Below are positions 1 to 64,000 of a DNA stretch of 64,000 bases, piece by piece. Both the position numbers and the translations under genes were made by a program. Under the pieces are notes generated by a model. That model saw nothing but the letters and a program-made list of their open reading frames with translations. It made no database searches and was not told the origin of the DNA. Each line of letters opens with the position of its first letter. Within the stretch, counting starts at the first letter, position 1. Source of the DNA: Acidobacteriota bacterium (GTDB lineage Bacteria; Acidobacteriota; Vicinamibacteria; Fen-336); contig JAJDNS010000081.1 of the NCBI GenBank assembly GCA_022340585.1, forward strand, positions 1 through 64,000, written 5' to 3'.

Positions 1-473
1 CCGGGCTGGAGGTCGCCGGCGAAGATGCGCATGGTGGGGGCGCCCAGGACGCCGGCCCGTTCGATCCACGTCTTCACGTGGGCGACCTCCCGGTCGCGGT
101 CGGGCCCTGCCGGGAACGTGAAGGTGTTGCGGATGGGGACGCCGATGATCCCGAGGCCCAGGACGTAGCAGAGCCGCTTGAGTCGGCCCAGGTACTCGGG
201 GGTGATCTCCTCGGGGAAGTAGTAGGACGTGGGCTCCACGCCGTCCACCTGCCAGCGGGCCGCCTGCTCGACGAACCCCTCGAGGGTCATTGCCGGCGCG
301 ACCTTCCCGGTGAGGTGGTCCCGCAGCGAGTACGCGGCCAGACCCAGCTTGAGTCGAGGCCCCCCGACCCGCGCCACGGGATCGGAGGCGAAGGCCGGGG
401 GAGTGGCGCGAGTGACGGCCGCTGCGGCGAGCGCGGAGCCGGAAGCGAGGAAGCGACGGCGTGATGTCTTCAT
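1..473 (-). CDS. Sugar phosphate isomerase/epimerase family protein (3' end off window)
   Basis: The first 157 residues of an exported TIM-barrel protein are visible; the C-terminus lies beyond base 1. The N-terminus carries a twin-arginine signal (KTSRRRFLASG) followed by an alanine-rich stretch. After it comes LKLGLAAYSLRDHLTG, typical of xylose-isomerase-like TIM-barrel proteins, then WQVDGVEPTSYYFPEE at the end of a barrel strand. Members isomerise or epimerise sugars, but Tat-exported ones are mostly uncharacterised. It lies downstream of the SIS gene on the same strand, separated only by a family I repeat, so it may be the last gene of the amino-sugar operon. Substrate cannot be read from this fragment. 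Confidence 0.8.
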   Translation of the reverse strand, partial: MKTSRRRFLASGSALAAAAVTRATPPAFASDPVARVGGPRLKLGLAAYSLRDHLTGKVAPAMTLEGFVEQAARWQVDGVEPTSYYFPEEITPEYLGRLKRLCYVLGLGIIGVPIRNTFTFPAGPDRDREVAHVKTWIERAGVLGAPTMRIFAGDLQP

Positions 474-495
474 CTCATACCTCAGTGAACAGGAG

Positions 496-578
496 AGGGG
501 TCAGGTCGTGAATGTTGAATCGTGTCCTCCGGGGAGGACGATTTCGACCGCGAATTCACGATTCACGACCTGACCCCT
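496..578. repeat. Family I palindromic repeat, full copy A
   Basis: An 83-bp element with perfect 18-bp terminal inverted arms (AGGGGTCAGGTCGTGAAT at 496-513 and its complement at 561-578) and an inner hairpin GTCCTCC/GGAGGAC (524-530 and 533-539). Its last base is the first base of the SIS stop triplet on the minus strand, so that gene ends TGA followed directly by GGGGTCAGGTC. Copy C (21024-21106) has the same length in the opposite orientation. The arms also make it a possible bidirectional terminator. Confidence 0.9.
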
Positions 579-1615
579 CAGTGGGTGAGGGTGACCTTTC
601 TCAGTCCCCGGGGGCTCTCGGTGTCGAGGCCCTTGGCCCGGGTGACGTGGTAGCAGAAGAGCTGGGCGGCGGCGATGGCGGCGACGGGGGTCAGCCACTC
701 GGGCAGCCCGGCCGGGAGCTTCAAGGGCGTGTGGGCGAGGGAGAGGGCCTCGTCCCGGTCGGAGATCACCAGCAGCTCGACCCGCTGCTCCTCCCGGAGG
801 CGGGTCAGCAGCGCGAGGGTGTCGTCGAAGACCGCGCCGTCGGGGGCGACGGCGAGGACCGGGAAGTCCCGCTCGAGCATGGCCACCGGGCCGTGCTGGA
901 AATCGGCGGAGGAGTAGGGGTCGGCGATGACGTAGGCCAGCTCCTTGAGCTTGAGGGCCCACTCGAAGGCGGTGGCGTAGTTGAAGCCACGGCCCAGGAC
1001 CACGCAGTGGTCCATGAAGCGGTACCGCTCGGCCCGCTGGCGGACGGCCTCGTCCAGGGCCAGGGTCTGGGACACGAGGCCCGGCACCTTCTCCAGCGCC
1101 CGCCACCGCTCGTCGTCGCCGTCCAGGGCGCTCGAGAGCATGGCGATGGCCATGAGCTGGGCGGTGTAGGTCTTGGTCGCGGCCACCGCCTTCTCCTCGC
1201 CCGCGCAGATGTCGATGGTGGCGTGGGCGGCCCGGGCCAGGGGCGAGTCGACGGCGTTGGTGATGGCCAGGGTGGGGGCGCCCTGCCGATACCCCTCCTC
1301 CACCACTCCCACGATGTCCGGGGACTCCCCGGACTGGGAGATGGCCACCACCAGGGTGTCCTTGAAGGCCGGCAGCTTCTTGTAGCAGGAGAAGAGCGAC
1401 GGCGCGGCCATAGCCACCGGGAGGTGGTTGTACGCGCCCCAGAGATACTTGGCGTAGACCCCGGCATTGTCCGACGTTCCCCGGGCGGCCAGGAGGACGC
1501 TGTGGACCTCTTGCGCGTGCAGCGCGGACGCGATCCGACGGATCGGGTCCGCCTGGCTCTGGAGAATCTTCGAGAGGACCGCGGGCTGCTCGTGGATCTC
1601 GTCCTTGAGGCTCAC
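578..1615 (-). CDS. SIS-domain sugar isomerase/deaminase (GlmS C-terminal-like)
   Basis: A 345-aa protein with two SIS domains, the isomerase half of GlmS without the glutaminase half. Visible motifs are ARGTSDNA (44-51) and SQSGESPD (93-100) in the first sugar-phosphate site. The C-terminus [12 protein letters not shown] is typical of GlmS/AgaS/GlmD-type enzymes. Stand-alone proteins of this type usually act as aminosugar-6-phosphate deaminases or isomerases in catabolism rather than as GlcN6P synthases. It starts 1 nt after the PIG-L stop in a ROK-PIG-L-SIS operon, which supports a catabolic amino-sugar role. Specific substrate is inference. Cytoplasmic, no signal peptide. Confidence 0.88.
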
Positions 1616-1616
1616 C

Positions 1617-2477
1617 CTAGCCCTCGGCGCCCAGGAGCGTGGCGAGACGGGCCTTCACCTCGTCGGCGAAGCGATCCATGTACCCGGACACGTACGTCCA
1701 CGGGTCCAGCCCCGGGTCGGTGACGAGCGGGGTCAGGTCCATGCCGTAGGCCAGTGAGGTGGCCTCGTCGGTGCCGTGGGAGGCGTGGTAGGTGGCGTGG
1801 GCCCGGCGCCGCCCCTGGGTCGCCAGGTCGTACCGCTTGCCCCCGCAGATCTGGGAATCGAACACGCCCACGAGGGCGGCCTGGAGGTTCTCGTGGGGCG
1901 AGAGGTCGAAGGCCACCTTGTCGGCGTCGACCATCCAGTCCAGGTCCCGCCACACCTCGACCCCGTAGAGGTGCCTGGGCCGGGCGCCCTCGGGCAGCGA
2001 GCGGATGGCGGCGATCGTCCGCAGGGCGACGCCCACGTGGGTGTCGTGCTTGTCGGCGAGGTTGTGGACGTACACCGTCTCCGGGCGAGCCACGCCCAGT
2101 ATCGCGGCGATGTCGTCCCTCGGTCCCGCTCCCGGCGGGGTCTTCACGGCCTTGCTCGGGTAGTCCAGGAGGGCCACCGCGGCGTACTCGCCCACGTACG
2201 CGGCCTTCTTCTGCTCCTGGCGGCGGACCTTGCGCATCATGTCGTCGGTGTAGTCCCCGTAGAGGTCGTCGCGGGGGGAGCCCGCTCCATCGGTGACCAC
2301 GACCCCCGAGAACCAGAGGTCCTTCTGCTGGAAGCACTTCAGGATCCCGTCGTAGGCCATGATCTCCAGGTCGTCCTGGTGGGCGCAGATCCCCATGTGG
2401 GTGGTACGGGCCAGGGCCTTCCCGGCCTCGAGGTCGTCGGGGACGTAGATCTCGGCGGTGTCCTGCTGAAGCTTCAT
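1617..2477 (-). CDS. PIG-L family N-acetylsugar deacetylase
   Basis: A 286-aa protein of the LmbE/PIG-L zinc-deacetylase family. The family zinc motif appears as AHQDDLE (32-38), with Gln in place of the usual Pro of HPDD, and a later histidine motif is at VYVHNLADKHDTH. Family members remove the acetyl group from GlcNAc-containing substrates. The start overlaps the ROK gene stop by 4 nt (ATGA), so the two are translationally coupled; a longer in-frame reading upstream would overlap the ROK gene. No signal peptide, so the substrate is probably a small cytosolic N-acetyl sugar. Context with a kinase and a SIS enzyme points to amino-sugar breakdown or remodelling. Confidence 0.87.
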   Translation of the reverse strand: MKLQQDTAEIYVPDDLEAGKALARTTHMGICAHQDDLEIMAYDGILKCFQQKDLWFSGVVVTDGAGSPRDDLYGDYTDDMMRKVRRQEQKKAAYVGEYAAVALLDYPSKAVKTPPGAGPRDDIAAILGVARPETVYVHNLADKHDTHVGVALRTIAAIRSLPEGARPRHLYGVEVWRDLDWMVDADKVAFDLSPHENLQAALVGVFDSQICGGKRYDLATQGRRRAHATYHASHGTDEATSLAYGMDLTPLVTDPGLDPWTYVSGYMDRFADEVKARLATLLGAEG

Positions 2478-3883
2478 CGTTTCCCTCCCTCCAGCGCCGG
2501 CAGGCTGGCGGCGGCGATGGACTGACCCACCCGGCGGCTCTTCTCGTCGGGGAGCTGGATGTTGAGCCGGGCGGCCAGGTCCGGGAACTCGGTCTGGAGC
2601 ACCGTGCGGGCGCCGTCGAGGATGAGCGGTCCGCCCCGGCCGGAGGTGCACCGCCCCAGGATGAGCATGTGCTTCACCTCGTAGAAATCGGCGTAGTGGG
2701 CAACGGCGTAGCCCAGGTAGACGCCCATGGTCTCCCAGATCCTCCTCGCGCCTTCGTGGCCTGCCTCCAGCTTCTCCTGGACGAACTTGAGCTTGTGGGC
2801 GAGGACCGGGTCGTCGGGAATCTCGATCCCCGCGGCCGGCGCCAGGCGGAAGACGCACTGCTGGGAGAAGTAGCGGGCTCCGACCCCCCGGTCCTTCGAC
2901 CACTCGTCCTCGGCCGCGCGGGGCTGATAGTCCACCGGGGCGAAGGCCAGCTCGGAGAGCCACCCCGTGAGGTTCCCCTCCATGTTGACGTACCCCGCGG
3001 CCTCGCTGGACCCCATGGCCACGCCCAGGACCCCGTTGTCCTCCAGGGACATGGAGCCGGCCAGGGCGGTCACGTCGCCGTCGTTGACCATCACCAGGGG
3101 GACCCCCATCTCCTTCTGGATGCGGGGGAAGAGGCTCCGGACCCGGTCGAAGTTCTCCTTGGGGATGCCCCGGAAGAGCGAGGCGATGCGGACCTTGTTG
3201 TCCACGTAGACCCCGGCGCTGCTGCCGCCGATGGCGTCCAGGCGGGGCATCTTCGAGGCCGCCGTCTTCAGGCCGGTGAGGATCTCGTTGTAGTGGTAGT
3301 CGGGGTCGGTGTGGGCCCCGGGGGACCAGACGACCTCCTCGGAGTACACGGCCTCGCCGTCGACGACCGCCGATGACTTCCGGTCGGAGGCCCCCAGATC
3401 GAAGCCGACCCGGCACCCCTCCAGGTGCCGTCCCAGGGGCTGGCCCTGCTCTCGGGCCGGTGGGGCCTCCGAGGCGTCGCACGGGATCACGGCGAAGGGC
3501 TGGTCGTAGACGTCTTCGCCCATGAAGTGGAAGTCGAAGGACCGGGCCCCGTCGGGGGAGTAGGCCGTCTTGATGTGCTCGCCCACGGCCCGCGGCCCGC
3601 CGATCCAGGCCTTCCAGCCCCCCCACTGCCAGAGCAGGAACTTGAAGATCCGCTCCGCGTACATGAGGTTGGCCTCGGCGCGGGGATGGCCGTCGGGGAA
3701 GACCCGGGTCTCGAAGCGCGAGATGGCCCCCTCGGCCCGCTCGAGAGAGATGACCAGGGGGACCCCGCCCCCGGATTCCTCGATCTCCCGCTGGAAGTGG
3801 CGGTTGGCCAGGACGGCGGGGCGGAAATCCGGGTCCAGGGGAGCCTTCACGCGAGGCTCGACCAGCCGGAGGGCGTTGCTCAT
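2474..3883 (-). CDS. ROK/ASKHA-fold sugar kinase-like protein with long N-terminal extension
   Basis: A 469-aa protein. The kinase-like part begins near residue 158 with RVGFDLGASDRKSSAVVDGE, the phosphate-1 loop of the ROK/actin-like ATPase fold. Later come GGSSAGVYVDN and VMVNDGDVTALAGS, which resemble sugar-site and phosphate-2 segments. ROK kinases are usually about 300 aa; here roughly 150 extra N-terminal residues have no motif I recognise, and the ROK zinc cluster (CxCGxxGC) is absent. The start at MSNAL is chosen because GAGGAGG lies at the right distance; an ATG five codons upstream overlaps that ribosome site. First gene of the operon. It could be a divergent N-acetylsugar kinase or a non-catalytic sensor. 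Confidence 0.7.
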   Translation of the reverse strand: MSNALRLVEPRVKAPLDPDFRPAVLANRHFQREIEESGGGVPLVISLERAEGAISRFETRVFPDGHPRAEANLMYAERIFKFLLWQWGGWKAWIGGPRAVGEHIKTAYSPDGARSFDFHFMGEDVYDQPFAVIPCDASEAPPAREQGQPLGRHLEGCRVGFDLGASDRKSSAVVDGEAVYSEEVVWSPGAHTDPDYHYNEILTGLKTAASKMPRLDAIGGSSAGVYVDNKVRIASLFRGIPKENFDRVRSLFPRIQKEMGVPLVMVNDGDVTALAGSMSLEDNGVLGVAMGSSEAAGYVNMEGNLTGWLSELAFAPVDYQPRAAEDEWSKDRGVGARYFSQQCVFRLAPAAGIEIPDDPVLAHKLKFVQEKLEAGHEGARRIWETMGVYLGYAVAHYADFYEVKHMLILGRCTSGRGGPLILDGARTVLQTEFPDLAARLNIQLPDEKSRRVGQSIAAASLPALEGGKR

Positions 3884-3915
3884 GGAGGGCCTCCTCATCG
3901 GGTCGTGACCCGCCG

Positions 3916-3944
3916 ATCATACCGCGGACCAGAGCCAGAGACAG
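3916..3944 (-). promoter_or_regulatory. Promoter for the ROK-PIG-L-SIS operon
   Basis: A -10 box TATGAT (3921-3916 on the minus strand) is preceded after 17 nt by CTGTCT, a weak -35. It lies about 33 nt upstream of the ROK start, leaving a short leader that holds GAGGAGG. Confidence 0.5.
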
Positions 3945-3993
3945 GAAATGAAAGCACACGAAAGCCGAATCTGCATGATATTCTTGCGTTTCT

Positions 3994-4009
3994 GACCAGT
4001 GCCCTGGTC
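3994..4009. promoter_or_regulatory. Inverted repeat in the divergent amino-sugar intergenic region
   Basis: GACCAG-tgcc-CTGGTC is a perfect 6-bp inverted repeat roughly midway between the divergent ROK and DegT genes. It is a candidate operator for co-regulation of both sides; no regulator gene is adjacent. The rest of the intergenic stretch shows nothing else clear. Confidence 0.3.
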
Positions 4010-4107
4010 CGGAATGACGGTGCCGCTCGAATGCCCAGCGCGATTCCGGATCCGGCTCCAGGCATCATTCCCGGCGACGGGGGCCTCAAGGAACGAGGGA
4101 GAGAGCT

Positions 4108-5232
4108 ATGAAGGTTGGTTTCTACGGTCACGTCCGGCAATACGAGAACATCAAGAGCGAGATCGACGCCAACATCCAGAACGTCCTGATGAGCGGCAAG
4201 TACGTGATGGGACCCATGCTGGCGAAGTTCGAGAAGGAACTGGCCGAGTACATGGGGACGAAGCACGCCATCGGGGTCGGGAACGGAACCGACGCCATCT
4301 GGCTGACTCTCATGGCCCTGGGGATCGGTAAGGGCGACGAGGTGATCACCCACGCCAACACCTTCTTCGCCACCGCGGAGGCGGCCTGGATCGCGGGATG
4401 CAAGGTGGTCCTCGTGGACTGCGACCCGAAGACGAAGAACCTGGACCCGGCCCTGGTCGAGGCCGCGATCACCCCGAAGACGAAGGCGATCATCCCCGTT
4501 CACCTCTATGGGCAGTGCGCGGACATGCTGGCGATCAAGGCCATCGCCGACAAGCACAACCTGGTCGTCATCGAGGACAACGCCCAGGGGATCGACGGGT
4601 ACGGCAAGGGCTTCAAGCAGGGCGAGCTGAGCGACGCGGTCTCCATCAGCTTCATCATCCAGAAGAACCTCGGCTGCTTCGGCGACGGCGGGGCGGTGGT
4701 GACCAACAACGAGGAGATCGATCGACAGATCCGCATCCTCCGCAACCACGGCTCCAAGAAGCGCTCCTGGCACAGCCCCGGGTTCAACAGCCGCCTCGAC
4801 GACCTCCAGGCCGGGGTGCTCAGCGCCAAGCTGAAGCACATCACCGCGTGGACGGACCAGCGCATCGCCATCGCCGATCGGTACTCCGCGGGGCTGAAGG
4901 ACGCCAAGGCTCTCGACCTCCCGTACACCACCCCCGGATTCCGCCACGTCTTCCACCTCTACGTGGTCGAGACGAAGGACGCCTCGAAGCGGAACGACCT
5001 CCTGAAGTTCCTCAACGACGCGGGGATCGACGCCAAGTGCCACTACGACATCGCCATCCACCAGCAGGACGGCTATCCCTGGGACGTGGACGTGGAGATC
5101 AGGGGATCCCTCGAGAACGCCGAGAAGAACGCCGCGAGCTGCGTGAGCCTGCCCATGTTCCCCGAGCTCACGACCGAGGAGGTGGACTACGTGATCGCGA
5201 AGACCCTGGAGTGGGACAAGGCGAACGGCTAG
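4108..5232 (+). CDS. DegT/DnrJ/EryC1/StrS family PLP sugar aminotransferase
   Basis: A 374-aa fold-type-I PLP enzyme of the usual family length. The family signature is intact: GVGNGTDAIWL (phosphate anchor), VIEDNAQG (Asp contacting the PLP ring nitrogen), and the Schiff-base lysine K186 in IIQKNLGCFGDGGAVVTN. These enzymes transfer an amino group from glutamate to a keto-sugar. The Gfo/Idh dehydrogenase follows 16 nt later. Dehydrogenase plus DegT aminotransferase is the pairing that makes or removes an amino group on a ring carbon (compare NtdC/NtdA or WbpB/WbpE), so the pair probably interconverts an oxo-sugar and an aminosugar. GAGGGAGAG precedes the ATG. Cytoplasmic. Confidence 0.88.
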   Translation: MKVGFYGHVRQYENIKSEIDANIQNVLMSGKYVMGPMLAKFEKELAEYMGTKHAIGVGNGTDAIWLTLMALGIGKGDEVITHANTFFATAEAAWIAGCKVVLVDCDPKTKNLDPALVEAAITPKTKAIIPVHLYGQCADMLAIKAIADKHNLVVIEDNAQGIDGYGKGFKQGELSDAVSISFIIQKNLGCFGDGGAVVTNNEEIDRQIRILRNHGSKKRSWHSPGFNSRLDDLQAGVLSAKLKHITAWTDQRIAIADRYSAGLKDAKALDLPYTTPGFRHVFHLYVVETKDASKRNDLLKFLNDAGIDAKCHYDIAIHQQDGYPWDVDVEIRGSLENAEKNAASCVSLPMFPELTTEEVDYVIAKTLEWDKANG

Positions 5233-5248
5233 CACGGAGAGACACCCG

Positions 5249-6316
5249 ATGAGCAACAAGTACTCAGTCGTCGTGGTGGGCCTCGGCAAGCGCGGCGGGC
5301 ACCACACCTCCGCCTTCCAGGCCAGCGACCGCTTCGAGGTCACTGGCATCTGCGACATCGACGAGGATCGCCTGGCCAAGGCGAAGGAGGAACTCGGCGG
5401 CCAGGTCCAGGCCTCCACCGACGCCGCCGCCCTGGCCGCCTCGCTCAAGCCCGACGTCTTCTGCTTCTGCACCATGCCCCACCTGCGCGCGCCGTTCGTC
5501 GAGATGGGCATCGACGCCGGGGCGAAGCTGATCGCCTTCGAGAAGCCGGTGGCCGACTCCAGCGCCACCGCCATGGCGGTGAAGAAGCTGATCGACGGTA
5601 GCGGGGTCAAGGCCGTGGTCAGCCACCAGCACCGCTACGGGCCCCACTACACGAAGGTCGCGGAGATCGCCAGGAGCGGGGCCCTGGGCCGCGTCCACAC
5701 GATCTACGCCTCGGCCCCGGGCTGGATGATGCACATGGCCTCCCACATGATCGACTACATGCGCGAGTACAACGGCTGGGCCGAGGCCGAATGGGTCATG
5801 GCCCAGGCGGCCGGGGGCGGGAAGCTCGGCGACAACCACCCATCCCCCGACTACATCGCCGGGTTCATCCACTTCGCGAACGGAGTCCGGGGCGTGGTCG
5901 AGCTGGGGGCCGGGGCCCCCAACGTCCCCGAGGTGGGGAAGTGGTGGGGCCGCAACCGCATCCGGGTCATGGGCGACGGCGGATACGCCGAGGTGCTCAC
6001 CAACGGCGGCTGGCGTGCGGTGACCGCCGACGGCGTCCAGTCCGGCGAGGGCGCCATGGACTACGCCCACGACACGCCGCTCTACGTCCAGGACATGGCG
6101 GAGTGGCTCGACGACGACTCCCGGATCCACCCCTGCAACTTCGAGAGCGCCTACAAGGGCGCCGACATCATGATGGGCCTGGTGCGCTCGGTGATCGACG
6201 GCGGCCAGGTCGCGCTGCCGCTCACCGAGGGCCGCCACGAGATCGAGGAGCTCCGGAAGAAGCTCACGGGCAGCCGGGTCCTCCTGGCGTCACCGGACCA
6301 CGCGGCGGAATACTGA
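5249..6316 (+). CDS. Gfo/Idh/MocA NAD(P)-dependent sugar oxidoreductase
   Basis: A 355-aa cytosolic protein. The N-terminal Rossmann segment VVVVGLGKRGGHH (7-19) is a variant of the GxGxxG loop, and the family EKP motif is present (FEKPV, 97-101) with its catalytic-site lysine. The C-terminal half is the usual mixed sheet domain. It is in an operon with the DegT aminotransferase and is the expected supplier or acceptor of the keto-sugar for that enzyme. Which carbon is oxidised cannot be told. A 12-bp perfect hairpin follows directly after the stop codon. Confidence 0.88.
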   Translation: MSNKYSVVVVGLGKRGGHHTSAFQASDRFEVTGICDIDEDRLAKAKEELGGQVQASTDAAALAASLKPDVFCFCTMPHLRAPFVEMGIDAGAKLIAFEKPVADSSATAMAVKKLIDGSGVKAVVSHQHRYGPHYTKVAEIARSGALGRVHTIYASAPGWMMHMASHMIDYMREYNGWAEAEWVMAQAAGGGKLGDNHPSPDYIAGFIHFANGVRGVVELGAGAPNVPEVGKWWGRNRIRVMGDGGYAEVLTNGGWRAVTADGVQSGEGAMDYAHDTPLYVQDMAEWLDDDSRIHPCNFESAYKGADIMMGLVRSVIDGGQVALPLTEGRHEIEELRKKLTGSRVLLASPDHAAEY

Positions 6317-6317
6317 C

Positions 6318-6354
6318 ATCGCGAGAGCGCGGCGGGGGGCGTCGCTCTCGCGAT
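6318..6354 (+). terminator. Hairpin directly after the Gfo/Idh stop
   Basis: A perfect 12-bp stem (ATCGCGAGAGCG at 6318-6329, complement at 6343-6354) with a 13-nt loop begins two bases after the stop codon. There is no T-run, so it may work as a Rho-assisted or mRNA 3'-end protecting structure. Confidence 0.6.
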
Positions 6355-6576
6355 AGGGGCTGCGTCGAGCGCCGATCCGTTCTGCCTCGGCCAGCGCAGG
6401 CGTCACGAAGCGCGTCGTCGTGTGCCCGGCAGGCGAGGGAACGTGTGCGGGAGGCCGCGTGGGGGCCCGGCGTCCGACCGGAGGAGCGGGTGAGGTGCGG
6501 GCGGCGGAGTCGTAGGGCGGGAGTGACGCGCTGGGGAACGGAAGATGAGGAGCCGGGTCCGAGGATGGCGGACAGG
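6355..6576. other. Non-coding stretch between convergent genes
   Basis: The gap between the convergent genes ending at 6316 and 6662 holds the hairpin above and the family III repeat below. Between those two I see no credible gene, promoter or repeat; readable frames here have no recognisable protein features. Confidence 0.5.
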
Positions 6577-6642
6577 GGACTCGGGGTTTGAAGAGTAGGA
6601 GAGATCCCGAGTCCGCCGCACGACGGACAGCGGACTCGGGAT
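6577..6642. repeat. Family III CGAGTCCG triple-arm repeat / bidirectional terminator
   Basis: Three complementary arms: GGACTCGGG (6577-6585), ATCCCGAGTCCGC (6604-6616) and GCGGACTCGGGAT (6630-6642). The middle arm can pair with either neighbour, giving two competing hairpins, the longer a perfect 13-bp stem. It lies 20 nt beyond the stop of the minus-strand Gfo/Idh gene. The same CGAGTCCG/CGGACTCG core recurs between another convergent gene pair at 45391-45429. Confidence 0.75.
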
Positions 6643-6661
6643 GTCAGCACTCAGGCGACAA

Positions 6662-7948
6662 TCAGGAGAACTGCCCGAAGTCCATCTTCGGGTCGTAGAC
6701 CTCGTCGGACTTCAGCAGCTCGTCCCAGGTCATCTTCTCGCCGGTGTAGGCAGCTTCGCGGCCCATGATCGCGGTCAGGGCCGACTCCGCGCCCTGCTGG
6801 GTCTCGTTGATGTACTTGCCGCTGGTGATGCTCTCGATGAACGCCTTCTGCTTGTTGGGGTCGGCGTCGTCGAGGGCGCCGGCGAAATGCCCGGTGACCG
6901 CATCCTGCTGGCTGACGTCCTCGGGCTGGCCGATGCCCGGGGCCTCCCACGGGTTCTTGCCGTCGATCCGCACCGGGGAGCTGTAGTTGGCCTCGGCCAC
7001 CCCGTCGGTCCCGGAGTACTGCATCTTCACGCCCCACGCCGAGCTGCCGAACTGGGTGGACGCGAAGCTGATGTGGACGTCGTTCGGGTAGGTGTAGACC
7101 GCGTTGAAGTGGCTCCAGCAGTCGCCGTCGTCCAGCCGCCCCGCGCGTCCGCCGGCCGCGGTGACGCTGACCGGGTGGCCGTCGAGCACCCAGTTGGTCA
7201 CGTCGATGACGTGGATGTTCTGCTCGACGATGATGTCGCCGGAGAGCACCCGGTCCCACACCCAGTTCCTCAGGCGCCGCTCGGCCGGGGTGGCGTCGGG
7301 GGTCTCGGGTCGGTTCAGGGCCGAGGCGAAGTAGTTGACCAGGCCGGTGACCGGCTCGCCCATCTGCCCCTCGTGGATCCGCTTCACCATCTCGACGTAG
7401 GCCGAGGCGTGCCGGATCTGGAAGCCCACCGCCAGGCTCATCTGGCCATCGGCCTTCTTGCCCAGCTCCGCCACCTTCAGGCAAGCCGGGACGTCCACCC
7501 CCACCGGCTTCTCGAGGTAGGTGTGCTTGCCGGCGGCGATGGCGGCCTCGAGATGGCCCGGATGGAAGTAGGGAGGTGTCGCGATGTAGACCGCATCCAC
7601 GTCCTTGCTGTTGAAGAGCTCCTCGTAGGCCTTCGGGCCGCTGTACATGCTCTCGACTGCCGGCTTGTCGAACTTGGCCGCGACCTTGTCGAGTCTCTCC
7701 TTGGCCCTGGGTAGCTGAGCCTCGAAGATGTCTCCGATGGCGGTCACCACCGCTCCGGTGTGCTCGAGGAAGGAGGAGGTCACCCCCGTGCCCCGGCCGC
7801 CGCAGCCCAGCAGTCCCAGGCGCACGGCGGAGTTGGCCTCCGTGCCCCAGACCAGCCTGGGCTTGATGATCATGGCGCTGGCGCTGGCGGCGGCCGCCGC
7901 ACCGATGAACTCACGGCGCCCGACGGTGTTGTCGGTCTTCTCGCTCAT
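6662..7948 (-). CDS. Tat-exported Gfo/Idh/MocA oxidoreductase
   Basis: A 428-aa protein with a clear twin-arginine signal (GRREFIG at 10-16, then an Ala-rich hydrophobic segment), followed by the Rossmann loop LGLLGCGGRGTG (44-55) and the EKP motif at 146-148 (YLEKPVGVD). Because it binds NAD(P) tightly it would be folded with cofactor before Tat export. Exported family members are abundant in glycan-degrading bacteria; some are NAD-dependent glycosidases (GH109) but many have no known activity, and this one lacks the GH109 hallmarks seen at 34-36.7 kb. AGGAG precedes the ATG. Monocistronic, with its own promoter upstream. Confidence 0.85.
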   Translation of the reverse strand: MSEKTDNTVGRREFIGAAAAASASAMIIKPRLVWGTEANSAVRLGLLGCGGRGTGVTSSFLEHTGAVVTAIGDIFEAQLPRAKERLDKVAAKFDKPAVESMYSGPKAYEELFNSKDVDAVYIATPPYFHPGHLEAAIAAGKHTYLEKPVGVDVPACLKVAELGKKADGQMSLAVGFQIRHASAYVEMVKRIHEGQMGEPVTGLVNYFASALNRPETPDATPAERRLRNWVWDRVLSGDIIVEQNIHVIDVTNWVLDGHPVSVTAAGGRAGRLDDGDCWSHFNAVYTYPNDVHISFASTQFGSSAWGVKMQYSGTDGVAEANYSSPVRIDGKNPWEAPGIGQPEDVSQQDAVTGHFAGALDDADPNKQKAFIESITSGKYINETQQGAESALTAIMGREAAYTGEKMTWDELLKSDEVYDPKMDFGQFS

Positions 7949-8363
7949 GTTTCGTCTCCTAAGGTTCGCGGCAGGCCTCGGGCCCGGTCCGCTTCGCGCG
8001 TGGCGCGCCCGAGGCTGCTGCGTGTTGGGCCGGTCCTCGGCAGGGCCCTGGGCCCCGCCTCCGGGAATTGGGCCGACTCCATTCTATGTTCGACGGGCCC
8101 GTTCGGGGCAAGGATTCCGCACGGGCGGGCTCGCTGCGGGTCTGGCGAGGAAGGCGGCGACCAGAGGCGTTGTACACTCTCTCGGCGCGCTCGATCGTCT
8201 CCGGGGCTTCGTCGGCTCGCCGGGATTGCCGTTCGGCTCATCGCTTGGGCCGTCGGGTCTATGGCCTTCGCGCGCCGGATGTGGCTAGTTGGGGCTAGAG
8301 GCGGCTCCGGCCCGGCGTCCCGCGGCGTTGCCGCCCCCGCGTCTTCAAACCACGGGAGGTGAA
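7949..8363. other. Divergent intergenic region between the exported Gfo/Idh gene and mdh
   Basis: 415 bases without a credible gene. The minus strand carries TAGAAT at 8086-8081, a likely -10 for the Gfo/Idh gene with TTGCCC further upstream at a somewhat long spacing. The plus strand carries TACACT at 8173-8178, a possible -10 for mdh with a leader near 180 nt. Nothing else stands out. Confidence 0.45.
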
Positions 8364-9299
8364 ATGCGAAAGAAGATCACGGTGGTCGGCGCCGGGCGTG
8401 TCGGCGAGACCACCGCCCACATCCTCGCCGAGCGGGCGCTCGGCGACATCGTCCTGGTGGACATCGTCCCCAAGATGGCCGAAGGCAAGGCGCTCGACCT
8501 GATGGAGCTGCGCCCCATCTCGGGGTCCGACGTCAACGTCGTCGGGACCACCGACTACGAGCCGACCGCAGGTTCGGACCTCGTGGTCGTCACCTCGGGA
8601 ATGCCCCGCAAGCCCGGGGAGAGCCGCGAGGACCTGCTCAAGAAGAACATCGCCATCGTCAAGTCCGTCGTGGGAGAGGTGAAGAAGGCCTCCCCCGAGG
8701 CCCTCCTCATGGTCGTGGCCAATCCCCTCGACACCATGACCTGGGTGGCCCGGGAGATCACGGGGTGGCCCCGGAACCGCGTCTTCGGGATGGCCGGCGT
8801 CCTCGACACCTCGCGCCTGCGGACTTTCATCGCCATGGAGCTCGGCTGCTCGGTCAAGGACGTCAACGCCTTCGTCCTCGGGGGGCACGGTGACGAGATG
8901 GTGCCGGTCGTGCGCTACGCGTCGGTGGGCGCCATCCCCGTCGAGCAGCTGATGTCGAAGGAGAAGATCGACGCCATCGTCAAGCGAACGCGCGGTGCGG
9001 GCGGCGAGATCGTCAAGCTCCTGGGGTTCAGCGCCTACTTCTCGCCGGCGGCGGCGGTGGCGGACATGGTCCAGTCCGTGGTCCGCGATGAGAAGCGCAT
9101 CCTGCCCTGCTCGGCCCGCCTCGAGGGCGAGTACGGCGCCAACGACATCTACCTCGGGGTCCCGGTCATGCTGGGCGCGAACGGCATGGAGAAGATCTTC
9201 GAGGTGGAGCTCAGCGCGGAGGAGAAGGAGATGCTCGCCAAGTCCATCGAGCTCTGCTCGGGCTCCATCGACATCGCGCGCAAGCTGATGGCGGAGTAG
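8364..9299 (+). CDS. mdh: Malate dehydrogenase (LDH-like type)
   Basis: A 311-aa NAD-dependent malate dehydrogenase converting malate to oxaloacetate in the TCA cycle. The Rossmann loop is VVGAGRVGE (8-15). The substrate arginines R82 and R88 sit in MPRKPGESRED; Arg at 82 is the residue that distinguishes malate from lactate dehydrogenases. NPLDTM holds the substrate Asn, and catalytic His175 is in GGHGDEMVP. Length is normal for the family. The ATG at 8364 follows GGGAGGTGA at ideal spacing; an earlier in-frame GTG would add unrelated residues. It is the only clear core-metabolism gene here, followed by a strong terminator. Confidence 0.96.
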   Translation: MRKKITVVGAGRVGETTAHILAERALGDIVLVDIVPKMAEGKALDLMELRPISGSDVNVVGTTDYEPTAGSDLVVVTSGMPRKPGESREDLLKKNIAIVKSVVGEVKKASPEALLMVVANPLDTMTWVAREITGWPRNRVFGMAGVLDTSRLRTFIAMELGCSVKDVNAFVLGGHGDEMVPVVRYASVGAIPVEQLMSKEKIDAIVKRTRGAGGEIVKLLGFSAYFSPAAAVADMVQSVVRDEKRILPCSARLEGEYGANDIYLGVPVMLGANGMEKIFEVELSAEEKEMLAKSIELCSGSIDIARKLMAE

Positions 9300-9325
9300 C
9301 GGCTCCGGCCGTGGGACCACTGGTG

Positions 9326-9369
9326 GGGCCTGCCGCGTCCCGGGGGACGTGGCGGGCCCTTTCTACTTT
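9326..9369 (+). terminator. Rho-independent terminator of mdh
   Basis: A GC-rich stem of about 13 bp (GGGCCTGCCGCGT with ACGTGGCGGGCCC, two G-T type pairs) with a short C/G loop, followed by TTTCTACTTT. Textbook form. Confidence 0.85.
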
Positions 9370-9373
9370 CGCT

Positions 9374-9401
9374 CCCGGCGATCCTCCCGGGGATCGCCGG
9401 G
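9374..9401 (-). terminator. Hairpin terminator facing the methyltransferase gene
   Basis: A perfect 11-bp stem (CCCGGCGATCC at 9374-9384, complement at 9391-9401) with a 6-nt loop lies 7 nt beyond the stop of the convergent methyltransferase gene. Confidence 0.7.
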
Positions 9402-9408
9402 CCCTCCG

Positions 9409-10044
9409 TCAGATCGAGCGGCGGACGAGCCCCATGTCCATGGTCTTCGCGTCGACCGGGCGGATGAGCTCGTAGACGAGGCCGGCCTCGCGGGCGGCGC
9501 CCGGCACCCCTCCCACGTGCTGGAAGGCGCGGAAGGCCTGGAAGTGCTCGAGCCCGGCGGCGAGCTCGAAGAAGCGGTTCCGGAGCCCGGCGCCGTTCCA
9601 GGGCATGGGGGCCCGGAAGTCGACGCAGAGGACCTGGCGGGCGAGGCGGGCCACCTCGTTCAGGACCGGGACCTGGGCCTCGGTGGGCATCTCGTGGAGC
9701 ACGAGGACCACGGTGGCGAGGTCGAAGTGGTCCTCCGGCAGGTCGGCCAGGGCCCTGGTGACGTCGCCGAGGACGAACGAGACGTTGGGGAGAGCACTCG
9801 CGGCGAGCCTCTCGTTGCCGAAGTCCACCATGGCCGGGGAGAGCTCGATGCCGACCACCTCGTCGGCCTTCGGGGCCAGCCGCCACAGGAGGTCGCCGGT
9901 CCCGCAGCCCACGTCCAGGACCCGGCGGGTGGGCTCGACGGCGTCGGCCACGAGCTGGTGCAGGCGGCCGAGGAGACGGTCCAGGGTCGCGGCGTAGGGG
10001 CGACCGTCGTAGAACCGGCTTCGCGGTCTGCGCTCGGTTCGCAC
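9409..10044 (-). CDS. Class I SAM-dependent methyltransferase
   Basis: A 211-aa methyltransferase. SAM-binding motif I is RVLDVGCGTGD (41-51), the acidic residue ending strand 2 is in VVGIELSPAM, and VSFVLGDVT is motif II. The C-terminal half suggests a small-molecule acceptor, but the substrate is unknown. A GTG start 8 nt after the globin stop gives a compact protein; upstream in-frame residues would lie inside the globin gene. The pair is probably one transcript. Globin next to a methyltransferase might suggest stress or NO/O2-linked chemistry, but that is inference. Confidence 0.8.
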   Translation of the reverse strand: MRTERRPRSRFYDGRPYAATLDRLLGRLHQLVADAVEPTRRVLDVGCGTGDLLWRLAPKADEVVGIELSPAMVDFGNERLAASALPNVSFVLGDVTRALADLPEDHFDLATVVLVLHEMPTEAQVPVLNEVARLARQVLCVDFRAPMPWNGAGLRNRFFELAAGLEHFQAFRAFQHVGGVPGAAREAGLVYELIRPVDAKTMDMGLVRRSI

Positions 10045-10052
10045 GGAGGGGG

Positions 10053-10466
10053 CTAGGCGTTGTAGCGCACGGTGAGGTAGTGGATTCCCACCATCATGAC
10101 CTCCTCCCAGGCCTGGCGGACCTCGGCCGAATACTCGGGATCGCACTCCTCGACGGTCTCGAGGAGGCTGTCGAGCCAGAGGTCGTACAGCTCCGCCCCC
10201 ACGTCGAGGTGCTTGGCGTTGTGCTTCTCGGCGACGTCGCTCAGGTACGTTCCGGGATCTCCACTCTCGTCGCCGGCGGCGAGGAGGATCATGTGGAGCG
10301 AGGCCTTCAGCGCGCGCTTCTGGCGGACGAAGTCCGTGTCCTTGAACTTCTCCCGCACCTTGGGGGAGGAGGCCAGGAACTTCGCGTAGAACAGATCCAG
10401 AAAGCGGGACTGGCTGGTGCAGCGCCCGAGGCTCCCATCGAACATCTCGAGGACCGCCTTGTCCAT
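10053..10466 (-). CDS. Single-domain globin
   Basis: A 137-aa globin of the bacterial single-domain type. The proximal F8 histidine is probably His82 in VAEKHNAKHLDVGAELYDLW, with the F-G corner pattern (His, then Leu-Asp-Val, then Tyr-Asp-Leu-Trp) of this class. PKVREKFKDTDF near 35-46 is the C-D region. Such proteins bind O2 or NO for sensing or detoxification; there is no reductase or signalling domain attached. Own promoter upstream (TACAAT); the methyltransferase follows. Confidence 0.85.
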   Translation of the reverse strand: MDKAVLEMFDGSLGRCTSQSRFLDLFYAKFLASSPKVREKFKDTDFVRQKRALKASLHMILLAAGDESGDPGTYLSDVAEKHNAKHLDVGAELYDLWLDSLLETVEECDPEYSAEVRQAWEEVMMVGIHYLTVRYNA

Positions 10467-10548
10467 CGTGCTCTCTCCTGCCGTGACAGTGTCGTTCCGC
10501 TCGAGGGGCTTCGAGCCTGCGCGCCGTGTACGAGGGTGAAGCTGCCCG

Positions 10549-10554
10549 ATTGTA
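10549..10554 (-). promoter_or_regulatory. -10 box for the globin operon
   Basis: TACAAT on the minus strand, about 83 nt upstream of the globin ATG; no strong -35. Confidence 0.45.
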
Positions 10555-10612
10555 CGCCGTTTCCCCGGTCGTGACGCTCCCCGGGCCCTACGGGCGAACC
10601 CCCCCCGCCTGC

Positions 10613-10618
10613 TAGACT
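10613..10618 (+). promoter_or_regulatory. -10 box for the sulfatase-like gene
   Basis: TAGACT ends 9 nt before the GTG start, so transcription would begin almost at the start codon. This implies a leaderless or near-leaderless mRNA, or a later start. Confidence 0.5.
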
Positions 10619-10627
10619 ACGAGTTCC

Positions 10628-12961
10628 GTGGTTCCACGAACGACAGTCCTCTGCAGCCTGGTGGCCGGCCTTGTCCTCGGCGGCTGCCGCCCCTCGCCCA
10701 AGCCCGTCGTCTACGACCTGGCCGCGCGGACCCTGGCCGCCGAGCGGTGGTCCGAGGACCCGGTGTTGCTCCTGGGGACCCCGGCGGTGGAGCCTCATCT
10801 GGTTCACGGCTTCCACCGCGAGGCCCGGATCGAAGGGGAGCCCTTTCAGTGGTCGAAGGGAGAGGCCGAGGTCGCGCTCCACTTCGAGAGCGTCCGGCCC
10901 CGGGGGGTGGTGGTGGACCTCGCCCCCTACGAGGGTGTGGAGAAGCAGCGCGTCGAGGTTCGCCTCAACGGGACCCCGGTGGCGGATCTCGACCTGGCCG
11001 ACGTCCGCTCGCGCTACTACTTCCCGCTTCCGGCGGACGCCCAGTGCCCGGGCGAGAACCGTCTCGGCTTCGTCTTCGCCCGGGCGGCCTCTCCCGCCGA
11101 GATCGATCCCGGCAGCCGCGACCGGCGCGAGCTGGCCGCGAGGTTCTACAGCCTGACCGTGGGCCCCGACGGGGACGTGCTCCAGGACCTGCTCAGGCGC
11201 GAGGCCCCCCGTCCCTTCGAGGTGACCGAGGTGGAGGGCGCTCCGTCCCTCAGCCTCGTCGGGCCGGCCGCGGTGCGCTATGCCCTTCGCCTGCCCCGGG
11301 CCGCCGAGCTGCGCTTCACACCGCTGCTCCCCCCGGCCGCCCGGGCCTCGGCCGGAGCGGCCTCGTTCCGCGTCACCCTCGAGTCCGAGAAGAGCCCGGG
11401 GGAGGAGCGGGAGCTCTACCGCCTGGTGCTGGGGGGAAACGAAGCGGATCCCGGCGAGGTGGTGGTGCCCCTCCCCGGAGACGCCGGGGAGCTGGTTCGA
11501 CTGGGTCTCTCTCTCGGGACCGTCGACGAGGGCCGCTTCGCCTGGGGCACCTGGCGCGCCCCCCGGGTCCTGGGCCGCGACGGGAGTGATCCCCTGGAGG
11601 TCGGGCCCCTGCCCCCGGCCCTCGACGCCCGGGCCGACCCGCTGCGGGAGGAGCTGAAGGACGCCAACGTCGTCTTCATCATCCTGGACGCCGCCCGCGC
11701 CCGCGAGTTCGGGACCTACGGCTACGACCGGGACACCACTCCGGCGATGGACCGGATCGCCGCCGACGGTATCGTCTTCGACCGGGCCTACACCCCGGCG
11801 GTCTACACCCTGGGAGCCATGTCGTCGGTCTGGACGTCCCAGTATCCCGACCGACACCACGGCGACGTGTCCTTCCAGTCGCCGCTGCCGCGGGACCGGC
11901 TGACCTTGACCGAGGTGCTCTCCGGGCAGGGGATCCACAGCGCGGGCTTCGTGGCCACCGCCGTGCCCGGGGCCTTCAACGGGTTCGACCGGGGCTTCTC
12001 GGAGTTCCACGAGGTGTGGCAGGAGGTCGGCAGCCGGGCCGACGCCTTCCGGCAGGTGGTCCCGCCGTGGGTCGAGGCCCACAAGGACCGGCGCTTCTTC
12101 CTCTACGTCCACTACCGGGAGCCCCACTTCCCCTACGATCCCGAGCCCCCCTTCGACACGAAGTGGGGACCCGACGGGCCGATCCCCAGGGCAGCCCGCC
12201 GCGACATGGGCTTCTTCCGGGAGATCAATCAACGACGTCAGCCCTTCTCGAAGGAGGAGCAGGCCCACCTCGTGCGCCTGTACGACGGAAACCTGGCCTA
12301 CGTGGACCGGGAGGTGGGGGAGCTGCGGCGCGCGCTCGAGGAGGCCGGGGTCTGGGACGAGACGGTCTTCATCGTGGCCGCGGACCACGGCGAGGGGCTC
12401 TGGGAGCACTTCTGGATCGGTCACAACGTCCAGGTGTACGAGCCCAGCGCCCACATCCCGCTCATCGTGCGGTTCCCCGCCGGCGTCGGACCCCACGGCG
12501 AGCGCGTCGACGCGCTCGTGGACCTCGTGGACATCGCGCCCACGGTGGCCGACGTGTTCGGTGCGCGCCACCAGGGAGGGGCCGATCGCGAGTTCCAGGG
12601 ACGCAGCCTCCTCCCGGTGATCGCCGGGGCCCCGGGCCGGCCCTTCGTCGTCTCGCGGACCGTATGGGAGCGTCCCCGCTACGCCCTGCGGGACGGCCGC
12701 TGGACCTTCGTCTACGACACCGCCAACGGAGACGAGGAGCTGTTCGACACCCGGGCCGACCCCGAGGAGCAGCAGGACGTTGCCGCCGAGCAACCTCTGC
12801 GAGCCGCGTACCTGCGCGAGACGCTCCTCGAGTGGGTGAGCCGCGTCTTCCGCCCGGGCACGGAGGCCGCCACCGGGCCCGACTCCATGAGCCGGGACGA
12901 GTGCGAGGCCCTCAAGGCCCTCGGCTATCTGTCGGGCGACCAGGCCTGTCCCCAGAGTTGA
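10628..12961 (+). CDS. Sulfatase-like (alkaline phosphatase superfamily) lipoprotein with Thr in the nucleophile position
   Basis: A 777-aa predicted lipoprotein (lipobox LVLGGC, Cys20; GTG start). Residues about 25-345 form a beta-rich N-terminal region of unknown function. From about 350 there is a sulfatase/phosphatase domain: VVFIILDAARA (first metal Asp), then TPAVYTLGAMSSVWTSQYPDRH, where sulfatases have CxPxR. Here Thr replaces the Cys/Ser that is converted to formylglycine, as in phosphoethanolamine and phosphoglycerol transferases. The second metal pair is in IVAADHGEGLWEH. It is therefore unlikely to be a classical sulfatase; a phosphotransferase or phosphohydrolase on the outer membrane is more likely. 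Sole gene in its transcript. Confidence 0.82.
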   Translation: MVPRTTVLCSLVAGLVLGGCRPSPKPVVYDLAARTLAAERWSEDPVLLLGTPAVEPHLVHGFHREARIEGEPFQWSKGEAEVALHFESVRPRGVVVDLAPYEGVEKQRVEVRLNGTPVADLDLADVRSRYYFPLPADAQCPGENRLGFVFARAASPAEIDPGSRDRRELAARFYSLTVGPDGDVLQDLLRREAPRPFEVTEVEGAPSLSLVGPAAVRYALRLPRAAELRFTPLLPPAARASAGAASFRVTLESEKSPGEERELYRLVLGGNEADPGEVVVPLPGDAGELVRLGLSLGTVDEGRFAWGTWRAPRVLGRDGSDPLEVGPLPPALDARADPLREELKDANVVFIILDAARAREFGTYGYDRDTTPAMDRIAADGIVFDRAYTPAVYTLGAMSSVWTSQYPDRHHGDVSFQSPLPRDRLTLTEVLSGQGIHSAGFVATAVPGAFNGFDRGFSEFHEVWQEVGSRADAFRQVVPPWVEAHKDRRFFLYVHYREPHFPYDPEPPFDTKWGPDGPIPRAARRDMGFFREINQRRQPFSKEEQAHLVRLYDGNLAYVDREVGELRRALEEAGVWDETVFIVAADHGEGLWEHFWIGHNVQVYEPSAHIPLIVRFPAGVGPHGERVDALVDLVDIAPTVADVFGARHQGGADREFQGRSLLPVIAGAPGRPFVVSRTVWERPRYALRDGRWTFVYDTANGDEELFDTRADPEEQQDVAAEQPLRAAYLRETLLEWVSRVFRPGTEAATGPDSMSRDECEALKALGYLSGDQACPQS

Positions 12962-12981
12962 CGGCCCCGCCGCGGACGGCC

Positions 12982-13044
12982 GATTGCCGGTTTATCTCAT
13001 GAGCTGCCGGTTTTGGCCGATGAGTTGCCGGATTTTCTCATGGG
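12982..13044. repeat. Three tandem 21-bp imperfect repeats
   Basis: Three head-to-tail 21-bp units (12982-13002, 13003-13023, 13024-13044), each with the pattern G-t-TGCCGG-tttt-n-TCATGa, in the 114-bp gap between two convergent genes. 21 bp is two helical turns. No coding role is apparent. Confidence 0.8.
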
Positions 13045-13075
13045 CTGCGGCGGGCCTCTCCGGCCGCGTCGACCG

Positions 13076-14599
<1,524 letters not shown>

Positions 14600-14628
14600 G
14601 ATGCCTCCAGGGAAGTCCAAACCCTCTG

Positions 14629-14634
14629 ATTCTA
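14629..14634 (-). promoter_or_regulatory. -10 box for the ALDH7 gene
   Basis: TAGAAT on the minus strand about 30 nt upstream of the chosen ATG. Confidence 0.55.
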
Positions 14635-14674
14635 CATTCCGAGGACCGAACCTTCACTCTCACCGTCGCGGCGT

Positions 14675-14680
14675 TAGACT
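14675..14680 (+). promoter_or_regulatory. -10 box for the DsrE-like gene
   Basis: TAGACT (GTTAGACT) 18 nt before the ATG, leaving a leader of roughly 10-12 nt that includes GGGGGG. Confidence 0.55.
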
Positions 14681-14698
14681 GTCCCCGGGGGGTGTGTC

Positions 14699-15145
14699 AT
14701 GTCAGAGAACCCGGCGGGCCGGCGGGTGGCCCTCGTGTGCTCCAACTTCACCATGCAGAGTGCCTTCGGCCTGCTCATCCTGGCCCTGAACTCGGCCCGG
14801 CTGGGCTACGAGACCATGATCTACTTCACCTTCGAGGGGCTCAACATGATCCGCCCCGGGAAGCTCGCGGACCTGAGGTACTACCCAACGGGCGTGAACC
14901 CCTCCGAGAAGAAGGTGGAGGAGTACTCGGCGGAGCTCCACGAGCAGATGGACAAGAAGGACATCCCCTACTGCGAAGACATGCTCGAGATGGCGCACCA
15001 CGAGGGGGTGCGCTTTCTCGCGTGCAAGACCAGCGCCGACCTGTTCGACCTGGAGCAGAAGGACTTCATGGAAGGGGTCGAGATCATGCTCGCCTCCGAC
15101 TTCCTGAAGCAGGCCACGGGCTCGGATCTGCACATGGTCTTCTGA
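14699..15145 (+). CDS. DsrE/DsrF-like family protein
   Basis: A 148-aa cytosolic protein with the DsrE-like Rossmann pattern: RVALVCSNFTMQSAFGLLILALNSARLGYETMIYFTFEGL at the N-terminus and VRFLACKTSADLF near residue 105, whose cysteine is the conserved position of the family. DsrE-like proteins carry or relay sulfur, or act as accessory factors in sulfur trafficking. It lies 31 nt upstream of the sulfatase remnant on the same strand, but with that gene broken the functional link is only suggestive. Confidence 0.78.
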   Translation: MSENPAGRRVALVCSNFTMQSAFGLLILALNSARLGYETMIYFTFEGLNMIRPGKLADLRYYPTGVNPSEKKVEEYSAELHEQMDKKDIPYCEDMLEMAHHEGVRFLACKTSADLFDLEQKDFMEGVEIMLASDFLKQATGSDLHMVF

Positions 15146-15176
15146 TGGGCGATTCCTGGTCACCGCGGCGGCCCCC

Positions 15177-15836
15177 ATGACCCCGGTGCGCAGCGTTCTG
15201 CTGCTCGGCTTGCTGCTCCTGCTGCCCACGCCCGCGGCCGCGGCGAAGGGACCCAACATCCTCTGGGTCACCGTGGAGGACATGAGCCCGCGTCTCGCCT
15301 CCTACGGGGACCACACCGTCTCCACCCCCCGTCTCGACCGCCTGGCCCGCGAGGGGGTGCGCCACACCCGGGCCTTCGGCGTGTACGGCGTCTGCGCCCC
15401 CAACCGCCACGCCCTGATCATGGGGATGTACCCCACCTCCACCGGGGCAATGGCCATGCGTACCTGGAAGCGCACCGCGGCCCTCGACCAGATCACCGAC
15501 CCCGAGCTCCTGGCCATTCCCACCTACGAGGCCACGCCCCCGCCCGAGGCTCGCTGCTTCCCGGAGTACCTGCGGGCCGCCGGCTACTTCTGCACCAACA
15601 ACGCCAAGACCGACTACCAGTTCCAGGACCCGATGACCGCCGGGGACGAGTCGGGGACCGAGGCACACTGGCGGCACCGTCCCCGGGCCGACGTGCCCTT
15701 CTTCTCCGTCTTCAACTTCACCGTCACCCACGAGAGCGGGACCTTCGAGCCCCGCTCGCCGGCGGTGACCGATCCCGACCTGAGTCGTGCTCTCGCCCTG
15801 CTACCCCGACACCCCCATCGTGCGGCGCGACCCTGA
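15177..15836 (+). pseudogene. Truncated, frameshifted sulfatase (N-terminal part)
   Basis: Signal peptide (LLLGLLLLLPTPAAAA) followed by a formylglycine-type sulfatase start: NILWVTVEDMSP (metal Asp) and the activation motif CAPNR in GVYGVCAPNRHALIMGMYP. Sulfatases run to about 450-550 aa; this stops at 219. Near 15800 the frame slips: an adjacent frame reads YPDTPIVRRD, a normal continuation for this family. Sequence then changes abruptly into a family I repeat at 15836, whose first bases supply the stop. The catalytic C-terminal half, with the second metal-ligand set, is missing. Not expected to be functional. Confidence 0.85.
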
Positions 15837-15906
15837 GGGGTCAGGTCGTGAATGTTGAATCGTGTCCTCCCGGGAGGACGTTTCGGATCCCAGTTCCCGA
15901 TCTCAG
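15836..15906. repeat. Family I repeat, partial copy B
   Basis: The left part is identical to copy A for about 35 bases (AGGGGTCAGGTCGTGAAT, GTTGAATCGTGTCCTCC), with the inner GTCCTCCCGGGAGGAC hairpin intact. The right part has diverged and the terminal arm is lost. It sits exactly where the sulfatase remnant ends. The roughly 85 bases after it, up to 15991, show nothing recognisable. Confidence 0.8.
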
Positions 15907-15991
15907 GCGCGCTCCCCCAGGGGTTTCCGGCACGCCGCACGGGCCGGCCAGGGTAGACGTCGCAAGGCGGTGACGCACCATGCCCGCGATT

Positions 15992-16630
15992 CTACCGAGA
16001 GGGAATGCCCTGCAGCTTCTCGATCATCTTCGCGGCGTTCTCGTTCGACGGGTCGAGGCGCAGGGACTCGCGGTAGCGGGCGATCGCCGCGTCGCGCTGG
16101 CCGCCTGCGGCCAGGGCCTCTCCCAGGCTGTCGTGGGCGTTGGCGGACTCGGGGTAGCGGGCCACGTTGAGGCGGAGGATCGCCGCCGCATCCTCCGGAC
16201 GCTCCCGCTCGAGGAGGTCGTAGCCCAGGTCGTTGATCGTCTCTTCCGTGCTCACGCCCGACCCGCGGGGATCGTCCGCGAAGCTCGCGTACGCGTCCCT
16301 CGCTCCGTCGAGGTCCTCCTCGAGAAGCCGAGCTCTCATCGTGTCCAGGAGGTCGTCGGTGGGCTCCGCGAGGTGCGGGTCGTAGACGGCCGCGACGCGA
16401 GCCGCCAGCCGATCGGGATCGAACCGCGCGGCGGCTCCGTTCGCCAGAACGATCACGGTGAGTCGTTCGTCGAGGAACCGCCGGATCGTCGTGAGCCCGC
16501 CGCCTTCGTGACCGGCGGAGCGCCGGCCGTCGCCGTGGCTCTTGATGTCCCAGCCGAGGCCGTAGGTCGAGACCGTTCCGTCGTTCAGCGTGGGCTCGTC
16601 CCAGAGGAGGGCCAGACCGCGAAGAACGCG
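15992..16630 (-). pseudogene. 5'-truncated serine hydrolase (beta-lactamase family) with C-terminal TPR
   Basis: An open frame from 16630 reads the C-terminal part of a class C beta-lactamase-like serine hydrolase: YGLGWDIKSHGDG, then GHEGGGLTTIRRFLDERLT (the H-x-G box that takes the KTG role), VIVLANG, and a TPR-like tail (NAHDSLGEALAAGGQRDA). The N-terminal half with the SxxK nucleophile is absent. Upstream the sequence becomes a family I repeat (copy D). It lies downstream of BlaI- and BlaR1-like genes on the same strand, so it may be the remnant of their target gene. A GTG at 16456 could start a residual peptide. Confidence 0.8.
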
Positions 16631-16631
16631 A

Positions 16632-16711
16632 AGGGGTCAGGTCTCGTTTGTAGCATTGTGTCCTCGCCAGGGGACGTTTCTGGGGCCCGATGCCACACTC
16701 AGGACCTGAGC
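16632..16711. repeat. Family I repeat, diverged copy D
   Basis: Begins AGGGGTCAGGTCTCG and holds GTGTCCTC-gcca-GGGGACGTTTC in the same relative place as copies A-C. It fills the whole gap between the serine hydrolase remnant and the stop of the BlaR1-like gene. Confidence 0.75.
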
Positions 16712-19186
16712 CTACTGGCGGAGGGCGGCGAGGGCGGCTTCGAGGCGGCGGATCCTCACCTGGAGGTCGGGGGTGGTGGTGCCTTCGGCCACGATCTGGT
16801 GGAGGGCCTCGAGGTGGGCCTCCATCTGGAGCTCCAGGTCTTCCGAGGCGCGCACGAGGCGCTCCTGCTGGAGGTGCTGACGGCTGGACTCGGCCTCCCG
16901 CCGCATCTCCTGGGCCTGGGCCCGCGCGGTCTCGGCCTCGGCGACCCGTCCGGCGGCCTCGTGCTGGCGCGCCTCCAGCTCCTTCGCGCGCGCCGCCTGC
17001 GCGGCCTGGTGGGCCTCCAGCTCCCGCTGCCGCATGCGGTGGCTCTCCTGCTGTCGTCCGCGCGCCCGCTCGTACTCGCCCCGCGCGGCCTCGTCGTCGC
17101 CCCCGGCCATCTGCCCGGCAAAACGCAACTCGGCCAGCTGGGCCCGGTTCTCGATCTCCAGGGTCTCGCGCTGCAGCTCGAGCTCCTTCGCCTCCCGCTC
17201 CAGGCGGCGCTGCCCGTCCTCCGCTTCGAGCCTGGCCAGCTCGGCCCGGACCTGGGCGGCCTCGGCCTCCTGGCCGTCGCGCTCCAGGGCGCGCATCCGG
17301 TCGGCGGTCGCGCGCAGGGCCTTCTCCTGCTCCTTCTGCTCGGCGAGCCACCGTTGCTCCAGCTCGAGCCCGCGACGCTGGATCGCCGCTCGCTCCGCGG
17401 CGGCCCGGGCGTGCTCCTCGACCAGGGCCGCTCGATCGGTCTCGCCGCGGGCCTTCAAGCGGTCGGCTTCGGCGCGCAACGCCTCCTGCTGAAGCCCCTC
17501 CTCGCGCTCCATCCGCTCCCGCGTGACCTCGAGCTCTCTCATGTGGAGCTCGGCGCGTTGCTCCTCCAGCTTCCGTTGCTGCTCTTCGAGCTCCCGGCGG
17601 GCGGCCTCGTCCTCTGGCGACTCTCCGGGAACGGTCAGGGCGATCCTGGGCGCGGAAGACGGGACGGGCGTGACCGCCGGGGCGGGCCGGGGCGCAGGAC
17701 GGGGCCGGGGCGGCGGGGCCGGGGCGACCACGGGGCGCGGTGCGGGAGCGGGGTGGGGCCGGGGCATGGGGCCCGAACCGACCGGGCCGGGCGAGACGGT
17801 GGCGGGCGGCGGTGCGGGCAGAGCCGGAGCCGCCAGGGGCGGCGGGGGAGCGTCGTCGGGGAGAGCCAGCGCCGGCGGCGGTGGAGGGGGCGCATCGTCG
17901 GGCGCAGCCGGAGCCGCCTCGGGCGCGGCCGGCGCGACCGTGGGGGGCGCCGGAGGCACCGGCTCAGCCGGGTCCGCGATCTCGGGCGCGGGGGGCGCCG
18001 GGGGCAGCTCCCCCTCCGCCGGGGCGGCCAGGGCCGGCTCCTCGTCGGTCGCGGGCGAATCGGCCTGCGTCGGGAACGCCGCGAGGCCCACTACCGCGGC
18101 GGCGGCGAGGGCCAGGCGAGCAGGAAGGGCGAGGCGGGGCGTCGGACGCGTCATCATGAGGATCTCCTTCAGTCGGGCTTCGAGATCACGGACGGGACCG
18201 GCGCCGGAGGCGCCGACGGGCAGGGGATCGGGCTCCCCGGCCACGAAGTCGAGGCTCCTGATGAGCCCCTCGGCATAGGCCTTGGCGGAGGCGGGCATCA
18301 CGCGGAGCACCCACTCGTCGCAGCACCGCTCCTCGGCGCGACGCAGCGCGCGCCGCACCCACCAGGTCACCGGGTACCACCAGAAGACCACGGTGACCGT
18401 CAGCTCGAGCATGCGCACCCAGTGGTCCCGCCGCCGGACGTGGGCGAGCTCGTGGACGAGCAGCGTGTCGCGCTGCTCGTCGCTCAGCACTGGCAGGAGA
18501 TCCGCCGGCATCAGGAGAAGGGGACCCCGCCGGCCGGGCCAGAGCATGGGAGGCACCCGTGCCGGAAGAAGGAGGACCGGGGGCGTGCGGCGCACCCCCA
18601 GGCGACCGGCAAGCGCCGCGGTGTGCTCGGCGAGCGACGGGGGCGCGGGAGCGGCGAGGCGCAGGAGCCGCCGGAAGCGTCGGACCCGCAGGACGGTCAG
18701 GGCGGCCACAGCGAGGGCGCCCGCGAAGAGCCCGGCCCAGGCCAGCGCCGCGAGGTCGGGGAAGCCCCGCGCGTCGGCGGCCGGCGTCGCCGGCAGGGGG
18801 AGCGCGCGGAGAGGGGCGGGCCCGAGCCCCGAGGAAGCGGACGATGTCTCCTCGCCGAGCGCGGGCACGGCCGCACCCTCCATGGCCAGGAGGAGCTCCA
18901 CCGGGGTCGGGGCGGACCTCGTGGGAATGGCGGCCCGCGCCGCGTCGCCGTCGGCCTCGACGACCACCGTCACCGGTCCATCGGGGGCGGTCAGGGCGGG
19001 CAGCCTCCACTCGGGCAGCAGCGGGAGGGGAACGAGGGGAGGAGTGACGAGCTTGACCAGGGCCAGCACCCAGAGGCCGTGCACGAGGCTCTGACGGCGG
19101 ACTCGACGGGCGATCCCCCAGGCGGCGAGGGCCAGAAGCCCGGCGGCCAAGGCGTTCGCGAGGATCAGGCGGAGAAGCTCGCTCAT
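16712..19186 (-). CDS. BlaR1/MecR1-like M56 membrane metallopeptidase with Pro-rich linker and coiled coil
   Basis: An 824-aa protein. N-terminal membrane segments (about 5-25, 38-55 and 145-168) flank the M56 zinc protease domain, whose motif is VHELAH (244-249), with a likely zinc Glu in RRAEERCCDEW. After a further hydrophobic segment (about 365-385), a Pro/Ala-rich linker (about 390-525) leads to a Glu/Arg/Ala-rich coiled coil (about 530-800). The penicillin-binding sensor domain of true BlaR1 is absent and replaced by linker plus coiled coil. The start overlaps the BlaI-like stop by 4 nt. Expected role: sense an envelope signal and trigger cleavage of the repressor. The signal is unknown. 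Confidence 0.87.
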   Translation of the reverse strand: MSELLRLILANALAAGLLALAAWGIARRVRRQSLVHGLWVLALVKLVTPPLVPLPLLPEWRLPALTAPDGPVTVVVEADGDAARAAIPTRSAPTPVELLLAMEGAAVPALGEETSSASSGLGPAPLRALPLPATPAADARGFPDLAALAWAGLFAGALAVAALTVLRVRRFRRLLRLAAPAPPSLAEHTAALAGRLGVRRTPPVLLLPARVPPMLWPGRRGPLLLMPADLLPVLSDEQRDTLLVHELAHVRRRDHWVRMLELTVTVVFWWYPVTWWVRRALRRAEERCCDEWVLRVMPASAKAYAEGLIRSLDFVAGEPDPLPVGASGAGPVRDLEARLKEILMMTRPTPRLALPARLALAAAAVVGLAAFPTQADSPATDEEPALAAPAEGELPPAPPAPEIADPAEPVPPAPPTVAPAAPEAAPAAPDDAPPPPPPALALPDDAPPPPLAAPALPAPPPATVSPGPVGSGPMPRPHPAPAPRPVVAPAPPPRPRPAPRPAPAVTPVPSSAPRIALTVPGESPEDEAARRELEEQQRKLEEQRAELHMRELEVTRERMEREEGLQQEALRAEADRLKARGETDRAALVEEHARAAAERAAIQRRGLELEQRWLAEQKEQEKALRATADRMRALERDGQEAEAAQVRAELARLEAEDGQRRLEREAKELELQRETLEIENRAQLAELRFAGQMAGGDDEAARGEYERARGRQQESHRMRQRELEAHQAAQAARAKELEARQHEAAGRVAEAETARAQAQEMRREAESSRQHLQQERLVRASEDLELQMEAHLEALHQIVAEGTTTPDLQVRIRRLEAALAALRQ

Positions 19187-19575
19187 GACTCCGTCCTCCG
19201 CGCGGCCCGGTCCACCACGCGTCTCAGCTCCCGGAGCTCCTCCCGCGAGAGCTTACCCGCGCTCACGAGCTGGGTGAGGAGGGGAGTCAGGGATCCGTCG
19301 CAGAGCTCCTCGGCGGTGTCGCGGAGGCGTCGGGCCACGAGCTCCTCGCGCTCCACGGTGGCGTGGTAGACGTTCTGTCGCCCCTCCGCGGTCCGGGCCA
19401 CGTGCCCCTTGCCCTCGAGGCGCTCGAGGAGCTTCTGGACGGTGGCGTACTCCGACGTCCCGCCGCGGGGGTACAGACCGTCGGTCAGGGCCCGGATGGT
19501 GGCGGGACCGACGTCCCACAGGGCTCGGAGCACGTCGAGCTCGGCGTCGGTGACATCGCGAGGTCGTCCGGCCAT
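19183..19575 (-). CDS. BlaI/MecI/CopY-family transcriptional repressor
   Basis: A 130-aa winged-helix repressor: DVTDAELDVLRALWDVGPATIRAL (helix-turn-helix), SEYATVQKLLERLEGKGHV (recognition helix region with the conserved TVQ/LLxRLxxKG pattern) and a C-terminal dimerisation helix. Full family length. The start MAGRPRD is preferred because AGGAGG lies 6 nt upstream; a longer reading would run into the operator region. It forms an operon with the M56 protease and should repress it from two AGAC-N5-GTCT sites just upstream. Proteolytic inactivation is the known mechanism of this family. Confidence 0.92.
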   Translation of the reverse strand: MAGRPRDVTDAELDVLRALWDVGPATIRALTDGLYPRGGTSEYATVQKLLERLEGKGHVARTAEGRQNVYHATVEREELVARRLRDTAEELCDGSLTPLLTQLVSAGKLSREELRELRRVVDRAARRTES

Positions 19576-19614
19576 CGGGATCCTCCTGGAGTCGTGCGTC
19601 GCTACCAGAGTATT

Positions 19615-19660
19615 CAGACGTCTTGTCTGAGACACTAAGACGCGACGTCTGACTTGTCAA
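19615..19660 (-). promoter_or_regulatory. Promoter and twin operators of the BlaI-BlaR operon
   Basis: On the minus strand TTGACA (19660-19655), a 17-nt spacer and TAGTGT (19637-19632) form a near-consensus promoter. Two matching palindromes AGAC-N5-GTCT lie at 19638-19650, filling the spacer, and at 19616-19628, just after the -10. Their centres are 22 bp apart, about two helical turns, the layout expected for a self-repressing BlaI-type regulator. Confidence 0.8.
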
Positions 19661-19694
19661 GGACGAATCCGCGTCCAATCCCCTGGATGGGGGA

Positions 19695-19775
19695 TGAGGG
19701 GCAGCTGCCGAGTGGTGATTCGTGTCTCCGGGAGAGAGCGGTCCCGGCGCCCATGCGCGCTTCGAGATCAGGGTC
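19695..19775. repeat. Possible degenerate family I copy
   Basis: TGAGGGGCAG, then GTGATTCGTGTCTCCGGGAGAGA, follow the order and spacing of the family I left half (TGAGGGGTCAGG, GAATCGTGTCCTCCCGGGAGGA). Several substitutions and no right arm. Could be chance. Confidence 0.35.
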
Positions 19776-19855
19776 GGAAGCTCCGGGTGTAGGCTTCCGG
19801 CCAGGCGGCACGGGGTGGCCGGGGCCACCCGTCAGTGCCCGAGGGCTCTCATCCA

Positions 19856-21046
19856 ATGCTGAAACGCCTTGTCGTCCTGCTCACCGTCCTCGTCGGCTCG
19901 TCGATCCTGTTGCCGGATCTGGACGCGCACGGCGACGCACGACCCCGGCTCCGACAGCTCGGAATCGCTACCGGGGTCCTCCAGCCCGGTCCCCTGAACG
20001 CCATCACCGACGTCCGCGGGGTCCGGGTGGGCCACACGACGCTGGTGGTGGGCGAGGCGGTTCGGACCGGCGTCACCGCGATCCTCCCCCACGGGGGGAA
20101 CCTCTTCCAGGAGAAGGTCCCGGCTGCCGTCTTCGCGGCCAACGCCTTCGGCAAGGCCGCGGGCTTCCTGCAGGTGAAGGAGCTTGGGACCCTGGAGACG
20201 CCGATCGTCCTCACCAACACCCTCTGCGTGGGAACGGCGATGCAGGCGGTCGTGGACTGGACGCTGGCTCAGCCGGGCAACGAAGCCGTCCGCTCGGTCA
20301 ATGCCGTCGTCGGCGAGACCAACGACGGCTATCTCAACGACATCCGCCACTGCGCGGTGACTGCCGAGCACGTTGCCGCCGCCATCGAGGGCGCGGCTAC
20401 GGGACCGGTCGAGGAGGGATCGGTGGGGGCCGGCACCGGCACCTCCGCCTTCGGCTGGAAGGGAGGGATCGGCACCTCGTCGCGTGCGCTTCCCGAGACG
20501 CTGGGAGGCTACACGGTGGGGGCGCTGGTGCAGTCGAACTTCGGGGGGGTTCTGACCATCGACGGCCTGCGGGTGGGGGAGCGGGTGGGGAGGATTGCCT
20601 TCCAGGATGCGTGGAGGGGGGGGCGGGATGCGCTGACGCCTCCGGGTGGGGAGGACGATGGCTCGTGCATGATCGTGCTCGCGACCGACGCCCCGGTCTC
20701 TCCCCATCACCTGGAGCGCATGGCCCGCCGCGCGGTGATGGGCCTGGCCCGAACGGGTTCGTTCATGCACCACGGCTCGGGCGACTTCGTGGTCGCCTTC
20801 TCGACGCGCAACCCCGAGCCGTACCGGAAGCCCGCACCCACGGCCACCGTCGAGCTTCTCTATGGCGACTCCGTGAGCCCGCTCTTCCTCGCCACGGTGG
20901 AGGCGGTGGAGGAGGCGGTGCTGAACTCGCTCCTCAGGGCCACCACGGTCAAGGGCCACGGCCCCCACCCGGTCGAAGCACTTCCCCTGGAGCCCCTGCG
21001 TCAGATGATCGAAGAGCGAAGGAAGGGGTCAGGTCGTGAATCGTGA
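19856..21046 (+). CDS. P1 (DmpA/BapA-type) aminopeptidase, exported
   Basis: A 396-aa N-terminal nucleophile peptidase (L-aminopeptidase/D-esterase family S58) with a signal peptide (MLKRLVVLLTVLVGSSILL). NAITDVRGVRVGHTTL and GTGTSAFGWKGGIGTSSR are family hallmarks, and the self-cleavage Gly-Ser is in DDGSCMIVLATD, so the mature enzyme should be two chains with Ser as nucleophile. A GTG seven codons upstream is the alternative start; 19856 gives the cleaner signal peptide. The last residues (KGSGRES) and the stop codon are encoded by family I copy C, so the native C-terminus was replaced by repeat sequence. Confidence 0.88.
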   Translation: MLKRLVVLLTVLVGSSILLPDLDAHGDARPRLRQLGIATGVLQPGPLNAITDVRGVRVGHTTLVVGEAVRTGVTAILPHGGNLFQEKVPAAVFAANAFGKAAGFLQVKELGTLETPIVLTNTLCVGTAMQAVVDWTLAQPGNEAVRSVNAVVGETNDGYLNDIRHCAVTAEHVAAAIEGAATGPVEEGSVGAGTGTSAFGWKGGIGTSSRALPETLGGYTVGALVQSNFGGVLTIDGLRVGERVGRIAFQDAWRGGRDALTPPGGEDDGSCMIVLATDAPVSPHHLERMARRAVMGLARTGSFMHHGSGDFVVAFSTRNPEPYRKPAPTATVELLYGDSVSPLFLATVEAVEEAVLNSLLRATTVKGHGPHPVEALPLEPLRQMIEERRKGSGRES

Positions 21047-21106
21047 ATCGGGGCCCGAGAACGTCCTCTCGGGAGGACGGAATTCAACATTCACGACCTG
21101 ACCCCT
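21024..21106. repeat. Family I palindromic repeat, full copy C
   Basis: 83 bp, inverted relative to copy A, with the same perfect 18-bp terminal arms (21024-21041 and 21089-21106) and inner GTCCTC/GAGGAC hairpin. It is inserted tail-to-tail between two genes. The P1 peptidase stop lies inside it, and the HAD gene stop shares its last base, so it sets the end of both reading frames. Confidence 0.9.
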
Positions 21107-21867
21107 CAGGCCTCGTCGGGGACGAGCGCTCCGAGGTCGTCGACGACGATGTCGGCGCCGGCGTCCTTGAGGGCCTCAGGGTCGCCTTCCCGGTCGACGC
21201 CGATCACCAGACCGAAGCTGCCGTTGACGCCGGCCTTGACCCCGGCCAGGGCGTCCTCGACCACCACCGCCCGCACCGGCTCCACCCCGAGCAGCCGGGC
21301 CGCCTCCAGGAACGTGTCCGGCCGCGGCTTGCCCGGCAGCTTCTTCTGGGCCGCGACCACCCCGTCGACCCGGACCTCGAACAGGTCGCTGATGCCGGCG
21401 GCCTCGAGCACCGCCTCCGCGTTCTTGCTCGACGAGACGATGGCCTGGCGGATGACCTGCTCGTGGAGGTAGAAGACCAGCTTCACCGATCCCTCGAAGA
21501 CCTCCACGCCGTCGGTGGCCAGGACCTCCTGGATCATCTCGTTCTTCCGGTTGCCCAGACCGCAGACCGTCATCTGGTCCGGATCGTCCGAGGGCTCCCC
21601 CCGGGGGAGATCGATGCCCCGGGACTTCAGGAAGGTGGCCACCCCGTCGTAGCGCGGCCGGCCGTCGACGTAGGGCTTGTAGTCGTCCTCGATGTCGAAG
21701 GAGACGAACGGGGTCCCGGTGCGCTCGGCGTGCGCGGCCAGGAACTCGTCGAACATCTGCTTCCAGGCGCTGGCGTGGACGCTGGCGGTGGCGGTGATGA
21801 CGCCGTCGAGGTCGAAGAGGACGGCGTCGAAGCGTTTCCAGTCGACCCTGCTGTCACCGATGATCAT
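21106..21867 (-). CDS. HAD-family hydrolase, beta-phosphoglucomutase-like
   Basis: A 253-aa HAD phosphatase/phosphomutase. Motif I FDAVLFDLDGVITAT (nucleophile Asp and acid/base Asp), motif II IVSSSKN, motif III Lys in GKPRPDTF and motif IV VVEDALAGVKAG are all present, with a cap domain between motifs I and II. Close relatives are beta-phosphoglucomutases or sugar phosphatases used in disaccharide breakdown; here the cap sequence (DDYKPYVDGRPRYDGV) resembles that group. GGGAGGGATC precedes the ATG and TAGGCT at 21924-21919 is a likely -10, so it is probably transcribed apart from the GH78 gene upstream. Confidence 0.87.
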   Translation of the reverse strand: MIIGDSRVDWKRFDAVLFDLDGVITATASVHASAWKQMFDEFLAAHAERTGTPFVSFDIEDDYKPYVDGRPRYDGVATFLKSRGIDLPRGEPSDDPDQMTVCGLGNRKNEMIQEVLATDGVEVFEGSVKLVFYLHEQVIRQAIVSSSKNAEAVLEAAGISDLFEVRVDGVVAAQKKLPGKPRPDTFLEAARLLGVEPVRAVVVEDALAGVKAGVNGSFGLVIGVDREGDPEALKDAGADIVVDDLGALVPDEA

Positions 21868-21934
21868 GATCCCTCCCGGAGAGGCCCCGGGCCCGACGGC
21901 GGTTCCGAGGCTGCCGTAAGCCTACCCGATCGGC

Positions 21935-24406
21935 TCACTCCATGCGGAACGACTGCTCTCCCGCCTGCAATGCTCTCGTCACACCGCGCCAGGCGAACTC
22001 ACCGGGGAGCCCGGGAGGAAGGACGATCCGGGTTTCCAGAGCGGAACCCTGGCGACGGTACGACACCGAGATGAGGCCGCGCTCATGGGGCATCGAGGCC
22101 TCGAAGCGGTCGAGGGTCCCGAGGCTCGGCTCGATGCGGACGGTGCGAAAGCCTGGCGCCCCTGGCCGGATGCCAGCCACGATCGTCAGCAGGTCGTAGT
22201 TTGGGTGGGCGCTCCAGGCGTGGCAGTCGGAGCGCGACGCGTCGTCGGGGGTCTCGGCCCAGGTCGAGAGCCCGAGCTCCAGCATCTCCCGCCACGGCTC
22301 GAGCTGCGAGAGGTACTCGTCGCCACGCCCCAGCTTCTCCAGGGCGCGGGAGAGGTAGAAGCGGAAGTAGTAGCTCGCCTTGGTGAGCCCACCGCGGGCG
22401 GCGGCCGTCTCGGGCCCGGCCCCGTCGCGGTAGGACAGCGTCCCGGCGGCGAGAACCCGATCGAGGATCGCGCCGCGCGACTCCGCGGGGAGCGCGTCGG
22501 AGAGGATCCCCAGGATGTTCGTGTGCTGGCTGAAGCGGTCCTTCGACGGCCGGTCGGCGAGGAGGCCGCGCCTCTCGTCCCAGCACAGACGGAAGACGGC
22601 GTCCGCCGCCTCCGTGGCCCGAGCCCGATAGACCCGGGCACGGTGCGGGTCGCCGAGGGCGTCCTCGAGCTCGGCCGCCTCGCGGAGGGCGCTCACCATC
22701 TGGAGGGTGATCGGCGCCGATTGTCCGTCCGGCTCCTGGGGCGGGACCCCGGCGGGAAAGTCCGCTGCCCAGTCCAGGAAGATCCACCACGGCATGGCGC
22801 CCAGGAGGCCGTCCGAGCGCTGGTGCCCCAGGAACCAGTCGAGCACGGTGCGGCTCCCGGGCAGCTGAGCCCGGACGAACTCCGGGTCGTCCCGATACCG
22901 CCAGAAGTCGTGGATCATGCCCACCCAGAGCAGCGAGAAGGGGGGGATGTACTGGGGCTCGGCCGCTGGATAGCGGCTGGAGGTGATCCCGTCCGAGCGG
23001 CGCGAGCGGTCATAGGCCTCGATGGCCTGGCGGGCGAGCCGGCCGTCGCCGGTGACGACGTACGAGATCAGGGCCTGGATGCGGGTGTCCCCCACGTACT
23101 GGAGCTGCTCGTAGTACGGGCAGTCCATGTAGGTCTCGTGGGCGCAGAGCCGCGCGGTGCGCCAGCCCACTTTCCAGATCTGGCCCAGCGTCTCGTCCCC
23201 GGCGTCGACGCGCGCCTTCTCCTCGAAGGGATAGCCGGTGGCGTGGGCACGGAGGGCGTCGAGGGTGAGCGGATCCTCCGCCGTCTCGACGTCGATCTCG
23301 AGGTAACGCCAGGTCCGCCACCAGAGCGGGTGGAAGACCCGCGCCGCCCCGCCATCGGGACGGACCTCGTCGGAGAGCCCGACCATGTGCTTCCCCTCGA
23401 TCTCGTTCCGGTTGCCCTTGCGGAAGCCGTCGCCGACGAGGGCCTCCTGGTAGGTGAGCCGAACGCGGGCGCCCCGCCCCCCGGAGAAGACGAGCTCGGG
23501 GTAGCCCGCGAGAAGCGCGCCGCGGTCCAGGAGAAGCGAAGCGCGTGAGCCGGCGGGCACGGTGGCACCGGCCGACGCCGGGAAGCCGCCCTGGACCGTG
23601 ACGCCGCTCGAGCGAACGACCTCTCCGGCGGGAACGTCCCGGTACTCCATGGGCGGAAGCGGGTCGGGAACGAGGAGCCGCCCCTCGGGAGAGAGCGCGT
23701 ATCCGGGTCCCTCGGTGATCGTCCGAGGGCTCGGCGCGCCGTAGGGGACCGCCGCCGTCCAGCGCCCGACGGGCGCGCTCGTCTCCGGCAGCCGAGCCCA
23801 ATCCCAGTCGTATTGCGCGGCGTCGAGGCGCTCCCCCGGGCCCACCACGAAGTACTGCTGCGCGCGGAGCTCGAGGGCTCCTTCCGGCCAGGGCTGGTGG
23901 CCGGGCTCGGGCGCGCACTGCCAGGTGGCGTCGGTGTGGGCGGCCTCTTCGGCCGATCCGTCTCCCTGCACCACGAAGCCCGTGCGCAGGCTCACCTGGG
24001 CCCCGGGGGCGTCGGTGCCGAAGTTCCATACGACCGCGGACAGCAGGTTCCGTCCGGGCTGGAGGAAGGGCGCGAGGTCGAAGCTCTCGAAGCGCCAGTG
24101 ATACTTGTCCCCCCGCGCAGGGCCGGCGCCCACCCGCTGGCCGTTCACGTGGAGGACGAAGCGGTTGTCGCCGCTGACGTGGACCACGAACCGCTCCGGC
24201 TTGTCCGGAAGCCCGATCACCTTGCGGAATCGATAGACCCCCGCGTCCCGCTGCGGGGCCCCGGCGCACTCGATCCACTGTCCGGTCCACGGGCGGTGAA
24301 GGACGGCGTCGGAGATCGGGGGACTCGTGTCCAGAGCAGCCGCCGGGGGGAGAACGCCAGGGGCCAGCATGGCCGCGCCACTCAGGATGAACGACAGGCT
24401 CTTCAT
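21935..24406 (-). CDS. Alpha-L-rhamnosidase-like glycoside hydrolase (GH78)
   Basis: An 823-aa secreted enzyme (signal peptide through PPAAALD). An N-terminal jelly-roll recognition domain (YRFRKVIGLPDKPERFVVHVSGDNRFVLHVNGQRVG) precedes beta-sandwich linkers and an (alpha/alpha)6 catalytic domain from about 400. Within it MDCPYYEQLQYVGDTRIQAL corresponds to the GH78 acidic segment. The usual DCPQRDERxGWxGD is modified (PYYEQLQYVGD), so exact specificity is uncertain. It would release rhamnose or a related deoxysugar from plant or bacterial glycans. GAGGAGG precedes the ATG. It is divergent from a GH43 enzyme; the two may act on the same rhamnose/galactose-rich glycan. Confidence 0.85.
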   Translation of the reverse strand: MKSLSFILSGAAMLAPGVLPPAAALDTSPPISDAVLHRPWTGQWIECAGAPQRDAGVYRFRKVIGLPDKPERFVVHVSGDNRFVLHVNGQRVGAGPARGDKYHWRFESFDLAPFLQPGRNLLSAVVWNFGTDAPGAQVSLRTGFVVQGDGSAEEAAHTDATWQCAPEPGHQPWPEGALELRAQQYFVVGPGERLDAAQYDWDWARLPETSAPVGRWTAAVPYGAPSPRTITEGPGYALSPEGRLLVPDPLPPMEYRDVPAGEVVRSSGVTVQGGFPASAGATVPAGSRASLLLDRGALLAGYPELVFSGGRGARVRLTYQEALVGDGFRKGNRNEIEGKHMVGLSDEVRPDGGAARVFHPLWWRTWRYLEIDVETAEDPLTLDALRAHATGYPFEEKARVDAGDETLGQIWKVGWRTARLCAHETYMDCPYYEQLQYVGDTRIQALISYVVTGDGRLARQAIEAYDRSRRSDGITSSRYPAAEPQYIPPFSLLWVGMIHDFWRYRDDPEFVRAQLPGSRTVLDWFLGHQRSDGLLGAMPWWIFLDWAADFPAGVPPQEPDGQSAPITLQMVSALREAAELEDALGDPHRARVYRARATEAADAVFRLCWDERRGLLADRPSKDRFSQHTNILGILSDALPAESRGAILDRVLAAGTLSYRDGAGPETAAARGGLTKASYYFRFYLSRALEKLGRGDEYLSQLEPWREMLELGLSTWAETPDDASRSDCHAWSAHPNYDLLTIVAGIRPGAPGFRTVRIEPSLGTLDRFEASMPHERGLISVSYRRQGSALETRIVLPPGLPGEFAWRGVTRALQAGEQSFRME

Positions 24407-24512
24407 GGATGCCTCCTCGCTGGTCGCCGAGAGGCTAGCACACGTGCTCGGAGTCGCGCGGGGCGTCCTTTGCCGGGACCCCGACGATGGCCGGCTCCGC
24501 GCTCGGGATGGT

Positions 24513-24518
24513 TAGAAT
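24513..24518 (+). promoter_or_regulatory. -10 box for the GH43 gene
   Basis: TAGAAT within GGTTAGAATC, about 50 nt before the ATG. Confidence 0.5.
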
Positions 24519-24568
24519 CAGCCCGGACCGGCCCTCGCCGTGACGGGGGCGTCGTCGAAGGAGAGACC

Positions 24569-25717
24569 ATGAGACACGTCACCGCCCTGCTCTGCGCCGG
24601 CGTCGTGCTCCTGCCCCTCGCCGTGGTCGCGGGAGAGCGCCGCTCCTTCCGCCCCGGCGAGCGGTGGCCGGACGACCAGGGTGTCCACATCAACGCCCAC
24701 GGGGGCGGGATCCTGGACTTCGAGGGGCGCTACTACTGGTTCGGAGAGCACAAGGTGGCCGGCGAGATCGGGAATACCGCCCAGGTCGGCGTCCACTGCT
24801 ACTCCTCGGCGGACCTCTACAACTGGCGGGACGAGGGCGTCGTCCTGCCCGTGGTGAAGGAGGACCCGGACCACGACATCGCGGTGGGCAGCGTGATCGA
24901 GCGCCCGAAGGTCATCCGCAACCCGAAGACCGGGAAGTTCGTGATGTGGTTCCATCTCGAGCGGAAGGGGACGGGCTACCGGACCGCCCGGAGCGGAGTG
25001 GCGGTGGCCGACCACGTCACCGGTCCCTACACCTACCGGGGCAGCTTCCGCCCCAATGCCGGGGTGTGGCCCCGGAACATCCGCCCCGAGCAGAAGGTGA
25101 CGGCCGAGGTGGCCGCGACGCACTCGTTCTCCGGAGGCGACCTCCCGGACGATCCCGACCGACTCAACCTGATCGCCCGCGACCACGAGGGGGGCCAGAT
25201 GGCCCGCGACCAGACCCTCTTCGTCGACGACGACGGCGCCGCGTACCACCTCTACGCCTCGGAGGAGAACTCGACCCTCCACATCTCCCGTCTCACCGAC
25301 GACTACCTGGCACCGGCGGGGGACTACGTCCGCGTGTTCCCGGGCCGCTTCATGGAGGCCCCGGCGATCTTCAAGCACGACGGCCGCTACTACTTCATCG
25401 GCTCCGGCTGCACTGGCTGGGCCCCGAACGCTGCCCGCTCCGCCGTCGCCGACTCCATCTGGGGCCCGTGGGAAGAGCTGGGGAATCCGGCGGTCGGGCC
25501 GGACGGCGCTCTGACCTTCCACTCGCAGAGCACCTACGTCCTCGCGGTGCGCGGCCGGCCCGGCGCCTTCATCTTCATGGGCGATCGATGGCGCCCGAAG
25601 GACGCCATCGACGGGCGGTACATCTGGCTGCCGATCCGGTTCCGCAACGACCGGATCGAGATCGAGTGGGCGGAGGACTGGGACCTCGGCGTCTTCGGGG
25701 GCGCCGAGTCCCGATAG
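24569..25717 (+). CDS. Family 43-like glycosidase, exo-galactanase type
   Basis: A 382-aa secreted five-bladed beta-propeller protein with signal peptide (ALLCAGVVLLPLAVVAGE). GVHINAHGGGILDFEGRYYWFGEHK closely resembles the start of GH43 galactan 1,3-beta-galactosidases, whose N-terminus reads QAHGGGI followed by YYWYGE. Further blade motifs are VIERPKVIRNPKTGKFVMWFH (Glu-Arg-Pro-Lys) and FMEAPAIFKHDGRYYFIGSG (catalytic-type Glu). Some members of this subgroup lack the canonical Asp base, so activity should not be assumed. It ends 9 nt from the convergent tctA stop. Sits with GH78, suggesting arabinogalactan- or rhamnogalactan-type substrates. Confidence 0.82.
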   Translation: MRHVTALLCAGVVLLPLAVVAGERRSFRPGERWPDDQGVHINAHGGGILDFEGRYYWFGEHKVAGEIGNTAQVGVHCYSSADLYNWRDEGVVLPVVKEDPDHDIAVGSVIERPKVIRNPKTGKFVMWFHLERKGTGYRTARSGVAVADHVTGPYTYRGSFRPNAGVWPRNIRPEQKVTAEVAATHSFSGGDLPDDPDRLNLIARDHEGGQMARDQTLFVDDDGAAYHLYASEENSTLHISRLTDDYLAPAGDYVRVFPGRFMEAPAIFKHDGRYYFIGSGCTGWAPNAARSAVADSIWGPWEELGNPAVGPDGALTFHSQSTYVLAVRGRPGAFIFMGDRWRPKDAIDGRYIWLPIRFRNDRIEIEWAEDWDLGVFGGAESR

Positions 25718-25726
25718 CCGGACTCC

Positions 25727-27214
25727 TCAGGCCCTTCTCCTTCTCCGGAGGGCGGAGAGCGCCGGAGCGAGCCACAGGGCCACGCAGAGCACGCTCAGGG
25801 CCAGCGACTGGGGGCGCTCGAAGAACGCGAGGGGCGAGCCGCCCGAGGTGTTGAGGGTCCCGATGAAGCGCTCCTCGAGCGGGCCGCCGAGGACGATGCC
25901 CAGGACCACCGGGCCCAGCGGGACGCGCCACGCGTCCAGGGTGAAGCCCAGCAGACCCATGGCGAGCATGACCCCCACGTCGAAGTAGCTGTTGTTCGCC
26001 GCGTAGGCGCCGATCACGCAGAAGAGGACGATGACCGGAAGCAGGATCCGGTGGGGGACGCGCACCAGCGCCCCGCCGGCCTTGATCGCCAGGAAGCCCA
26101 CCGGGAGGAGCACGAGGTTGGCCAGGAAGAAGAGCAGGTAGATGGAGTAGACGAGGGCGCCGCCATCGCGGACGAAGATGTCGGCGCCGGGCGTCACGTC
26201 CTTCATCATCAGGATGCCGATGACCAACGCGGTCACGGAGTCGCCGGGGATCCCGAAGACGAGAGTCGGGACCCAGGCCCCGGACAACGCGCTGTTGTTG
26301 GCCGCGGTCGCGTCGCCGACGCTGTCGAGGGAGCCGTCTCCCGAGTTGGGCGAGAGGCGGCGGGAGACGCCCAGGGACACCCACGCGGCGATGTCGGCCC
26401 CCGCTCCCGGGAGCATGCCCACCGAGGCCCCGATCGCGGCCGAGCGCAGGGTCGCCGCCTTTCGCCGCCACAGCTGGGGCAGGGCGTCCCCGAAGACGGG
26501 GCCCAGACCTCGTCGCGTGGGCTCGGGCTCCGGGGCCGGGCCCTCGGCCCGGTCCAGCACGAGGAGGTTGCGGAGGACCTCGGACAGGCCGAAGAGGCCG
26601 ATCATCGCCGGGATGAAGTTGATCCCCCGGTACAGCTCGGCGATCCCGAAGGTGAAGCGCTCGCTCCCGTGCGCGGTGCTGAGGCCCACGGTGGAGAGGC
26701 CGAGGCCGACGATGAGACCCAGGGCCGCCCGTAGCGGCGACCCCCGGGTCGCCACCACCGCGCACCCGAGGCCGAGGAGGTAGAGCCAGAAGTACTCGAC
26801 GGTCCCGAACAGGGTCGCCACCCGGGCCAGGGACTGGGCGAAGAGCATGAGCACGAGGGCCCCGAGCAGCCCCCCGGCCACGCTGAAGACCAGGCACACC
26901 CCCAGGGCCCGATCCTGGAGCCCCCGCCGGGTGAAGGCGTGCACCTCGTCGGTGTAGGCCGCGGACGCGGGGGTCCCGGGGATGCGCAGGAGGGTGTTGG
27001 GAATGTCGCCCGCGAAGATCGCGCAGGCCACGAGCGTCACCACCGCCGCGATGGCGTGGACCGCGTCGAGATGGAACGTGACCGGCACGAGCAGCGCCAC
27101 CGCCATGGTCGCGGTGAGGCCGGGGATCGAGCCGATGAACACGCCGTACACCGCCGACAGGACGACGACGAGGAGCACGCCGGGATCGAGGACGGTCTGG
27201 AGGGCCCCGATCAC
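25727..27214 (-). CDS. tctA: Tripartite tricarboxylate transporter large permease TctA
   Basis: A 495-aa polytopic inner-membrane protein with the TctA signature GSIPGLTATMAVALLVP near the N-terminus and its repeat IGASVGMLPGAGADIAAWVSLG in the second half, as expected for this inverted-repeat family. TctA is the large permease subunit of TTT systems that import carboxylates using the ion gradient. GTG start, 1 nt after the stop of the TctC-TctB fusion gene, so strongly coupled. The adjacent galactonate-dehydratase-like enzyme suggests a sugar acid as cargo. Confidence 0.94.
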   Translation of the reverse strand: MIGALQTVLDPGVLLVVVLSAVYGVFIGSIPGLTATMAVALLVPVTFHLDAVHAIAAVVTLVACAIFAGDIPNTLLRIPGTPASAAYTDEVHAFTRRGLQDRALGVCLVFSVAGGLLGALVLMLFAQSLARVATLFGTVEYFWLYLLGLGCAVVATRGSPLRAALGLIVGLGLSTVGLSTAHGSERFTFGIAELYRGINFIPAMIGLFGLSEVLRNLLVLDRAEGPAPEPEPTRRGLGPVFGDALPQLWRRKAATLRSAAIGASVGMLPGAGADIAAWVSLGVSRRLSPNSGDGSLDSVGDATAANNSALSGAWVPTLVFGIPGDSVTALVIGILMMKDVTPGADIFVRDGGALVYSIYLLFFLANLVLLPVGFLAIKAGGALVRVPHRILLPVIVLFCVIGAYAANNSYFDVGVMLAMGLLGFTLDAWRVPLGPVVLGIVLGGPLEERFIGTLNTSGGSPLAFFERPQSLALSVLCVALWLAPALSALRRRRRA

Positions 27215-27215
27215 G

Positions 27216-28538
27216 TCACCACCCGAGTGGCCCCCGCGGCAGATCGACCCGGAGGAGATGGCTGAACAGGAGGTAGGTCGTGGGGACGACGAGGGCCGAG
27301 AGCAGGATGGCCCGCCCCGGCGTCACCCCCAGCCTCCAGAAGAAGAGGCCGAGGAGGACGCCCGTGGTCGGCACGAACCCCGCCGATCTCACGAGGAGGA
27401 CGAAGAGAACGACGAACCCCACGCCCTCGGCGAAGTGGGTCCAGCCGGTGCCGGGCGGCCCCTCGGCTCGCGGCCTCCGCAGCCCGCCGGTCGCGACGAG
27501 GCCGGCGAGAACCCCGACCAGGGCGATCGCGAGGAGCAGAGGGTACACGCCGGGTCCGAATCGTCCTCGGCGGATCGACGCGAACGCGTCGCTCCGGATC
27601 AGCTCGCCGAGCGCCTGGTCGGTGCGGGCCAGCGAGGCCCGGGCGGTTCGCGGGTCCTCGTAGCGCCAGTCGAAGCCCTGGCGGCCCATGAACTCCCGGA
27701 ACTCGGTCGTGTACACGACTCGCTTTACCGCCGGGACGAGGACGTCCCGGATCGCCTCCGGCGTGTCCCGGGGGACGCCGAGGGCCCGCCAGCCCCCGAT
27801 GGACCAGTCGTAGCCCTGCTCCGCGAAGGTGGGGACATCGGAAAACTTCGGTGTCACCCGCTCGGTCGCCATGACCCCCAGGCAGCGCACCTTGCCCCCG
27901 GCCATCTGGGCGGCGGCCTCGGGCAGGCTGCAGCAGACCACGTCGACGGTGCCGGCCAGGAGCTCGGCCAGGGCCGACGCGGCCCCCTGGCTCGAGAGCC
28001 AGTTGAGGGTGGCGGGGTCCTCTCCGATGGCCGCGTACCACCCGGCGACCGCGAGGTGCCAGATCCCGCCCTGGGCGCTTCCCGAGGCCCTGAGCGCGCC
28101 GGGGGAGTCCTTGATGTGCGCCTCGAGCGCCCGGAGCGTCGACCACGGGGCGTCGGACCTCACGAACAGGGCCGCGGCGTCGCGGTTGTACAGAGCGAGA
28201 GGGAAGAAGCTCTCGTGGGTGACGGAGGTCAGCCCCCTCCAGTGGAGCATGTTGAGCTCCACGGTCATCATCGTCAGCGTGTGGCCGTCGGGCCGGGCCC
28301 GGGCCCCGCGGCTGTGCCCGGTGACTCCCTGCCCGCCGGTCGCGTTCACGACGTTGACGGCCACGCCCAGCTCCCGCTCGAGGAGAGCCGCCATCTGGCG
28401 CGAGGCCTGGTCGGTGCCGCCTCCGGCTCCCCAGGGGCAGAGGATGAAGAGAGGACGGTCGGGGTACGCGCCCGGGGCCCGGCAGCCCGCGAGGCTCGCC
28501 AGCAGGCACACGGCCAGGGAGCCGAGGATGCGTCCCAC
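27216..28538 (-). CDS. Fused TctC substrate-binding lipoprotein and TctB small permease
   Basis: A 440-aa single protein. Residues 1-19 form a lipoprotein signal (LASLAGC). Residues about 25-320 are a TctC/Bug-type periplasmic binding domain (YPDRPLFILCPWGAGGGTDQASRQMA, VNVVNATGGQGVTG). Residues about 328-440 contain four membrane segments (near 331-349, 372-387, 390-401 and 409-429) matching TctB. In known TTT systems TctC is a free periplasmic protein and TctB a separate small membrane protein; here the receptor is tethered to the permease at both ends. Gene order dehydratase, TctCB, TctA with 10-nt and 1-nt gaps indicates one operon. Confidence 0.87.
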   Translation of the reverse strand: MGRILGSLAVCLLASLAGCRAPGAYPDRPLFILCPWGAGGGTDQASRQMAALLERELGVAVNVVNATGGQGVTGHSRGARARPDGHTLTMMTVELNMLHWRGLTSVTHESFFPLALYNRDAAALFVRSDAPWSTLRALEAHIKDSPGALRASGSAQGGIWHLAVAGWYAAIGEDPATLNWLSSQGAASALAELLAGTVDVVCCSLPEAAAQMAGGKVRCLGVMATERVTPKFSDVPTFAEQGYDWSIGGWRALGVPRDTPEAIRDVLVPAVKRVVYTTEFREFMGRQGFDWRYEDPRTARASLARTDQALGELIRSDAFASIRRGRFGPGVYPLLLAIALVGVLAGLVATGGLRRPRAEGPPGTGWTHFAEGVGFVVLFVLLVRSAGFVPTTGVLLGLFFWRLGVTPGRAILLSALVVPTTYLLFSHLLRVDLPRGPLGW

Positions 28539-28548
28539 CTTCAGGACC

Positions 28549-29790
28549 TCACCAGTCCATGACCGAGCCGTCGAAGGCGTCGTACTCCTCCCGGTTCGTC
28601 CAGTCGTGTCCGATCTTGTCGGCGAGGGCGTCCTCGTCGAGCTCGATGCCCAGGCCCGGGCCCCGGGGAAGCTCCAGGTACCCGTCCTTCACCACGAAGG
28701 GCCGCTTCAGGTACCCCTCTCCCAGGCTCACCTGCTCCTGGCAGAGAAAGTTGGGAATGGACGCAGCGAGCTGCACCCCGGCGGCGAGGGATATGGGCCC
28801 CAGGGGATTGTGGGGAGCGATGGCCGCGTACCAGGCCTCGGCCATCCCGGCAATGATCCGGCCCTCGGTGATCCCACCGGCGTGGCACAGGTCGGGTTGC
28901 AGGATGACCGCCGCCTGCTTTTCGAGGATCTCCCGAAAACCCCACTTCGTGAAGATCCGTTCGCCGGTGGCGATGGGGAGGTGGGTCCCACGGGCGATCT
29001 CGGCCATCACGTCCACGTTCTGGCACTGGACCGGCTCCTCCACGAACATCGGCTGGTGGGGCTCGAGGACCTTGATGAGGAGCTTCGCGGTGGCCGGGCT
29101 GATGGCCCCGTGGAAGTCGATTCCGATGTCCGCGTCGGGCCCCACCGCGTCGCGCAGCTCGGCGAACTTGTCGCCCACCCGCTTCACGAATCCCGGGGGC
29201 TCGACGAATCGTGCCGGCCGCCTCTTGAACGGGCCGGTCTTGAAGGCGGTGAACCCCTCGGCCCGCTTCTGCCGCACGGCCTCCGGGGTACGAGCGTGGG
29301 CGTAGACCCGGACCCTCTCTCGCGTCGGCCCCCCGAGAAGCTCGTAGACCGGGACCCCGAGCGCCTTGCCCTTGATGTCCCACAGCGCCTGATCGATTCC
29401 GCTCAGCGCGCTGGTCAGGATGGGACCGCCCCGGTAGAACGCGTGACGGTAGATCGCCTGCCAGTGGTGCACGACCCGGCGCGGGTCCTTGCCGATCAGG
29501 TAGGGGGCGATCTCGTCCACCGCGGCGGCGCAGGTCTTCGCCCGCCCCTCGGTGATGGGCTCACCGAGCCCCACCAGCCCCGCGTCGGTGTGGACCTTGA
29601 GGAAGAGCCAGCGGGGCTCGACCGGGAACGTCTCCAGCTTCGTGATCCGGATCGTGCCGGTCTCGGCGATGGTGGCGAGCTCGTCCGCCGGCGCGCCGTC
29701 CGCCCCCCGAGGCCAGGCGGTGAGGGCTCCGGCGGCGAGGGCCCCCTGCAGCCAGGCTCGCCGGCCCGGCTTCTCCGTCGAGTCGCTCAT
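28549..29790 (-). CDS. Tat-exported D-galactonate-dehydratase-like enolase-superfamily enzyme
   Basis: A 413-aa mandelate racemase/muconate-lactonizing family protein. All six active-site residues of E. coli D-galactonate dehydratase (D183, H185, E209, E235, H285, E310) are present at a constant offset of 42: D225 and H227 (GIDFHGAI), E251 (FVEEPV), E277 (ATGERIF), H327 (APHNPLGP) and E352. The offset is explained by an N-terminal Tat-like signal (GRRAWLQGALAAGALTAW). Predicted reaction: dehydration of D-galactonate or a close sugar acid to a 2-keto-3-deoxy acid, unusually in the periplasm, with product taken up by the adjacent Tct system. The start at 29790 has GGGAGG upstream. Confidence 0.88.
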   Translation of the reverse strand: MSDSTEKPGRRAWLQGALAAGALTAWPRGADGAPADELATIAETGTIRITKLETFPVEPRWLFLKVHTDAGLVGLGEPITEGRAKTCAAAVDEIAPYLIGKDPRRVVHHWQAIYRHAFYRGGPILTSALSGIDQALWDIKGKALGVPVYELLGGPTRERVRVYAHARTPEAVRQKRAEGFTAFKTGPFKRRPARFVEPPGFVKRVGDKFAELRDAVGPDADIGIDFHGAISPATAKLLIKVLEPHQPMFVEEPVQCQNVDVMAEIARGTHLPIATGERIFTKWGFREILEKQAAVILQPDLCHAGGITEGRIIAGMAEAWYAAIAPHNPLGPISLAAGVQLAASIPNFLCQEQVSLGEGYLKRPFVVKDGYLELPRGPGLGIELDEDALADKIGHDWTNREEYDAFDGSVMDW

Positions 29791-29857
29791 GTGCGCCTCC
29801 CCTTCCCGTGGCTCCGAACGGCCGCCTGACGGCGTTGGCCACATCACTCGTCTTCCC

Positions 29858-29932
29858 GAGGACCGAACCGGCCGGCGGCCGCTGCCTCGGCCAAGGACAC
29901 GATCCCGCCATGGCGATCGTGTCTTCAGCAGG
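29858..29932 (-). repeat. Family II two-hairpin repeat, copy 1
   Basis: About 75 bp, opposite in orientation to copies at 52197 and 56203. Read on the minus strand: CCTGCTGAAGACACGATCGC, GGCGGGATCGTGTCCTTGGCC, then a GC-rich palindrome ending CCGGTTCGGTCCTC. It lies in the 342-base gap upstream of the dehydratase gene; apart from this repeat and the promoter at 30073 the gap shows no gene. Confidence 0.8.
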
Positions 29933-30072
29933 ATGCGGGGAGACGATACCGGATCCAGACCGGAGTGTCTGCTGGTCAGGACGTTCCGGGGAGTGGGTGG
30001 TCACCCTGCCGGCGGGCCGGGCCGGGTCACGCCGCCCCACCGCCCCTGTCCACCGATGGCCCCCAAGAAAGG

Positions 30073-30107
30073 TTGCAATCAAGCTTAATTGAGTCCATAT
30101 TGCTCAA
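30073..30107 (+). promoter_or_regulatory. Promoter with overlapping operator for the Pro/Thr-rich lipoprotein
   Basis: TTGCAA (30073-30078), a 17-nt spacer and CATATT (30096-30101) in an AT-rich island unlike the surrounding GC-rich DNA. An inverted repeat TTGAG-N9-CTCAA (30089-30107) covers the -10, a typical repressor position. Confidence 0.65.
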
Positions 30108-30132
30108 GTTGATTCAAGACTCGGAGGCGGTG

Positions 30133-30744
30133 ATGCGTCGTGCAGGAGGGGGCCTGGCCGTCGCGGTGGTGGTGATGGTGTCGTTCGTCGGGTGCCAGCT
30201 GAAGAAGGACGAGCCCCCGGCCCCCACCGGCCCGAGTGAGACGTCGACCTCGTCGACCTCGCCCGGACTCTCGTCCCCGGTGCTCGGAAGCGCTCCGACC
30301 GCTCCCTCGCCCACGCCCTCATCGGATCCGGACGCCCCCGAGCCGACGCCCAGCCCCACTTCCGGGAACCCGGCTCCCACCGCCGGCTCCTGTTCCCTGC
30401 CTCCATCCAACCCCGCCAGCGTGACCTGCACCGACGAGAGCCCTCGCCTCGTGGCCGAGGTCGAGGCCGCCCTCGATGCGGTCACCGAGCGCTACCCGGA
30501 GCTGTTCGACTTCAACGACACCAAGTGCGAGACCTGCTACTTCATCAAGGACACGGGCCGCTACCTGGACGAGGTGATCAAGCAGCTCAACCGGCAGGGC
30601 CTCTGCGCCCGGGGCGGTCTGGAGGAGATCGGCGTCAAGTCCACGAACGACTTCTCCGAGCAGTACGACATCATCCTGGCCAGCGACCACATGAGACGAG
30701 CCCCGGGCTCGTACCGCGGAGTCTGCCGGCCCGCGATCTTCTGA
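30133..30744 (+). CDS. Unknown lipoprotein with Pro/Ser/Thr-rich linker
   Basis: A 203-aa protein I do not recognise. A lipoprotein signal ends at VSFVGC (Cys20), followed by a Pro/Ser/Thr-rich tether to about residue 95. A compact C-terminal domain has several cysteines, including DTKCETCYF (CxxC), and reads VEAALDAVTERYPELFDFND and SEQYDIILASDHMRRAPGSYRGVC. The tether suggests a surface- or envelope-anchored domain, and paired cysteines suggest disulfides or metal binding. GGAGG sits 5 nt before the ATG, and its promoter is among the best in the window. It is alone in its transcript. Confidence 0.75.
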   Translation: MRRAGGGLAVAVVVMVSFVGCQLKKDEPPAPTGPSETSTSSTSPGLSSPVLGSAPTAPSPTPSSDPDAPEPTPSPTSGNPAPTAGSCSLPPSNPASVTCTDESPRLVAEVEAALDAVTERYPELFDFNDTKCETCYFIKDTGRYLDEVIKQLNRQGLCARGGLEEIGVKSTNDFSEQYDIILASDHMRRAPGSYRGVCRPAIF

Positions 30745-30915
30745 TCCCGCTCCGGGGGGCGGTCGGGATTGGGCGGACCCGGCTGAGAGCGTGCCGGTCG
30801 ATTGCTGGACCATGGCGGGGCCGGCCCTGCGGCGCCTTGATTCGAGCGATCCGGGACGCTATGGTCCGGCGACGCGGGCCGAAACACCCGTCCGGCGGCT
30901 CAGCGGGGAGGACGC

Positions 30916-32325
30916 ATGACCGACACCGAGCAGGCCGCTTCCGGACCCGCCGAGGAGTTCGAGCGCGAGCCGGTCCCGAAGCGGTCTCTCCTGGGCTTCC
31001 GTAGCTTCATCGGGATGTACGCCGGGGAGCACACCGCGGGGACGGAGCTGATGATCGGGCCCCTCTTCGTGGCGCGGGGGGCGAGCGCCGCCGACCTGAT
31101 CTTCGGCCTGCTCCTGGGGAACCTCCTTGCCGTCCTGAGCTGGACCTTCCTCACCGCCCCCATCGCCACCCGGGCCCGCCTGACCCTCTACTACCAGCTC
31201 GAGCGCATCTGCGGGCGGAAGCTCGTCACCCTCTACAACCTGGCCAACGGCGTCATGTTCTGCTTCCTGGCCGGGGCCATGGTGACGGTCTCGGCCACCG
31301 CGGTGGGGGTCTGGTTCGACATCGACATGCCCGGCCTCAACGACCTCTATCCGCGCGGACTCGGGTGGGTCGTCGCGGTCCTCGTGGTCGGCAGCCTGAT
31401 CTCGATCGTGGCCGCCTACGGCTACCAGAGCGTGGCCCGTTTCGCCAACGTCGCCGCCCCCTGGATGGTCCTGGTCTTCCTGGGCTTCGGGTTCGTGGCC
31501 GCCCGCGAGCTTGGCGTGACCTCGCTCGGCAACTTCTGGTCGGTGGCGAAGGAGACCATCTGGACCGGCGGCGACCCGCTGCCTGGCCAGACGAAGTTCA
31601 CCTTCTGGCACGTCACCTTCTTCGCGTGGTTCTGCAACATGGCCATGCACATCGGGATGTCCGATCTCTCGATCTTCCGCTTCGCCCGAAAGTCCTGGTA
31701 CGGGATCGCCACCGGGGCGGGGATGTACGTGGGCCACTTCATGGCCTGGATCTCGGCGGCGCTCCTCTACTCGCTCCAGCTCCACCGCAACCCTGCCAAC
31801 ACTGACGTCCTCCCCGGGCCCCTGGCCCAGAGCGCCCTGGGCCTGACCGGAGTCCTCTGCGTCATCATCGCGGGGTGGACCACCGCCAACCCCACCATCT
31901 ACCGGGCGGGCCTGGCCTTCCAGGCCATCGTTCCGAAGGTCTCCCGGTTCAAGGTCACCCTCGTCACCGGCGGGATGGCCACCCTCGCCGGGCTCTTCCC
32001 GGCCATCGCCATGAAGCTCCTGGACTTCGTGGCCCTCTACGGCCTCATCCTCATGCCCATGGGGGCGGTCGTCTTCGTCGACTTCTGGCTCATGGACCGG
32101 CTCGGCCTCCGCAGCGGTTACGCCGCCCACCGGGGCATCGGATTCAACTGGGCGGCGGGCGCTGCCTGGCTCGTCACCCTGGCGGCCTGCGCGGGTCTGA
32201 TGCTCTACGGAGGGATCGAGATCTTCTTCGTGAGCCTCCCGGGGTGGTTCATCGCCGCCGTCATCTACATCGTCGGGAGCCGCCTCCTGCAGAGGCCGGG
32301 CGACACGGCTCCGGCGACGTCGTGA
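30916..32325 (+). CDS. NCS1/cytosine-permease-like membrane transporter
   Basis: A 469-aa polytopic protein with about 12 hydrophobic segments. FIGMYAGEHTAGTELMIGPLFVARGAS at the N-terminus and IIAGWTTANPTIYRAGLAFQ in the middle are in the positions of the conserved TM1 and TM8 segments of purine/cytosine (NCS1-type) permeases. The substrate is unknown; related proteins in glycan-degrading bacteria transport nucleobases, hydantoins or other small polar solutes. GGGGAGG precedes the ATG. A 58-aa membrane protein follows 13 nt later and may be an accessory subunit. Confidence 0.8.
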   Translation: MTDTEQAASGPAEEFEREPVPKRSLLGFRSFIGMYAGEHTAGTELMIGPLFVARGASAADLIFGLLLGNLLAVLSWTFLTAPIATRARLTLYYQLERICGRKLVTLYNLANGVMFCFLAGAMVTVSATAVGVWFDIDMPGLNDLYPRGLGWVVAVLVVGSLISIVAAYGYQSVARFANVAAPWMVLVFLGFGFVAARELGVTSLGNFWSVAKETIWTGGDPLPGQTKFTFWHVTFFAWFCNMAMHIGMSDLSIFRFARKSWYGIATGAGMYVGHFMAWISAALLYSLQLHRNPANTDVLPGPLAQSALGLTGVLCVIIAGWTTANPTIYRAGLAFQAIVPKVSRFKVTLVTGGMATLAGLFPAIAMKLLDFVALYGLILMPMGAVVFVDFWLMDRLGLRSGYAAHRGIGFNWAAGAAWLVTLAACAGLMLYGGIEIFFVSLPGWFIAAVIYIVGSRLLQRPGDTAPATS

Positions 32326-32338
32326 GGGAGTGAGTGGG

Positions 32339-32515
32339 ATGAGAAAGCTGCTGCAGCTCGCGTCCTCGTTGGCCCTGGCCGGGATCGTGATTCCTCCCAT
32401 CCTCTACTTCACCGGGGGCCTGACCCACGACGCCGTGAAGTCGGTGACGCTCGTGGCCACGATCCTATGGTTCGCGGCCACCCCCTTCTGGATGAACGAC
32501 CGGTCGCAGACCTAG
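32339..32515 (+). CDS. Small two-TM membrane protein
   Basis: 58 aa, almost entirely two hydrophobic helices (LLQLASSLALAGIVIPPILYF and SVTLVATILWFAATPFW). Located 13 nt after the permease stop with GAGGGAG upstream; a GTG three codons earlier is an alternative start. Likely a small partner of the permease. Similar very short proteins follow permeases in other bacteria, but this is inferred from position only. Confidence 0.6.
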   Translation: MRKLLQLASSLALAGIVIPPILYFTGGLTHDAVKSVTLVATILWFAATPFWMNDRSQT

Positions 32516-32591
32516 TCGGCGGCCCCTGGGGCCAGCGCGGTGTCGAATGGGATCGTGGACTGCCCGTCTACCACGAGCACCGTTGCGGTTG

Positions 32592-33863
32592 TCACCTCTT
32601 CTTCCGCGCGGCGCCGAGGATCTCGCGCAGCCTGTTGCCGAGAACGAGCTCCTCGCCGTCCTCGATGGTCATCGAGACGATCCGGATCCGGTCCTCCTGG
32701 CCGCCCTTGAGCGCGGTGACGTCGGGAGCGGTGTCGGCGTCCGCTCCCGGGACCATGCTCGGGTTGGTCTCGGTCAGGACCTCGATCCGGGGCTCGCCGG
32801 CCCGCAGCTCCCGGTCGCAGTCGGCCACGGTGAACCCGAAGGCCTCCACGTCCCAGAGGACCTCGAGGGTCGGGTAGCGGTTCCCGGCCTCGGGGACCAC
32901 GATCTCGGTGGTGACGCCGGGCACCGTCTCGACCATGCGGGCGATGGTCGCCACGCGGGAGTGCCACTTCTTGTTGAGCTCGTCGAGGTTCAGGTCCTTC
33001 CAGGTCTCGATGGCGGTCAGCACCGCGACGATCTCCTCCTTGCCCACCTTCATGGCCCGGCAGATGGCGCCCTCCCAGGGACTGCAGTGCTTCCGCGCGG
33101 CGTCGATCAGGTCCTTGCGCCCGAGCAGGACCCCGGCGCACTGCGGGCCCCGCAGACCCTTGCCGCCGGAGAAGCAGAAGAGGTCCACGCCCAGCTCGGC
33201 GAACCGCCGCATGCTGTCGAACGGCGGGATCCCGGCGGCGTCGTCCACCATCATCGGGACGCCCCGCCCCTTCGTGATGGGCAGCGCCCGCTCCAGGCGC
33301 TCGTCGGTCCAGGTCGTGTAGACCATGGCGGTCTCGGCTCCGAGGGCGGACGCCAGGCTCTCGACGTCGTCGACGACCTTGAGGCGGGCCCCGGTCAGGC
33401 GGATCGAGCTGTCCCAGACCACCCGGCCCCCCAGCAGGACGACCTCTCCCTTGAGACCGGTCGTGTCCGGCAGCTGCCAGACCGCCTTCGGGTCGGCGCC
33501 GGCGACGCAGGCGGCGGTGCCCGCGGCGATGGCCGCGGCGGCGCCGGAGGTGACCATGCCGGACTCCGCGCCGGAGAGCTCGGAGAGCTTGCGGCCGGCG
33601 GCCTCCTGCAGCTCGAACATGTCCACGAAGTGCTTCCCGGCGGCGTCCGCGGCCTGGCGAGCCTCGGGCAGCTGCAGCGACCCGCTCAGGTAGGTCCACG
33701 TGCCCCGGGCGTTGATGAACGGCCGCACGCCGAGGGCCCGGTAGACGTCGAGGGAGGAGCACCCGGTGGCGGCGGCGGCCACCCTCGCGGTGAGGCCACG
33801 GAACCCGAGGGCGACGAAGGCCGGGAGGGCCACGGCCCAGCGGAGGAGCGATCGGCGTGTCAT
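32592..33863 (-). CDS. SelA-like PLP-dependent enzyme with export signal
   Basis: A 423-aa fold-type-I PLP protein of the SelA/D-glucosaminate-6-phosphate ammonia-lyase group. The opening VYRALGVRPFINARGTWTYLSGSLQLPE is typical of this group; the PLP lysine is in LFCFSGGKGLRGPQ and the ring-nitrogen Asp in MMVDDAAGIPP. The N-terminus is TRRSLLRWAVALPAFVALGF, a signal or Tat-like anchor, placing the enzyme outside the cytoplasm. Cytosolic relatives act as selenocysteine synthase or sugar-acid ammonia lyases; an exported form is unlikely to be selenocysteine synthase. Convergent with the permease operon. Substrate unknown. Confidence 0.8.
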   Translation of the reverse strand: MTRRSLLRWAVALPAFVALGFRGLTARVAAAATGCSSLDVYRALGVRPFINARGTWTYLSGSLQLPEARQAADAAGKHFVDMFELQEAAGRKLSELSGAESGMVTSGAAAAIAAGTAACVAGADPKAVWQLPDTTGLKGEVVLLGGRVVWDSSIRLTGARLKVVDDVESLASALGAETAMVYTTWTDERLERALPITKGRGVPMMVDDAAGIPPFDSMRRFAELGVDLFCFSGGKGLRGPQCAGVLLGRKDLIDAARKHCSPWEGAICRAMKVGKEEIVAVLTAIETWKDLNLDELNKKWHSRVATIARMVETVPGVTTEIVVPEAGNRYPTLEVLWDVEAFGFTVADCDRELRAGEPRIEVLTETNPSMVPGADADTAPDVTALKGGQEDRIRIVSMTIEDGEELVLGNRLREILGAARKKR

Positions 33864-33982
33864 GTGGGAGCCTCGATTCTGCGCCCGGGCCGGCGTTGCG
33901 ACCTCAAGGACGACGTCGAGCGCCGGCCCAGTAGAGCAGATCGATGGGGCTCCGGCAACGGACGAGGGGAGACCACCGGTGA

Positions 33983-34006
33983 TAGACTCCCGCTGACTCG
34001 AGCGGG
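33983..34006 (+). promoter_or_regulatory. -10 box and overlapping palindrome for the GH109 operon
   Basis: TAGACT (33983-33988) is followed directly by the 18-bp palindrome CCCGCT-gactcg-AGCGGG (33989-34006), covering the expected transcription start. A repressor here would block initiation. The leader to the first gene is about 135 nt. Confidence 0.5.
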
Positions 34007-34140
34007 ATCGGCCCCATGACCTTCAAGGCCCCTCCGGAAGCCCTTCCGGTCGCCCCCAGCCGGCGGTCCGCGGGCCGACCCGTGACCTCCACTGGACAAC
34101 CTGGGCCCGCGCCCCTGGACGCGTGGGCGGGAAGGACACG

Positions 34141-35472
34141 ATGACCAGCAAGCTCAATCGCCGAGACTTCATGGGCGTGTCGGCGGGCGCCGCCGCCGGG
34201 GCCCTGCTCCCCGCGAGCGCCGCGGCCAGGCCCCAGACCGGGTCGTCGCGCCCCATCCGCCTGGGGTTCGTGGGGGTGGGGGACCGCGGGTCGTACCACC
34301 TCGACATCGCCCTCGGGATCGACGGCGTGGAGGTACCGGCGGTGTGCGACATCAACCCCGCGGTCCTCCATCGGGCGAAGACGTGGGTGGAGGAGTCGGG
34401 CCAGCCGACGCCGCGCCTCTACGGCCGCAGCCGAACCGACTTCGAGCGGCTGTGCGCGGAGGAAGACCTGGACTGCGTCATCTGCTCCACGTCGTGGAAG
34501 CCCCACGCGGCGGTGATGCTGGCCTCGATGCGCAACGGGAAGAACGCGGTCTGCGAGGTGCCCCTCATCCAGACGCTGGAGGAGGCGTGGGAGATCGTGG
34601 AGACTCACGAGAGCACCGGGAAGTGGGCCACCCTCGGCTTCAAGAGCGTCAACACCGCCTTCACCAACATCATCCACAAGGGCCTCCTCGGCGACGTGAT
34701 CCACTGCGAGGGCGGCTACGTCCACGACCTGCGCCTGGTCAAGTTCGACCCGGAGCGAGAGCCCTGGCGCCTGTGGCACTCCGTCCACCGCAACGGCAAC
34801 CTTTACCCCGACCACCCGACGGCCTTCCTCCTGCCGGTGATGGACGTCAATCACGGGGACCGGTTCGACCACCTGGTGTCCATGAGCTCGAAGGCGGTGA
34901 TGCTGAACCGCTACGCGGAGCTGTTCTACGGTCCCGAGCATCCCTACGCGACCCAGGAGATGAAGCAGGGAGACTACAACTGCACCCTGCTCCGCACCGT
35001 GGGGGGCAAGCTCTACACCCTGAACTTCGATACCAACACCCCTCACCCGCGGGGGCTGTACCGCATCCAGGGGACCAAGGGCGTCTACTTCCGCAGCCGG
35101 GGGATCGGGCAGTTCGTCTACCGTGACGGGATAAGCCCGGAGCACGAGTGGGAGCCGGCGGAGGAGTGGGTGAAGGAGCACGAGCATCCCCTCGTGAAGG
35201 CCTACGATCCTCCGAAGCGCGCGAGCATCCGGGGCCACGGGGGCGGCGAGACATCCACGCCCTTCAGCTGGCACCGCCTGATGCTCGCCCTGCGGGAGGG
35301 CCGCGTCACCGACTTCGACGTGTACGACTCGGTGACCTCGAGCGCCATCATCCCGCTCACCGAGGCGTCGGTGGCCGGGGGCAGCGAGCCCGTCGACTTC
35401 CCGGACTTCACCCGGGGGAAGTGGGAGGAGCGCCTGCCCGTCGAGGTGGCCTACGAGAAGCAGAATGCCTAG
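34141..35472 (+). CDS. Tat-exported GH109-type Gfo/Idh protein (alpha-N-acetylgalactosaminidase family)
   Basis: A 443-aa protein. Tat signal (NRRDFMGVSAGAAAGALLPASAAA), Rossmann loop LGFVGVGDRGSYH, then segments that match GH109 enzymes in order: LDCVICSTSWKPH, GDVIHCEGGYVHDLR, RNGNLYPDHP, MDVNHGDRF, FDVYDSVTSSAIIPLTEASV and PDFTRGKWEE. GH109 enzymes use bound NAD to cleave terminal alpha-GalNAc by an oxidation-elimination route. Whether this one is on alpha-GalNAc is inference. It heads a five-gene glycan operon and overlaps its paralogue by 8 nt. ATG at 34141 is preferred to a GTG six codons upstream. Confidence 0.85.
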   Translation: MTSKLNRRDFMGVSAGAAAGALLPASAAARPQTGSSRPIRLGFVGVGDRGSYHLDIALGIDGVEVPAVCDINPAVLHRAKTWVEESGQPTPRLYGRSRTDFERLCAEEDLDCVICSTSWKPHAAVMLASMRNGKNAVCEVPLIQTLEEAWEIVETHESTGKWATLGFKSVNTAFTNIIHKGLLGDVIHCEGGYVHDLRLVKFDPEREPWRLWHSVHRNGNLYPDHPTAFLLPVMDVNHGDRFDHLVSMSSKAVMLNRYAELFYGPEHPYATQEMKQGDYNCTLLRTVGGKLYTLNFDTNTPHPRGLYRIQGTKGVYFRSRGIGQFVYRDGISPEHEWEPAEEWVKEHEHPLVKAYDPPKRASIRGHGGGETSTPFSWHRLMLALREGRVTDFDVYDSVTSSAIIPLTEASVAGGSEPVDFPDFTRGKWEERLPVEVAYEKQNA

Positions 35473-36706
35473 CCCGGTTCGGCTCGGCTTCGTGGGCATC
35501 GGCGGACGCGGCTCGTATCACCTGGACGCGGCCCTGGGGATCGAGGGCGTGGAGGTCCCGGCCCTGTGCGAGATCCAGGACGACCGGCTCCAGCGCGCCC
35601 GGGCCTGGGTCGAGGAGTCGGGCCGCCCCACGCCCCGCCTCTACGGACGCGGGGAGACCGACTTCGAGCGGATGTGCGCCGAGGAGGACCTCGACTGCGT
35701 GATCTGCGCGACCTCGTGGAGGTGGCACACCCCGGTGTGCCTGGCCGCGAACGCCTCGGACAAGCACGCGGTCAGCGAGGTCCCCATCGTCCTGACGGTG
35801 GACGAGGCCTGGCAGCTCGTCGAGAGCTACGAGAAGACCGGGAGGTGGTCGGCCCTGGCCCTGGAGAACCGCCTGATCGACAACGACGGCTCCATGTTCA
35901 TGGCCGTCCTCCACATGATGCGCCAGGGTGTCCTCGGCGACCTGATCCACGCCGAGTGCGGGTACGTCCACGACCTGCGCGAGGTCAAGTTCCCCGGGGG
36001 AACCGAGCCCTGGCGCCTCCAGCACTCCATCGACCGCAACGGCAACCTCTACCCGGACCATCCCCTGAACCGGGCGATGGCGGCCCTGGACGTCAACCAC
36101 GGCGACCGGTTCGAGCACCTCGTGTCCATGAGCGCCCGGTCGGGGGTGCTCAACGAGTACGCGGCGGAGACCCTGGGGAAGGACCACCCCCTCGCGACCC
36201 AGGCGATGGCCCTCGGCGACGCCAACGTGACCCTGATCCGCACCGCCCAGGGCAGGATGATCACGCTGCACTTCGACACCAACGCGCCCCACCCCCGGGG
36301 GTTTCTCCGGTATCAGGGCACGAGAGGAGTCTTCTTCTCGAGCCGGGGCATGGGACCGCCGAGGATCTACCTCGACGGAGTCAGCCCCGAGGGCCACCGG
36401 TGGGAGTCCGCGGAGCCGTACCTGGAGAAGTACCGCCACCCGCTGGTGGCGGCCTACGACCCTCCGCCGCGGCCCTCGCTCCGGGGGCACGGCAGCGGGA
36501 GCATGAAGACCCCGCTGACCTGGCACCTCCTGGTCGAGGCCCTCCGCGCGGGCCGCGAGCCCTTCTTCGACGTGTACGACTCGGTGACCTCGAGCGCGGT
36601 GTCACCCCTGACCGAGCGGTCGGTGGCCACCGGGAGCCGCCCGGTCGAGGTCCCCGATTTCACGCGCGGTCGCTGGAAGACCCGGGCCCCGATCCAGTTT
36701 GGCTGA
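35465..36706 (+). CDS. Second GH109-type Gfo/Idh protein, without signal peptide
   Basis: A 413-aa tandem paralogue of the preceding gene, matching it over nearly its whole length (GFVGIGGRGSYHLDAALGIE, TPRLYGRGETDFERMCAEEDLDCVICATSW, CGYVHDLREVKF, DVYDSVTSSAVSPLTERSV, VPDFTRGRWKT). It begins directly at the Rossmann fold with no signal peptide, so one copy is periplasmic and one cytosolic. Its ATG lies 8 nt inside the upstream gene. Possible roles: the same reaction on imported oligosaccharides, or a diverged dehydrogenase. It belongs to the operon with amidohydrolase and GH20. Confidence 0.84.
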   Translation: MPSPVRLGFVGIGGRGSYHLDAALGIEGVEVPALCEIQDDRLQRARAWVEESGRPTPRLYGRGETDFERMCAEEDLDCVICATSWRWHTPVCLAANASDKHAVSEVPIVLTVDEAWQLVESYEKTGRWSALALENRLIDNDGSMFMAVLHMMRQGVLGDLIHAECGYVHDLREVKFPGGTEPWRLQHSIDRNGNLYPDHPLNRAMAALDVNHGDRFEHLVSMSARSGVLNEYAAETLGKDHPLATQAMALGDANVTLIRTAQGRMITLHFDTNAPHPRGFLRYQGTRGVFFSSRGMGPPRIYLDGVSPEGHRWESAEPYLEKYRHPLVAAYDPPPRPSLRGHGSGSMKTPLTWHLLVEALRAGREPFFDVYDSVTSSAVSPLTERSVATGSRPVEVPDFTRGRWKTRAPIQFG

Positions 36707-36786
36707 CTGGATGTCTCATCGCCCCGCGCTTCGCCGTCGCAGGTGCTCGCCCGATCATGGCCTCCACGGTGAGGCGAGGAGGAGTG

Positions 36787-38037
36787 ATGCCTCATTCTCG
36801 ACGTGAGTTCTTCAAGGGCGGCCTCGGTCTCGGGCTCGGGGGTGCGATCCTGCCGGCGGCCTGCTCCGCGCCCGCTCCCGGGCCCAGCGCCAGGCCGGCG
36901 GGAGACGCGGCGTCGCTCTCGCTCATGGACTTCGAGCCCCGGAGCATGCTCGTGGTCGAGGAGCACCCGGTCGCGCGGGCCCGCTACCCGGTCATCGACA
37001 TGCACACGCACGTGTCGTCGGTGCTGGAGCGGACGCCGACGCCCGCGCACCCCCTGCAGGGGTCGGGGCCCGAGCGACTGGACCAGATCGTCCGCTGGCT
37101 GGACGAGCTGAACATCCAGTCGCTGGTGAACCTCACCGGGGGGGCCGGGGCCGGGCTCCGGGAGACGCTCGACGACGTGGTGACACCGCATCCGGGCCGG
37201 ATCGTCACCTGCACCGTTCCGTCATACGACAAGCTCGGCGAGGCGGACTACCCGTTCTGGCAGGCCGACGAGCTGGCCCGGGCGAAGGAGGCTGGCGCCG
37301 TCGGCCTGAAGATCTCCAAGACCCTCGGCCTCTACCTGCGTGAGGGGGGCTTCCGGGAGTCGGAGCGCGAGGAGGGCCAGAAGGGTCCGCTGGTCAAGAT
37401 CGACGACCCGCGCTTCGACCCCATGTGGGACGCGGCCGGCCAGCTTGGCTTCCCGGTCTTCATCCACGTGGCCGACCCCGACGCCTTCTTCACCCCGACG
37501 GACCGGTTCAACGAGAGGTGGGAGGAGCTGGGCAACCACCCCCGCTGGTCGTTCTACGGCGACGAGTTCCCGAGCAAACCGGACCTGCTGGCCGCCCGCA
37601 ACCGGGTGATCGAGCGGCACCCGGGGACCACCTTCATCGGCCTCCACGTCGGCAACCGCTCAGAGGACCTGGGCGAGGTCTCGTCCTGGCTCGACCGCTA
37701 CCCGAATCTCCACGTTGAGATCGGGGCCCGTCTGGGTGAGCTCGGCCGTCAACCCCGCCGGAGCCGCCGGTTCTTCGAGGAGTACCCGGATCGCATCATG
37801 TTCGGGACCGACGCCTCACCGAACGGCACCTCCGTGCCCCAGCAGGATCTGGTGCCCGCCATGTTCCAGTGCTACTTCCGGTTCCTCGAGACCCTGGACG
37901 AGTACTTCGACTACGCGCCCAGCCCGACCCCGCCCCAGGGACGCTGGAAGATCTACGGGATCGGACTGCCGGAAGAGATTCTCCGGAAGGTGTACCGGGA
38001 GAACGCCCTGCGGATCCTGGGCTCGGCGGTGGCCTGA
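36787..38037 (+). CDS. Exported amidohydrolase (amidohydrolase_2 family)
   Basis: A 416-aa protein with a Tat-like signal (SRREFFKGGLGLGLGGAILPAACS; a lipidated Cys is possible). The TIM-barrel metal motifs are YPVIDMHTHV, FIHVADPDAFF, TTFIGLHVGN and DRIMFGTDASPNG, as in the decarboxylase/lactonase-type amidohydrolase_2 family. Members cleave lactones or decarboxylate small acids, so a sugar-lactone or carboxylate product of the glycan operon is plausible; no specific substrate can be named. 80 nt downstream of the GH109 pair and 1 nt before GH20. Confidence 0.82.
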   Translation: MPHSRREFFKGGLGLGLGGAILPAACSAPAPGPSARPAGDAASLSLMDFEPRSMLVVEEHPVARARYPVIDMHTHVSSVLERTPTPAHPLQGSGPERLDQIVRWLDELNIQSLVNLTGGAGAGLRETLDDVVTPHPGRIVTCTVPSYDKLGEADYPFWQADELARAKEAGAVGLKISKTLGLYLREGGFRESEREEGQKGPLVKIDDPRFDPMWDAAGQLGFPVFIHVADPDAFFTPTDRFNERWEELGNHPRWSFYGDEFPSKPDLLAARNRVIERHPGTTFIGLHVGNRSEDLGEVSSWLDRYPNLHVEIGARLGELGRQPRRSRRFFEEYPDRIMFGTDASPNGTSVPQQDLVPAMFQCYFRFLETLDEYFDYAPSPTPPQGRWKIYGIGLPEEILRKVYRENALRILGSAVA

Positions 38038-38038
38038 C

Positions 38039-39628
38039 GTGGGCTGGAGGGCGTCAGGGCTGGCCCTCGCCTGCATCGTGGCCGGCGTGGCGGGCCCCGC
38101 CGCCGCCGGAGAACCCGCCGGCCCCGCGTTGATCCCCCGGCCGGTCTCCGTCCAGCAGTGCGACGGCGCCTTCGCCCTCGAGGCCTCCACCGGCATTCTT
38201 CACTCCCCGGTCGCCGAGCCGGCGGCTCGTCGCTTGCAGGCTGCGCTGGCAGAGGTCACCGGCCTGTCTCTTCCTCTCGGCCCCCTCGATTCCGGGGCGG
38301 CCCGGGCCATTCGACTCGAGCTGGGCGGCCCTGGGGCCGGACCCGAGGCGTACCGGCTGGACGTGGACCCGGCCCGGATCACCCTCGAGGCGTCGGACGC
38401 TGCCGGTCTCTTCTACGCCGGCCAGACCCTGGTCCAGCTCCTGTCCCGCGCTGGGGAGCCGGGCTCGTGGGCGCTGCCCTGCGTCCGGGTCCGGGACGCC
38501 CCACGCTTCCCCTGGCGGGGCCTGATGCTCGACTGCTCCCGGACATTCCAGTCGCTCGACTACCTGCGGCGAACGATCGACCGGATGGCCTTCTACAAGA
38601 TGAACGTCCTCCACCTCCACCTGACCGACGACCAGGGGTGGCGGTTGGAGATCCGGTCGCACCCGGAGCTCACGGAGAGAGGCGCGCGCTTCCCCGACCA
38701 CTGGAACGAGCCATCGACACACCACGGGCACTACACGCAGGCCCAGATGCGCGAGCTGATCCGCTACGCCGCCGACCGGAGCGTCACCATCGTCCCCGAG
38801 ATCGAGATGCCGGGGCACTCGCTGGCCGCCCTCGCCGTCCTTCCCGCCTTGTCCTGCTCGGGCGGTCCGTTCGAGATCCACCCGTTCTTCGAGGGACCCC
38901 ACATTCACGAAGACATCTACTGCGCCGGCAACGACGAGACCTTCCGCTTCCTCGAAGACGTGCTCGGGGAGGTCATCGACCTGTTCCCTTCGGAGCTGAT
39001 CCACGTGGGCGGGGACGAGGCGCCGAAGGGCCGCTGGGAGACGTGCCCGAAGTGCCAGGCCCGGATGCGCGCCGAGGGGCTCGAGGACGAGGAAGAGCTG
39101 CAGAGCTGGTTCATCGAGCGCCTCGGGCCCTTCGTCGAGAGCCGCGGGAAGCGGATCATCGGCTGGGACGAGATTCTCCAGGGGGGGCTGCCCGCCGGTG
39201 CCGCGGTCATGAGCTGGCGGGGAATCGAAGGCGGGATTGCCGCCGCCCAGTCCGGTCACGACGTCGTGATGTCCCCCACCAGCCACTGCTACTTCGACTA
39301 CACGTACGAGCGCATCGACACTCGGCACGCCTATGCCTACGAGCCCGTGCCCGAGGAGCTGGACGCGGCGCAGGGGCGACACATCCTGGGGGTCCAGGCA
39401 AACTTCTGGTCCCACATCAACCGGGAGCCCGACGAGGTGGACACCCAGATCTTCCCCCGTCTCCTGGCCATCGCCGAGCGGGGCTGGTCGCCGGAGGGCG
39501 CTCGGAGCTGGGAGGATTTCCGGCGGCGCGTGGAGGCGCACCTTCCCCGTCTGAGGGCCATGGGGATCCGCTACCACGAGGACGCCGCGGTGATGCCCCC
39601 CGGCGGCGGTGACTCCGATCTACCATGA
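38039..39628 (+). CDS. Beta-N-acetylhexosaminidase (GH20)
   Basis: A 529-aa secreted enzyme (GTG start 1 nt after the amidohydrolase stop; signal peptide through GPAAAGE). An N-terminal GH20b-type domain (LIPRPVSVQQCDGAF, AAGLFYAGQTLVQLL) precedes the catalytic barrel: FPWRGLMLDCSRTF, LHLHLTDDQGWRLEI, PEIEMPGHSLA and the catalytic pair D326-E327 in IHVGGDEAPK. It uses substrate-assisted catalysis to release terminal beta-GlcNAc or GalNAc. With two GH109-type proteins and a deacetylase, the operon looks dedicated to N-acetylhexosamine-rich glycans such as mucin-type or bacterial envelope glycans. Its stop overlaps a possible earlier start of the next gene. Confidence 0.93.
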   Translation: MGWRASGLALACIVAGVAGPAAAGEPAGPALIPRPVSVQQCDGAFALEASTGILHSPVAEPAARRLQAALAEVTGLSLPLGPLDSGAARAIRLELGGPGAGPEAYRLDVDPARITLEASDAAGLFYAGQTLVQLLSRAGEPGSWALPCVRVRDAPRFPWRGLMLDCSRTFQSLDYLRRTIDRMAFYKMNVLHLHLTDDQGWRLEIRSHPELTERGARFPDHWNEPSTHHGHYTQAQMRELIRYAADRSVTIVPEIEMPGHSLAALAVLPALSCSGGPFEIHPFFEGPHIHEDIYCAGNDETFRFLEDVLGEVIDLFPSELIHVGGDEAPKGRWETCPKCQARMRAEGLEDEEELQSWFIERLGPFVESRGKRIIGWDEILQGGLPAGAAVMSWRGIEGGIAAAQSGHDVVMSPTSHCYFDYTYERIDTRHAYAYEPVPEELDAAQGRHILGVQANFWSHINREPDEVDTQIFPRLLAIAERGWSPEGARSWEDFRRRVEAHLPRLRAMGIRYHEDAAVMPPGGGDSDLP

Positions 39629-39663
39629 CTCCGGCGCCCGGATCCCGGGCCCGAGGAGGTTTC

Positions 39664-40938
39664 GTGAGAGCTCGATGGTCGCTTCTCGTCGTGCCGTTCC
39701 TGCTGGCCGCCGTGCCCGGCCGCCCGGCCGAGCCGCCCACCGCGCGGCCGCTCCTGGTGACGGTGGACGACCTGCCGATCGCCGGTGGTCACCGCGATCC
39801 CGAGGAGCGCCAGCGCATCACCGACGGGCTGCTCGGTCACCTGAAGCGCCATGGGATCGAGGCCGTGGGGCTGGTGACCTGGCGCAACGTGCGCGACGCC
39901 CGCGACCGTGCGCTCCTCGAGCGTTGGCTGGCGGAGGGCCACGAGCTGGGGAACCACTCCTACAGCCACCCCAGCTACAGCGCCACGCCCTTCGAGGCCT
40001 ACCGCGCCGACACGGAACGGGCCCGGGTCGAGCTGGAGGCGCTCCTCGCGCCCCACGGGCGGCGGCTCCGGTTCTTCCGCTTCCCCTTCCTGCGGGAGGG
40101 GGACACCGGGGAGAAGGTGGCGGCCATGCGCAGCTACCTCGAGGAGAGCGGGCAGCAGAACCTGCCCGTGACCCTCGACAACCAGGACTGGTCCTTCGAC
40201 CGCCCCTGGAGCGAGGCGCACGAGGCCGGCGACGAGGCCCGCGCGGCCGCGGTCGCCGAGGACTACCACGCCGCGCTCCGCATCTCGATCCGCCACCACG
40301 AGCGCCGGGGGGACCAGCTCCTCGGGAAGACCACGCCCCAGATCCTCCTCCTCCACGCCAACGCCATTGGCGCCGCCGAGTGGGGCCGCCTCTTCGAGTG
40401 GCTCGAGGAGACGGGGCACCGCTTTGCCCGTGCCGACGAGGTCATGGGCGAGCCTCTCCTCGCCCACTCGCCCGCCGTCGTGTCCCCGAGGGGCTATGGA
40501 ACCTGGGACCGTCTGTGGCAGGAGCAGGGTGCGGAGCAGGCGCGGGAGGGGGCGACGGCGGTGCTGACCACGCAGGCGGCCGCCTGGAACGCCGGCGACC
40601 TGGAGGCCTTCTGCGCGGTCTATGCCGACGACGCGTCCTACGTGTCCGCGACCGGGATCACCCGAGGTCGAGAGGCGATCCGGCAGCGCTACCGGGAGCG
40701 CTACCCCGACCGTGCGGCGATGGGCACGCTGAGCTTCGAGGTCGTGGAGGCCCGGCCCGCGGCCGGGGTCGAGGTCACGCTGCTGGGAGACGCGGCCCCC
40801 AGCCGCGTCCACGGGGTCTCCGTGGTCGCGCGCTGGCGCCTGGACTACTCCGATCGCGAGCCAGCCAGCGGACTGACGCTCGTCGTCCTCCGCCGTCGGG
40901 GCGACGGGTGGGAGATGGTCCAGGACGCCTCTCTGTGA
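39664..40938 (+). CDS. Polysaccharide deacetylase fused to a SnoaL/DUF4440-like domain
   Basis: A 424-aa secreted protein. Residues about 25-290 are a NodB-type carbohydrate esterase 4 domain: TVDDLPIAGG (catalytic/metal Asp pair) and the zinc motif HSYSH in GHELGNHSYSHPSY. Residues about 300-424 are an NTF2-like domain (AAAWNAGDLEAFCAVYADDASYVSATG). The second domain is common in Acidobacteriota secreted proteins and may bind or process a small ligand. GTG 39664 is chosen for its signal peptide and nearby GAGGAGG; an ATG at 39625 overlapping the GH20 stop by 4 nt is the alternative. Expected role: N-deacetylation of sugars released by the operon. Confidence 0.83.
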   Translation: MRARWSLLVVPFLLAAVPGRPAEPPTARPLLVTVDDLPIAGGHRDPEERQRITDGLLGHLKRHGIEAVGLVTWRNVRDARDRALLERWLAEGHELGNHSYSHPSYSATPFEAYRADTERARVELEALLAPHGRRLRFFRFPFLREGDTGEKVAAMRSYLEESGQQNLPVTLDNQDWSFDRPWSEAHEAGDEARAAAVAEDYHAALRISIRHHERRGDQLLGKTTPQILLLHANAIGAAEWGRLFEWLEETGHRFARADEVMGEPLLAHSPAVVSPRGYGTWDRLWQEQGAEQAREGATAVLTTQAAAWNAGDLEAFCAVYADDASYVSATGITRGREAIRQRYRERYPDRAAMGTLSFEVVEARPAAGVEVTLLGDAAPSRVHGVSVVARWRLDYSDREPASGLTLVVLRRRGDGWEMVQDASL

Positions 40939-40983
40939 GGCGCCGGGCACGCCGCGCGCTCGTTCCTCCGGCGCCCTGACGTC

Positions 40984-41931
40984 CTAGCGGCTCAGCAGCC
41001 CCAGTCCCTCCATCCACCGGGCGCACAGCCCTGGCCACTGGGAGAGGGAGGGGTCGGTGGGGGCGAGACCGACGCCGTGTCGTCCGTGGGCGAAGACGTG
41101 CAGCTCGCCCGGGACACCGGCCCTCTTCATGGCCTGGAAGAACAGCAGCGAGTTCTCCACCGGGACCGCCGGGTCGTCGTCGGTGTGGAAGAGGAAGGTG
41201 GGCGGGGTGCGGGGCGTGACCTGCAGCTCGGAGCTCAGCTTCCAGACCAGCGCGGGATCGGGCTCCTCGCCCAGGAGATTCTTGCGCGAGCCGGCGTGGG
41301 TGGCCACGGTGGTCAGCGAGATCACCGGGTAGCAGAGGACGGCGAAGTCGGGCCGTGAGCTGACGCGCTCGACCGGGTCCTCGCTGTCCGGGGCCCCGTC
41401 GTCGAAGTGGGTGGCGGCCGAGGAGGCGAGGTGGCCTCCCGCCGAGAAGCCGAGGATCCCGATCCGGTCCGGGGCCACGCCCCATCCCTGGCCGTGGGCC
41501 CGGACCATCCGGATCGCTCGCTGGGCATCCTGGAGCGGGGCGGGGTGGTGGTAGCGCGGCCCGAGGCGGTACTGGAGCACGAAGGCCGACACGCCCAGGG
41601 AGTTGAGCCACTCCGCCACCTGCTTGCCCTCGTGGTCGGAGGCCAGGACCCCGTACCCGCCCCCGGGACAGACGACCACCGCGGCGCCGGTGGCCTTCTC
41701 CGGGGCCGCGAGATACCCGGTGATCTTCGGCTGGTCGACGGCTTCGGTTCCGAGCGCCCCCGGTGCCCCTTTCTCCCAGAGAAGGTGAAACTCCCGATCG
41801 CCGTGGGCGGTGTCGACCTTGGTGATCTCGTACGGTGCCGGACCCTGGGCAGCGGCCCCGGGCCCAAGCAGAAGCACGGCCGCCGCTCCCATGAGGGGGG
41901 TGAGCCAGGGTCGTCGCGTCGTCTCGATCAT
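40984..41931 (-). CDS. Secreted alpha/beta-hydrolase esterase (BD-FAE/acetyl-xylan-esterase-like)
   Basis: A 315-aa protein with signal peptide (LTPLMGAAAVLLLGPGAAAQ). Oxyanion-hole motif VVVCPGGGYGVLASDHEG, nucleophile Ser in GILGFSAGGHLAS, acid Asp in HTDDDPAVPVENS and catalytic His in FAHGRHGVGL. This resembles the carbohydrate-esterase-like lipase group often annotated as endo-xylanase-associated esterases. Likely removes acyl groups from glycans in the periplasm. GAGGAGAGAACG precedes the ATG. Convergent with the glycan operon, which it probably complements. Confidence 0.87.
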   Translation of the reverse strand: MIETTRRPWLTPLMGAAAVLLLGPGAAAQGPAPYEITKVDTAHGDREFHLLWEKGAPGALGTEAVDQPKITGYLAAPEKATGAAVVVCPGGGYGVLASDHEGKQVAEWLNSLGVSAFVLQYRLGPRYHHPAPLQDAQRAIRMVRAHGQGWGVAPDRIGILGFSAGGHLASSAATHFDDGAPDSEDPVERVSSRPDFAVLCYPVISLTTVATHAGSRKNLLGEEPDPALVWKLSSELQVTPRTPPTFLFHTDDDPAVPVENSLLFFQAMKRAGVPGELHVFAHGRHGVGLAPTDPSLSQWPGLCARWMEGLGLLSR

Positions 41932-41967
41932 CGTTCTCTCCTCGAATCAGCCAGCCGGCTTGCCGGA

Positions 41968-42046
41968 ATCCTAACCCGGACCGTCGAGGCGCCGGGCCGC
42001 CGCCGACCCCGAACCGGGTGCCCGCCCACTCTGGCGAGGGTAAGAT
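41968..42046. promoter_or_regulatory. Divergent -10 boxes for the esterase and VOC genes
   Basis: TAGGAT on the minus strand (41973-41968) about 37 nt before the esterase ATG, and TAAGAT on the plus strand (42041-42046) 27 nt before the VOC gene ATG. Both have short leaders. Confidence 0.45.
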
Positions 42047-42072
42047 GGCTCCCGGATACAAGGGAGGGACCC

Positions 42073-43071
42073 ATGAGGATGCTCGCGGCCGGCCTTCTTG
42101 CTCTTTGTCTCGCCTCGCCCGCTCCCGCGGAAACGCCCGCGATCTACGAGAAGGTGACCAGCCTCAACTGGGTGGTGAAGGATGTCGACCGGGTCGCCGC
42201 GGGGTGGGCGCAGCTCGGCTACCCCGCGATCCAGGACTTCGGGGAGGTGACCCTCCCCGTCCGCTACCGGGGCGAGCCCCACACGGCGGTGGTGCGCGTG
42301 GCCCAGGCGAGCTTCGACGGTCTGACCGTGTTCTGGCTCCAGCCGGTGTCCGGCCAGAGCGCGTGGGCCGACTTCCTCGCCGAGCACGGCGAGGGCGTCA
42401 TGAGCGTCAACTATGCAGCCCCGTCCAGCGCGGCCCTGGACAGCGAGGTCACGCGCCTCGAGGGCCTCGGCGTCGGGGTGCTCCAGACGATGAGCGTTGA
42501 CGGCGGGCAGGGTATCCTGCGCGTCGTCCACATGGACACGATGGGAGAGGGCAAGTACATCGTGGGCCTGACCTCCGGGTCCGTCGCGCCCGCTTCCCAG
42601 GCCCCGCCCGCGCCCCCGTTCGGGGCGAAGCTCTCCCAGTACGCCCTCGTGGTCAAGGACCTGAAGGCCGTCTCCGACTACTGGGAGAAGCTCGGGATCC
42701 CGGCCATGGACGTGACCCACCCGGCGCTCACCGACCTGCAGTACCACGGCCAGCCCGGGCACTTCGACCAGAAGCTGGGCTGGCACCGGCACGGGACGGT
42801 CACGTGGGAATGGATCACGCCCCTCGCCGGACCGACCGTCTACCAGGACTTCCTGGACGAGCACGGGGAGGGATTCCACCACCTGGCCTTCGATGTCCCG
42901 GACATCGACGAGGTGGGGGAGGCCTGGACCGCCCTCGGCTACCCCATCGTGCAGTCCGGAGGGTGGGGCGAGAAGGGGAAGCCCGGCTCCGGCCGTTTCG
43001 CCTACGCCGACACCACGTCGATCGGTGGCGTGACCATCGAGCTCCTGTGGAACCACCCGGGAGACGACTGA
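42073..43071 (+). CDS. Secreted two-domain VOC (glyoxalase-fold) protein
   Basis: A 332-aa protein with signal peptide (MLAAGLLALCLASPAPAE) and two vicinal-oxygen-chelate domains: residues about 27-175 (TSLNWVVKDVDRVAAGWAQLGY) and about 195-325 (LSQYALVVKDLKAVSDYWEKLGI, then EGFHHLAFDVPDIDEV). The second domain keeps a plausible metal His (GFHHLAF) and Glu (TIELLWNHP); the first looks degenerate. The fold hosts many enzymes, so function cannot be assigned; export is unusual for the family. It leads a coupled three-gene operon (TGATG overlap with the next gene). Confidence 0.8.
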   Translation: MRMLAAGLLALCLASPAPAETPAIYEKVTSLNWVVKDVDRVAAGWAQLGYPAIQDFGEVTLPVRYRGEPHTAVVRVAQASFDGLTVFWLQPVSGQSAWADFLAEHGEGVMSVNYAAPSSAALDSEVTRLEGLGVGVLQTMSVDGGQGILRVVHMDTMGEGKYIVGLTSGSVAPASQAPPAPPFGAKLSQYALVVKDLKAVSDYWEKLGIPAMDVTHPALTDLQYHGQPGHFDQKLGWHRHGTVTWEWITPLAGPTVYQDFLDEHGEGFHHLAFDVPDIDEVGEAWTALGYPIVQSGGWGEKGKPGSGRFAYADTTSIGGVTIELLWNHPGDD

Positions 43072-44303
43072 TGCGCCTCGGGGTGGCGTGCCTGCTGACC
43101 GCCGCGTCGGCACTGGCGGCTGGCTGCGCCAGCCTGAGCCCGAAGACGGACCCGTCCCGACCCACCCCGCTGATGGAGGAGAGGGGGGCCACGATGTCGG
43201 CGGTCGAGATGCGCCACCGCGTCGACGCCCTGGTGCCCTCCATGCTGGCGTTCGTCGACGAGACAACGAGTCGGATCCGGGCCGAGACCACGGATCCCGA
43301 GATCCGGAGGCGGGCGCTCTCCCTCAAGATCGAGACGCTTCCCGTCGTCTATCGGGCCGCCTTCCAGACCGATCCCCTGGCCGCGGCCCTGGACCTCTGG
43401 CTGCTCTCGTACCAGTTGGAGGATTGCCTCGAGGCGGGCGTGGGCCCCTGCGACTTCGGCCCCCAGCAGCCGATCGCCCGCGACGCGGCCCGGGCCCAGC
43501 GCGAGGAGCTGGACCGGCAGTTCGCGGCTGTCAGCGAGCATCCCGAGCTCGCCGCACGGGACCGGGAGCTCGTTCGGGAGGTGGCCGGCAACTATCCCCT
43601 CGAGGACGAGGGGGCGATCCGTCGCCGTCGCACGATGACCCTGGAGCTGCTCGAGGCCATGGACGCCGAGGGCGTCGGGGTGTTCGACGTCGTCGGTGAC
43701 GTGTCCACGACGCTCGCCAATCTCGCCGACCGCCTGAACCTCTACATGGGCGACGCCACGCGCCTGGGGCGTTGGCAGGCCGAGCTCCTCGCCGAGGACG
43801 TGGCCAGCTGGCCGGAGATCGACCGCGCGCTCACCGCCCTGGATCGCCTGGCCGAGTCGGTGGAGCTCGTCAACCGGACGCTCGAGCCCGAGGCACTGGA
43901 CGCCCTGATCGACCGGCCCCTGGACCTGGTCCAGGCCGAGCGGCAGATCATCCTCGCCGACGTCGAGCGACAGCGTGTCCTCACCCTGGAGTACGTCACC
44001 GCCGAGCGGCAGGCCGTGGTCGAGGACCTGCTCGCGGGTGTTCAGGCCGAGCGGGTGGCCACGCTGGCCCAGGTGCGCCAGGAGCGCCTGGAGACCCTCG
44101 AGGAGATCGACCGGATTCGTCAGGAGGTGACCGCGGATGCCGTCACCCAGGGGTTTCGACTCGTGGACCACCTCATCTGGCGGTTGGCCCAGCTCCTGGG
44201 GGTCGGGCTCGGGCTGGCGGCGTTTCTGGCCTGGCTGGTCCTGCGCACGGGCCGGGTGAGGCTCGGCCGCGCGGGAGGGGGCGTGGAGGAAGGCCCGCGA
44301 TGA
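43071..44303 (+). CDS. Unknown lipoprotein with long helical region and C-terminal TM
   Basis: A 410-aa protein. Lipobox ASALAAGC (Cys20), then a mostly helical chain with regular charged heptads, especially residues 270-370 (ERQIILADVERQRVLTLEYV, RQAVVEDLLAGVQAERVATL), which looks like coiled coil with repeated A-E-R-Q units. A hydrophobic segment (LLGVGLGLAAFLAWLVL) lies near the C-terminus. A lipid anchor at one end and a membrane helix at the other suggest a rod spanning between membranes or lying along one. I do not recognise a family. Overlaps the next gene by 4 nt. Confidence 0.75.
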   Translation: MRLGVACLLTAASALAAGCASLSPKTDPSRPTPLMEERGATMSAVEMRHRVDALVPSMLAFVDETTSRIRAETTDPEIRRRALSLKIETLPVVYRAAFQTDPLAAALDLWLLSYQLEDCLEAGVGPCDFGPQQPIARDAARAQREELDRQFAAVSEHPELAARDRELVREVAGNYPLEDEGAIRRRRTMTLELLEAMDAEGVGVFDVVGDVSTTLANLADRLNLYMGDATRLGRWQAELLAEDVASWPEIDRALTALDRLAESVELVNRTLEPEALDALIDRPLDLVQAERQIILADVERQRVLTLEYVTAERQAVVEDLLAGVQAERVATLAQVRQERLETLEEIDRIRQEVTADAVTQGFRLVDHLIWRLAQLLGVGLGLAAFLAWLVLRTGRVRLGRAGGGVEEGPR

Positions 44304-45358
44304 CGAGCGATCGCGTCCGGAGTCTCGGGCTGGCCTGCGCGGTGGTGGCGCTGGGGTGCACGGGGTCGGCCCCCGTCGACGACCCGGTGCCGGAGAAGAG
44401 CGAGGAGGACGCGATGGACCTCGTGGAGATCTCGAACGGCGCGATCACGGTGGGCGCGTTGCCGGCCCTGGGAGGCCGGGTCGTGGTGTTGAGGACGACC
44501 GACGGCGAGAACCTCCTCCACTCCGACCCGAAGTTCTGGAAGGCACCGTTCCCGAAGCCCGCGCTCGAGACGCCTTTTGCCCCGTGGAACGGGCGGATCG
44601 TCTGGGTGGGTCCCCAGTCCGGCTTCTGGTCGCAGCAGGAGGTGCGCCCCGAGATCACGGAAGCGGGCTGGCCGCCGGATCCGTTCAACGAGGCGGGCCG
44701 GTTCGAGATCCTGGAGCGGACACCGGCCCGGCTGAGGCTGATCGGGCCCCTCAGCCCGGTGACGGGCCTCGTCCTCGAGCACGACTACGAGATCACCGGG
44801 GAGCGCACGGTGCGGATGGCGGTGACCGCGTCCAACGGCCGGACCGAGCCCGTCTCCTGGGACCTGTGGCCCAACACCCGGGTTCGCCCGGAGGGACACC
44901 CCTACGTGCCGCTGGGTCCGGTGGAGCCGTTGCGGGTGGACGGCCCCGATCCCGGTCAGGAATTCGTGGGCGCGTATCCTCACGAGGTCGTCGACGGGTG
45001 GCTCGCGATGCCCCCCGGCGCCCAGCCGGAGCCGGGCCAGCGGAGGCTCTCGGCCAAGGCCTTCGTGCGGCCCTCGCAGGGCCTGATCGCGTTCTTCCAC
45101 GGGCGGCACCTCCTGGTCATCCGTGCCGAGATGGTCCCGGTGGAAGAGCTGCACCCGGAGCAGGCGTTCGTGGAGATCTACCGGGGCGCGGGGACCGAGC
45201 CGGAGCACTCGATCCTCGAGCTCGAGATGCACGGCCCCTACGAGACCCTGGCTCCCGGTGCGTCGATGAGCTTCGAGCAGACCTTCGAGGTGCTCGACTA
45301 CGACGGGGGAGACACCCAGGCCGACCACCTCGCCCGGCTGGCTGAGCTCGGCCCCTGA
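44300..45358 (+). CDS. DUF4380-like lipoprotein, mutarotase-like fold
   Basis: A 352-aa predicted lipoprotein (VVALGC, Cys20). The body resembles DUF4380 or galactose-mutarotase-like beta-supersandwich proteins: VEISNGAITVGALPALGGRVVVLRTTDGENLLHSDP and then FAPWNGRIVWVGPQSGFW, with paired Trp, Asn and Asp/Glu residues along strands. This fold usually binds carbohydrates. It ends the VOC-lipoprotein operon, so the three exported proteins may act on one substrate, but nothing here identifies it. A family III hairpin follows the stop. Confidence 0.75.
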   Translation: MTSDRVRSLGLACAVVALGCTGSAPVDDPVPEKSEEDAMDLVEISNGAITVGALPALGGRVVVLRTTDGENLLHSDPKFWKAPFPKPALETPFAPWNGRIVWVGPQSGFWSQQEVRPEITEAGWPPDPFNEAGRFEILERTPARLRLIGPLSPVTGLVLEHDYEITGERTVRMAVTASNGRTEPVSWDLWPNTRVRPEGHPYVPLGPVEPLRVDGPDPGQEFVGAYPHEVVDGWLAMPPGAQPEPGQRRLSAKAFVRPSQGLIAFFHGRHLLVIRAEMVPVEELHPEQAFVEIYRGAGTEPEHSILELEMHGPYETLAPGASMSFEQTFEVLDYDGGDTQADHLARLAELGP

Positions 45359-45390
45359 GCCACCGCGGAACGGAGAACGGAGAACGGAAG

Positions 45391-45429
45391 ACTCCGAGTC
45401 CGACGTTCGAACGTTGCCGGACTCGGAGT
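45391..45429. repeat. Family III CGAGTCCG hairpin between convergent genes
   Basis: A perfect 12-bp stem, ACTCCGAGTCCG (45391-45402) with its complement (45418-45429), whose loop contains the 12-bp palindrome ACGTTCGAACGT. It shares its core with the repeat at 6577-6642 and ends 5 nt before the neighbouring minus-strand gene's stop. It probably works as a bidirectional terminator. Confidence 0.75.
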
Positions 45430-45433
45430 GACC

Positions 45434-46156
45434 TCAGTCAGCGGGGACGGGAACGAACACTCGCTCCAGCGTCATGGAGGTTCCGGCCTCGGTCACGTGT
45501 ACGGTGACGGTCAGGAGCTCTCCGTCGGGCGCGAGCGCGAAGACCTCGTCGACGTCGACCCCGTCGGTCCTCCAGGTCTCCACGTGGAGCCTGCCTTTCT
45601 CCCAGCGTGCCTCTGTCGCCGACTGACCGCCGGGCGCCTGGCGCCGGGTCCCGTCGGGGTGGAGCCCGCGCACGCGGCTCTCGTCGTCGTCCTCCTGGAT
45701 CAGGATGAGCGAGGACCTCTGGGCGATGGTGAGCGCCTCCGGCAGGTCGAGGACGTACTCGTACGCGGCCCTGGCATCCGAGCGGCCCGACCCGGACGAC
45801 CCCGTCCGAAACGGATCGTCCGAGCCACCGGCACCAGTCATGCCCGGGGTCATGATGTCGACGCCGGGGCCGGTGGGGGTTCCGCCGTCACGGGGATCTC
45901 GAGGCGTGCCGCGCCGCCCCGGGCTCGTTGGCCGGTGCACGGGACCGGAGTCGTCGGTGCGCACCCCCGCCATGGCTTCCTTCACCTTCTGACCGGGATC
46001 GTCGCTCCGGTCAGGATCGAGGCGCCAGTGGCCGGTCAGGCTCAGGCCCGGCGGGGGACCTGAGGCCGGCGCCGCTCCCTCGGACTCCTGCGCGAACGCC
46101 GCGGGGGCCGCCAGCACCACCAGGCTCACGACGACGGCGAGAGCTCTCCCCTCCAC
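45434..46156 (-). CDS. Unknown secreted protein
   Basis: A 240-aa protein with signal peptide ([18 protein letters not shown]). An acidic Gly/Pro/Ser-rich low-complexity stretch (about 40-130) precedes a beta-rich C-terminal domain ([73 protein letters not shown]). This domain type recurs in secreted Acidobacteriota proteins, to my knowledge without a known role. GTG start. Convergent with the DUF4380 gene; upstream lies the recombination scar. Confidence 0.7.
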
Positions 46157-46196
46157 AACCCCATTACGATGACTCTCCCCCGGAAGATGTCAATAG

Positions 46197-46306
46197 GACG
46201 AACGAACCGAAGAGACCGAGGTGAGATCCGCCGGGTTCCACGCGCCCAGCGTCGTGCGCCTGGAAGTCGAGCCCGCCGAGACCGAGGTCTACGTCGACGG
46301 GTACCC
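46197..46306 (+). pseudogene. PEGA-domain protein remnant
   Basis: The plus strand reads [18 protein letters not shown], a strong match to the PEGA surface-layer-associated repeat, which normally continues AGTVDDFDG. Here sequence changes right after VDGY into the antisense of a response regulator gene, and the frame stops at 46319. No start codon context or signal peptide remains. It is a fragment of a larger exported protein. Confidence 0.65.
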
Positions 46307-46800
46307 CGGTGCTCGATGAAGTAGCGCAGGAGCTTGAACTCCAGGCTCGGCAGATCGACGGGCTTGCCCGCGCGGGACACCTGGGCGCGCCGGAAGTCGA
46401 CGCGGACGTCGCCAAAGGTGAAGCTCCCGGTCGTCCCCGGCTCCGCGCCCTGTCGCCGGCGCAGCACCGCCTCGATGCGGGCCAGCAGCTCCATCATGTC
46501 GAACGGCTTGGGGAGGTAGTCGTCGGCGCCCAGCTTGAGTCCCAGCACGCGGTCGATGACCTGGCTTCGGGCGGTGAGCATCAGGACGGGGGTCTCCACC
46601 TTCTTCTGGCGCAGGTCCCGAAGCACGTCGAAGCCGCCCCGGCCAGGGAGCGCGACGTCCAGCAGGATGAGGTCGAACGAGCCTTCGAGGGCGCGCTCGA
46701 AACCCGAGTCTCCGTCCTGTGCGCTCTCCACCTCGTAGCCAGTCGCCCTTCGCCCCGGGGCCCGCCCACCAGGCCCATTTACATACCCCTTCGCGCCCAT
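46302..46800 (-). pseudogene. OmpR-family response regulator remnant, truncated at both ends
   Basis: From about 46745 the minus strand reads [20 protein letters not shown], then the phosphoacceptor Asp in [13 protein letters not shown], the switch Thr in MLTARS and Lys in YLPKPFD, followed by the start of a winged helix ([16 protein letters not shown]). The first about 30 residues, with the acidic pair that binds magnesium, are replaced by unrelated low-complexity codons after an in-frame ATG at 46800. The recognition helix and wing are gone, replaced by the antisense of the PEGA remnant. Neither phosphorylation nor DNA binding should work. Confidence 0.8.
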
Positions 46801-46887
46801 GAAGACTCCCACCGGTTCGCGACCGAGCTTGGAGGATGAACACGCAGCCTCGGACGAGGCAAGAGACGCGACGAAAGGAACGCAGTC

Positions 46888-47394
46888 ATGCTTCAGAAGC
46901 TCGTCACTGTGGTCGGCATCGGCGCCCTGGTCGGGCTCGGGGCTTCCCGTGCGACCGCTCAGCCGTTTGGCCCGGGTCGGGGTGACCACGGTCCGCGAGG
47001 GTTCCGTGGACCGGCCGGTGTCCTGGACCTCACCGAAGAGCAGCAGGCTGGCGCCCGCGACATCTTCGAACGGCAGCGTCCGGAGATGGAGGCGCTGCGC
47101 GAGCAGATGCGTGAGAACCGGAAGGCGCTGCGCGACTCCCTCGAGAGCGGCGGGGCAGACCCCTGTGTCGTCGGCGAGATCGTGCTCGAGGGACACGCCC
47201 TGCAGGAGAAGGGCCGCGCGTTGCGAGAGCGGTCCAGGGAGGCCTTCGCCGGACTCCTGAACGCGGAGCAGAAGAAGAGCCTCGAGACACTCGAGGCCGC
47301 ACGGGCCCTCGTCGGGCCGAACGGCCGCGGCGACATGATGGGCCCGCGCGGTGATGGCTGGGGTCCCCCGGGAGGTGGACCGGACTGGGAGTAG
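46888..47394 (+). CDS. Spy/CpxP-like periplasmic protein
   Basis: A 168-aa secreted protein (signal peptide through RATAQ). [38 protein letters not shown] and [14 protein letters not shown] are the LTxxQ-type helices of the Spy/CpxP/zinc-resistance family. Gly/Pro/Arg-rich ends flank the helices. Such proteins act as periplasmic chaperones or metal-binding envelope stress factors. It lies next to the broken response regulator, which might once have controlled it, as CpxR controls CpxP and Spy. Confidence 0.8.
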
Positions 47395-47667
47395 ACGCGA
47401 AGGCCGTCACTTGAAGTGCCCCCGCCCGGGGGGGTCGCGTCGAAGCGAACGGCGTGGCCCTCCGGGCTCTTGTGCGCGGGACGGCGTCCACGACCCGGTC
47501 GAGCGATCGCCGGTCGGCCTGGTCCTGAGCTGCATGCGACACCGCCCCGACGGCGCCGTGCCCGGGGACGGGACAAACCGTCCCGGCCGGGTTACGCTGG
47601 ATGGGACGTGCCTTCCGGGGTGGCCCCGGGGGGGACCCACGGCCAACGCGGAGCACGAGGCGTCACA

Positions 47668-48122
47668 GTGAGAGAAAAAGCAGCAAGGGCCATACGCTGG
47701 CCGGGTGTCCTGGTGGTGGCGAGCGTGACCGCCCTCGGTCTGTCCGGGTGCGGGGATGGCGGCACCTCCGATGGGGACATGGTCGTCTCCATGAGCTTCA
47801 CCCGGAACCCCGCGACGGCGGTCGCGTCGGAGCTCGAGGGCTTCGACTTCGTCGCTCCCTTCCAGGTCTCCCTCAGGGAGACGGGCGGTCCCGGGGCGCG
47901 ATCTCCGACGTCAACATCAACGTCTACCAGGCCGTCGACGGCGAGCCCGGCGACCTGGCCGAGTCGACGAGGAGCCTCCTGGAGTACGAGACCACCCGGC
48001 TCGAGGCCGGGGGGACCCTCGATCTGCAGTTCAACACGCACTACGCCCTGCTCAACGAGAGGAGTGCCGCACTCATCGACGTCTTCATCTTCTTCACCGA
48101 CGACAACTTCTTCACCCACTAG
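47668..48122 (+). pseudogene. Small lipoprotein gene with a single-base frameshift
   Basis: GTG start with GAGG upstream; lipoprotein signal TALGLSGC, then SMSFTRNPATAVASELEGFDFV and SLRETGGPG. At about 47893-47897 the frame must shift by one base to continue as ISDVNINVYQAVDGEPGDLAES, LLEYETTRLEAGGTLDLQFNTHYALLNERSAALIDVFIFF and a stop at 48122. The slip is at a CGGGGC run, where one extra G would restore a single product of about 150 aa. It may be a sequencing error or a recent mutation. The beta-rich product is of unknown function. Confidence 0.7.
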
Positions 48123-48205
48123 GTCGGCGACCGCCTGACTGTGCAGTGATCCTGTCCCCGGCCTGCTCTGGGCCGTTCCATCTCGTTTCCATGGGAGGCA
48201 TCCTG

Positions 48206-48616
48206 GTGCATCGTGCATTCGCTCTTCTTCTGATCCTCGGGCTCGCCGCGTGCGGCGGCGACGACGCGACGTCTCCCTCGGATCTGGCCCAGATCGTCGT
48301 CCTCGACGTGGTCGTCGGGACCGGCCCGGTGGCCGCGGTCGGGGACGTCGTCACCGTCCACTACGTGGGCCGCTTCACCGACGGCACGCAGTTCGACAGC
48401 TCCTACGACCGCGGCGTGCCATTCGTGTTCACGGTTGGCGCCGGCCAGGTGATCCCCGGCTGGGACCAGGGAGTTCCGGGCATGAGGGTCGGCGGGACGC
48501 GCCGCCTGACCATCCCCCCTCACCTCGCCTACGGCAGCACTGGGAGTCCGCCCACCATTCCGCCCAACTCGACCCTGACCTTCGACATCGAGCTTCTCGC
48601 GATCGAGGGTAAGTAG
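48206..48616 (+). CDS. FKBP-type peptidyl-prolyl isomerase lipoprotein
   Basis: A 136-aa protein. Lipobox LGLAACG, then an FKBP domain: VTVHYVGRFTDGTQFDSSYDRG, FTVGAGQVIPGWDQGVPGMRVGGTRRLTIPPHLAYGS and IPPNSTLTFDIELLAI. The active-site aromatic/Asp set (Tyr, Phe, Asp, Val-Ile-Pro-Gly-Trp and Tyr) is intact, so it should catalyse prolyl isomerisation in the envelope. GTG 48206 is preferred since GGGAGG lies 7 nt upstream and it begins the lipoprotein signal; an ATG at 48191 is possible. Confidence 0.92.
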   Translation: MHRAFALLLILGLAACGGDDATSPSDLAQIVVLDVVVGTGPVAAVGDVVTVHYVGRFTDGTQFDSSYDRGVPFVFTVGAGQVIPGWDQGVPGMRVGGTRRLTIPPHLAYGSTGSPPTIPPNSTLTFDIELLAIEGK

Positions 48617-48633
48617 CGGCCTTCGAGTGAGGT

Positions 48634-48661
48634 CCGGGAGGGGCACGATCGCCCCTCCCGG
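48634..48661. terminator. Bidirectional hairpin terminator
   Basis: A perfect 11-bp stem CCGGGAGGGGC / GCCCCTCCCGG with loop ACGATC between the convergent FKBP and permease genes. Confidence 0.75.
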
Positions 48662-48672
48662 AGGCCTCGCGC

Positions 48673-50091
48673 CTACTCCGTCCTGGCCGTGACGCTCGGG
48701 AGCGGGACCACCGGCGACAGGAGCCCGGCCTTGGCGCACAACCAGTAGACCAGGGCGCCGGCCACGAAGGCCAGGACCGGAGCCGCGGGCACGGCCACGC
48801 CGAGGTTCGGGAGAATCCCGACGACGAACCCGACGGCCCAGGCGATCCACCCTGCGGGATTGAAGCCGGCCCGGGGGCCGGTCCAGGTGCCCTTGTTCAT
48901 CAGGTAGTCCACGAACATGGCGCCGCAGATCGGACCGAACGAGGCGCCGATGATCACGAAGACGGGAACGACTCTTCCCGCGAGTCCCGTCACCGCCAGG
49001 ACGATGCTGATGGCCGCACCGATGCCCACCGAGAGGAAGGGGTTGACCTTCGGCAGGGTCGTCTTGAAGCTGTTCGCCGCGATGAAGGACGAGAAGCAGG
49101 CGGCGGGGAAGGCGGCCAGCGCCAGGAGGAAGGCCATCCACTTGAAGGCCGTGGCCCCCAGGATCACCGGGATGAGGTTGACGGCGTTGAGGATGAACCC
49201 TCCGGACTCCTTGCCCGCGTCCACCGCCTTCGTCGCCATGTCGGCCGAGCCGTAGACTCCGGCCACGATCAGCGTGGAGAGCCCGGCGGTCAGGAGGATC
49301 GCCAGGGCAATGCCCACGAGGCCGCCCATCTGGACGTCGCCCCGGTCGCGGCTGTTGGTGCCGAAGTCCACGCCCGCGGCCCCCGCGGTGGCGAAGAAGC
49401 CCACCACGTAGGTCAGGACGAAGGCGAGAACCCCGAACATGGACAGGGCTGCCGGGGCGTCGGGCACGACGGCCTGGTGGGCCTCGACGAGCTTGGTCAC
49501 CTCCATACCCCCGACGGAGCCGATGGTCTTGAAGAAGAGGATGAGAAGGATCGCGAGGGGGATCAGGGGAAGGTACGTGGCCACCCGCCCGACGTACTGA
49601 ATTCCCTTCAGGCCCACGAAGGCGGCGAGCACGCCCCAGACCACCATGATGATCTCCGGGCGATCCAGCTTGAAGACCTCGTTGAGGGCCAACGACGAGG
49701 CGAAGATGTTGACGCCCAGCCATCCGAACTGGAGCAGCCCCATGAGGAAGCCGGGCATGATGAACCCGCCCTGGGCCCCGTAGGTCGAGGTCCCCACGAT
49801 GTAGAGGGGAAGGCCGGTCTTCTGACCCAGCAGACCTGGGACGAGGTAGAAGAAGAAGTGGCAGATGAGCGCGGCCACCACGAGGCTGATCAGGGCCCAG
49901 CCGACGCCGCCGGCCAGGGTGCCCCCGAGGTTGGGAGCCACGGCCGCGTCCTGCCAGAACACGAACCAGAGGAAGATGCCGGCGTAGGTGGGCGCGGTGT
50001 TCTTGAACCACGGCGCCCGGTTCTCCGCCGGGTTGGGCATCGCGCTCGTGATGTAGTTCGGAAGTGCGGTGGTCGTCGTTTCGTTGCTCAT
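48673..50091 (-). CDS. NCS1-family (cytosine/purine permease-like) transporter
   Basis: A 472-aa polytopic protein with about 12 membrane helices. N-terminal NRAPWFKNTAPTYAGIFLWFVFWQD is the region before and in TM1; AGAAGVDFGTNSRDRGDV is a conserved loop; KTTLPKVNPFLSVGIGAAISIVL follows in the second half. Likely imports a nucleobase or related small molecule. The start MSNETTT is chosen over an upstream ATG because of CGGAG at proper spacing. Single gene, with a long 5' region upstream. Confidence 0.8.
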   Translation of the reverse strand: MSNETTTTALPNYITSAMPNPAENRAPWFKNTAPTYAGIFLWFVFWQDAAVAPNLGGTLAGGVGWALISLVVAALICHFFFYLVPGLLGQKTGLPLYIVGTSTYGAQGGFIMPGFLMGLLQFGWLGVNIFASSLALNEVFKLDRPEIIMVVWGVLAAFVGLKGIQYVGRVATYLPLIPLAILLILFFKTIGSVGGMEVTKLVEAHQAVVPDAPAALSMFGVLAFVLTYVVGFFATAGAAGVDFGTNSRDRGDVQMGGLVGIALAILLTAGLSTLIVAGVYGSADMATKAVDAGKESGGFILNAVNLIPVILGATAFKWMAFLLALAAFPAACFSSFIAANSFKTTLPKVNPFLSVGIGAAISIVLAVTGLAGRVVPVFVIIGASFGPICGAMFVDYLMNKGTWTGPRAGFNPAGWIAWAVGFVVGILPNLGVAVPAAPVLAFVAGALVYWLCAKAGLLSPVVPLPSVTARTE

Positions 50092-50663
50092 GGCGCTCCG
50101 TTGCGTGGAGTCCACGGCCCAGGGCGCCGAACCGGAGACTCCACCGACTAAACAGCCCCAGTCGGTCGGGGCCGCCCCCCGGCTCCGGGACCCCGAGTGA
50201 CTCGAGCCGATCGAAGCTGGAGGAAGGTGCCCTGTACGGCACCGGGACGTTACTCCGGGCCCCCGGGGCTGTCAACGCAGGCGTGGCCGGGCTCCCCGAT
50301 CCCGGCCGCCGGGTCGCCCGGACGAGGCCGGGGGCGCCGCGGGGCAGGTGGGAAGACGGATCCCACGCGTGGCACACAAAGTGCATACCTGTGGTCGGCA
50401 GGAGCGATGGTGGCAGGGAATCAGACCGACTCAGAGAGGCACTTCCAGCCCCGTTGGGGGCGTGGTTGGCCGCCCCTGCGGCCGGCCGTCCAGTGCGACG
50501 GCCTGACCGGCATCCACAAGAGGTGGCGCCAGACAGACTTGCCGACCCCATATGGAGGTGAGTCGCTGGGCGTGATCGGGAAGGCCCCCCGCCTCGTGGG
50601 GAAGAAGGCAGAGGAGGAGCCGGCCGTTCTGGATGCGGTGTCCAGGACGGCTGTTCTCGAGAC
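50092..50663. other. Long intergenic region between the permease and MinD-like genes
   Basis: 572 bases with no credible gene: open frames here lack recognisable features and start context. It must hold the promoters of the two divergent genes, but I see no convincing -35/-10 pair. Short GC palindromes (such as GGCCCCCGGGGCT near 50260) are not distinctive. Confidence 0.4.
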
Positions 50664-51623
50664 ATGGCACTAGCGGTGTCCGAAACGCTGTCTCTGGCTC
50701 GGACAACGAGACGGCGTCAGATCTGGTCGGTCGGGGGCGGCAAGGGTGGAATCGGCAAGTCCCTGATCACCGCGTCCCTCGGCTGGCAGCTGGCCCGCAT
50801 GGGTCAGCGTGTCGTTCTCGTCGACGCCGACCTCGGCGGGGCCAACCTCCACACCTGCCTCGGTCTGCCCACCCCCGAGCGGACGCTGACCGACTTCATC
50901 CAGCGGCGGGTGGACACGATCGAGGAAGCGCTGGCCGAGACCGGGGCGCCGGGCCTGAGGCTCCTGAGCGGTGCCGGGGACCTGCTCACCGCGGCGAACA
51001 TCAAGCACATGCAGAAGGTCCGGATCCTGAAGAAGCTCCGGAGCCTGGACGTCGACGTGGTGCTGATCGACATCGGGGCCGGAACCTCCTTCAACAGCCT
51101 CGACTTCTTCCTGCTCTCGGACGTCGCGATCCTGGCTGCGGTGCCGGAGCCGAGCTCGATCGAGAACGGGTACCGGTTCATCAAGAGCGCCCTGTACCGC
51201 CGGCTCCGAACGGCCACCCAGTCTCCGTGGGTGCGCGATATGGTGGACCTGGCCACCGACCCCAAGAACGACCAGGGGCTGCGCACGCCGGTGGACCTCG
51301 TGTCCCGGGTCGAGCGAGAGGACCTGGAGGCGGGAGCCGCGATGCGGAGAGAGATGAGCTCCTTCCGCCCCCGCTTTGTCGTCAACGAGGTTCGGGACGA
51401 CCGGGACGTGGTCGTGGGACACCACCTGGTGGCGGCCTGCCGCCGCCACCTCGGCCTTCGCGCCAGCTACACCGGCTACGTGCACTTCGAGGACGCGGTG
51501 TGGCGGGCGGTCCGGCGTCGCCGGCTGTTCATCACCGATGCGCCCACCTCGCGAGCGGCGGAAGACATCCGTCAGTTGACGCGAGACCTGCTCAAGGGCG
51601 AGAGCCTCGGCCTCGGCTACTGA
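50664..51623 (+). CDS. MinD/ParA-family P-loop ATPase
   Basis: A 319-aa SIMIBI ATPase. Deviant Walker A KGGIGKS (27-33, with the signature Lys27), Walker A' DADLGGANLHTCLGL and Walker B-like VVLIDIGAGTSFNSLDFFLLSD are all present. It resembles FlhG/MinD-like ATPases that place cell-pole machinery, but no flagellar or division gene is near. A partner J/HTH protein overlaps its stop codon by 1 nt, so the two are probably a functional pair. No C-terminal amphipathic membrane helix is obvious. Confidence 0.9.
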   Translation: MALAVSETLSLARTTRRRQIWSVGGGKGGIGKSLITASLGWQLARMGQRVVLVDADLGGANLHTCLGLPTPERTLTDFIQRRVDTIEEALAETGAPGLRLLSGAGDLLTAANIKHMQKVRILKKLRSLDVDVVLIDIGAGTSFNSLDFFLLSDVAILAAVPEPSSIENGYRFIKSALYRRLRTATQSPWVRDMVDLATDPKNDQGLRTPVDLVSRVEREDLEAGAAMRREMSSFRPRFVVNEVRDDRDVVVGHHLVAACRRHLGLRASYTGYVHFEDAVWRAVRRRRLFITDAPTSRAAEDIRQLTRDLLKGESLGLGY

Positions 51624-52183
51624 TGGAAGAAGGGGACGAGGATCCCTACGAAGTCCTGGGACTCGATCCCGGGGCGACCCGCGACCAGGTGGACCGTGCC
51701 TACCGGTTCTCACTGGAGATGTACCGCGAGGACGCCCTGGCCACCTACTCGCTGCTCGATCCGGCGGAGCTCGAGGGGCTGAGGCGCCGCATCCACCAGG
51801 CCCACCGGACCCTGACCGACACCGAGTGCCGTCGAGACCACGACGAGGCCCACGGCAACGCGCCGCCGGAGGACTCCGACGTCCGGGTGATTCCCTTCCC
51901 GACGTCTTCGGATGCCGGCGCTCAGGAGCCGGAGATGCCCGACGTCCTGAGCGGCGCCAACCTGAGGCGAATCCGTGAGGCGCGGGGACTGAGCCTGCGC
52001 CACATGGCCGACGTCAGCAAGATCGGGACGCGCTTCCTCGAGTACATCGAGAGCGACCGCTTCGGCCACCTGCCCCCCCCGGTGTACCTGCGCGGCTTCC
52101 TGAAGGAGTACGCGCGGATCGTCGGTCTCGACCCCGGCGCGGTGGCCGAGGCGTACATGAAGCGCATGCCGCCCCGCTCCTGA
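51623..52183 (+). CDS. J-domain-like / HTH (RodZ-type) protein
   Basis: A 186-aa cytosolic protein of two parts. Residues 7-75 have the helix pattern of a DnaJ J-domain (DPYEVLGLDPGATRDQVDRAYR, then IHQAHRTLTDTECRRDHDEA) but the HPD tripeptide needed to stimulate Hsp70 is missing. Residues about 110-185 form a RodZ-like HTH_25 domain (LRRIREARGLSLRHMADVSKI, YIESDRFGHLPPPVYLRGFLKEYARIVGLD). No membrane segment follows, unlike RodZ. Coupled to the MinD-like ATPase; it may be its adaptor or a DNA-binding partner. Confidence 0.82.
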   Translation: MEEGDEDPYEVLGLDPGATRDQVDRAYRFSLEMYREDALATYSLLDPAELEGLRRRIHQAHRTLTDTECRRDHDEAHGNAPPEDSDVRVIPFPTSSDAGAQEPEMPDVLSGANLRRIREARGLSLRHMADVSKIGTRFLEYIESDRFGHLPPPVYLRGFLKEYARIVGLDPGAVAEAYMKRMPPRS

Positions 52184-52196
52184 GAAGGGGGCCGGT

Positions 52197-52270
52197 CCTG
52201 CTAGGACACGATCGCATGGCGGAATCGTGTCCTTGGCCAAAGCATCCGGCCGCAGGCCGGTTCGGTCCTC
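52197..52270 (+). repeat. Family II two-hairpin repeat, copy 2
   Basis: 74 bp with a perfect 9-bp hairpin GGACACGAT / ATCGTGTCC and a second 6-bp hairpin CCGGCC-gca-GGCCGG, then TTCGGTCCTC. It fills the convergent gap between the J/HTH gene and the aminomutase gene; its final bases overlap the latter's stop triplet. Confidence 0.85.
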
Positions 52271-53606
52271 AGAGCGACTTCAGGGCTTCGCGGGTCAGGT
52301 CCAGGGTCAGCGCGAGGTCGGCGTCGGAGTGGGCGGCGCTGATCGAGCCCTGCTTGCAGGCGAGGGGGAAGTGGAAGATCCCCCGCTCGACGAGAGCCCG
52401 GCGGTAGCGGCGGTCCAGGTCGAAGTCGTGGTGCGAGGCCACGTCGTGCCAGTCCACCGGCTGGTGGTCCATGAAGTAGGCGCAGAAGGCCGACCCCAGG
52501 CGACTGACGACGACGGTGAGCCCACGCTCGGAGAAGATCGTCTCGAGGCCCTTCTGGAGGCGGGCTCCCTTCGCCTCCAGCTCCCGGTAGACGGCCCCGT
52601 CGTCACGGCCCAACCGATCGATGGTGGCGATGGCGGCCGCGGTGGGGACCGGGTGGGCGTTGTAGGTACCGGCGATCAGCACGCGACGTCCCGGGTCGGG
52701 GTCGTCGAATCGGGCCATGACGTCGGCCCTCCCCCCGATGACGCCGAGGGGATAGCCGTTGGCCACCGCCTTGCCGAAGACGGAGAGGTCGGGCGTCACG
52801 CCGCACCGCGACTGGTAGCCGCCGAGGGCGGAGCGGAAGCCCGTCTTCACCTCGTCGAAGACGAGGAGGGCCCCGTGTCGATCACAGATCTCCCGGAGGG
52901 CCCGGAGGTACCCGGGGCGCGGGGGGATGACGCCCACGTTCTGGAGCACGGGCTCGGTCATGACGCAGGCCACCGGGTGGCGCTCCAGCACCCACTCCAC
53001 GGACGCGGAGTCGTTGAAGTTGACGACGTGCACGAGCCGCTGGGCCGACTTCGGGATCCCGGCCGAAGCGGGGAGAAAGGGGTACTCTCCGGGGCTGGCC
53101 CGGGGACCGACGGTGTCGAGGCCGGGCATGACCTGCCGGGCTACGTCGTTGTGCCACCCGTTGTACCCGCCGAGGGTCAGGACGACGTCCTCGCGCCCGG
53201 TGAACGCGCGGCTGAGACGGACGGCGTGGGCGGTGGCCTCGCTGCCGGTGTTGGCGATCTGGACGCGCTCGAGGGACGGGACACAGGCGCGGAGACGCTC
53301 GGACAGCTCGATCTCCCAGGGGGTGGTCCCCGCTCCCATGAGAGAAGGCCCCTCCTCGGCCGCGGCGCGCACCGCCGCGTTCACCTCCGGGTCGTTGTGG
53401 CCGAGGATGTGGGGGGCGAAGGCGGCGTGGTAGTCGACGTACTCGTTCCCGTCGGCGTCCCAGAGCCGACTCCCCCGGGCGCGGACGAAGCTGATCGGCG
53501 GATCGGTCCTGCGATTCAGGGACACGACCCCGCCGGCGATGGACTCGGCCCCGCGCCGGGCCAGCAACTCGGATTCGGGCCGGTCGGTGATGGGCGTCCT
53601 CGTCAT
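52269..53606 (-). CDS. Class III PLP aminotransferase, glutamate-1-semialdehyde-aminomutase-like
   Basis: A 445-aa fold-type-I enzyme. VQIANTGSEATAHAVRLSRAFTG binds the PLP phosphate, LLVFDEVKTGFRSALGGYQ holds the ring-nitrogen Asp251, and the Schiff-base lysine is K279 in VFGKAVANGYPLG. The pattern is closest to glutamate-1-semialdehyde 2,1-aminomutase, but placement in an operon with an IlvD/Edd dehydratase and an SDR under LacI control argues for a catabolic amino- or keto-sugar-acid substrate rather than heme synthesis. Start at MTRTPITDR; the upstream stop codon overlaps its ribosome site AGGAG. Confidence 0.85.
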   Translation of the reverse strand: MTRTPITDRPESELLARRGAESIAGGVVSLNRRTDPPISFVRARGSRLWDADGNEYVDYHAAFAPHILGHNDPEVNAAVRAAAEEGPSLMGAGTTPWEIELSERLRACVPSLERVQIANTGSEATAHAVRLSRAFTGREDVVLTLGGYNGWHNDVARQVMPGLDTVGPRASPGEYPFLPASAGIPKSAQRLVHVVNFNDSASVEWVLERHPVACVMTEPVLQNVGVIPPRPGYLRALREICDRHGALLVFDEVKTGFRSALGGYQSRCGVTPDLSVFGKAVANGYPLGVIGGRADVMARFDDPDPGRRVLIAGTYNAHPVPTAAAIATIDRLGRDDGAVYRELEAKGARLQKGLETIFSERGLTVVVSRLGSAFCAYFMDHQPVDWHDVASHHDFDLDRRYRRALVERGIFHFPLACKQGSISAAHSDADLALTLDLTREALKSL

Positions 53607-53616
53607 CCGTGGTCTC

Positions 53617-55341
53617 CTAGGACCGCCCGACCTCAGGGGGCACGAAGCGACGCGCGGCGGCGTCACGGGGGCGCAGGAAATCGAGATCACACCCCTCGTC
53701 GGCCTGCAAGACCGTGTCGATGTACACGCGCGGCCAACCGCGGTGATGCGGCGAGTCCGGCGGCCGCCAGCGCGCGCGGCGGCGCGCGAGCTCCTCGTCG
53801 GGCACGAGGAGCTCGAGGCGCCGAGCGGGGGTGTCGAGAGCGATGCGGTCCCCGGTGCGGACGAGGGCCAGGGGGCCACCAACGGCGGCCTCCGGCGCCA
53901 CGTGCAGGACGACGGTGCCGAAGCCGGTGCCGCTCATCCGCGCGTCGGAGAGGCGCACCATGTCGCGGACGCCGGCCTGCTGGAGCTTCTTAGGGATCGG
54001 GATCATCCCCCACTCCGGCATCCCCGGCGCCCCCCGAGGCCCGGCATGGCGCAGGACGAGGACGGTCTCGGCGGTGACCTCGAGGTCCGGGTCGTCGATC
54101 CGGGCCCGCAGGTCCGCGTAGGAGTCGAAGACCAGCGCCGGCCCCTCGTGGCGCAGGAGGGCCGGGGTGGCCGCCGCCACCTTGAGCACGCCCCCGTTCG
54201 GCGCGAGGCTCCCCTCGAGAACGGCGAGGGTGGGAGAGGCCGCCACGGGATCCCGGAGGGGGCGGATGGCCCCGGGGCCGGGTCGCTCCACGGTCGCGAG
54301 CTCCTCACGCCAGGTTCGCCCGGTGACGGTGAGGGCGTCCGTTGCCATTATCGGCTCGAGGTTCTTGAGGAGCGCGGGGACCCCGCCCGCGCTCTCGAAG
54401 TCGTCGACCAGACCGACACCCACCGGCTCCAAGTCCACCAGACACGGGATGTCTCGCGAGAGGACGTCGAAGCGCCGGAGGGGAAGATCGACGCCGGCCC
54501 GGCCGGCCAGGGCGAGCAGGTGGAGAACGGCGTTCGTGGAGCCCCCCAGGGCCAGAAGCGCTCGAATCGCGTTGTCGAACGCGTCCGGGGTGAGGAGGCG
54601 CGAGGGACGGAGGTCCTCGGCGATCATGGCGACGATGCGCTTTCCCGACGACTCTGCGTCGCGAAGCCGCCCGGCGCTCCCGGCCGGGGGCGTCCCCGTC
54701 CCCGGCGGCATGACGCCCAGGGTCTCGGCCATCGCCGCCATCGTCGACGCCGTGCCCATCACGTTGCAGGCGCCCGGGCCGGCGGCCAGGGCCTTCTCGA
54801 CCTCGTGGAACTCCTCCTCCACGAGCCGCCCCGACCGCACCTCGTCCCACAGCCGCCACAGGTCGGTCCCGGACCCCAGGCGCCTCCCGCGCCAGGCTCC
54901 GGCCGGCCGCGGCCCCGCGTTGAGCTGGATCGCGGGGAGGTCGGCGCTGGCCGCGGCCATGAGCTGGGCCGGGATCGTCTTGTCGCAGCCACCGAGGAGC
55001 ACGACGCCGTCGAGGGGGCAGGCCCGGAGGGTCTCCTCTACCTGCATGGCCAGGAGGTTGCGGTACATCATGGCGCTGGGCTTCATGAGGTCCTCGCCCA
55101 GGCCCATCACCGGAAACTCCAGGGGGATCCCGCCCGCCCGCCGCACGCCGGTCTTCACGGCCTCGGCGGTCATGCGCAGGGTCAGGTCGCAGGGGTTGAG
55201 CTCCGACCAGGAGCTCGCGATGCCGACCACGGGCTCGCCCTCGTACCGGTCCATGTCGAGCCCGAGCATCCGCAGGGCGCCCCGGTGCTGGAACCCCAGC
55301 TCGTCGCGGCCCCGGAGCCACTCGTGGGAGCGGAGCCTCAC
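53617..55341 (-). CDS. IlvD/Edd-family sugar-acid dehydratase
   Basis: A 574-aa iron-sulfur dehydratase. The three cluster cysteines are C51 (WSELNPCDLT), C119 (LLGGCDKTIP) and C192 (GACNVMGTAST), with the Mg/substrate loop and the C-terminal SDARMSGTGFGTVVLH. Sugar-acid dehydratases of this family (arabinonate, xylonate, gluconate) form 2-keto-3-deoxy acids; branched-chain IlvD is the alternative, but the context favours sugar acids. GTG start overlapping the SDR stop by 4 nt. A longer frame upstream lies inside the SDR gene and is rejected. Confidence 0.9.
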   Translation of the reverse strand: MRLRSHEWLRGRDELGFQHRGALRMLGLDMDRYEGEPVVGIASSWSELNPCDLTLRMTAEAVKTGVRRAGGIPLEFPVMGLGEDLMKPSAMMYRNLLAMQVEETLRACPLDGVVLLGGCDKTIPAQLMAAASADLPAIQLNAGPRPAGAWRGRRLGSGTDLWRLWDEVRSGRLVEEEFHEVEKALAAGPGACNVMGTASTMAAMAETLGVMPPGTGTPPAGSAGRLRDAESSGKRIVAMIAEDLRPSRLLTPDAFDNAIRALLALGGSTNAVLHLLALAGRAGVDLPLRRFDVLSRDIPCLVDLEPVGVGLVDDFESAGGVPALLKNLEPIMATDALTVTGRTWREELATVERPGPGAIRPLRDPVAASPTLAVLEGSLAPNGGVLKVAAATPALLRHEGPALVFDSYADLRARIDDPDLEVTAETVLVLRHAGPRGAPGMPEWGMIPIPKKLQQAGVRDMVRLSDARMSGTGFGTVVLHVAPEAAVGGPLALVRTGDRIALDTPARRLELLVPDEELARRRARWRPPDSPHHRGWPRVYIDTVLQADEGCDLDFLRPRDAAARRFVPPEVGRS

Positions 55342-56135
55342 GTCCTCGGGCCCAGGCGGTCCAGGAGGTCCTTGCCGGGCTTCTGGCCGGCGAGCTGGCC
55401 GCCGTCGATCACGAAGACCTGGCCGGTGGTCCACATGGCTTCGTCGCTGGCCAGGAAGAGAAAGAGCCCGGTCACATCCTCGACCGTCCCCGGGCGCCCG
55501 GCCGGGATGTAGCGGTCGACGAAGTCGCGAACGAACTCGGGGTTGTCGATCTCCATCGACATCGGCGTCTGGAGGTAGCCCGGGGCCACCGCGTTGACCC
55601 GGATTCCGGCATGGGCGAGCTCGAGGGCCATGGTCTTCGTCAGCATCACCACCCCGCCCTTGCTGGCGTTGTAGTGGGCGTAGCCCACCTCGCCGTCGAG
55701 ACCGTTCTTGCTCGCCATGTTCAGGACCACGCCCCGGCGCCGAGGCGCCATGTGGCGACAGGCCGCCTGAGCCACGTGGAACATGCCGGTCAGATTGACG
55801 TCGAGGATGTGCTTCCAGCTCTCCTCGGAGACGTCGAGGAATCCTTCCTCCTCGGCGATGCCCGCGTTGTTCACCAGGACATCGAGAGGGGCGCGGGTGT
55901 CGGCGGCTTCGACTTCGGCGAAGACCCGGGCGCGGTCGGTGACGTCGACGAGCGCGGTGACCACCTCCTCCGCCCCGGACGTGGCCACCGAGGCACGGGC
56001 GGCGTCGAGGTTCTCCTCGTGCACGTCGAACAGCGTCAGCCGGGCGCCCTCGCGGCCGAACGCGAGGGCGATACCCAGGCCGACTCCCCGGGCGCCCCCG
56101 GTCACCAGCACGTGCTTCCCTGCGAAGCGATTCAT
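55338..56135 (-). CDS. Short-chain dehydrogenase/reductase
   Basis: A 265-aa classical SDR. NAD(P)-binding TGGARGVGLGIA (12-23), NNAG in VLVNNAGIAEEEG, and the catalytic Ser/Tyr/Lys set in VVLNMASKNGLDG and YAHYNASKGG. Acidic Asp after strand 2 (LTLFDVHEEN) suggests NAD preference. First gene of the LacI-controlled operon and likely oxidises a sugar or polyol to the lactone or keto form that the dehydratase then uses. GGAGG precedes the ATG. Confidence 0.92.
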   Translation of the reverse strand: MNRFAGKHVLVTGGARGVGLGIALAFGREGARLTLFDVHEENLDAARASVATSGAEEVVTALVDVTDRARVFAEVEAADTRAPLDVLVNNAGIAEEEGFLDVSEESWKHILDVNLTGMFHVAQAACRHMAPRRRGVVLNMASKNGLDGEVGYAHYNASKGGVVMLTKTMALELAHAGIRVNAVAPGYLQTPMSMEIDNPEFVRDFVDRYIPAGRPGTVEDVTGLFLFLASDEAMWTTGQVFVIDGGQLAGQKPGKDLLDRLGPRT

Positions 56136-56168
56136 CAGGCGTCCTCCTGCCCTCTTGCCGATGGAGGA

Positions 56169-56180
56169 ACTATAACGTTA
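56169..56180 (-). promoter_or_regulatory. LacI-type operator overlapping the SDR operon -10
   Basis: TAACGTTA (56173-56180), a palindrome with the central CG step typical of LacI-family operators, overlaps TATAGT (56174-56169, minus strand), a likely -10 for the SDR operon. It lies between the operon and the divergent LacI gene. Confidence 0.65.
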
Positions 56181-56202
56181 AAATGCACCTCGTCAAGGAC
56201 CG

Positions 56203-56277
56203 CCTGCCCAGGACACGATCGCCCTGGCGGGATCTGGTCCCTGGCCAAGGGAGCCGGCCGCAGGCCGGTAGCAGTCC
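56203..56277 (+). repeat. Family II two-hairpin repeat, copy 3
   Basis: About 75 bp matching copy 2: CCCAGGACACGATCGC, GGCGGGATCTGGTCCCTGGCCAAGG, CCGGCCGCAGGCCGG and GTCC at the end. The first hairpin has diverged, the second is perfect. It ends only 5 nt before the LacI start codon, so it replaces the usual ribosome-site region. Confidence 0.8.
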
Positions 56278-56282
56278 ACCGC

Positions 56283-57299
56283 ATGACCACACTCAAGGAC
56301 GTGGCGCGGGCGGCCGGGGTCTCGGCCCAGACCGTCTCCAACGTCGTCAACAATCGCGCCGTCGTTCGCCGCGAGACCCGCCAGCGGGTGCTCGAGGCCC
56401 TCGACCGTCTCGGCTACCGGCCCAACCTCGCCGCCCGGGGCCTCCGACGGCGCCAGTCCCGAGCCCTCGCCTTCCTCGTGGTCGACCCCTCGCCCCGCTA
56501 CCTGGCCGACCCCTTCCACGGCTCGGTTCTCACCGGCCTGGCCGAGGTGGCTCGGGAGAGGGGATATGGTCTCGTGATCCAGGGGCTGCCTCCCGACGGG
56601 AAAGGCGGCGGGCGGCTCTCCGACGTCTACCGTCACGCCCAGATCGACGGGGCGGTGGTGACGCTGGGCGGGACGGCGGTCGAGCGCCGGCGCCACCTGG
56701 GCGACCTGCGCCGGGGCGGGGGACCCTTCGTCCTGCTCGAGCAGTCGGTCGGCGCGGGCGACGACGCCGCCTGCGTCCGGGGGCGGAACCGCAGCGGGGC
56801 CGCCGCCGTCACCCGTCACCTGCTGGCCGCCGGGCACCGACACCTCGGCCTCGTCATCCCCGACCTGGCCTGGCCCGCGGTCGAGGAGCGCGTTCGAGGA
56901 TTCCGGGGTGCTGTGGAATCGCAGCGGGCCCGGACGACCGCCCGGGTGGTGCGGTGCGGGCCCGAGACCCCCGACGCCGCCCGCGATGCCACCGAAGGAC
57001 TCCTCGCCGCGCACCCGAAGATGACGGCGGTGCTGGGGGCCAACGACCTCCTGGCGGTGGGGATCCTGGACGCCCTGCGTCGCCGGGGACTCCGGTGCCC
57101 CGAAGACGTGGCCGTGGCTGGCTTCGACGACTTCGATCTCGCCCGGTGGATCCGTCCCCCCTTGACCACGGTTCGGCTGCCGGGCGACGAGATGGGTCGT
57201 CGGGCCGCCGAACTCCTGATCGGGAGACTGGAGAACGGCCGCTTCTCCACACGTCGCCTCGAGGTCGCGACGGAGCTGATCGTGCGGGAGTCGGCCTGA
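56283..57299 (+). CDS. LacI-family transcriptional regulator
   Basis: A 338-aa regulator. HTH TLKDVARAAGVSAQTVSNVVNNRAVVRRETRQRVLEAL and hinge YRPNLAARGLRRRQS are canonical, followed by a periplasmic-binding-type ligand domain (VAVAGFDDFDLARWIRPPLTTVRLP). It is divergent from the SDR-dehydratase-aminomutase operon and should repress it through TAACGTTA. The region before its ATG is a family II repeat with no clear ribosome site, so translation may be weak or use another start. Confidence 0.92.
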   Translation: MTTLKDVARAAGVSAQTVSNVVNNRAVVRRETRQRVLEALDRLGYRPNLAARGLRRRQSRALAFLVVDPSPRYLADPFHGSVLTGLAEVARERGYGLVIQGLPPDGKGGGRLSDVYRHAQIDGAVVTLGGTAVERRRHLGDLRRGGGPFVLLEQSVGAGDDAACVRGRNRSGAAAVTRHLLAAGHRHLGLVIPDLAWPAVEERVRGFRGAVESQRARTTARVVRCGPETPDAARDATEGLLAAHPKMTAVLGANDLLAVGILDALRRRGLRCPEDVAVAGFDDFDLARWIRPPLTTVRLPGDEMGRRAAELLIGRLENGRFSTRRLEVATELIVRESA

Positions 57300-57336
57300 T
57301 GACGTCTCACCCGTGGACTCGATCGAGGAGGTTCCC

Positions 57337-59568
57337 ATGAAAGCCACTGCCGCCGTGGCCCTTCCCGTCGCCCTGCTGGCCATGGCCGGCGCCGCCCCCA
57401 CCGAGGAGGTCCCGCCCGTGGCCGCTCCGCCCAGGGCCGAGGTGGGATGGGTCCCGGTGGTGCGGGCTCGGAGCGCCCCGGTGATCGACGGAGCCGCGGG
57501 GGAGTCCTGGTCGCCGGCGGTGACCCGACGGCTGGAGCGGAGCAAGGGGCCGATGCCCTCGAGCGCCGACATCCAGGCCGAGTTCCGGGGGATGTGGGAC
57601 GAGGACGCGCTGTACGTGCTCGTTCAGGTCCTCGACGACGAGACCACCACCCGCGAAGGACCGGTCCCGTGGGAGCACGACAGCGTCGAGGTGTACGTCG
57701 ACGGGGACGGCAGCCGAAACGACGCGGTCGACGGGTACGACGGGAACGACCGGCAGTTCGTGTTCCGGTGGGACGACCCGGTGGCCCACGCGACGAAGGG
57801 CGCGAGCGTCGAGAGCCTCCGCTTCGCGCAGTCCGAGTGGGAGCACGGGTATCGGATGGAGATCGCGATCCCGTGGAGCACTCTCGGAGTCGCCCCGGGA
57901 GCCGGGTCGACGATCGGGCTCGACGTCCACGTCAACGACGACGACGGGGTGGGGCGCGAGGACAAGATCATGTGGTCCGACGGGTCCGACGCCGCCAGCT
58001 CCGAGCCCCGGCGCTTCGGGAAGGCCGTGCTCCTGGACGCCCTCGAGGCGACCGAGGAGCAACGGGCCACGCTGACCGTCGCCGCCCCCGACCTCGGCCG
58101 GGAGCTCGCCGGCGAGCCCCCACTGCGCCTCCAGTACCACGACATCCGAGCCGACGCCGGAGGCATGATCCTTCCCTGGTCCCACGACGAACCGGCGGTG
58201 GCCTACGACCAGGTCATCCGCCTGGTCTGGGGCTTCTGGCGGCAGATGGAGGACTGCCCGAACGGCGTGAAGTACTACCTGCAGCACCAGGTCTGGAAGC
58301 CCGAGCACGACCCCCGCGGCCTCGGCGGCGACCAGATCAACATGGCCCTCAGCTCCTGGAACCTCCTGCACCAGTACCTGGGCGATCCCGGGGTCGTCGC
58401 CGACATGCGTCTGCAGGCCGACTACTGGATCGAGAACGGGCTCACCGGGCCCGACGGGCCGTGGCCGAACCTGCCCTTCCCCTACAACACCGACATCCAC
58501 TCCGGCCGCTACGACGGGGACATGGTTGCCGGCAAGGGATTCCTGCAGCCCGACAAGGCGGGTTCCTTCGGGACCGAGCTCGTCACCCTCCACAAGATCA
58601 CCGCTGAGCCCCGCTACCTCGAGGTGGCCGTCGGCATCGCCGACACCCTGGCCCGGAACGCGAAGCCCGGCGACCAGGACCACTCCCCCTGGCCCTACCG
58701 CGTGCACTTCGAGACCGGCGAGGTGTTCGAGAAGGAGGGGGTGCGCTTCACCTACACCACCAACTGGACCGGGGCTCTGCGTCTATTCGACGACCTGATC
58801 GCCATGGAGAAGGGGAGCGTCGACGACTACGAGAAGGCCCGGACCCTCGTGAGCGACTGGCTGAAGACCTACCCGCTGAAGACGATGAGGTGGGGGCCCT
58901 TCTTCGAGGACATCAACACCTACTCCGACACCCAGATCAACGCGGGCACCCTGGCCCGCTACATCCTCGAGCACCCCGGCTGGATGCCGGACGGGGAGGA
59001 GGCCGTTCGCCGGATCCTCGACGATTGCGACCGCAAGTTCTCGAACCCCTTCTGGGCGAAGTACGGAGTGCGGGCCACCAACGAGCAGACGGCCTACGAG
59101 GTGCCGGGCAACAGCCACACCTCGCGCCAGAACGCCCTCGAGCTGATGTGGGCGGAAGCCACCGGTGACTGGTCACGGAAGGACAGGTCCGTCCGCAACC
59201 TCAACTGGGCGACCTACATGGTGGCCGAGGACGGCCGGAACCGGTACTACCGCGACGACATCTGGCTGACCGACGGCTACGGGGACTACATCCGCCACTA
59301 TCTGCGGGCCATGGCTGCGGCACCGGATCTGGCGCCTCCCGATCAGAACCACCTGCTGAGGACGACGTCGGTCGTTCGCTCCGTCGAGTACGGCGACGAC
59401 GCGGTCACCTACGAGAAGTGGGATGCCGGCTCCCGCGAGCGGCTGAAGCTGGGGGAGTGGGAGCCCGGCGAGGTCGAGGGCGGGACGTTCACCTGGGACC
59501 CGGAGACGCGCGTCCTGGAGGTCGAGTCCGGGTCGAGGCGGGTGGTGGTCCGTCGGGCCGAGAGCTGA
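57337..59568 (+). CDS. Secreted CBM9-like protein with alpha/alpha-toroid domain
   Basis: A 743-aa protein with signal peptide (KATAAVALPVALLAMAGAAP). Residues about 40-240 form a CBM9/DOMON-like beta-sandwich (APVIDGAAGESWSPAVTR, DDETTTREGPVPWEHDSVEVYVDGD). Residues about 265-680 are helical with repeated hairpins resembling an (alpha/alpha)6 barrel (QINMALSSWNLLHQYLGD, FTYTTNWTGALRLFDDLI, SRQNALELMWAEATGD), then a small beta tail. It looks like a polysaccharide-active enzyme, but no known catalytic motif stands out. GAGGAGG precedes the ATG, 37 nt after the LacI gene, so likely co-transcribed with its regulator. Confidence 0.78.
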   Translation: MKATAAVALPVALLAMAGAAPTEEVPPVAAPPRAEVGWVPVVRARSAPVIDGAAGESWSPAVTRRLERSKGPMPSSADIQAEFRGMWDEDALYVLVQVLDDETTTREGPVPWEHDSVEVYVDGDGSRNDAVDGYDGNDRQFVFRWDDPVAHATKGASVESLRFAQSEWEHGYRMEIAIPWSTLGVAPGAGSTIGLDVHVNDDDGVGREDKIMWSDGSDAASSEPRRFGKAVLLDALEATEEQRATLTVAAPDLGRELAGEPPLRLQYHDIRADAGGMILPWSHDEPAVAYDQVIRLVWGFWRQMEDCPNGVKYYLQHQVWKPEHDPRGLGGDQINMALSSWNLLHQYLGDPGVVADMRLQADYWIENGLTGPDGPWPNLPFPYNTDIHSGRYDGDMVAGKGFLQPDKAGSFGTELVTLHKITAEPRYLEVAVGIADTLARNAKPGDQDHSPWPYRVHFETGEVFEKEGVRFTYTTNWTGALRLFDDLIAMEKGSVDDYEKARTLVSDWLKTYPLKTMRWGPFFEDINTYSDTQINAGTLARYILEHPGWMPDGEEAVRRILDDCDRKFSNPFWAKYGVRATNEQTAYEVPGNSHTSRQNALELMWAEATGDWSRKDRSVRNLNWATYMVAEDGRNRYYRDDIWLTDGYGDYIRHYLRAMAAAPDLAPPDQNHLLRTTSVVRSVEYGDDAVTYEKWDAGSRERLKLGEWEPGEVEGGTFTWDPETRVLEVESGSRRVVVRRAES

Positions 59569-59655
59569 TGGCGGATGCTGCGGCCCGATTCGAGCTCCTC
59601 GGGCCTGGGCCCGGTCGCCCGGGAGCGCCTGCCTCACGCAGGACCCCGGGACTGG

Positions 59656-59661
59656 TATCGT
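59656..59661 (+). promoter_or_regulatory. -10 box for the M24 peptidase
   Basis: TATCGT, 15 nt before the ATG; leader under 10 nt. Confidence 0.35.
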
Positions 59662-59676
59662 GGGGTGGGGTTGCCC

Positions 59677-60657
59677 ATGCGATCGCTCGACTCGGTCAGC
59701 GCCCGCCACCGTGTGGCCAGAGGACTCGCCGCCCTGCTCGCTCCCGCTCTGCTCGCAGGGGCCTGCGACGGTGACGGAGCGACCGCTCCCGGCCCGGCCC
59801 CGACGCCCGCCCCCCTTGCCCGCGAGCAGGCCGTGCGCGAGGCCGTGCGCATCACCGCGGCCGCCCAGCTCGAGGTGATGCGCCAGGCCCGGCCGGGGAT
59901 GACCGAGGGTGACGTGAAGGCCATCATCGACCAGGTCTTCCGGCAGGAAGGGGCGGACGGGCTGGCCTTCGAGCACATCGTGGCCACCGGCGCCCACTCG
60001 GTGGAGGCCCACTACTTCGGCAACGACGGTGTCCTCACCGACGGGGATCTCCTCGTGGTCGACATTGGTGCCACCAGGGACGGGTGGGCGTCCGACATGA
60101 CCCGCACGATCCCGGTGAGCGGGATCTTCTCCTCGCGGCAGCGAGAGCTGTACGGGCTGGCCCTCGAGGCCCAGCAGATGGCCGCGCGTCGCGCCCGCAC
60201 TGCGGTGGACAGCCTCCAGGACATGCAGGACTGGGTGATCGAGCTCTACCAGGCCAGCTCCCTGCGGGGGCAGGCCGCGGACGGCTCGCTCCAGACCCTC
60301 GACAGCTTCAACCCGTACCGGCTCGGCCACTACATGGGACACGAGGTCCACGGTGAGGACACGGGCTGGGACTGGAGGGCACCGCTCGTGGAGGATCAGG
60401 CCCTCACCGTCGAGCCCGGGATGTACATTGCGGACGAGGGGATCGGTCTGCGCGTCGAGGACGACTACTGGGTGGGGCCGGTGGGGCTGGAGTGCCTGTC
60501 GTGTCCCCTGGTGCCGAGAGGACCGGTGGACATCGAGGGGGTCATGGCCGCGGCCCGGGTCGGTGCGCCCGAGGTCGTGACGCCCCTCACCCGCGCGCCG
60601 CTTCCGGTGAGCCCGGATGCAACGGGGCAGCTCCACATGCAGCCGCAGAAGGACTGA
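59677..60657 (+). CDS. M24 (Xaa-Pro aminopeptidase-like) lipoprotein
   Basis: A 326-aa pita-bread-fold metallopeptidase with lipobox LLAGAC. All five dinuclear metal ligands are visible: Asp in VVDIGAT, Asp in SDMTRTIP, His in YRLGHYMGHEVHG, Glu in TVEPGMYI and Glu in GLRVEDDYWV. The N-terminal substrate-recognition domain of full aminopeptidase P is missing, so this is a catalytic-domain-only form. Likely trims Xaa-Pro peptides in the envelope. An unusual long C-terminal tail follows LECLSCPLV. Confidence 0.9.
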   Translation: MRSLDSVSARHRVARGLAALLAPALLAGACDGDGATAPGPAPTPAPLAREQAVREAVRITAAAQLEVMRQARPGMTEGDVKAIIDQVFRQEGADGLAFEHIVATGAHSVEAHYFGNDGVLTDGDLLVVDIGATRDGWASDMTRTIPVSGIFSSRQRELYGLALEAQQMAARRARTAVDSLQDMQDWVIELYQASSLRGQAADGSLQTLDSFNPYRLGHYMGHEVHGEDTGWDWRAPLVEDQALTVEPGMYIADEGIGLRVEDDYWVGPVGLECLSCPLVPRGPVDIEGVMAAARVGAPEVVTPLTRAPLPVSPDATGQLHMQPQKD

Positions 60658-60727
60658 GCGCCCTCCGGAGACTCGCAGCCGGAGTCCAGGGCTGGCCAGG
60701 GCTGCGGGGTCGGCTGCGGTCCGTCGC

Positions 60728-61726
60728 TCAGGGGACGAGGACGATCTTGCCGGTGTGAGCCCCTGACTCCATCAGTCGATGGGCCTCGGCTGCCTCGGCG
60801 AGGGGGAACGTCGCGTGGATGACGGGCGCGACCTCCCCCGACTCCAGAAGCGGCCAGACCTCCTTCTCGAGGGCGCGGGCAATCCGCCCCTTCTCCTCGA
60901 CGGCGCGAGGTCGCAGCGTCGAGCCGGTCACCGTCAGCCAGCGCTGGAGCACCGGGCGGAAGTCGACCTCGGCCTTCGTCCCTCCCAGGAACCCGATCAG
61001 GACCAGCCGACCCTCCCGGGCCAGGCACTCGAGGTTCCGCGGGATGTAGCCTCCGGCGACCATGTCGAGGATGACGTCGACGCCCCGGCCCCCGGTCAGC
61101 CCCTTCACGATGGTCACGAAGTCCTCTTCTCTGTAGTTGATGGCCCGAGCCGCTCCGAGCCGCTCGCACGCACGACACTTCTCCGCCGAGCCGGCCGTCG
61201 TCAAGACGCGGGCCCCGTAGGCCCGCGCGAGCTGGATCGCCGTGGTCCCGATGCCGCTGGAGCCACCGTGGACCAGGAGTGTCTCACCTCGAACGAGCCC
61301 TCCACGCTCGAACACGTTGGTCCAGACCGTGAAGAAGGTCTCGGGGAGGGCTGCGGCCTGTACCGGCGTGAGGCCCCGGGGGATGGGCAGGCACTGCGGG
61401 GCCGGCACAAGACAGTACTCGGCGTACCCCCCGCCCGCCACGAGGGCGCAGGCTTCGTCGCCAACGCTCCAGCGCGGCACTTCCTCGCCGAGAGCCACCA
61501 CCGTCCCGGCCACCTCGAGGCCCGGGATGTCGGTTGTACCGGGCGGCGGGGGGTACCGCCCCTCGCGTTGCAGCAGGTCCGGCCGGTTGACCCCGGCCGC
61601 GGCGACGCGGAGCAGCACCTCACCCGGGCCTGGGCGCGGCACCGCCCGCCGGGTGGGCCGGAGGACCTCCGGAGGGCCGGGACGGGTGATCTCGAAACTC
61701 AGGCCGTCGACGGGGATCTGGTTCAT
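60728..61726 (-). CDS. Zinc-free quinone oxidoreductase (PIG3/QOR type)
   Basis: A 332-aa MDR-family NADPH oxidoreductase. AAAGVNRPDLLQREGRYPPPPG is the QOR/PIG3 signature; NADPH site LLVHGGSSGIGTTAIQLARAYGARV; no structural- or catalytic-zinc cysteine set. Reduces quinones or enones. Its start overlaps the stop of an upstream small membrane protein gene by 4 nt (ATGA). Convergent with the M24 gene. Confidence 0.92.
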   Translation of the reverse strand: MNQIPVDGLSFEITRPGPPEVLRPTRRAVPRPGPGEVLLRVAAAGVNRPDLLQREGRYPPPPGTTDIPGLEVAGTVVALGEEVPRWSVGDEACALVAGGGYAEYCLVPAPQCLPIPRGLTPVQAAALPETFFTVWTNVFERGGLVRGETLLVHGGSSGIGTTAIQLARAYGARVLTTAGSAEKCRACERLGAARAINYREEDFVTIVKGLTGGRGVDVILDMVAGGYIPRNLECLAREGRLVLIGFLGGTKAEVDFRPVLQRWLTVTGSTLRPRAVEEKGRIARALEKEVWPLLESGEVAPVIHATFPLAEAAEAHRLMESGAHTGKIVLVP

Positions 61727-62043
61727 GGTCGAGTCCCCGGGGGCGTCGGCCGCCCCAGCTCCAGCAGACGCCGCCCGATCAGGAAGAACCACAGGTAGTA
61801 GGCGCCCACGTTGAACAGGGTCAGGAGCTCGAGGCGGAAGAGGCCCTCGAGTCGGCTGTCTCGCAATACGGTGAAGGTTTCCTCGGCCGTCTCGAGCGGC
61901 CCGCCCAGGTTGAACAGGACCACCATCGTCGCCAGGGGGGCAAGCAGGGACACGAGCGCCGCCCAGCCGCCGAACTGGCACGCGCTTCTCCATCCGGCGT
62001 CCACGGACCCCTGAGCCGGCTCGTCTCGTTTCATGTCGCTCAT
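61723..62043 (-). CDS. Small membrane protein
   Basis: A 106-aa protein with two clear hydrophobic segments (GGWAALVSLLAPLATMVVLFNLGG and LLTLFNVGAYYLWFFLIGRRL). The central TAEETFTVLRDSRLEGLFRLELLTLFN resembles part of larger six-helix membrane proteins, so this could be a shortened relative. Coupled to the oxidoreductase gene. Function unknown. Confidence 0.65.
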   Translation of the reverse strand: MSDMKRDEPAQGSVDAGWRSACQFGGWAALVSLLAPLATMVVLFNLGGPLETAEETFTVLRDSRLEGLFRLELLTLFNVGAYYLWFFLIGRRLLELGRPTPPGTRP

Positions 62044-62212
62044 TGGCGGCGTCCCCTCTCGCTCGTCCTCGCGAGCCCCGGGAGTGGTGGGGGATTGTTT
62101 CACAGCGACGCGAAGCGCGTCACCCTGTCGAGGAGCCGGTCTGGTGGGTGCGGACAGCCGGGCCGACCACGCCACGTGCCGGCAGAACGGTGCCGGGTGC
62201 GGTAGGATGGCG

Positions 62213-62218
62213 CCAACA
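62213..62218 (+). promoter_or_regulatory. -10 box for the SMP-30 gene
   Basis: TAGGAT in GGTAGGATGGCGCC, 16 nt before the ATG, leaving a leader of about 10 nt. Confidence 0.45.
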
Positions 62219-62234
62219 TCCGGGGGGGCGAGCC

Positions 62235-63140
62235 ATGGTGAGAAGGCTGACGGCCACGATGATGGGACTGGGCATGCTGGGTGCCCCGCTTTCCAGCGCG
62301 GGAGCGGAGGGCGTTCTCGCCCCCGGCGCGACGGTGGAGGAGGCCGCCGACGGCTTCAAGTTCACCGAGGGGCCCACGTGTGACGGGGAGGGGAACCTCT
62401 TCTTCACCGACCAGCCCAACGACCGGATCCTGAAGTGGAGCGCGGACGGCGAGCTCTCCACCTTCCTGCAGCCGGCCGGGCGCACCAACGGCATGTACTT
62501 CGCTGTCGATGGGCGACTCATCGCATGCGCCGACGAGAAGAACGAGCTGTGGGCGATCACTCCCGACGGGCAGCACACGGTCCTGGGGAAGGAGTACGAC
62601 GGCCGGGCACTCAATGGACCCAACGACGTGTGGGTGGACGCCGACGGTGGGATGTACTTCACCGACCCGTTCTACAAGCGGCCGTGGTGGAAGCACGACG
62701 AGGCGCCGCAGGACGGGCAGCACGTCTATTACCTCGCCCCGGGCGCGGACTCCCTGATGCGGGTCACCGACGACCTGACCCAGCCCAACGGCATCATCGG
62801 GACCGCGGACGGAAAGACCCTCTACGTGGCCGACATCGGCGCGGAGAAGACCTGGCGCTACGACATCCAGGACGACGGCCGGCTCGCTGGCAAGACCCTG
62901 TTCTGCGAGCACGGCTCCGACGGGATGACCCTCGACGACGAGGGGAACCTGTACCTGACCGGGAAGGGCGTGCTCGTGTTCGACCCCACCGGGAAGCAGG
63001 TCGAGCACATCGAGGTGGACGAGCCCTGGACCGCCAACGTGAGCTTCTGCGGGAAGGACCGGCAGACGCTGTTCATCACCGCCAGCAAGGGGCTGTATTC
63101 GGTTCGGACCCGCACGAAGGCGGGAACACTCTCCAAGTAG
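62235..63140 (+). CDS. Secreted SMP-30/gluconolactonase-like beta-propeller
   Basis: A 301-aa protein with signal peptide (TATMMGLGMLGAPLSSAGAE). Six-bladed propeller motifs FTEGPTCDGEGNLFFTDQPNDRILKW, ALNGPNDVWVDADGGMYFTDPFY, QPNGIIGTADGKTLYVADIG and DGMTLDDEGNLYLTG supply the metal ligands Glu (TEGP), Asn (GPND, QPNG) and Asp (SDGM). Likely hydrolyses sugar lactones in the periplasm, which fits the sugar-acid genes elsewhere in the window. Monocistronic. Confidence 0.92.
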   Translation: MVRRLTATMMGLGMLGAPLSSAGAEGVLAPGATVEEAADGFKFTEGPTCDGEGNLFFTDQPNDRILKWSADGELSTFLQPAGRTNGMYFAVDGRLIACADEKNELWAITPDGQHTVLGKEYDGRALNGPNDVWVDADGGMYFTDPFYKRPWWKHDEAPQDGQHVYYLAPGADSLMRVTDDLTQPNGIIGTADGKTLYVADIGAEKTWRYDIQDDGRLAGKTLFCEHGSDGMTLDDEGNLYLTGKGVLVFDPTGKQVEHIEVDEPWTANVSFCGKDRQTLFITASKGLYSVRTRTKAGTLSK

Positions 63141-63184
63141 CCTGATCAGCCGGCGGGACATCTTCCCCAACCCGCTCGCGCGGG

Positions 63185-63190
63185 TAGAAT
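63185..63190 (+). promoter_or_regulatory. -10 box for the terminal glycosidase gene
   Basis: TAGAAT in GGGTAGAATGCGCC, 49 nt before the ATG. Confidence 0.5.
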
Positions 63191-63239
63191 GCGCCATCTC
63201 CGCCGGCCGGCGGCCTCATGTTCCGAGCGAGGACAAACC

Positions 63240-64000
63240 ATGGCCCGACGACTTGAGACGATCTCCACCCTCCTGGCGGTCGTCGCCCTGGGTCCGGTGT
63301 GCGCGCCGGGCGTGACGGAGGTCGAAGCCGGAGAGCCCGGCGTCAACGCCACCGTGGACTTCGCCAACCTGACCCGCGACTGGGACGGGTTTGGTGTCAA
63401 CTACGTGGAGCTGGCCCAGTCGCCCGACTACGAGGACTGGCCCCAGGAGTACGGGGGCTTCAGCCTCCTCAGCGAGGAGGAGCGCCAGGAGATCCTGGAC
63501 ATGATCTTCGGCGAGGACGGACTGAAGCCCGGTATCGTCAAGATGTTCTTCGACCCCTTCCAGCAGGAGGAGCCGGGTGCTCCCTTCGACCACGAGCGCA
63601 CCACGAGATGGATGCGCTACTTCGTCCGTGAGGGCCTGAAGAAGACCCGCGATCGGGGAGCCGATCTCCAGATCATCACCACCCTGTACGGGCCTCCGGC
63701 CTGGGCCACCAAGCAGAAGTTCATTCGCGGCCGAGACCTGGACCCGACCCAGAACGAGAGCCTCGCTCGCTACATCACGGCGTGGGTCAGGTACCTGCGC
63801 ACGGAGGAGGAGTTCCCGGTCGACTACGTGTCGATCCACAACGAAGGCGACTCCCCGAGCCGCTGGCCCGTTGACGGCAAGTCCGGGAACATCGGGACCG
63901 GGCACGACTACAACGCCTGGTGGCGGCCGTGGACGGTTGCCGGGTTCCTCCCGGTCCTGCGCTCCACCCTAGACGAGGCCGGCTTGAAGGACGTCGGAGT
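63240..64000 (+). CDS. Clan-A (GH30-like) secreted glycoside hydrolase, 3' end off window
   Basis: The first 253 residues of a secreted protein (signal near ISTLLAVVALGPVCAPG). DGFGVNYVELAQ resembles the GFGxx start of GH30-type barrels; LQIITTLYGPPAWATK and PVDYVSIHNEGDSPSRWP follow, the last holding the Asn-Glu acid/base pair of clan A. The nucleophile Glu lies beyond the window. Could be GH30, GH39 or a related family. GAGG precedes the ATG. Confidence 0.75.
   Translation, partial: MARRLETISTLLAVVALGPVCAPGVTEVEAGEPGVNATVDFANLTRDWDGFGVNYVELAQSPDYEDWPQEYGGFSLLSEEERQEILDMIFGEDGLKPGIVKMFFDPFQQEEPGAPFDHERTTRWMRYFVREGLKKTRDRGADLQIITTLYGPPAWATKQKFIRGRDLDPTQNESLARYITAWVRYLRTEEEFPVDYVSIHNEGDSPSRWPVDGKSGNIGTGHDYNAWWRPWTVAGFLPVLRSTLDEAGLKDVG

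Follow-up and report, generated by a model that had tools for sequence, protein, structure and literature searches.

Two neighbouring genes in the window (the whole stretch of 64,000 nucleotides that was analysed), one for a sulfatase and the other for a serine hydrolase, are both pseudogenes cut at two copies, B and D, of a short dispersed repeat that we call family I. It is probable (about 0.6) that two separate element-linked deletions made both stumps, either through recombination with a copy that was later lost or through deletion from an element end. As it stands, the locus is a local scar left by DNA loss linked to the repeats, a case of ordinary genome decay and no new system. The features are collected in Table 1.

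Table 1. Positions of the gene remnants, repeat copies and associated genes (window coordinates, except for the transposase gene, which lies on another contig of the same genome)
Feature	Position	Strand	Remarks
Intact doublet	about 494-580 (497-577)		single long hairpin, z -8.75; abuts the stop of the SIS-domain gene (578-1615), gap 0
Sulfatase remnant	15177-15831	+	N-terminal ~200 residues; frameshift near 15790-15803; cut at copy B
Copy B	15832-15918	+	well-conserved left unit 15832-15885; right half decayed or absent
Serine hydrolase (beta-lactamase family) remnant	15992-16630	-	TPR repeats at the C-terminus; lacks the N-terminal catalytic part; cut at copy D
Copy D	16630-16714	+	decayed doublet whose right end extends over the M56 stop codon
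BlaR1-like peptidase M56 gene	16712-19186	-	PF05569 match; stop codon within the end of copy D
Intact doublet	about 21022-21108 (21025-21105)		hairpin z -8.56; between convergent S58 peptidase and HAD genes
Putative REP/TIR-associated tyrosine transposase (HuH Y1) gene	G000:C139:23970-24982		276 aa; PF01797

The two gene stumps and the copies that adjoin them

In a Pfam search the sulfatase open frame (15177-15836) matched PF00884 over profile positions 1-92 of 301 only, so that just the first third of the domain is left. Full-length homologues were found in the same genome (contig C10, a 775-aa open frame) and in the sister genome (G001:C72, 778 aa), and both continue for ~325 further residues past the cut. 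Alignment to these homologues showed that a small indel near 15790-15803 shifts the frame, that homology then resumes as ...YPDTPIVRRD, and that the last homologous base is 15831; copy B (CCTGAGGGGTCAGG...) starts at 15832 with no filler base. DNA identity to the sister-genome homologue drops from 23/30 over the 30 nt ending at 15831 to 5/30 over the next 30, and thus the sulfatase is cut flush with copy B, in agreement with the earlier note, which had the gene losing its C-terminal half there. The same note had the hydrolase losing its N-terminal half at copy D, and this too is borne out: the remnant keeps PF00144 positions 257-324 of 329 together with TPR repeats, and its similarity to ~42% identical homologues comes within ~8 codons of copy D, a boundary precise to a few codons. 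The open frame of the hydrolase is closed by a TGA lying within copy D. The missing half of either gene was not found as fragments in the rest of the assembly or in the window, which makes loss more likely than relocation, and next to copies B and D nothing is left of the distal part of either gene. Upstream of the hydrolase stump and on its strand come BlaI-like and BlaR1/M56 genes (15992-19575 overall); the order is that of a bla-type regulatory operon, here with a broken third gene.

The closest relative of copy B is the doublet at 494-580, to which its left 41 nt are 98% identical and its right half 66%. Copy D is 77% identical across the whole element to a doublet at position 21536 of contig C139, with both ends recognisable. 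When folded as single strands, B and D no longer form one hairpin, and the full-length hairpin is absent from copy B (z +1.0). The mosaic look of B, pristine on the left and decayed on the right, recurs at three single-headed copies (C132:21002, C8:39103 and C139:20527), which adjoin apparently intact genes; finding this pattern, which D shows as well, is favoured because an intact head was what identified a site as a copy. The idea that B and D are recombinant mosaic copies was set aside, since the pattern is suggestive and not diagnostic when other single-headed copies show it. An inverted match of 29 identical nt links copy B (15832-15860) with the HAD-side end of the 21025 doublet (21082-21110). 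It includes CCTGA, which lies outside the usual element end and at the HAD gene contains the gene's own stop (the TGA is conserved in the sister genome); the match is unexplained, and may be chance or the trace of an exchange.

As the earlier note stated, the two copies have the same orientation and lie about 800 bp apart, their starts being separated by 796 nt on the same strand. From this it offered recombination between the repeats, with loss of the intervening DNA, as a simple explanation. Involvement of the repeats is upheld by the flush sulfatase junction and by the absence of the missing halves, but a simple crossover between B and D is not: the arrangement excludes it as the cause. Such an exchange would leave one copy and remove ~720 bp, whereas both copies and the hydrolase remnant between them remain. 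Moreover, the two repeats are not near-identical (71% identity over 72 nt); just 12 nt, their longest exact run in common, would have been available. We also considered a composite transposon, an 880-bp B-D unit carrying the hydrolase piece into the sulfatase gene, and rejected it since the sequence after D is not the C-terminal part of the sulfatase.

The source genome is a draft of 231 contigs with 5% estimated contamination, and the sister genome likewise has contig breaks flanking the block, where C241 and C273 stop at window positions ~14,500 and ~19,600. These points would fit a short-read assembly that joined unrelated pieces at the repeats, a reading that we nevertheless hold to be very unlikely: the longest exact match to any other compared copy is 36 nt for B and 27 nt for D, and typical assembly k-mers are longer than 36 nt. 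Misassembly at the locus is unlikely. Orthologues of the DsrE, sulfatase, hydrolase and M56 genes were not found in the sister genome, the one same-genus genome compared, and a protein scan of 84,980 genomes with DsrE gave a single partial match, at a contig end; neither comparison yielded a relative with the ancestral arrangement of the locus. The block from 14500 to 19600 may be an insertion specific to this genome or merely unassembled in the sister genome.

The repeat family and its putative transposase

The family I head, GGGGTCAGGTC, has 166 exact occurrences in this genome compared with 6 for a reversed control pattern, so the repeat family stands far above chance. In the sister genome the counts are 18 and 2, and in other family members the head is mostly near the control level. 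Most intact copies in this subfamily are doublets of ~81 nt whose ends are inverted and whose inner stem reads CGTCCTC...GAGGACG, and doublets make up 36 of the 74 sites examined. The heads start with (A)AGGGGTCAGGTC, and GTAG occurs only internally, in some copies, so that these are not GTAG-tagged REP units. The string GGGGTCAG, which fits the published GGGGWSAS motif, is present in all heads, the head itself having been the search pattern. An Rfam search matched the repeat to no known structured RNA, and the 11-nt head was not found in the literature as a repeat of this type. Family I consists of non-autonomous REPIN-like elements, ~81-nt inverted doublets that decay to ~50-nt singlets.

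A candidate enzyme for these elements is encoded on contig C139, where AAAGGGGTCAGGTCCCAAACGTAGCC is found in inverted orientation at both ends of the transposase locus. The protein scored 76 bits (E 2.7e-21) against NF047646 (REP_Tyr_transpos), for which the curated cut-off is 80; it contains PNHYH, and its matches to a C-terminal helix-turn-helix are weak and below the cut-off. With its Y1_Tnp core, NHYH motif and possible helix-turn-helix, the sequence resembles HuH Y1 subclass 2.1 (PMC6006769), in which most TIRYTs fall and which took in 291 of the 292 RAYT group 1 sequences from Bertels et al. 2017 (PMC6006769). Family I elements share their terminal repeats with this gene and are predicted, as the most likely account, to be copied by its product through single-stranded DNA. 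A search for Y1 transposases found none in the sister genome and one partial match in the other family genomes covered. Around the gene, copies form a dense cluster of about nine sites within 14 kb (C139:10635-24982).

The element family is new and belongs to the known TIRYT/TIRtron and REPIN kind. TIRYT genes are flanked by inverted repeats with GGGGWSAS, and their repeats are dispersed as singlets and dimers (Di Nocera et al. 2013; PMC3733652). The same arrangement is found here, a putative RAYT-type HuH Y1 gene within long inverted repeats of that motif (here GGGGTCAG) along with singlets and dimers elsewhere, although the sequence is different and lineage-specific, and further doublet subfamilies share the head. 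One of these (loci L091, L092, L105 and L155) has ~105-nt doublets (CTGGGGTCAGGTCTGTTGAG...) with G-rich spacers and little but the head in common with family I; another has doublets of ~70 nt with TTGCATTTTGCATC-like ends. In their inverted repeats folding into one hairpin, their many dispersed extragenic copies and their decayed singlets, the elements are also like REPINs mobilised by RAYTs (PMC3116915, PMC8049555), whose singlets are, for the most part, regarded as leftovers of full doublets in decay (PMC8049555), but their ends are a TIRYT-type TIR and not a GTAG-tagged REP unit. A lineage-specific TIRYT-type expansion is thereby documented along with its putative transposase gene.

Usual placement of copies relative to genes

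Genes around the 74 sites, which include the other same-head subfamilies and probably chance head matches (notably 10 within genes), were called by a codon-usage script. Among gene 3' ends that face an element, 31 of 68 overlap it or lie within 8 nt, compared with 1 of 39 gene 5' ends. A flush gene end is the rule here, and therefore by itself is no sign of truncation. Published cases include REP elements that lie at the 3' end of a gene and even provide its stop codon (PMC3733652). Copy B, downstream of the hydrolase, and copy D, overlapping the M56 stop, both occupy ordinary element positions on their right side.

The doublet at 21025-21105 allowed a comparison with an empty site, as it is absent at the syntenic position in the sister genome (G001:C273). 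The S58 (DmpA-type) peptidase gene (19835-21046) ends here in an element-encoded KGSGRES followed by a stop, which replaces the last residues found in the sister genome; the comparison thus shows how the end of a peptidase gene came to be supplied by one of the copies. On the other side, the stop codon of the HAD gene is at the same position in the sister genome. A relative with the same gene end and no repeat would, according to the earlier note, indicate that truncation came first; for this one doublet, where such an end was looked at, it means that the HAD end is native and was not made by the element.

Pfam scans of 28 genes with flush 3' ends and 20 with 5' ends facing an element revealed no other domain cut at an element; a few of these 48 neighbours had no Pfam match and are uninformative. 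The sulfatase and hydrolase truncations are true exceptions among the genes that adjoin elements, and the locus is exceptional. Copies normally sit harmlessly at the 3' end of a complete gene, and a pair of neighbouring copies that each adjoin a truncated gene is thus a departure from usual element behaviour.

Possible origin of the truncations

These observations can be brought together if there were two separate deletions, one with its join at B and the other with its join at D. B would have been joined by its left end (head) to the sulfatase codons for RRD, and D by its head to the C-terminal part of the hydrolase, while the other side of each copy would have stayed where elements usually lie, near the 3' end of the neighbouring gene. 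The DNA lost would be the C-terminal part of the sulfatase and the N-terminal part of the hydrolase. The route may have been recombination of B and D with further copies in the same orientation, since lost, or a deletion that in each case began at an element end. The exact runs of 36 nt (B) and 27 nt (D) among the compared copies are marginal for RecA-dependent recombination. A role of the elements in the deletions is something we infer, as would be any choice between these two routes.

Another account is that elements inserted in the two genes, whose distal parts were later lost through unrelated deletions or drift. Elements of this type can lie within genes in other genomes (PMC3733652), and the frameshift in the sulfatase remnant points to a locus that was decaying anyway. 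This account would need an unrelated deletion to begin right beside an element twice within 0.8 kb and to leave nothing of the distal parts beside the copies, and we consider it doubtful. It is also unlikely, and decidedly so, that the genes were already stumps and that elements moved into the junctions afterwards. The preference of these elements for gene 3' ends and the native flush end at 21106 are in keeping with such an order of events; however, sulfatase homology ends where B starts without filler, which makes a later landing of an element near an existing truncation unlikely, and so precise a landing would be needed at both stumps.

Separate deletions joined at the elements, the reading that we prefer, have a parallel in insertion sequences, where recombination between copies and adjacent deletions leave gene stumps (PMC11708052). 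Mobile-element copies lie at the deletion joins in both cases, but the published examples concern full insertion sequences in laboratory evolution, not elements of REPIN size. The truncations described here would be a rare case from nature in which elements of REPIN size mark deletions that destroyed genes. An unlikely variant, which we mention tentatively, is that the TIRYT-type transposase cut at an element head and ligated that head into the interior of a distant gene, deleting the DNA between. If true, such one-ended joining would mean that a REPIN-sized element drives gene truncation directly, without homologous recombination, and would add a mutational role for transposases that look domesticated.
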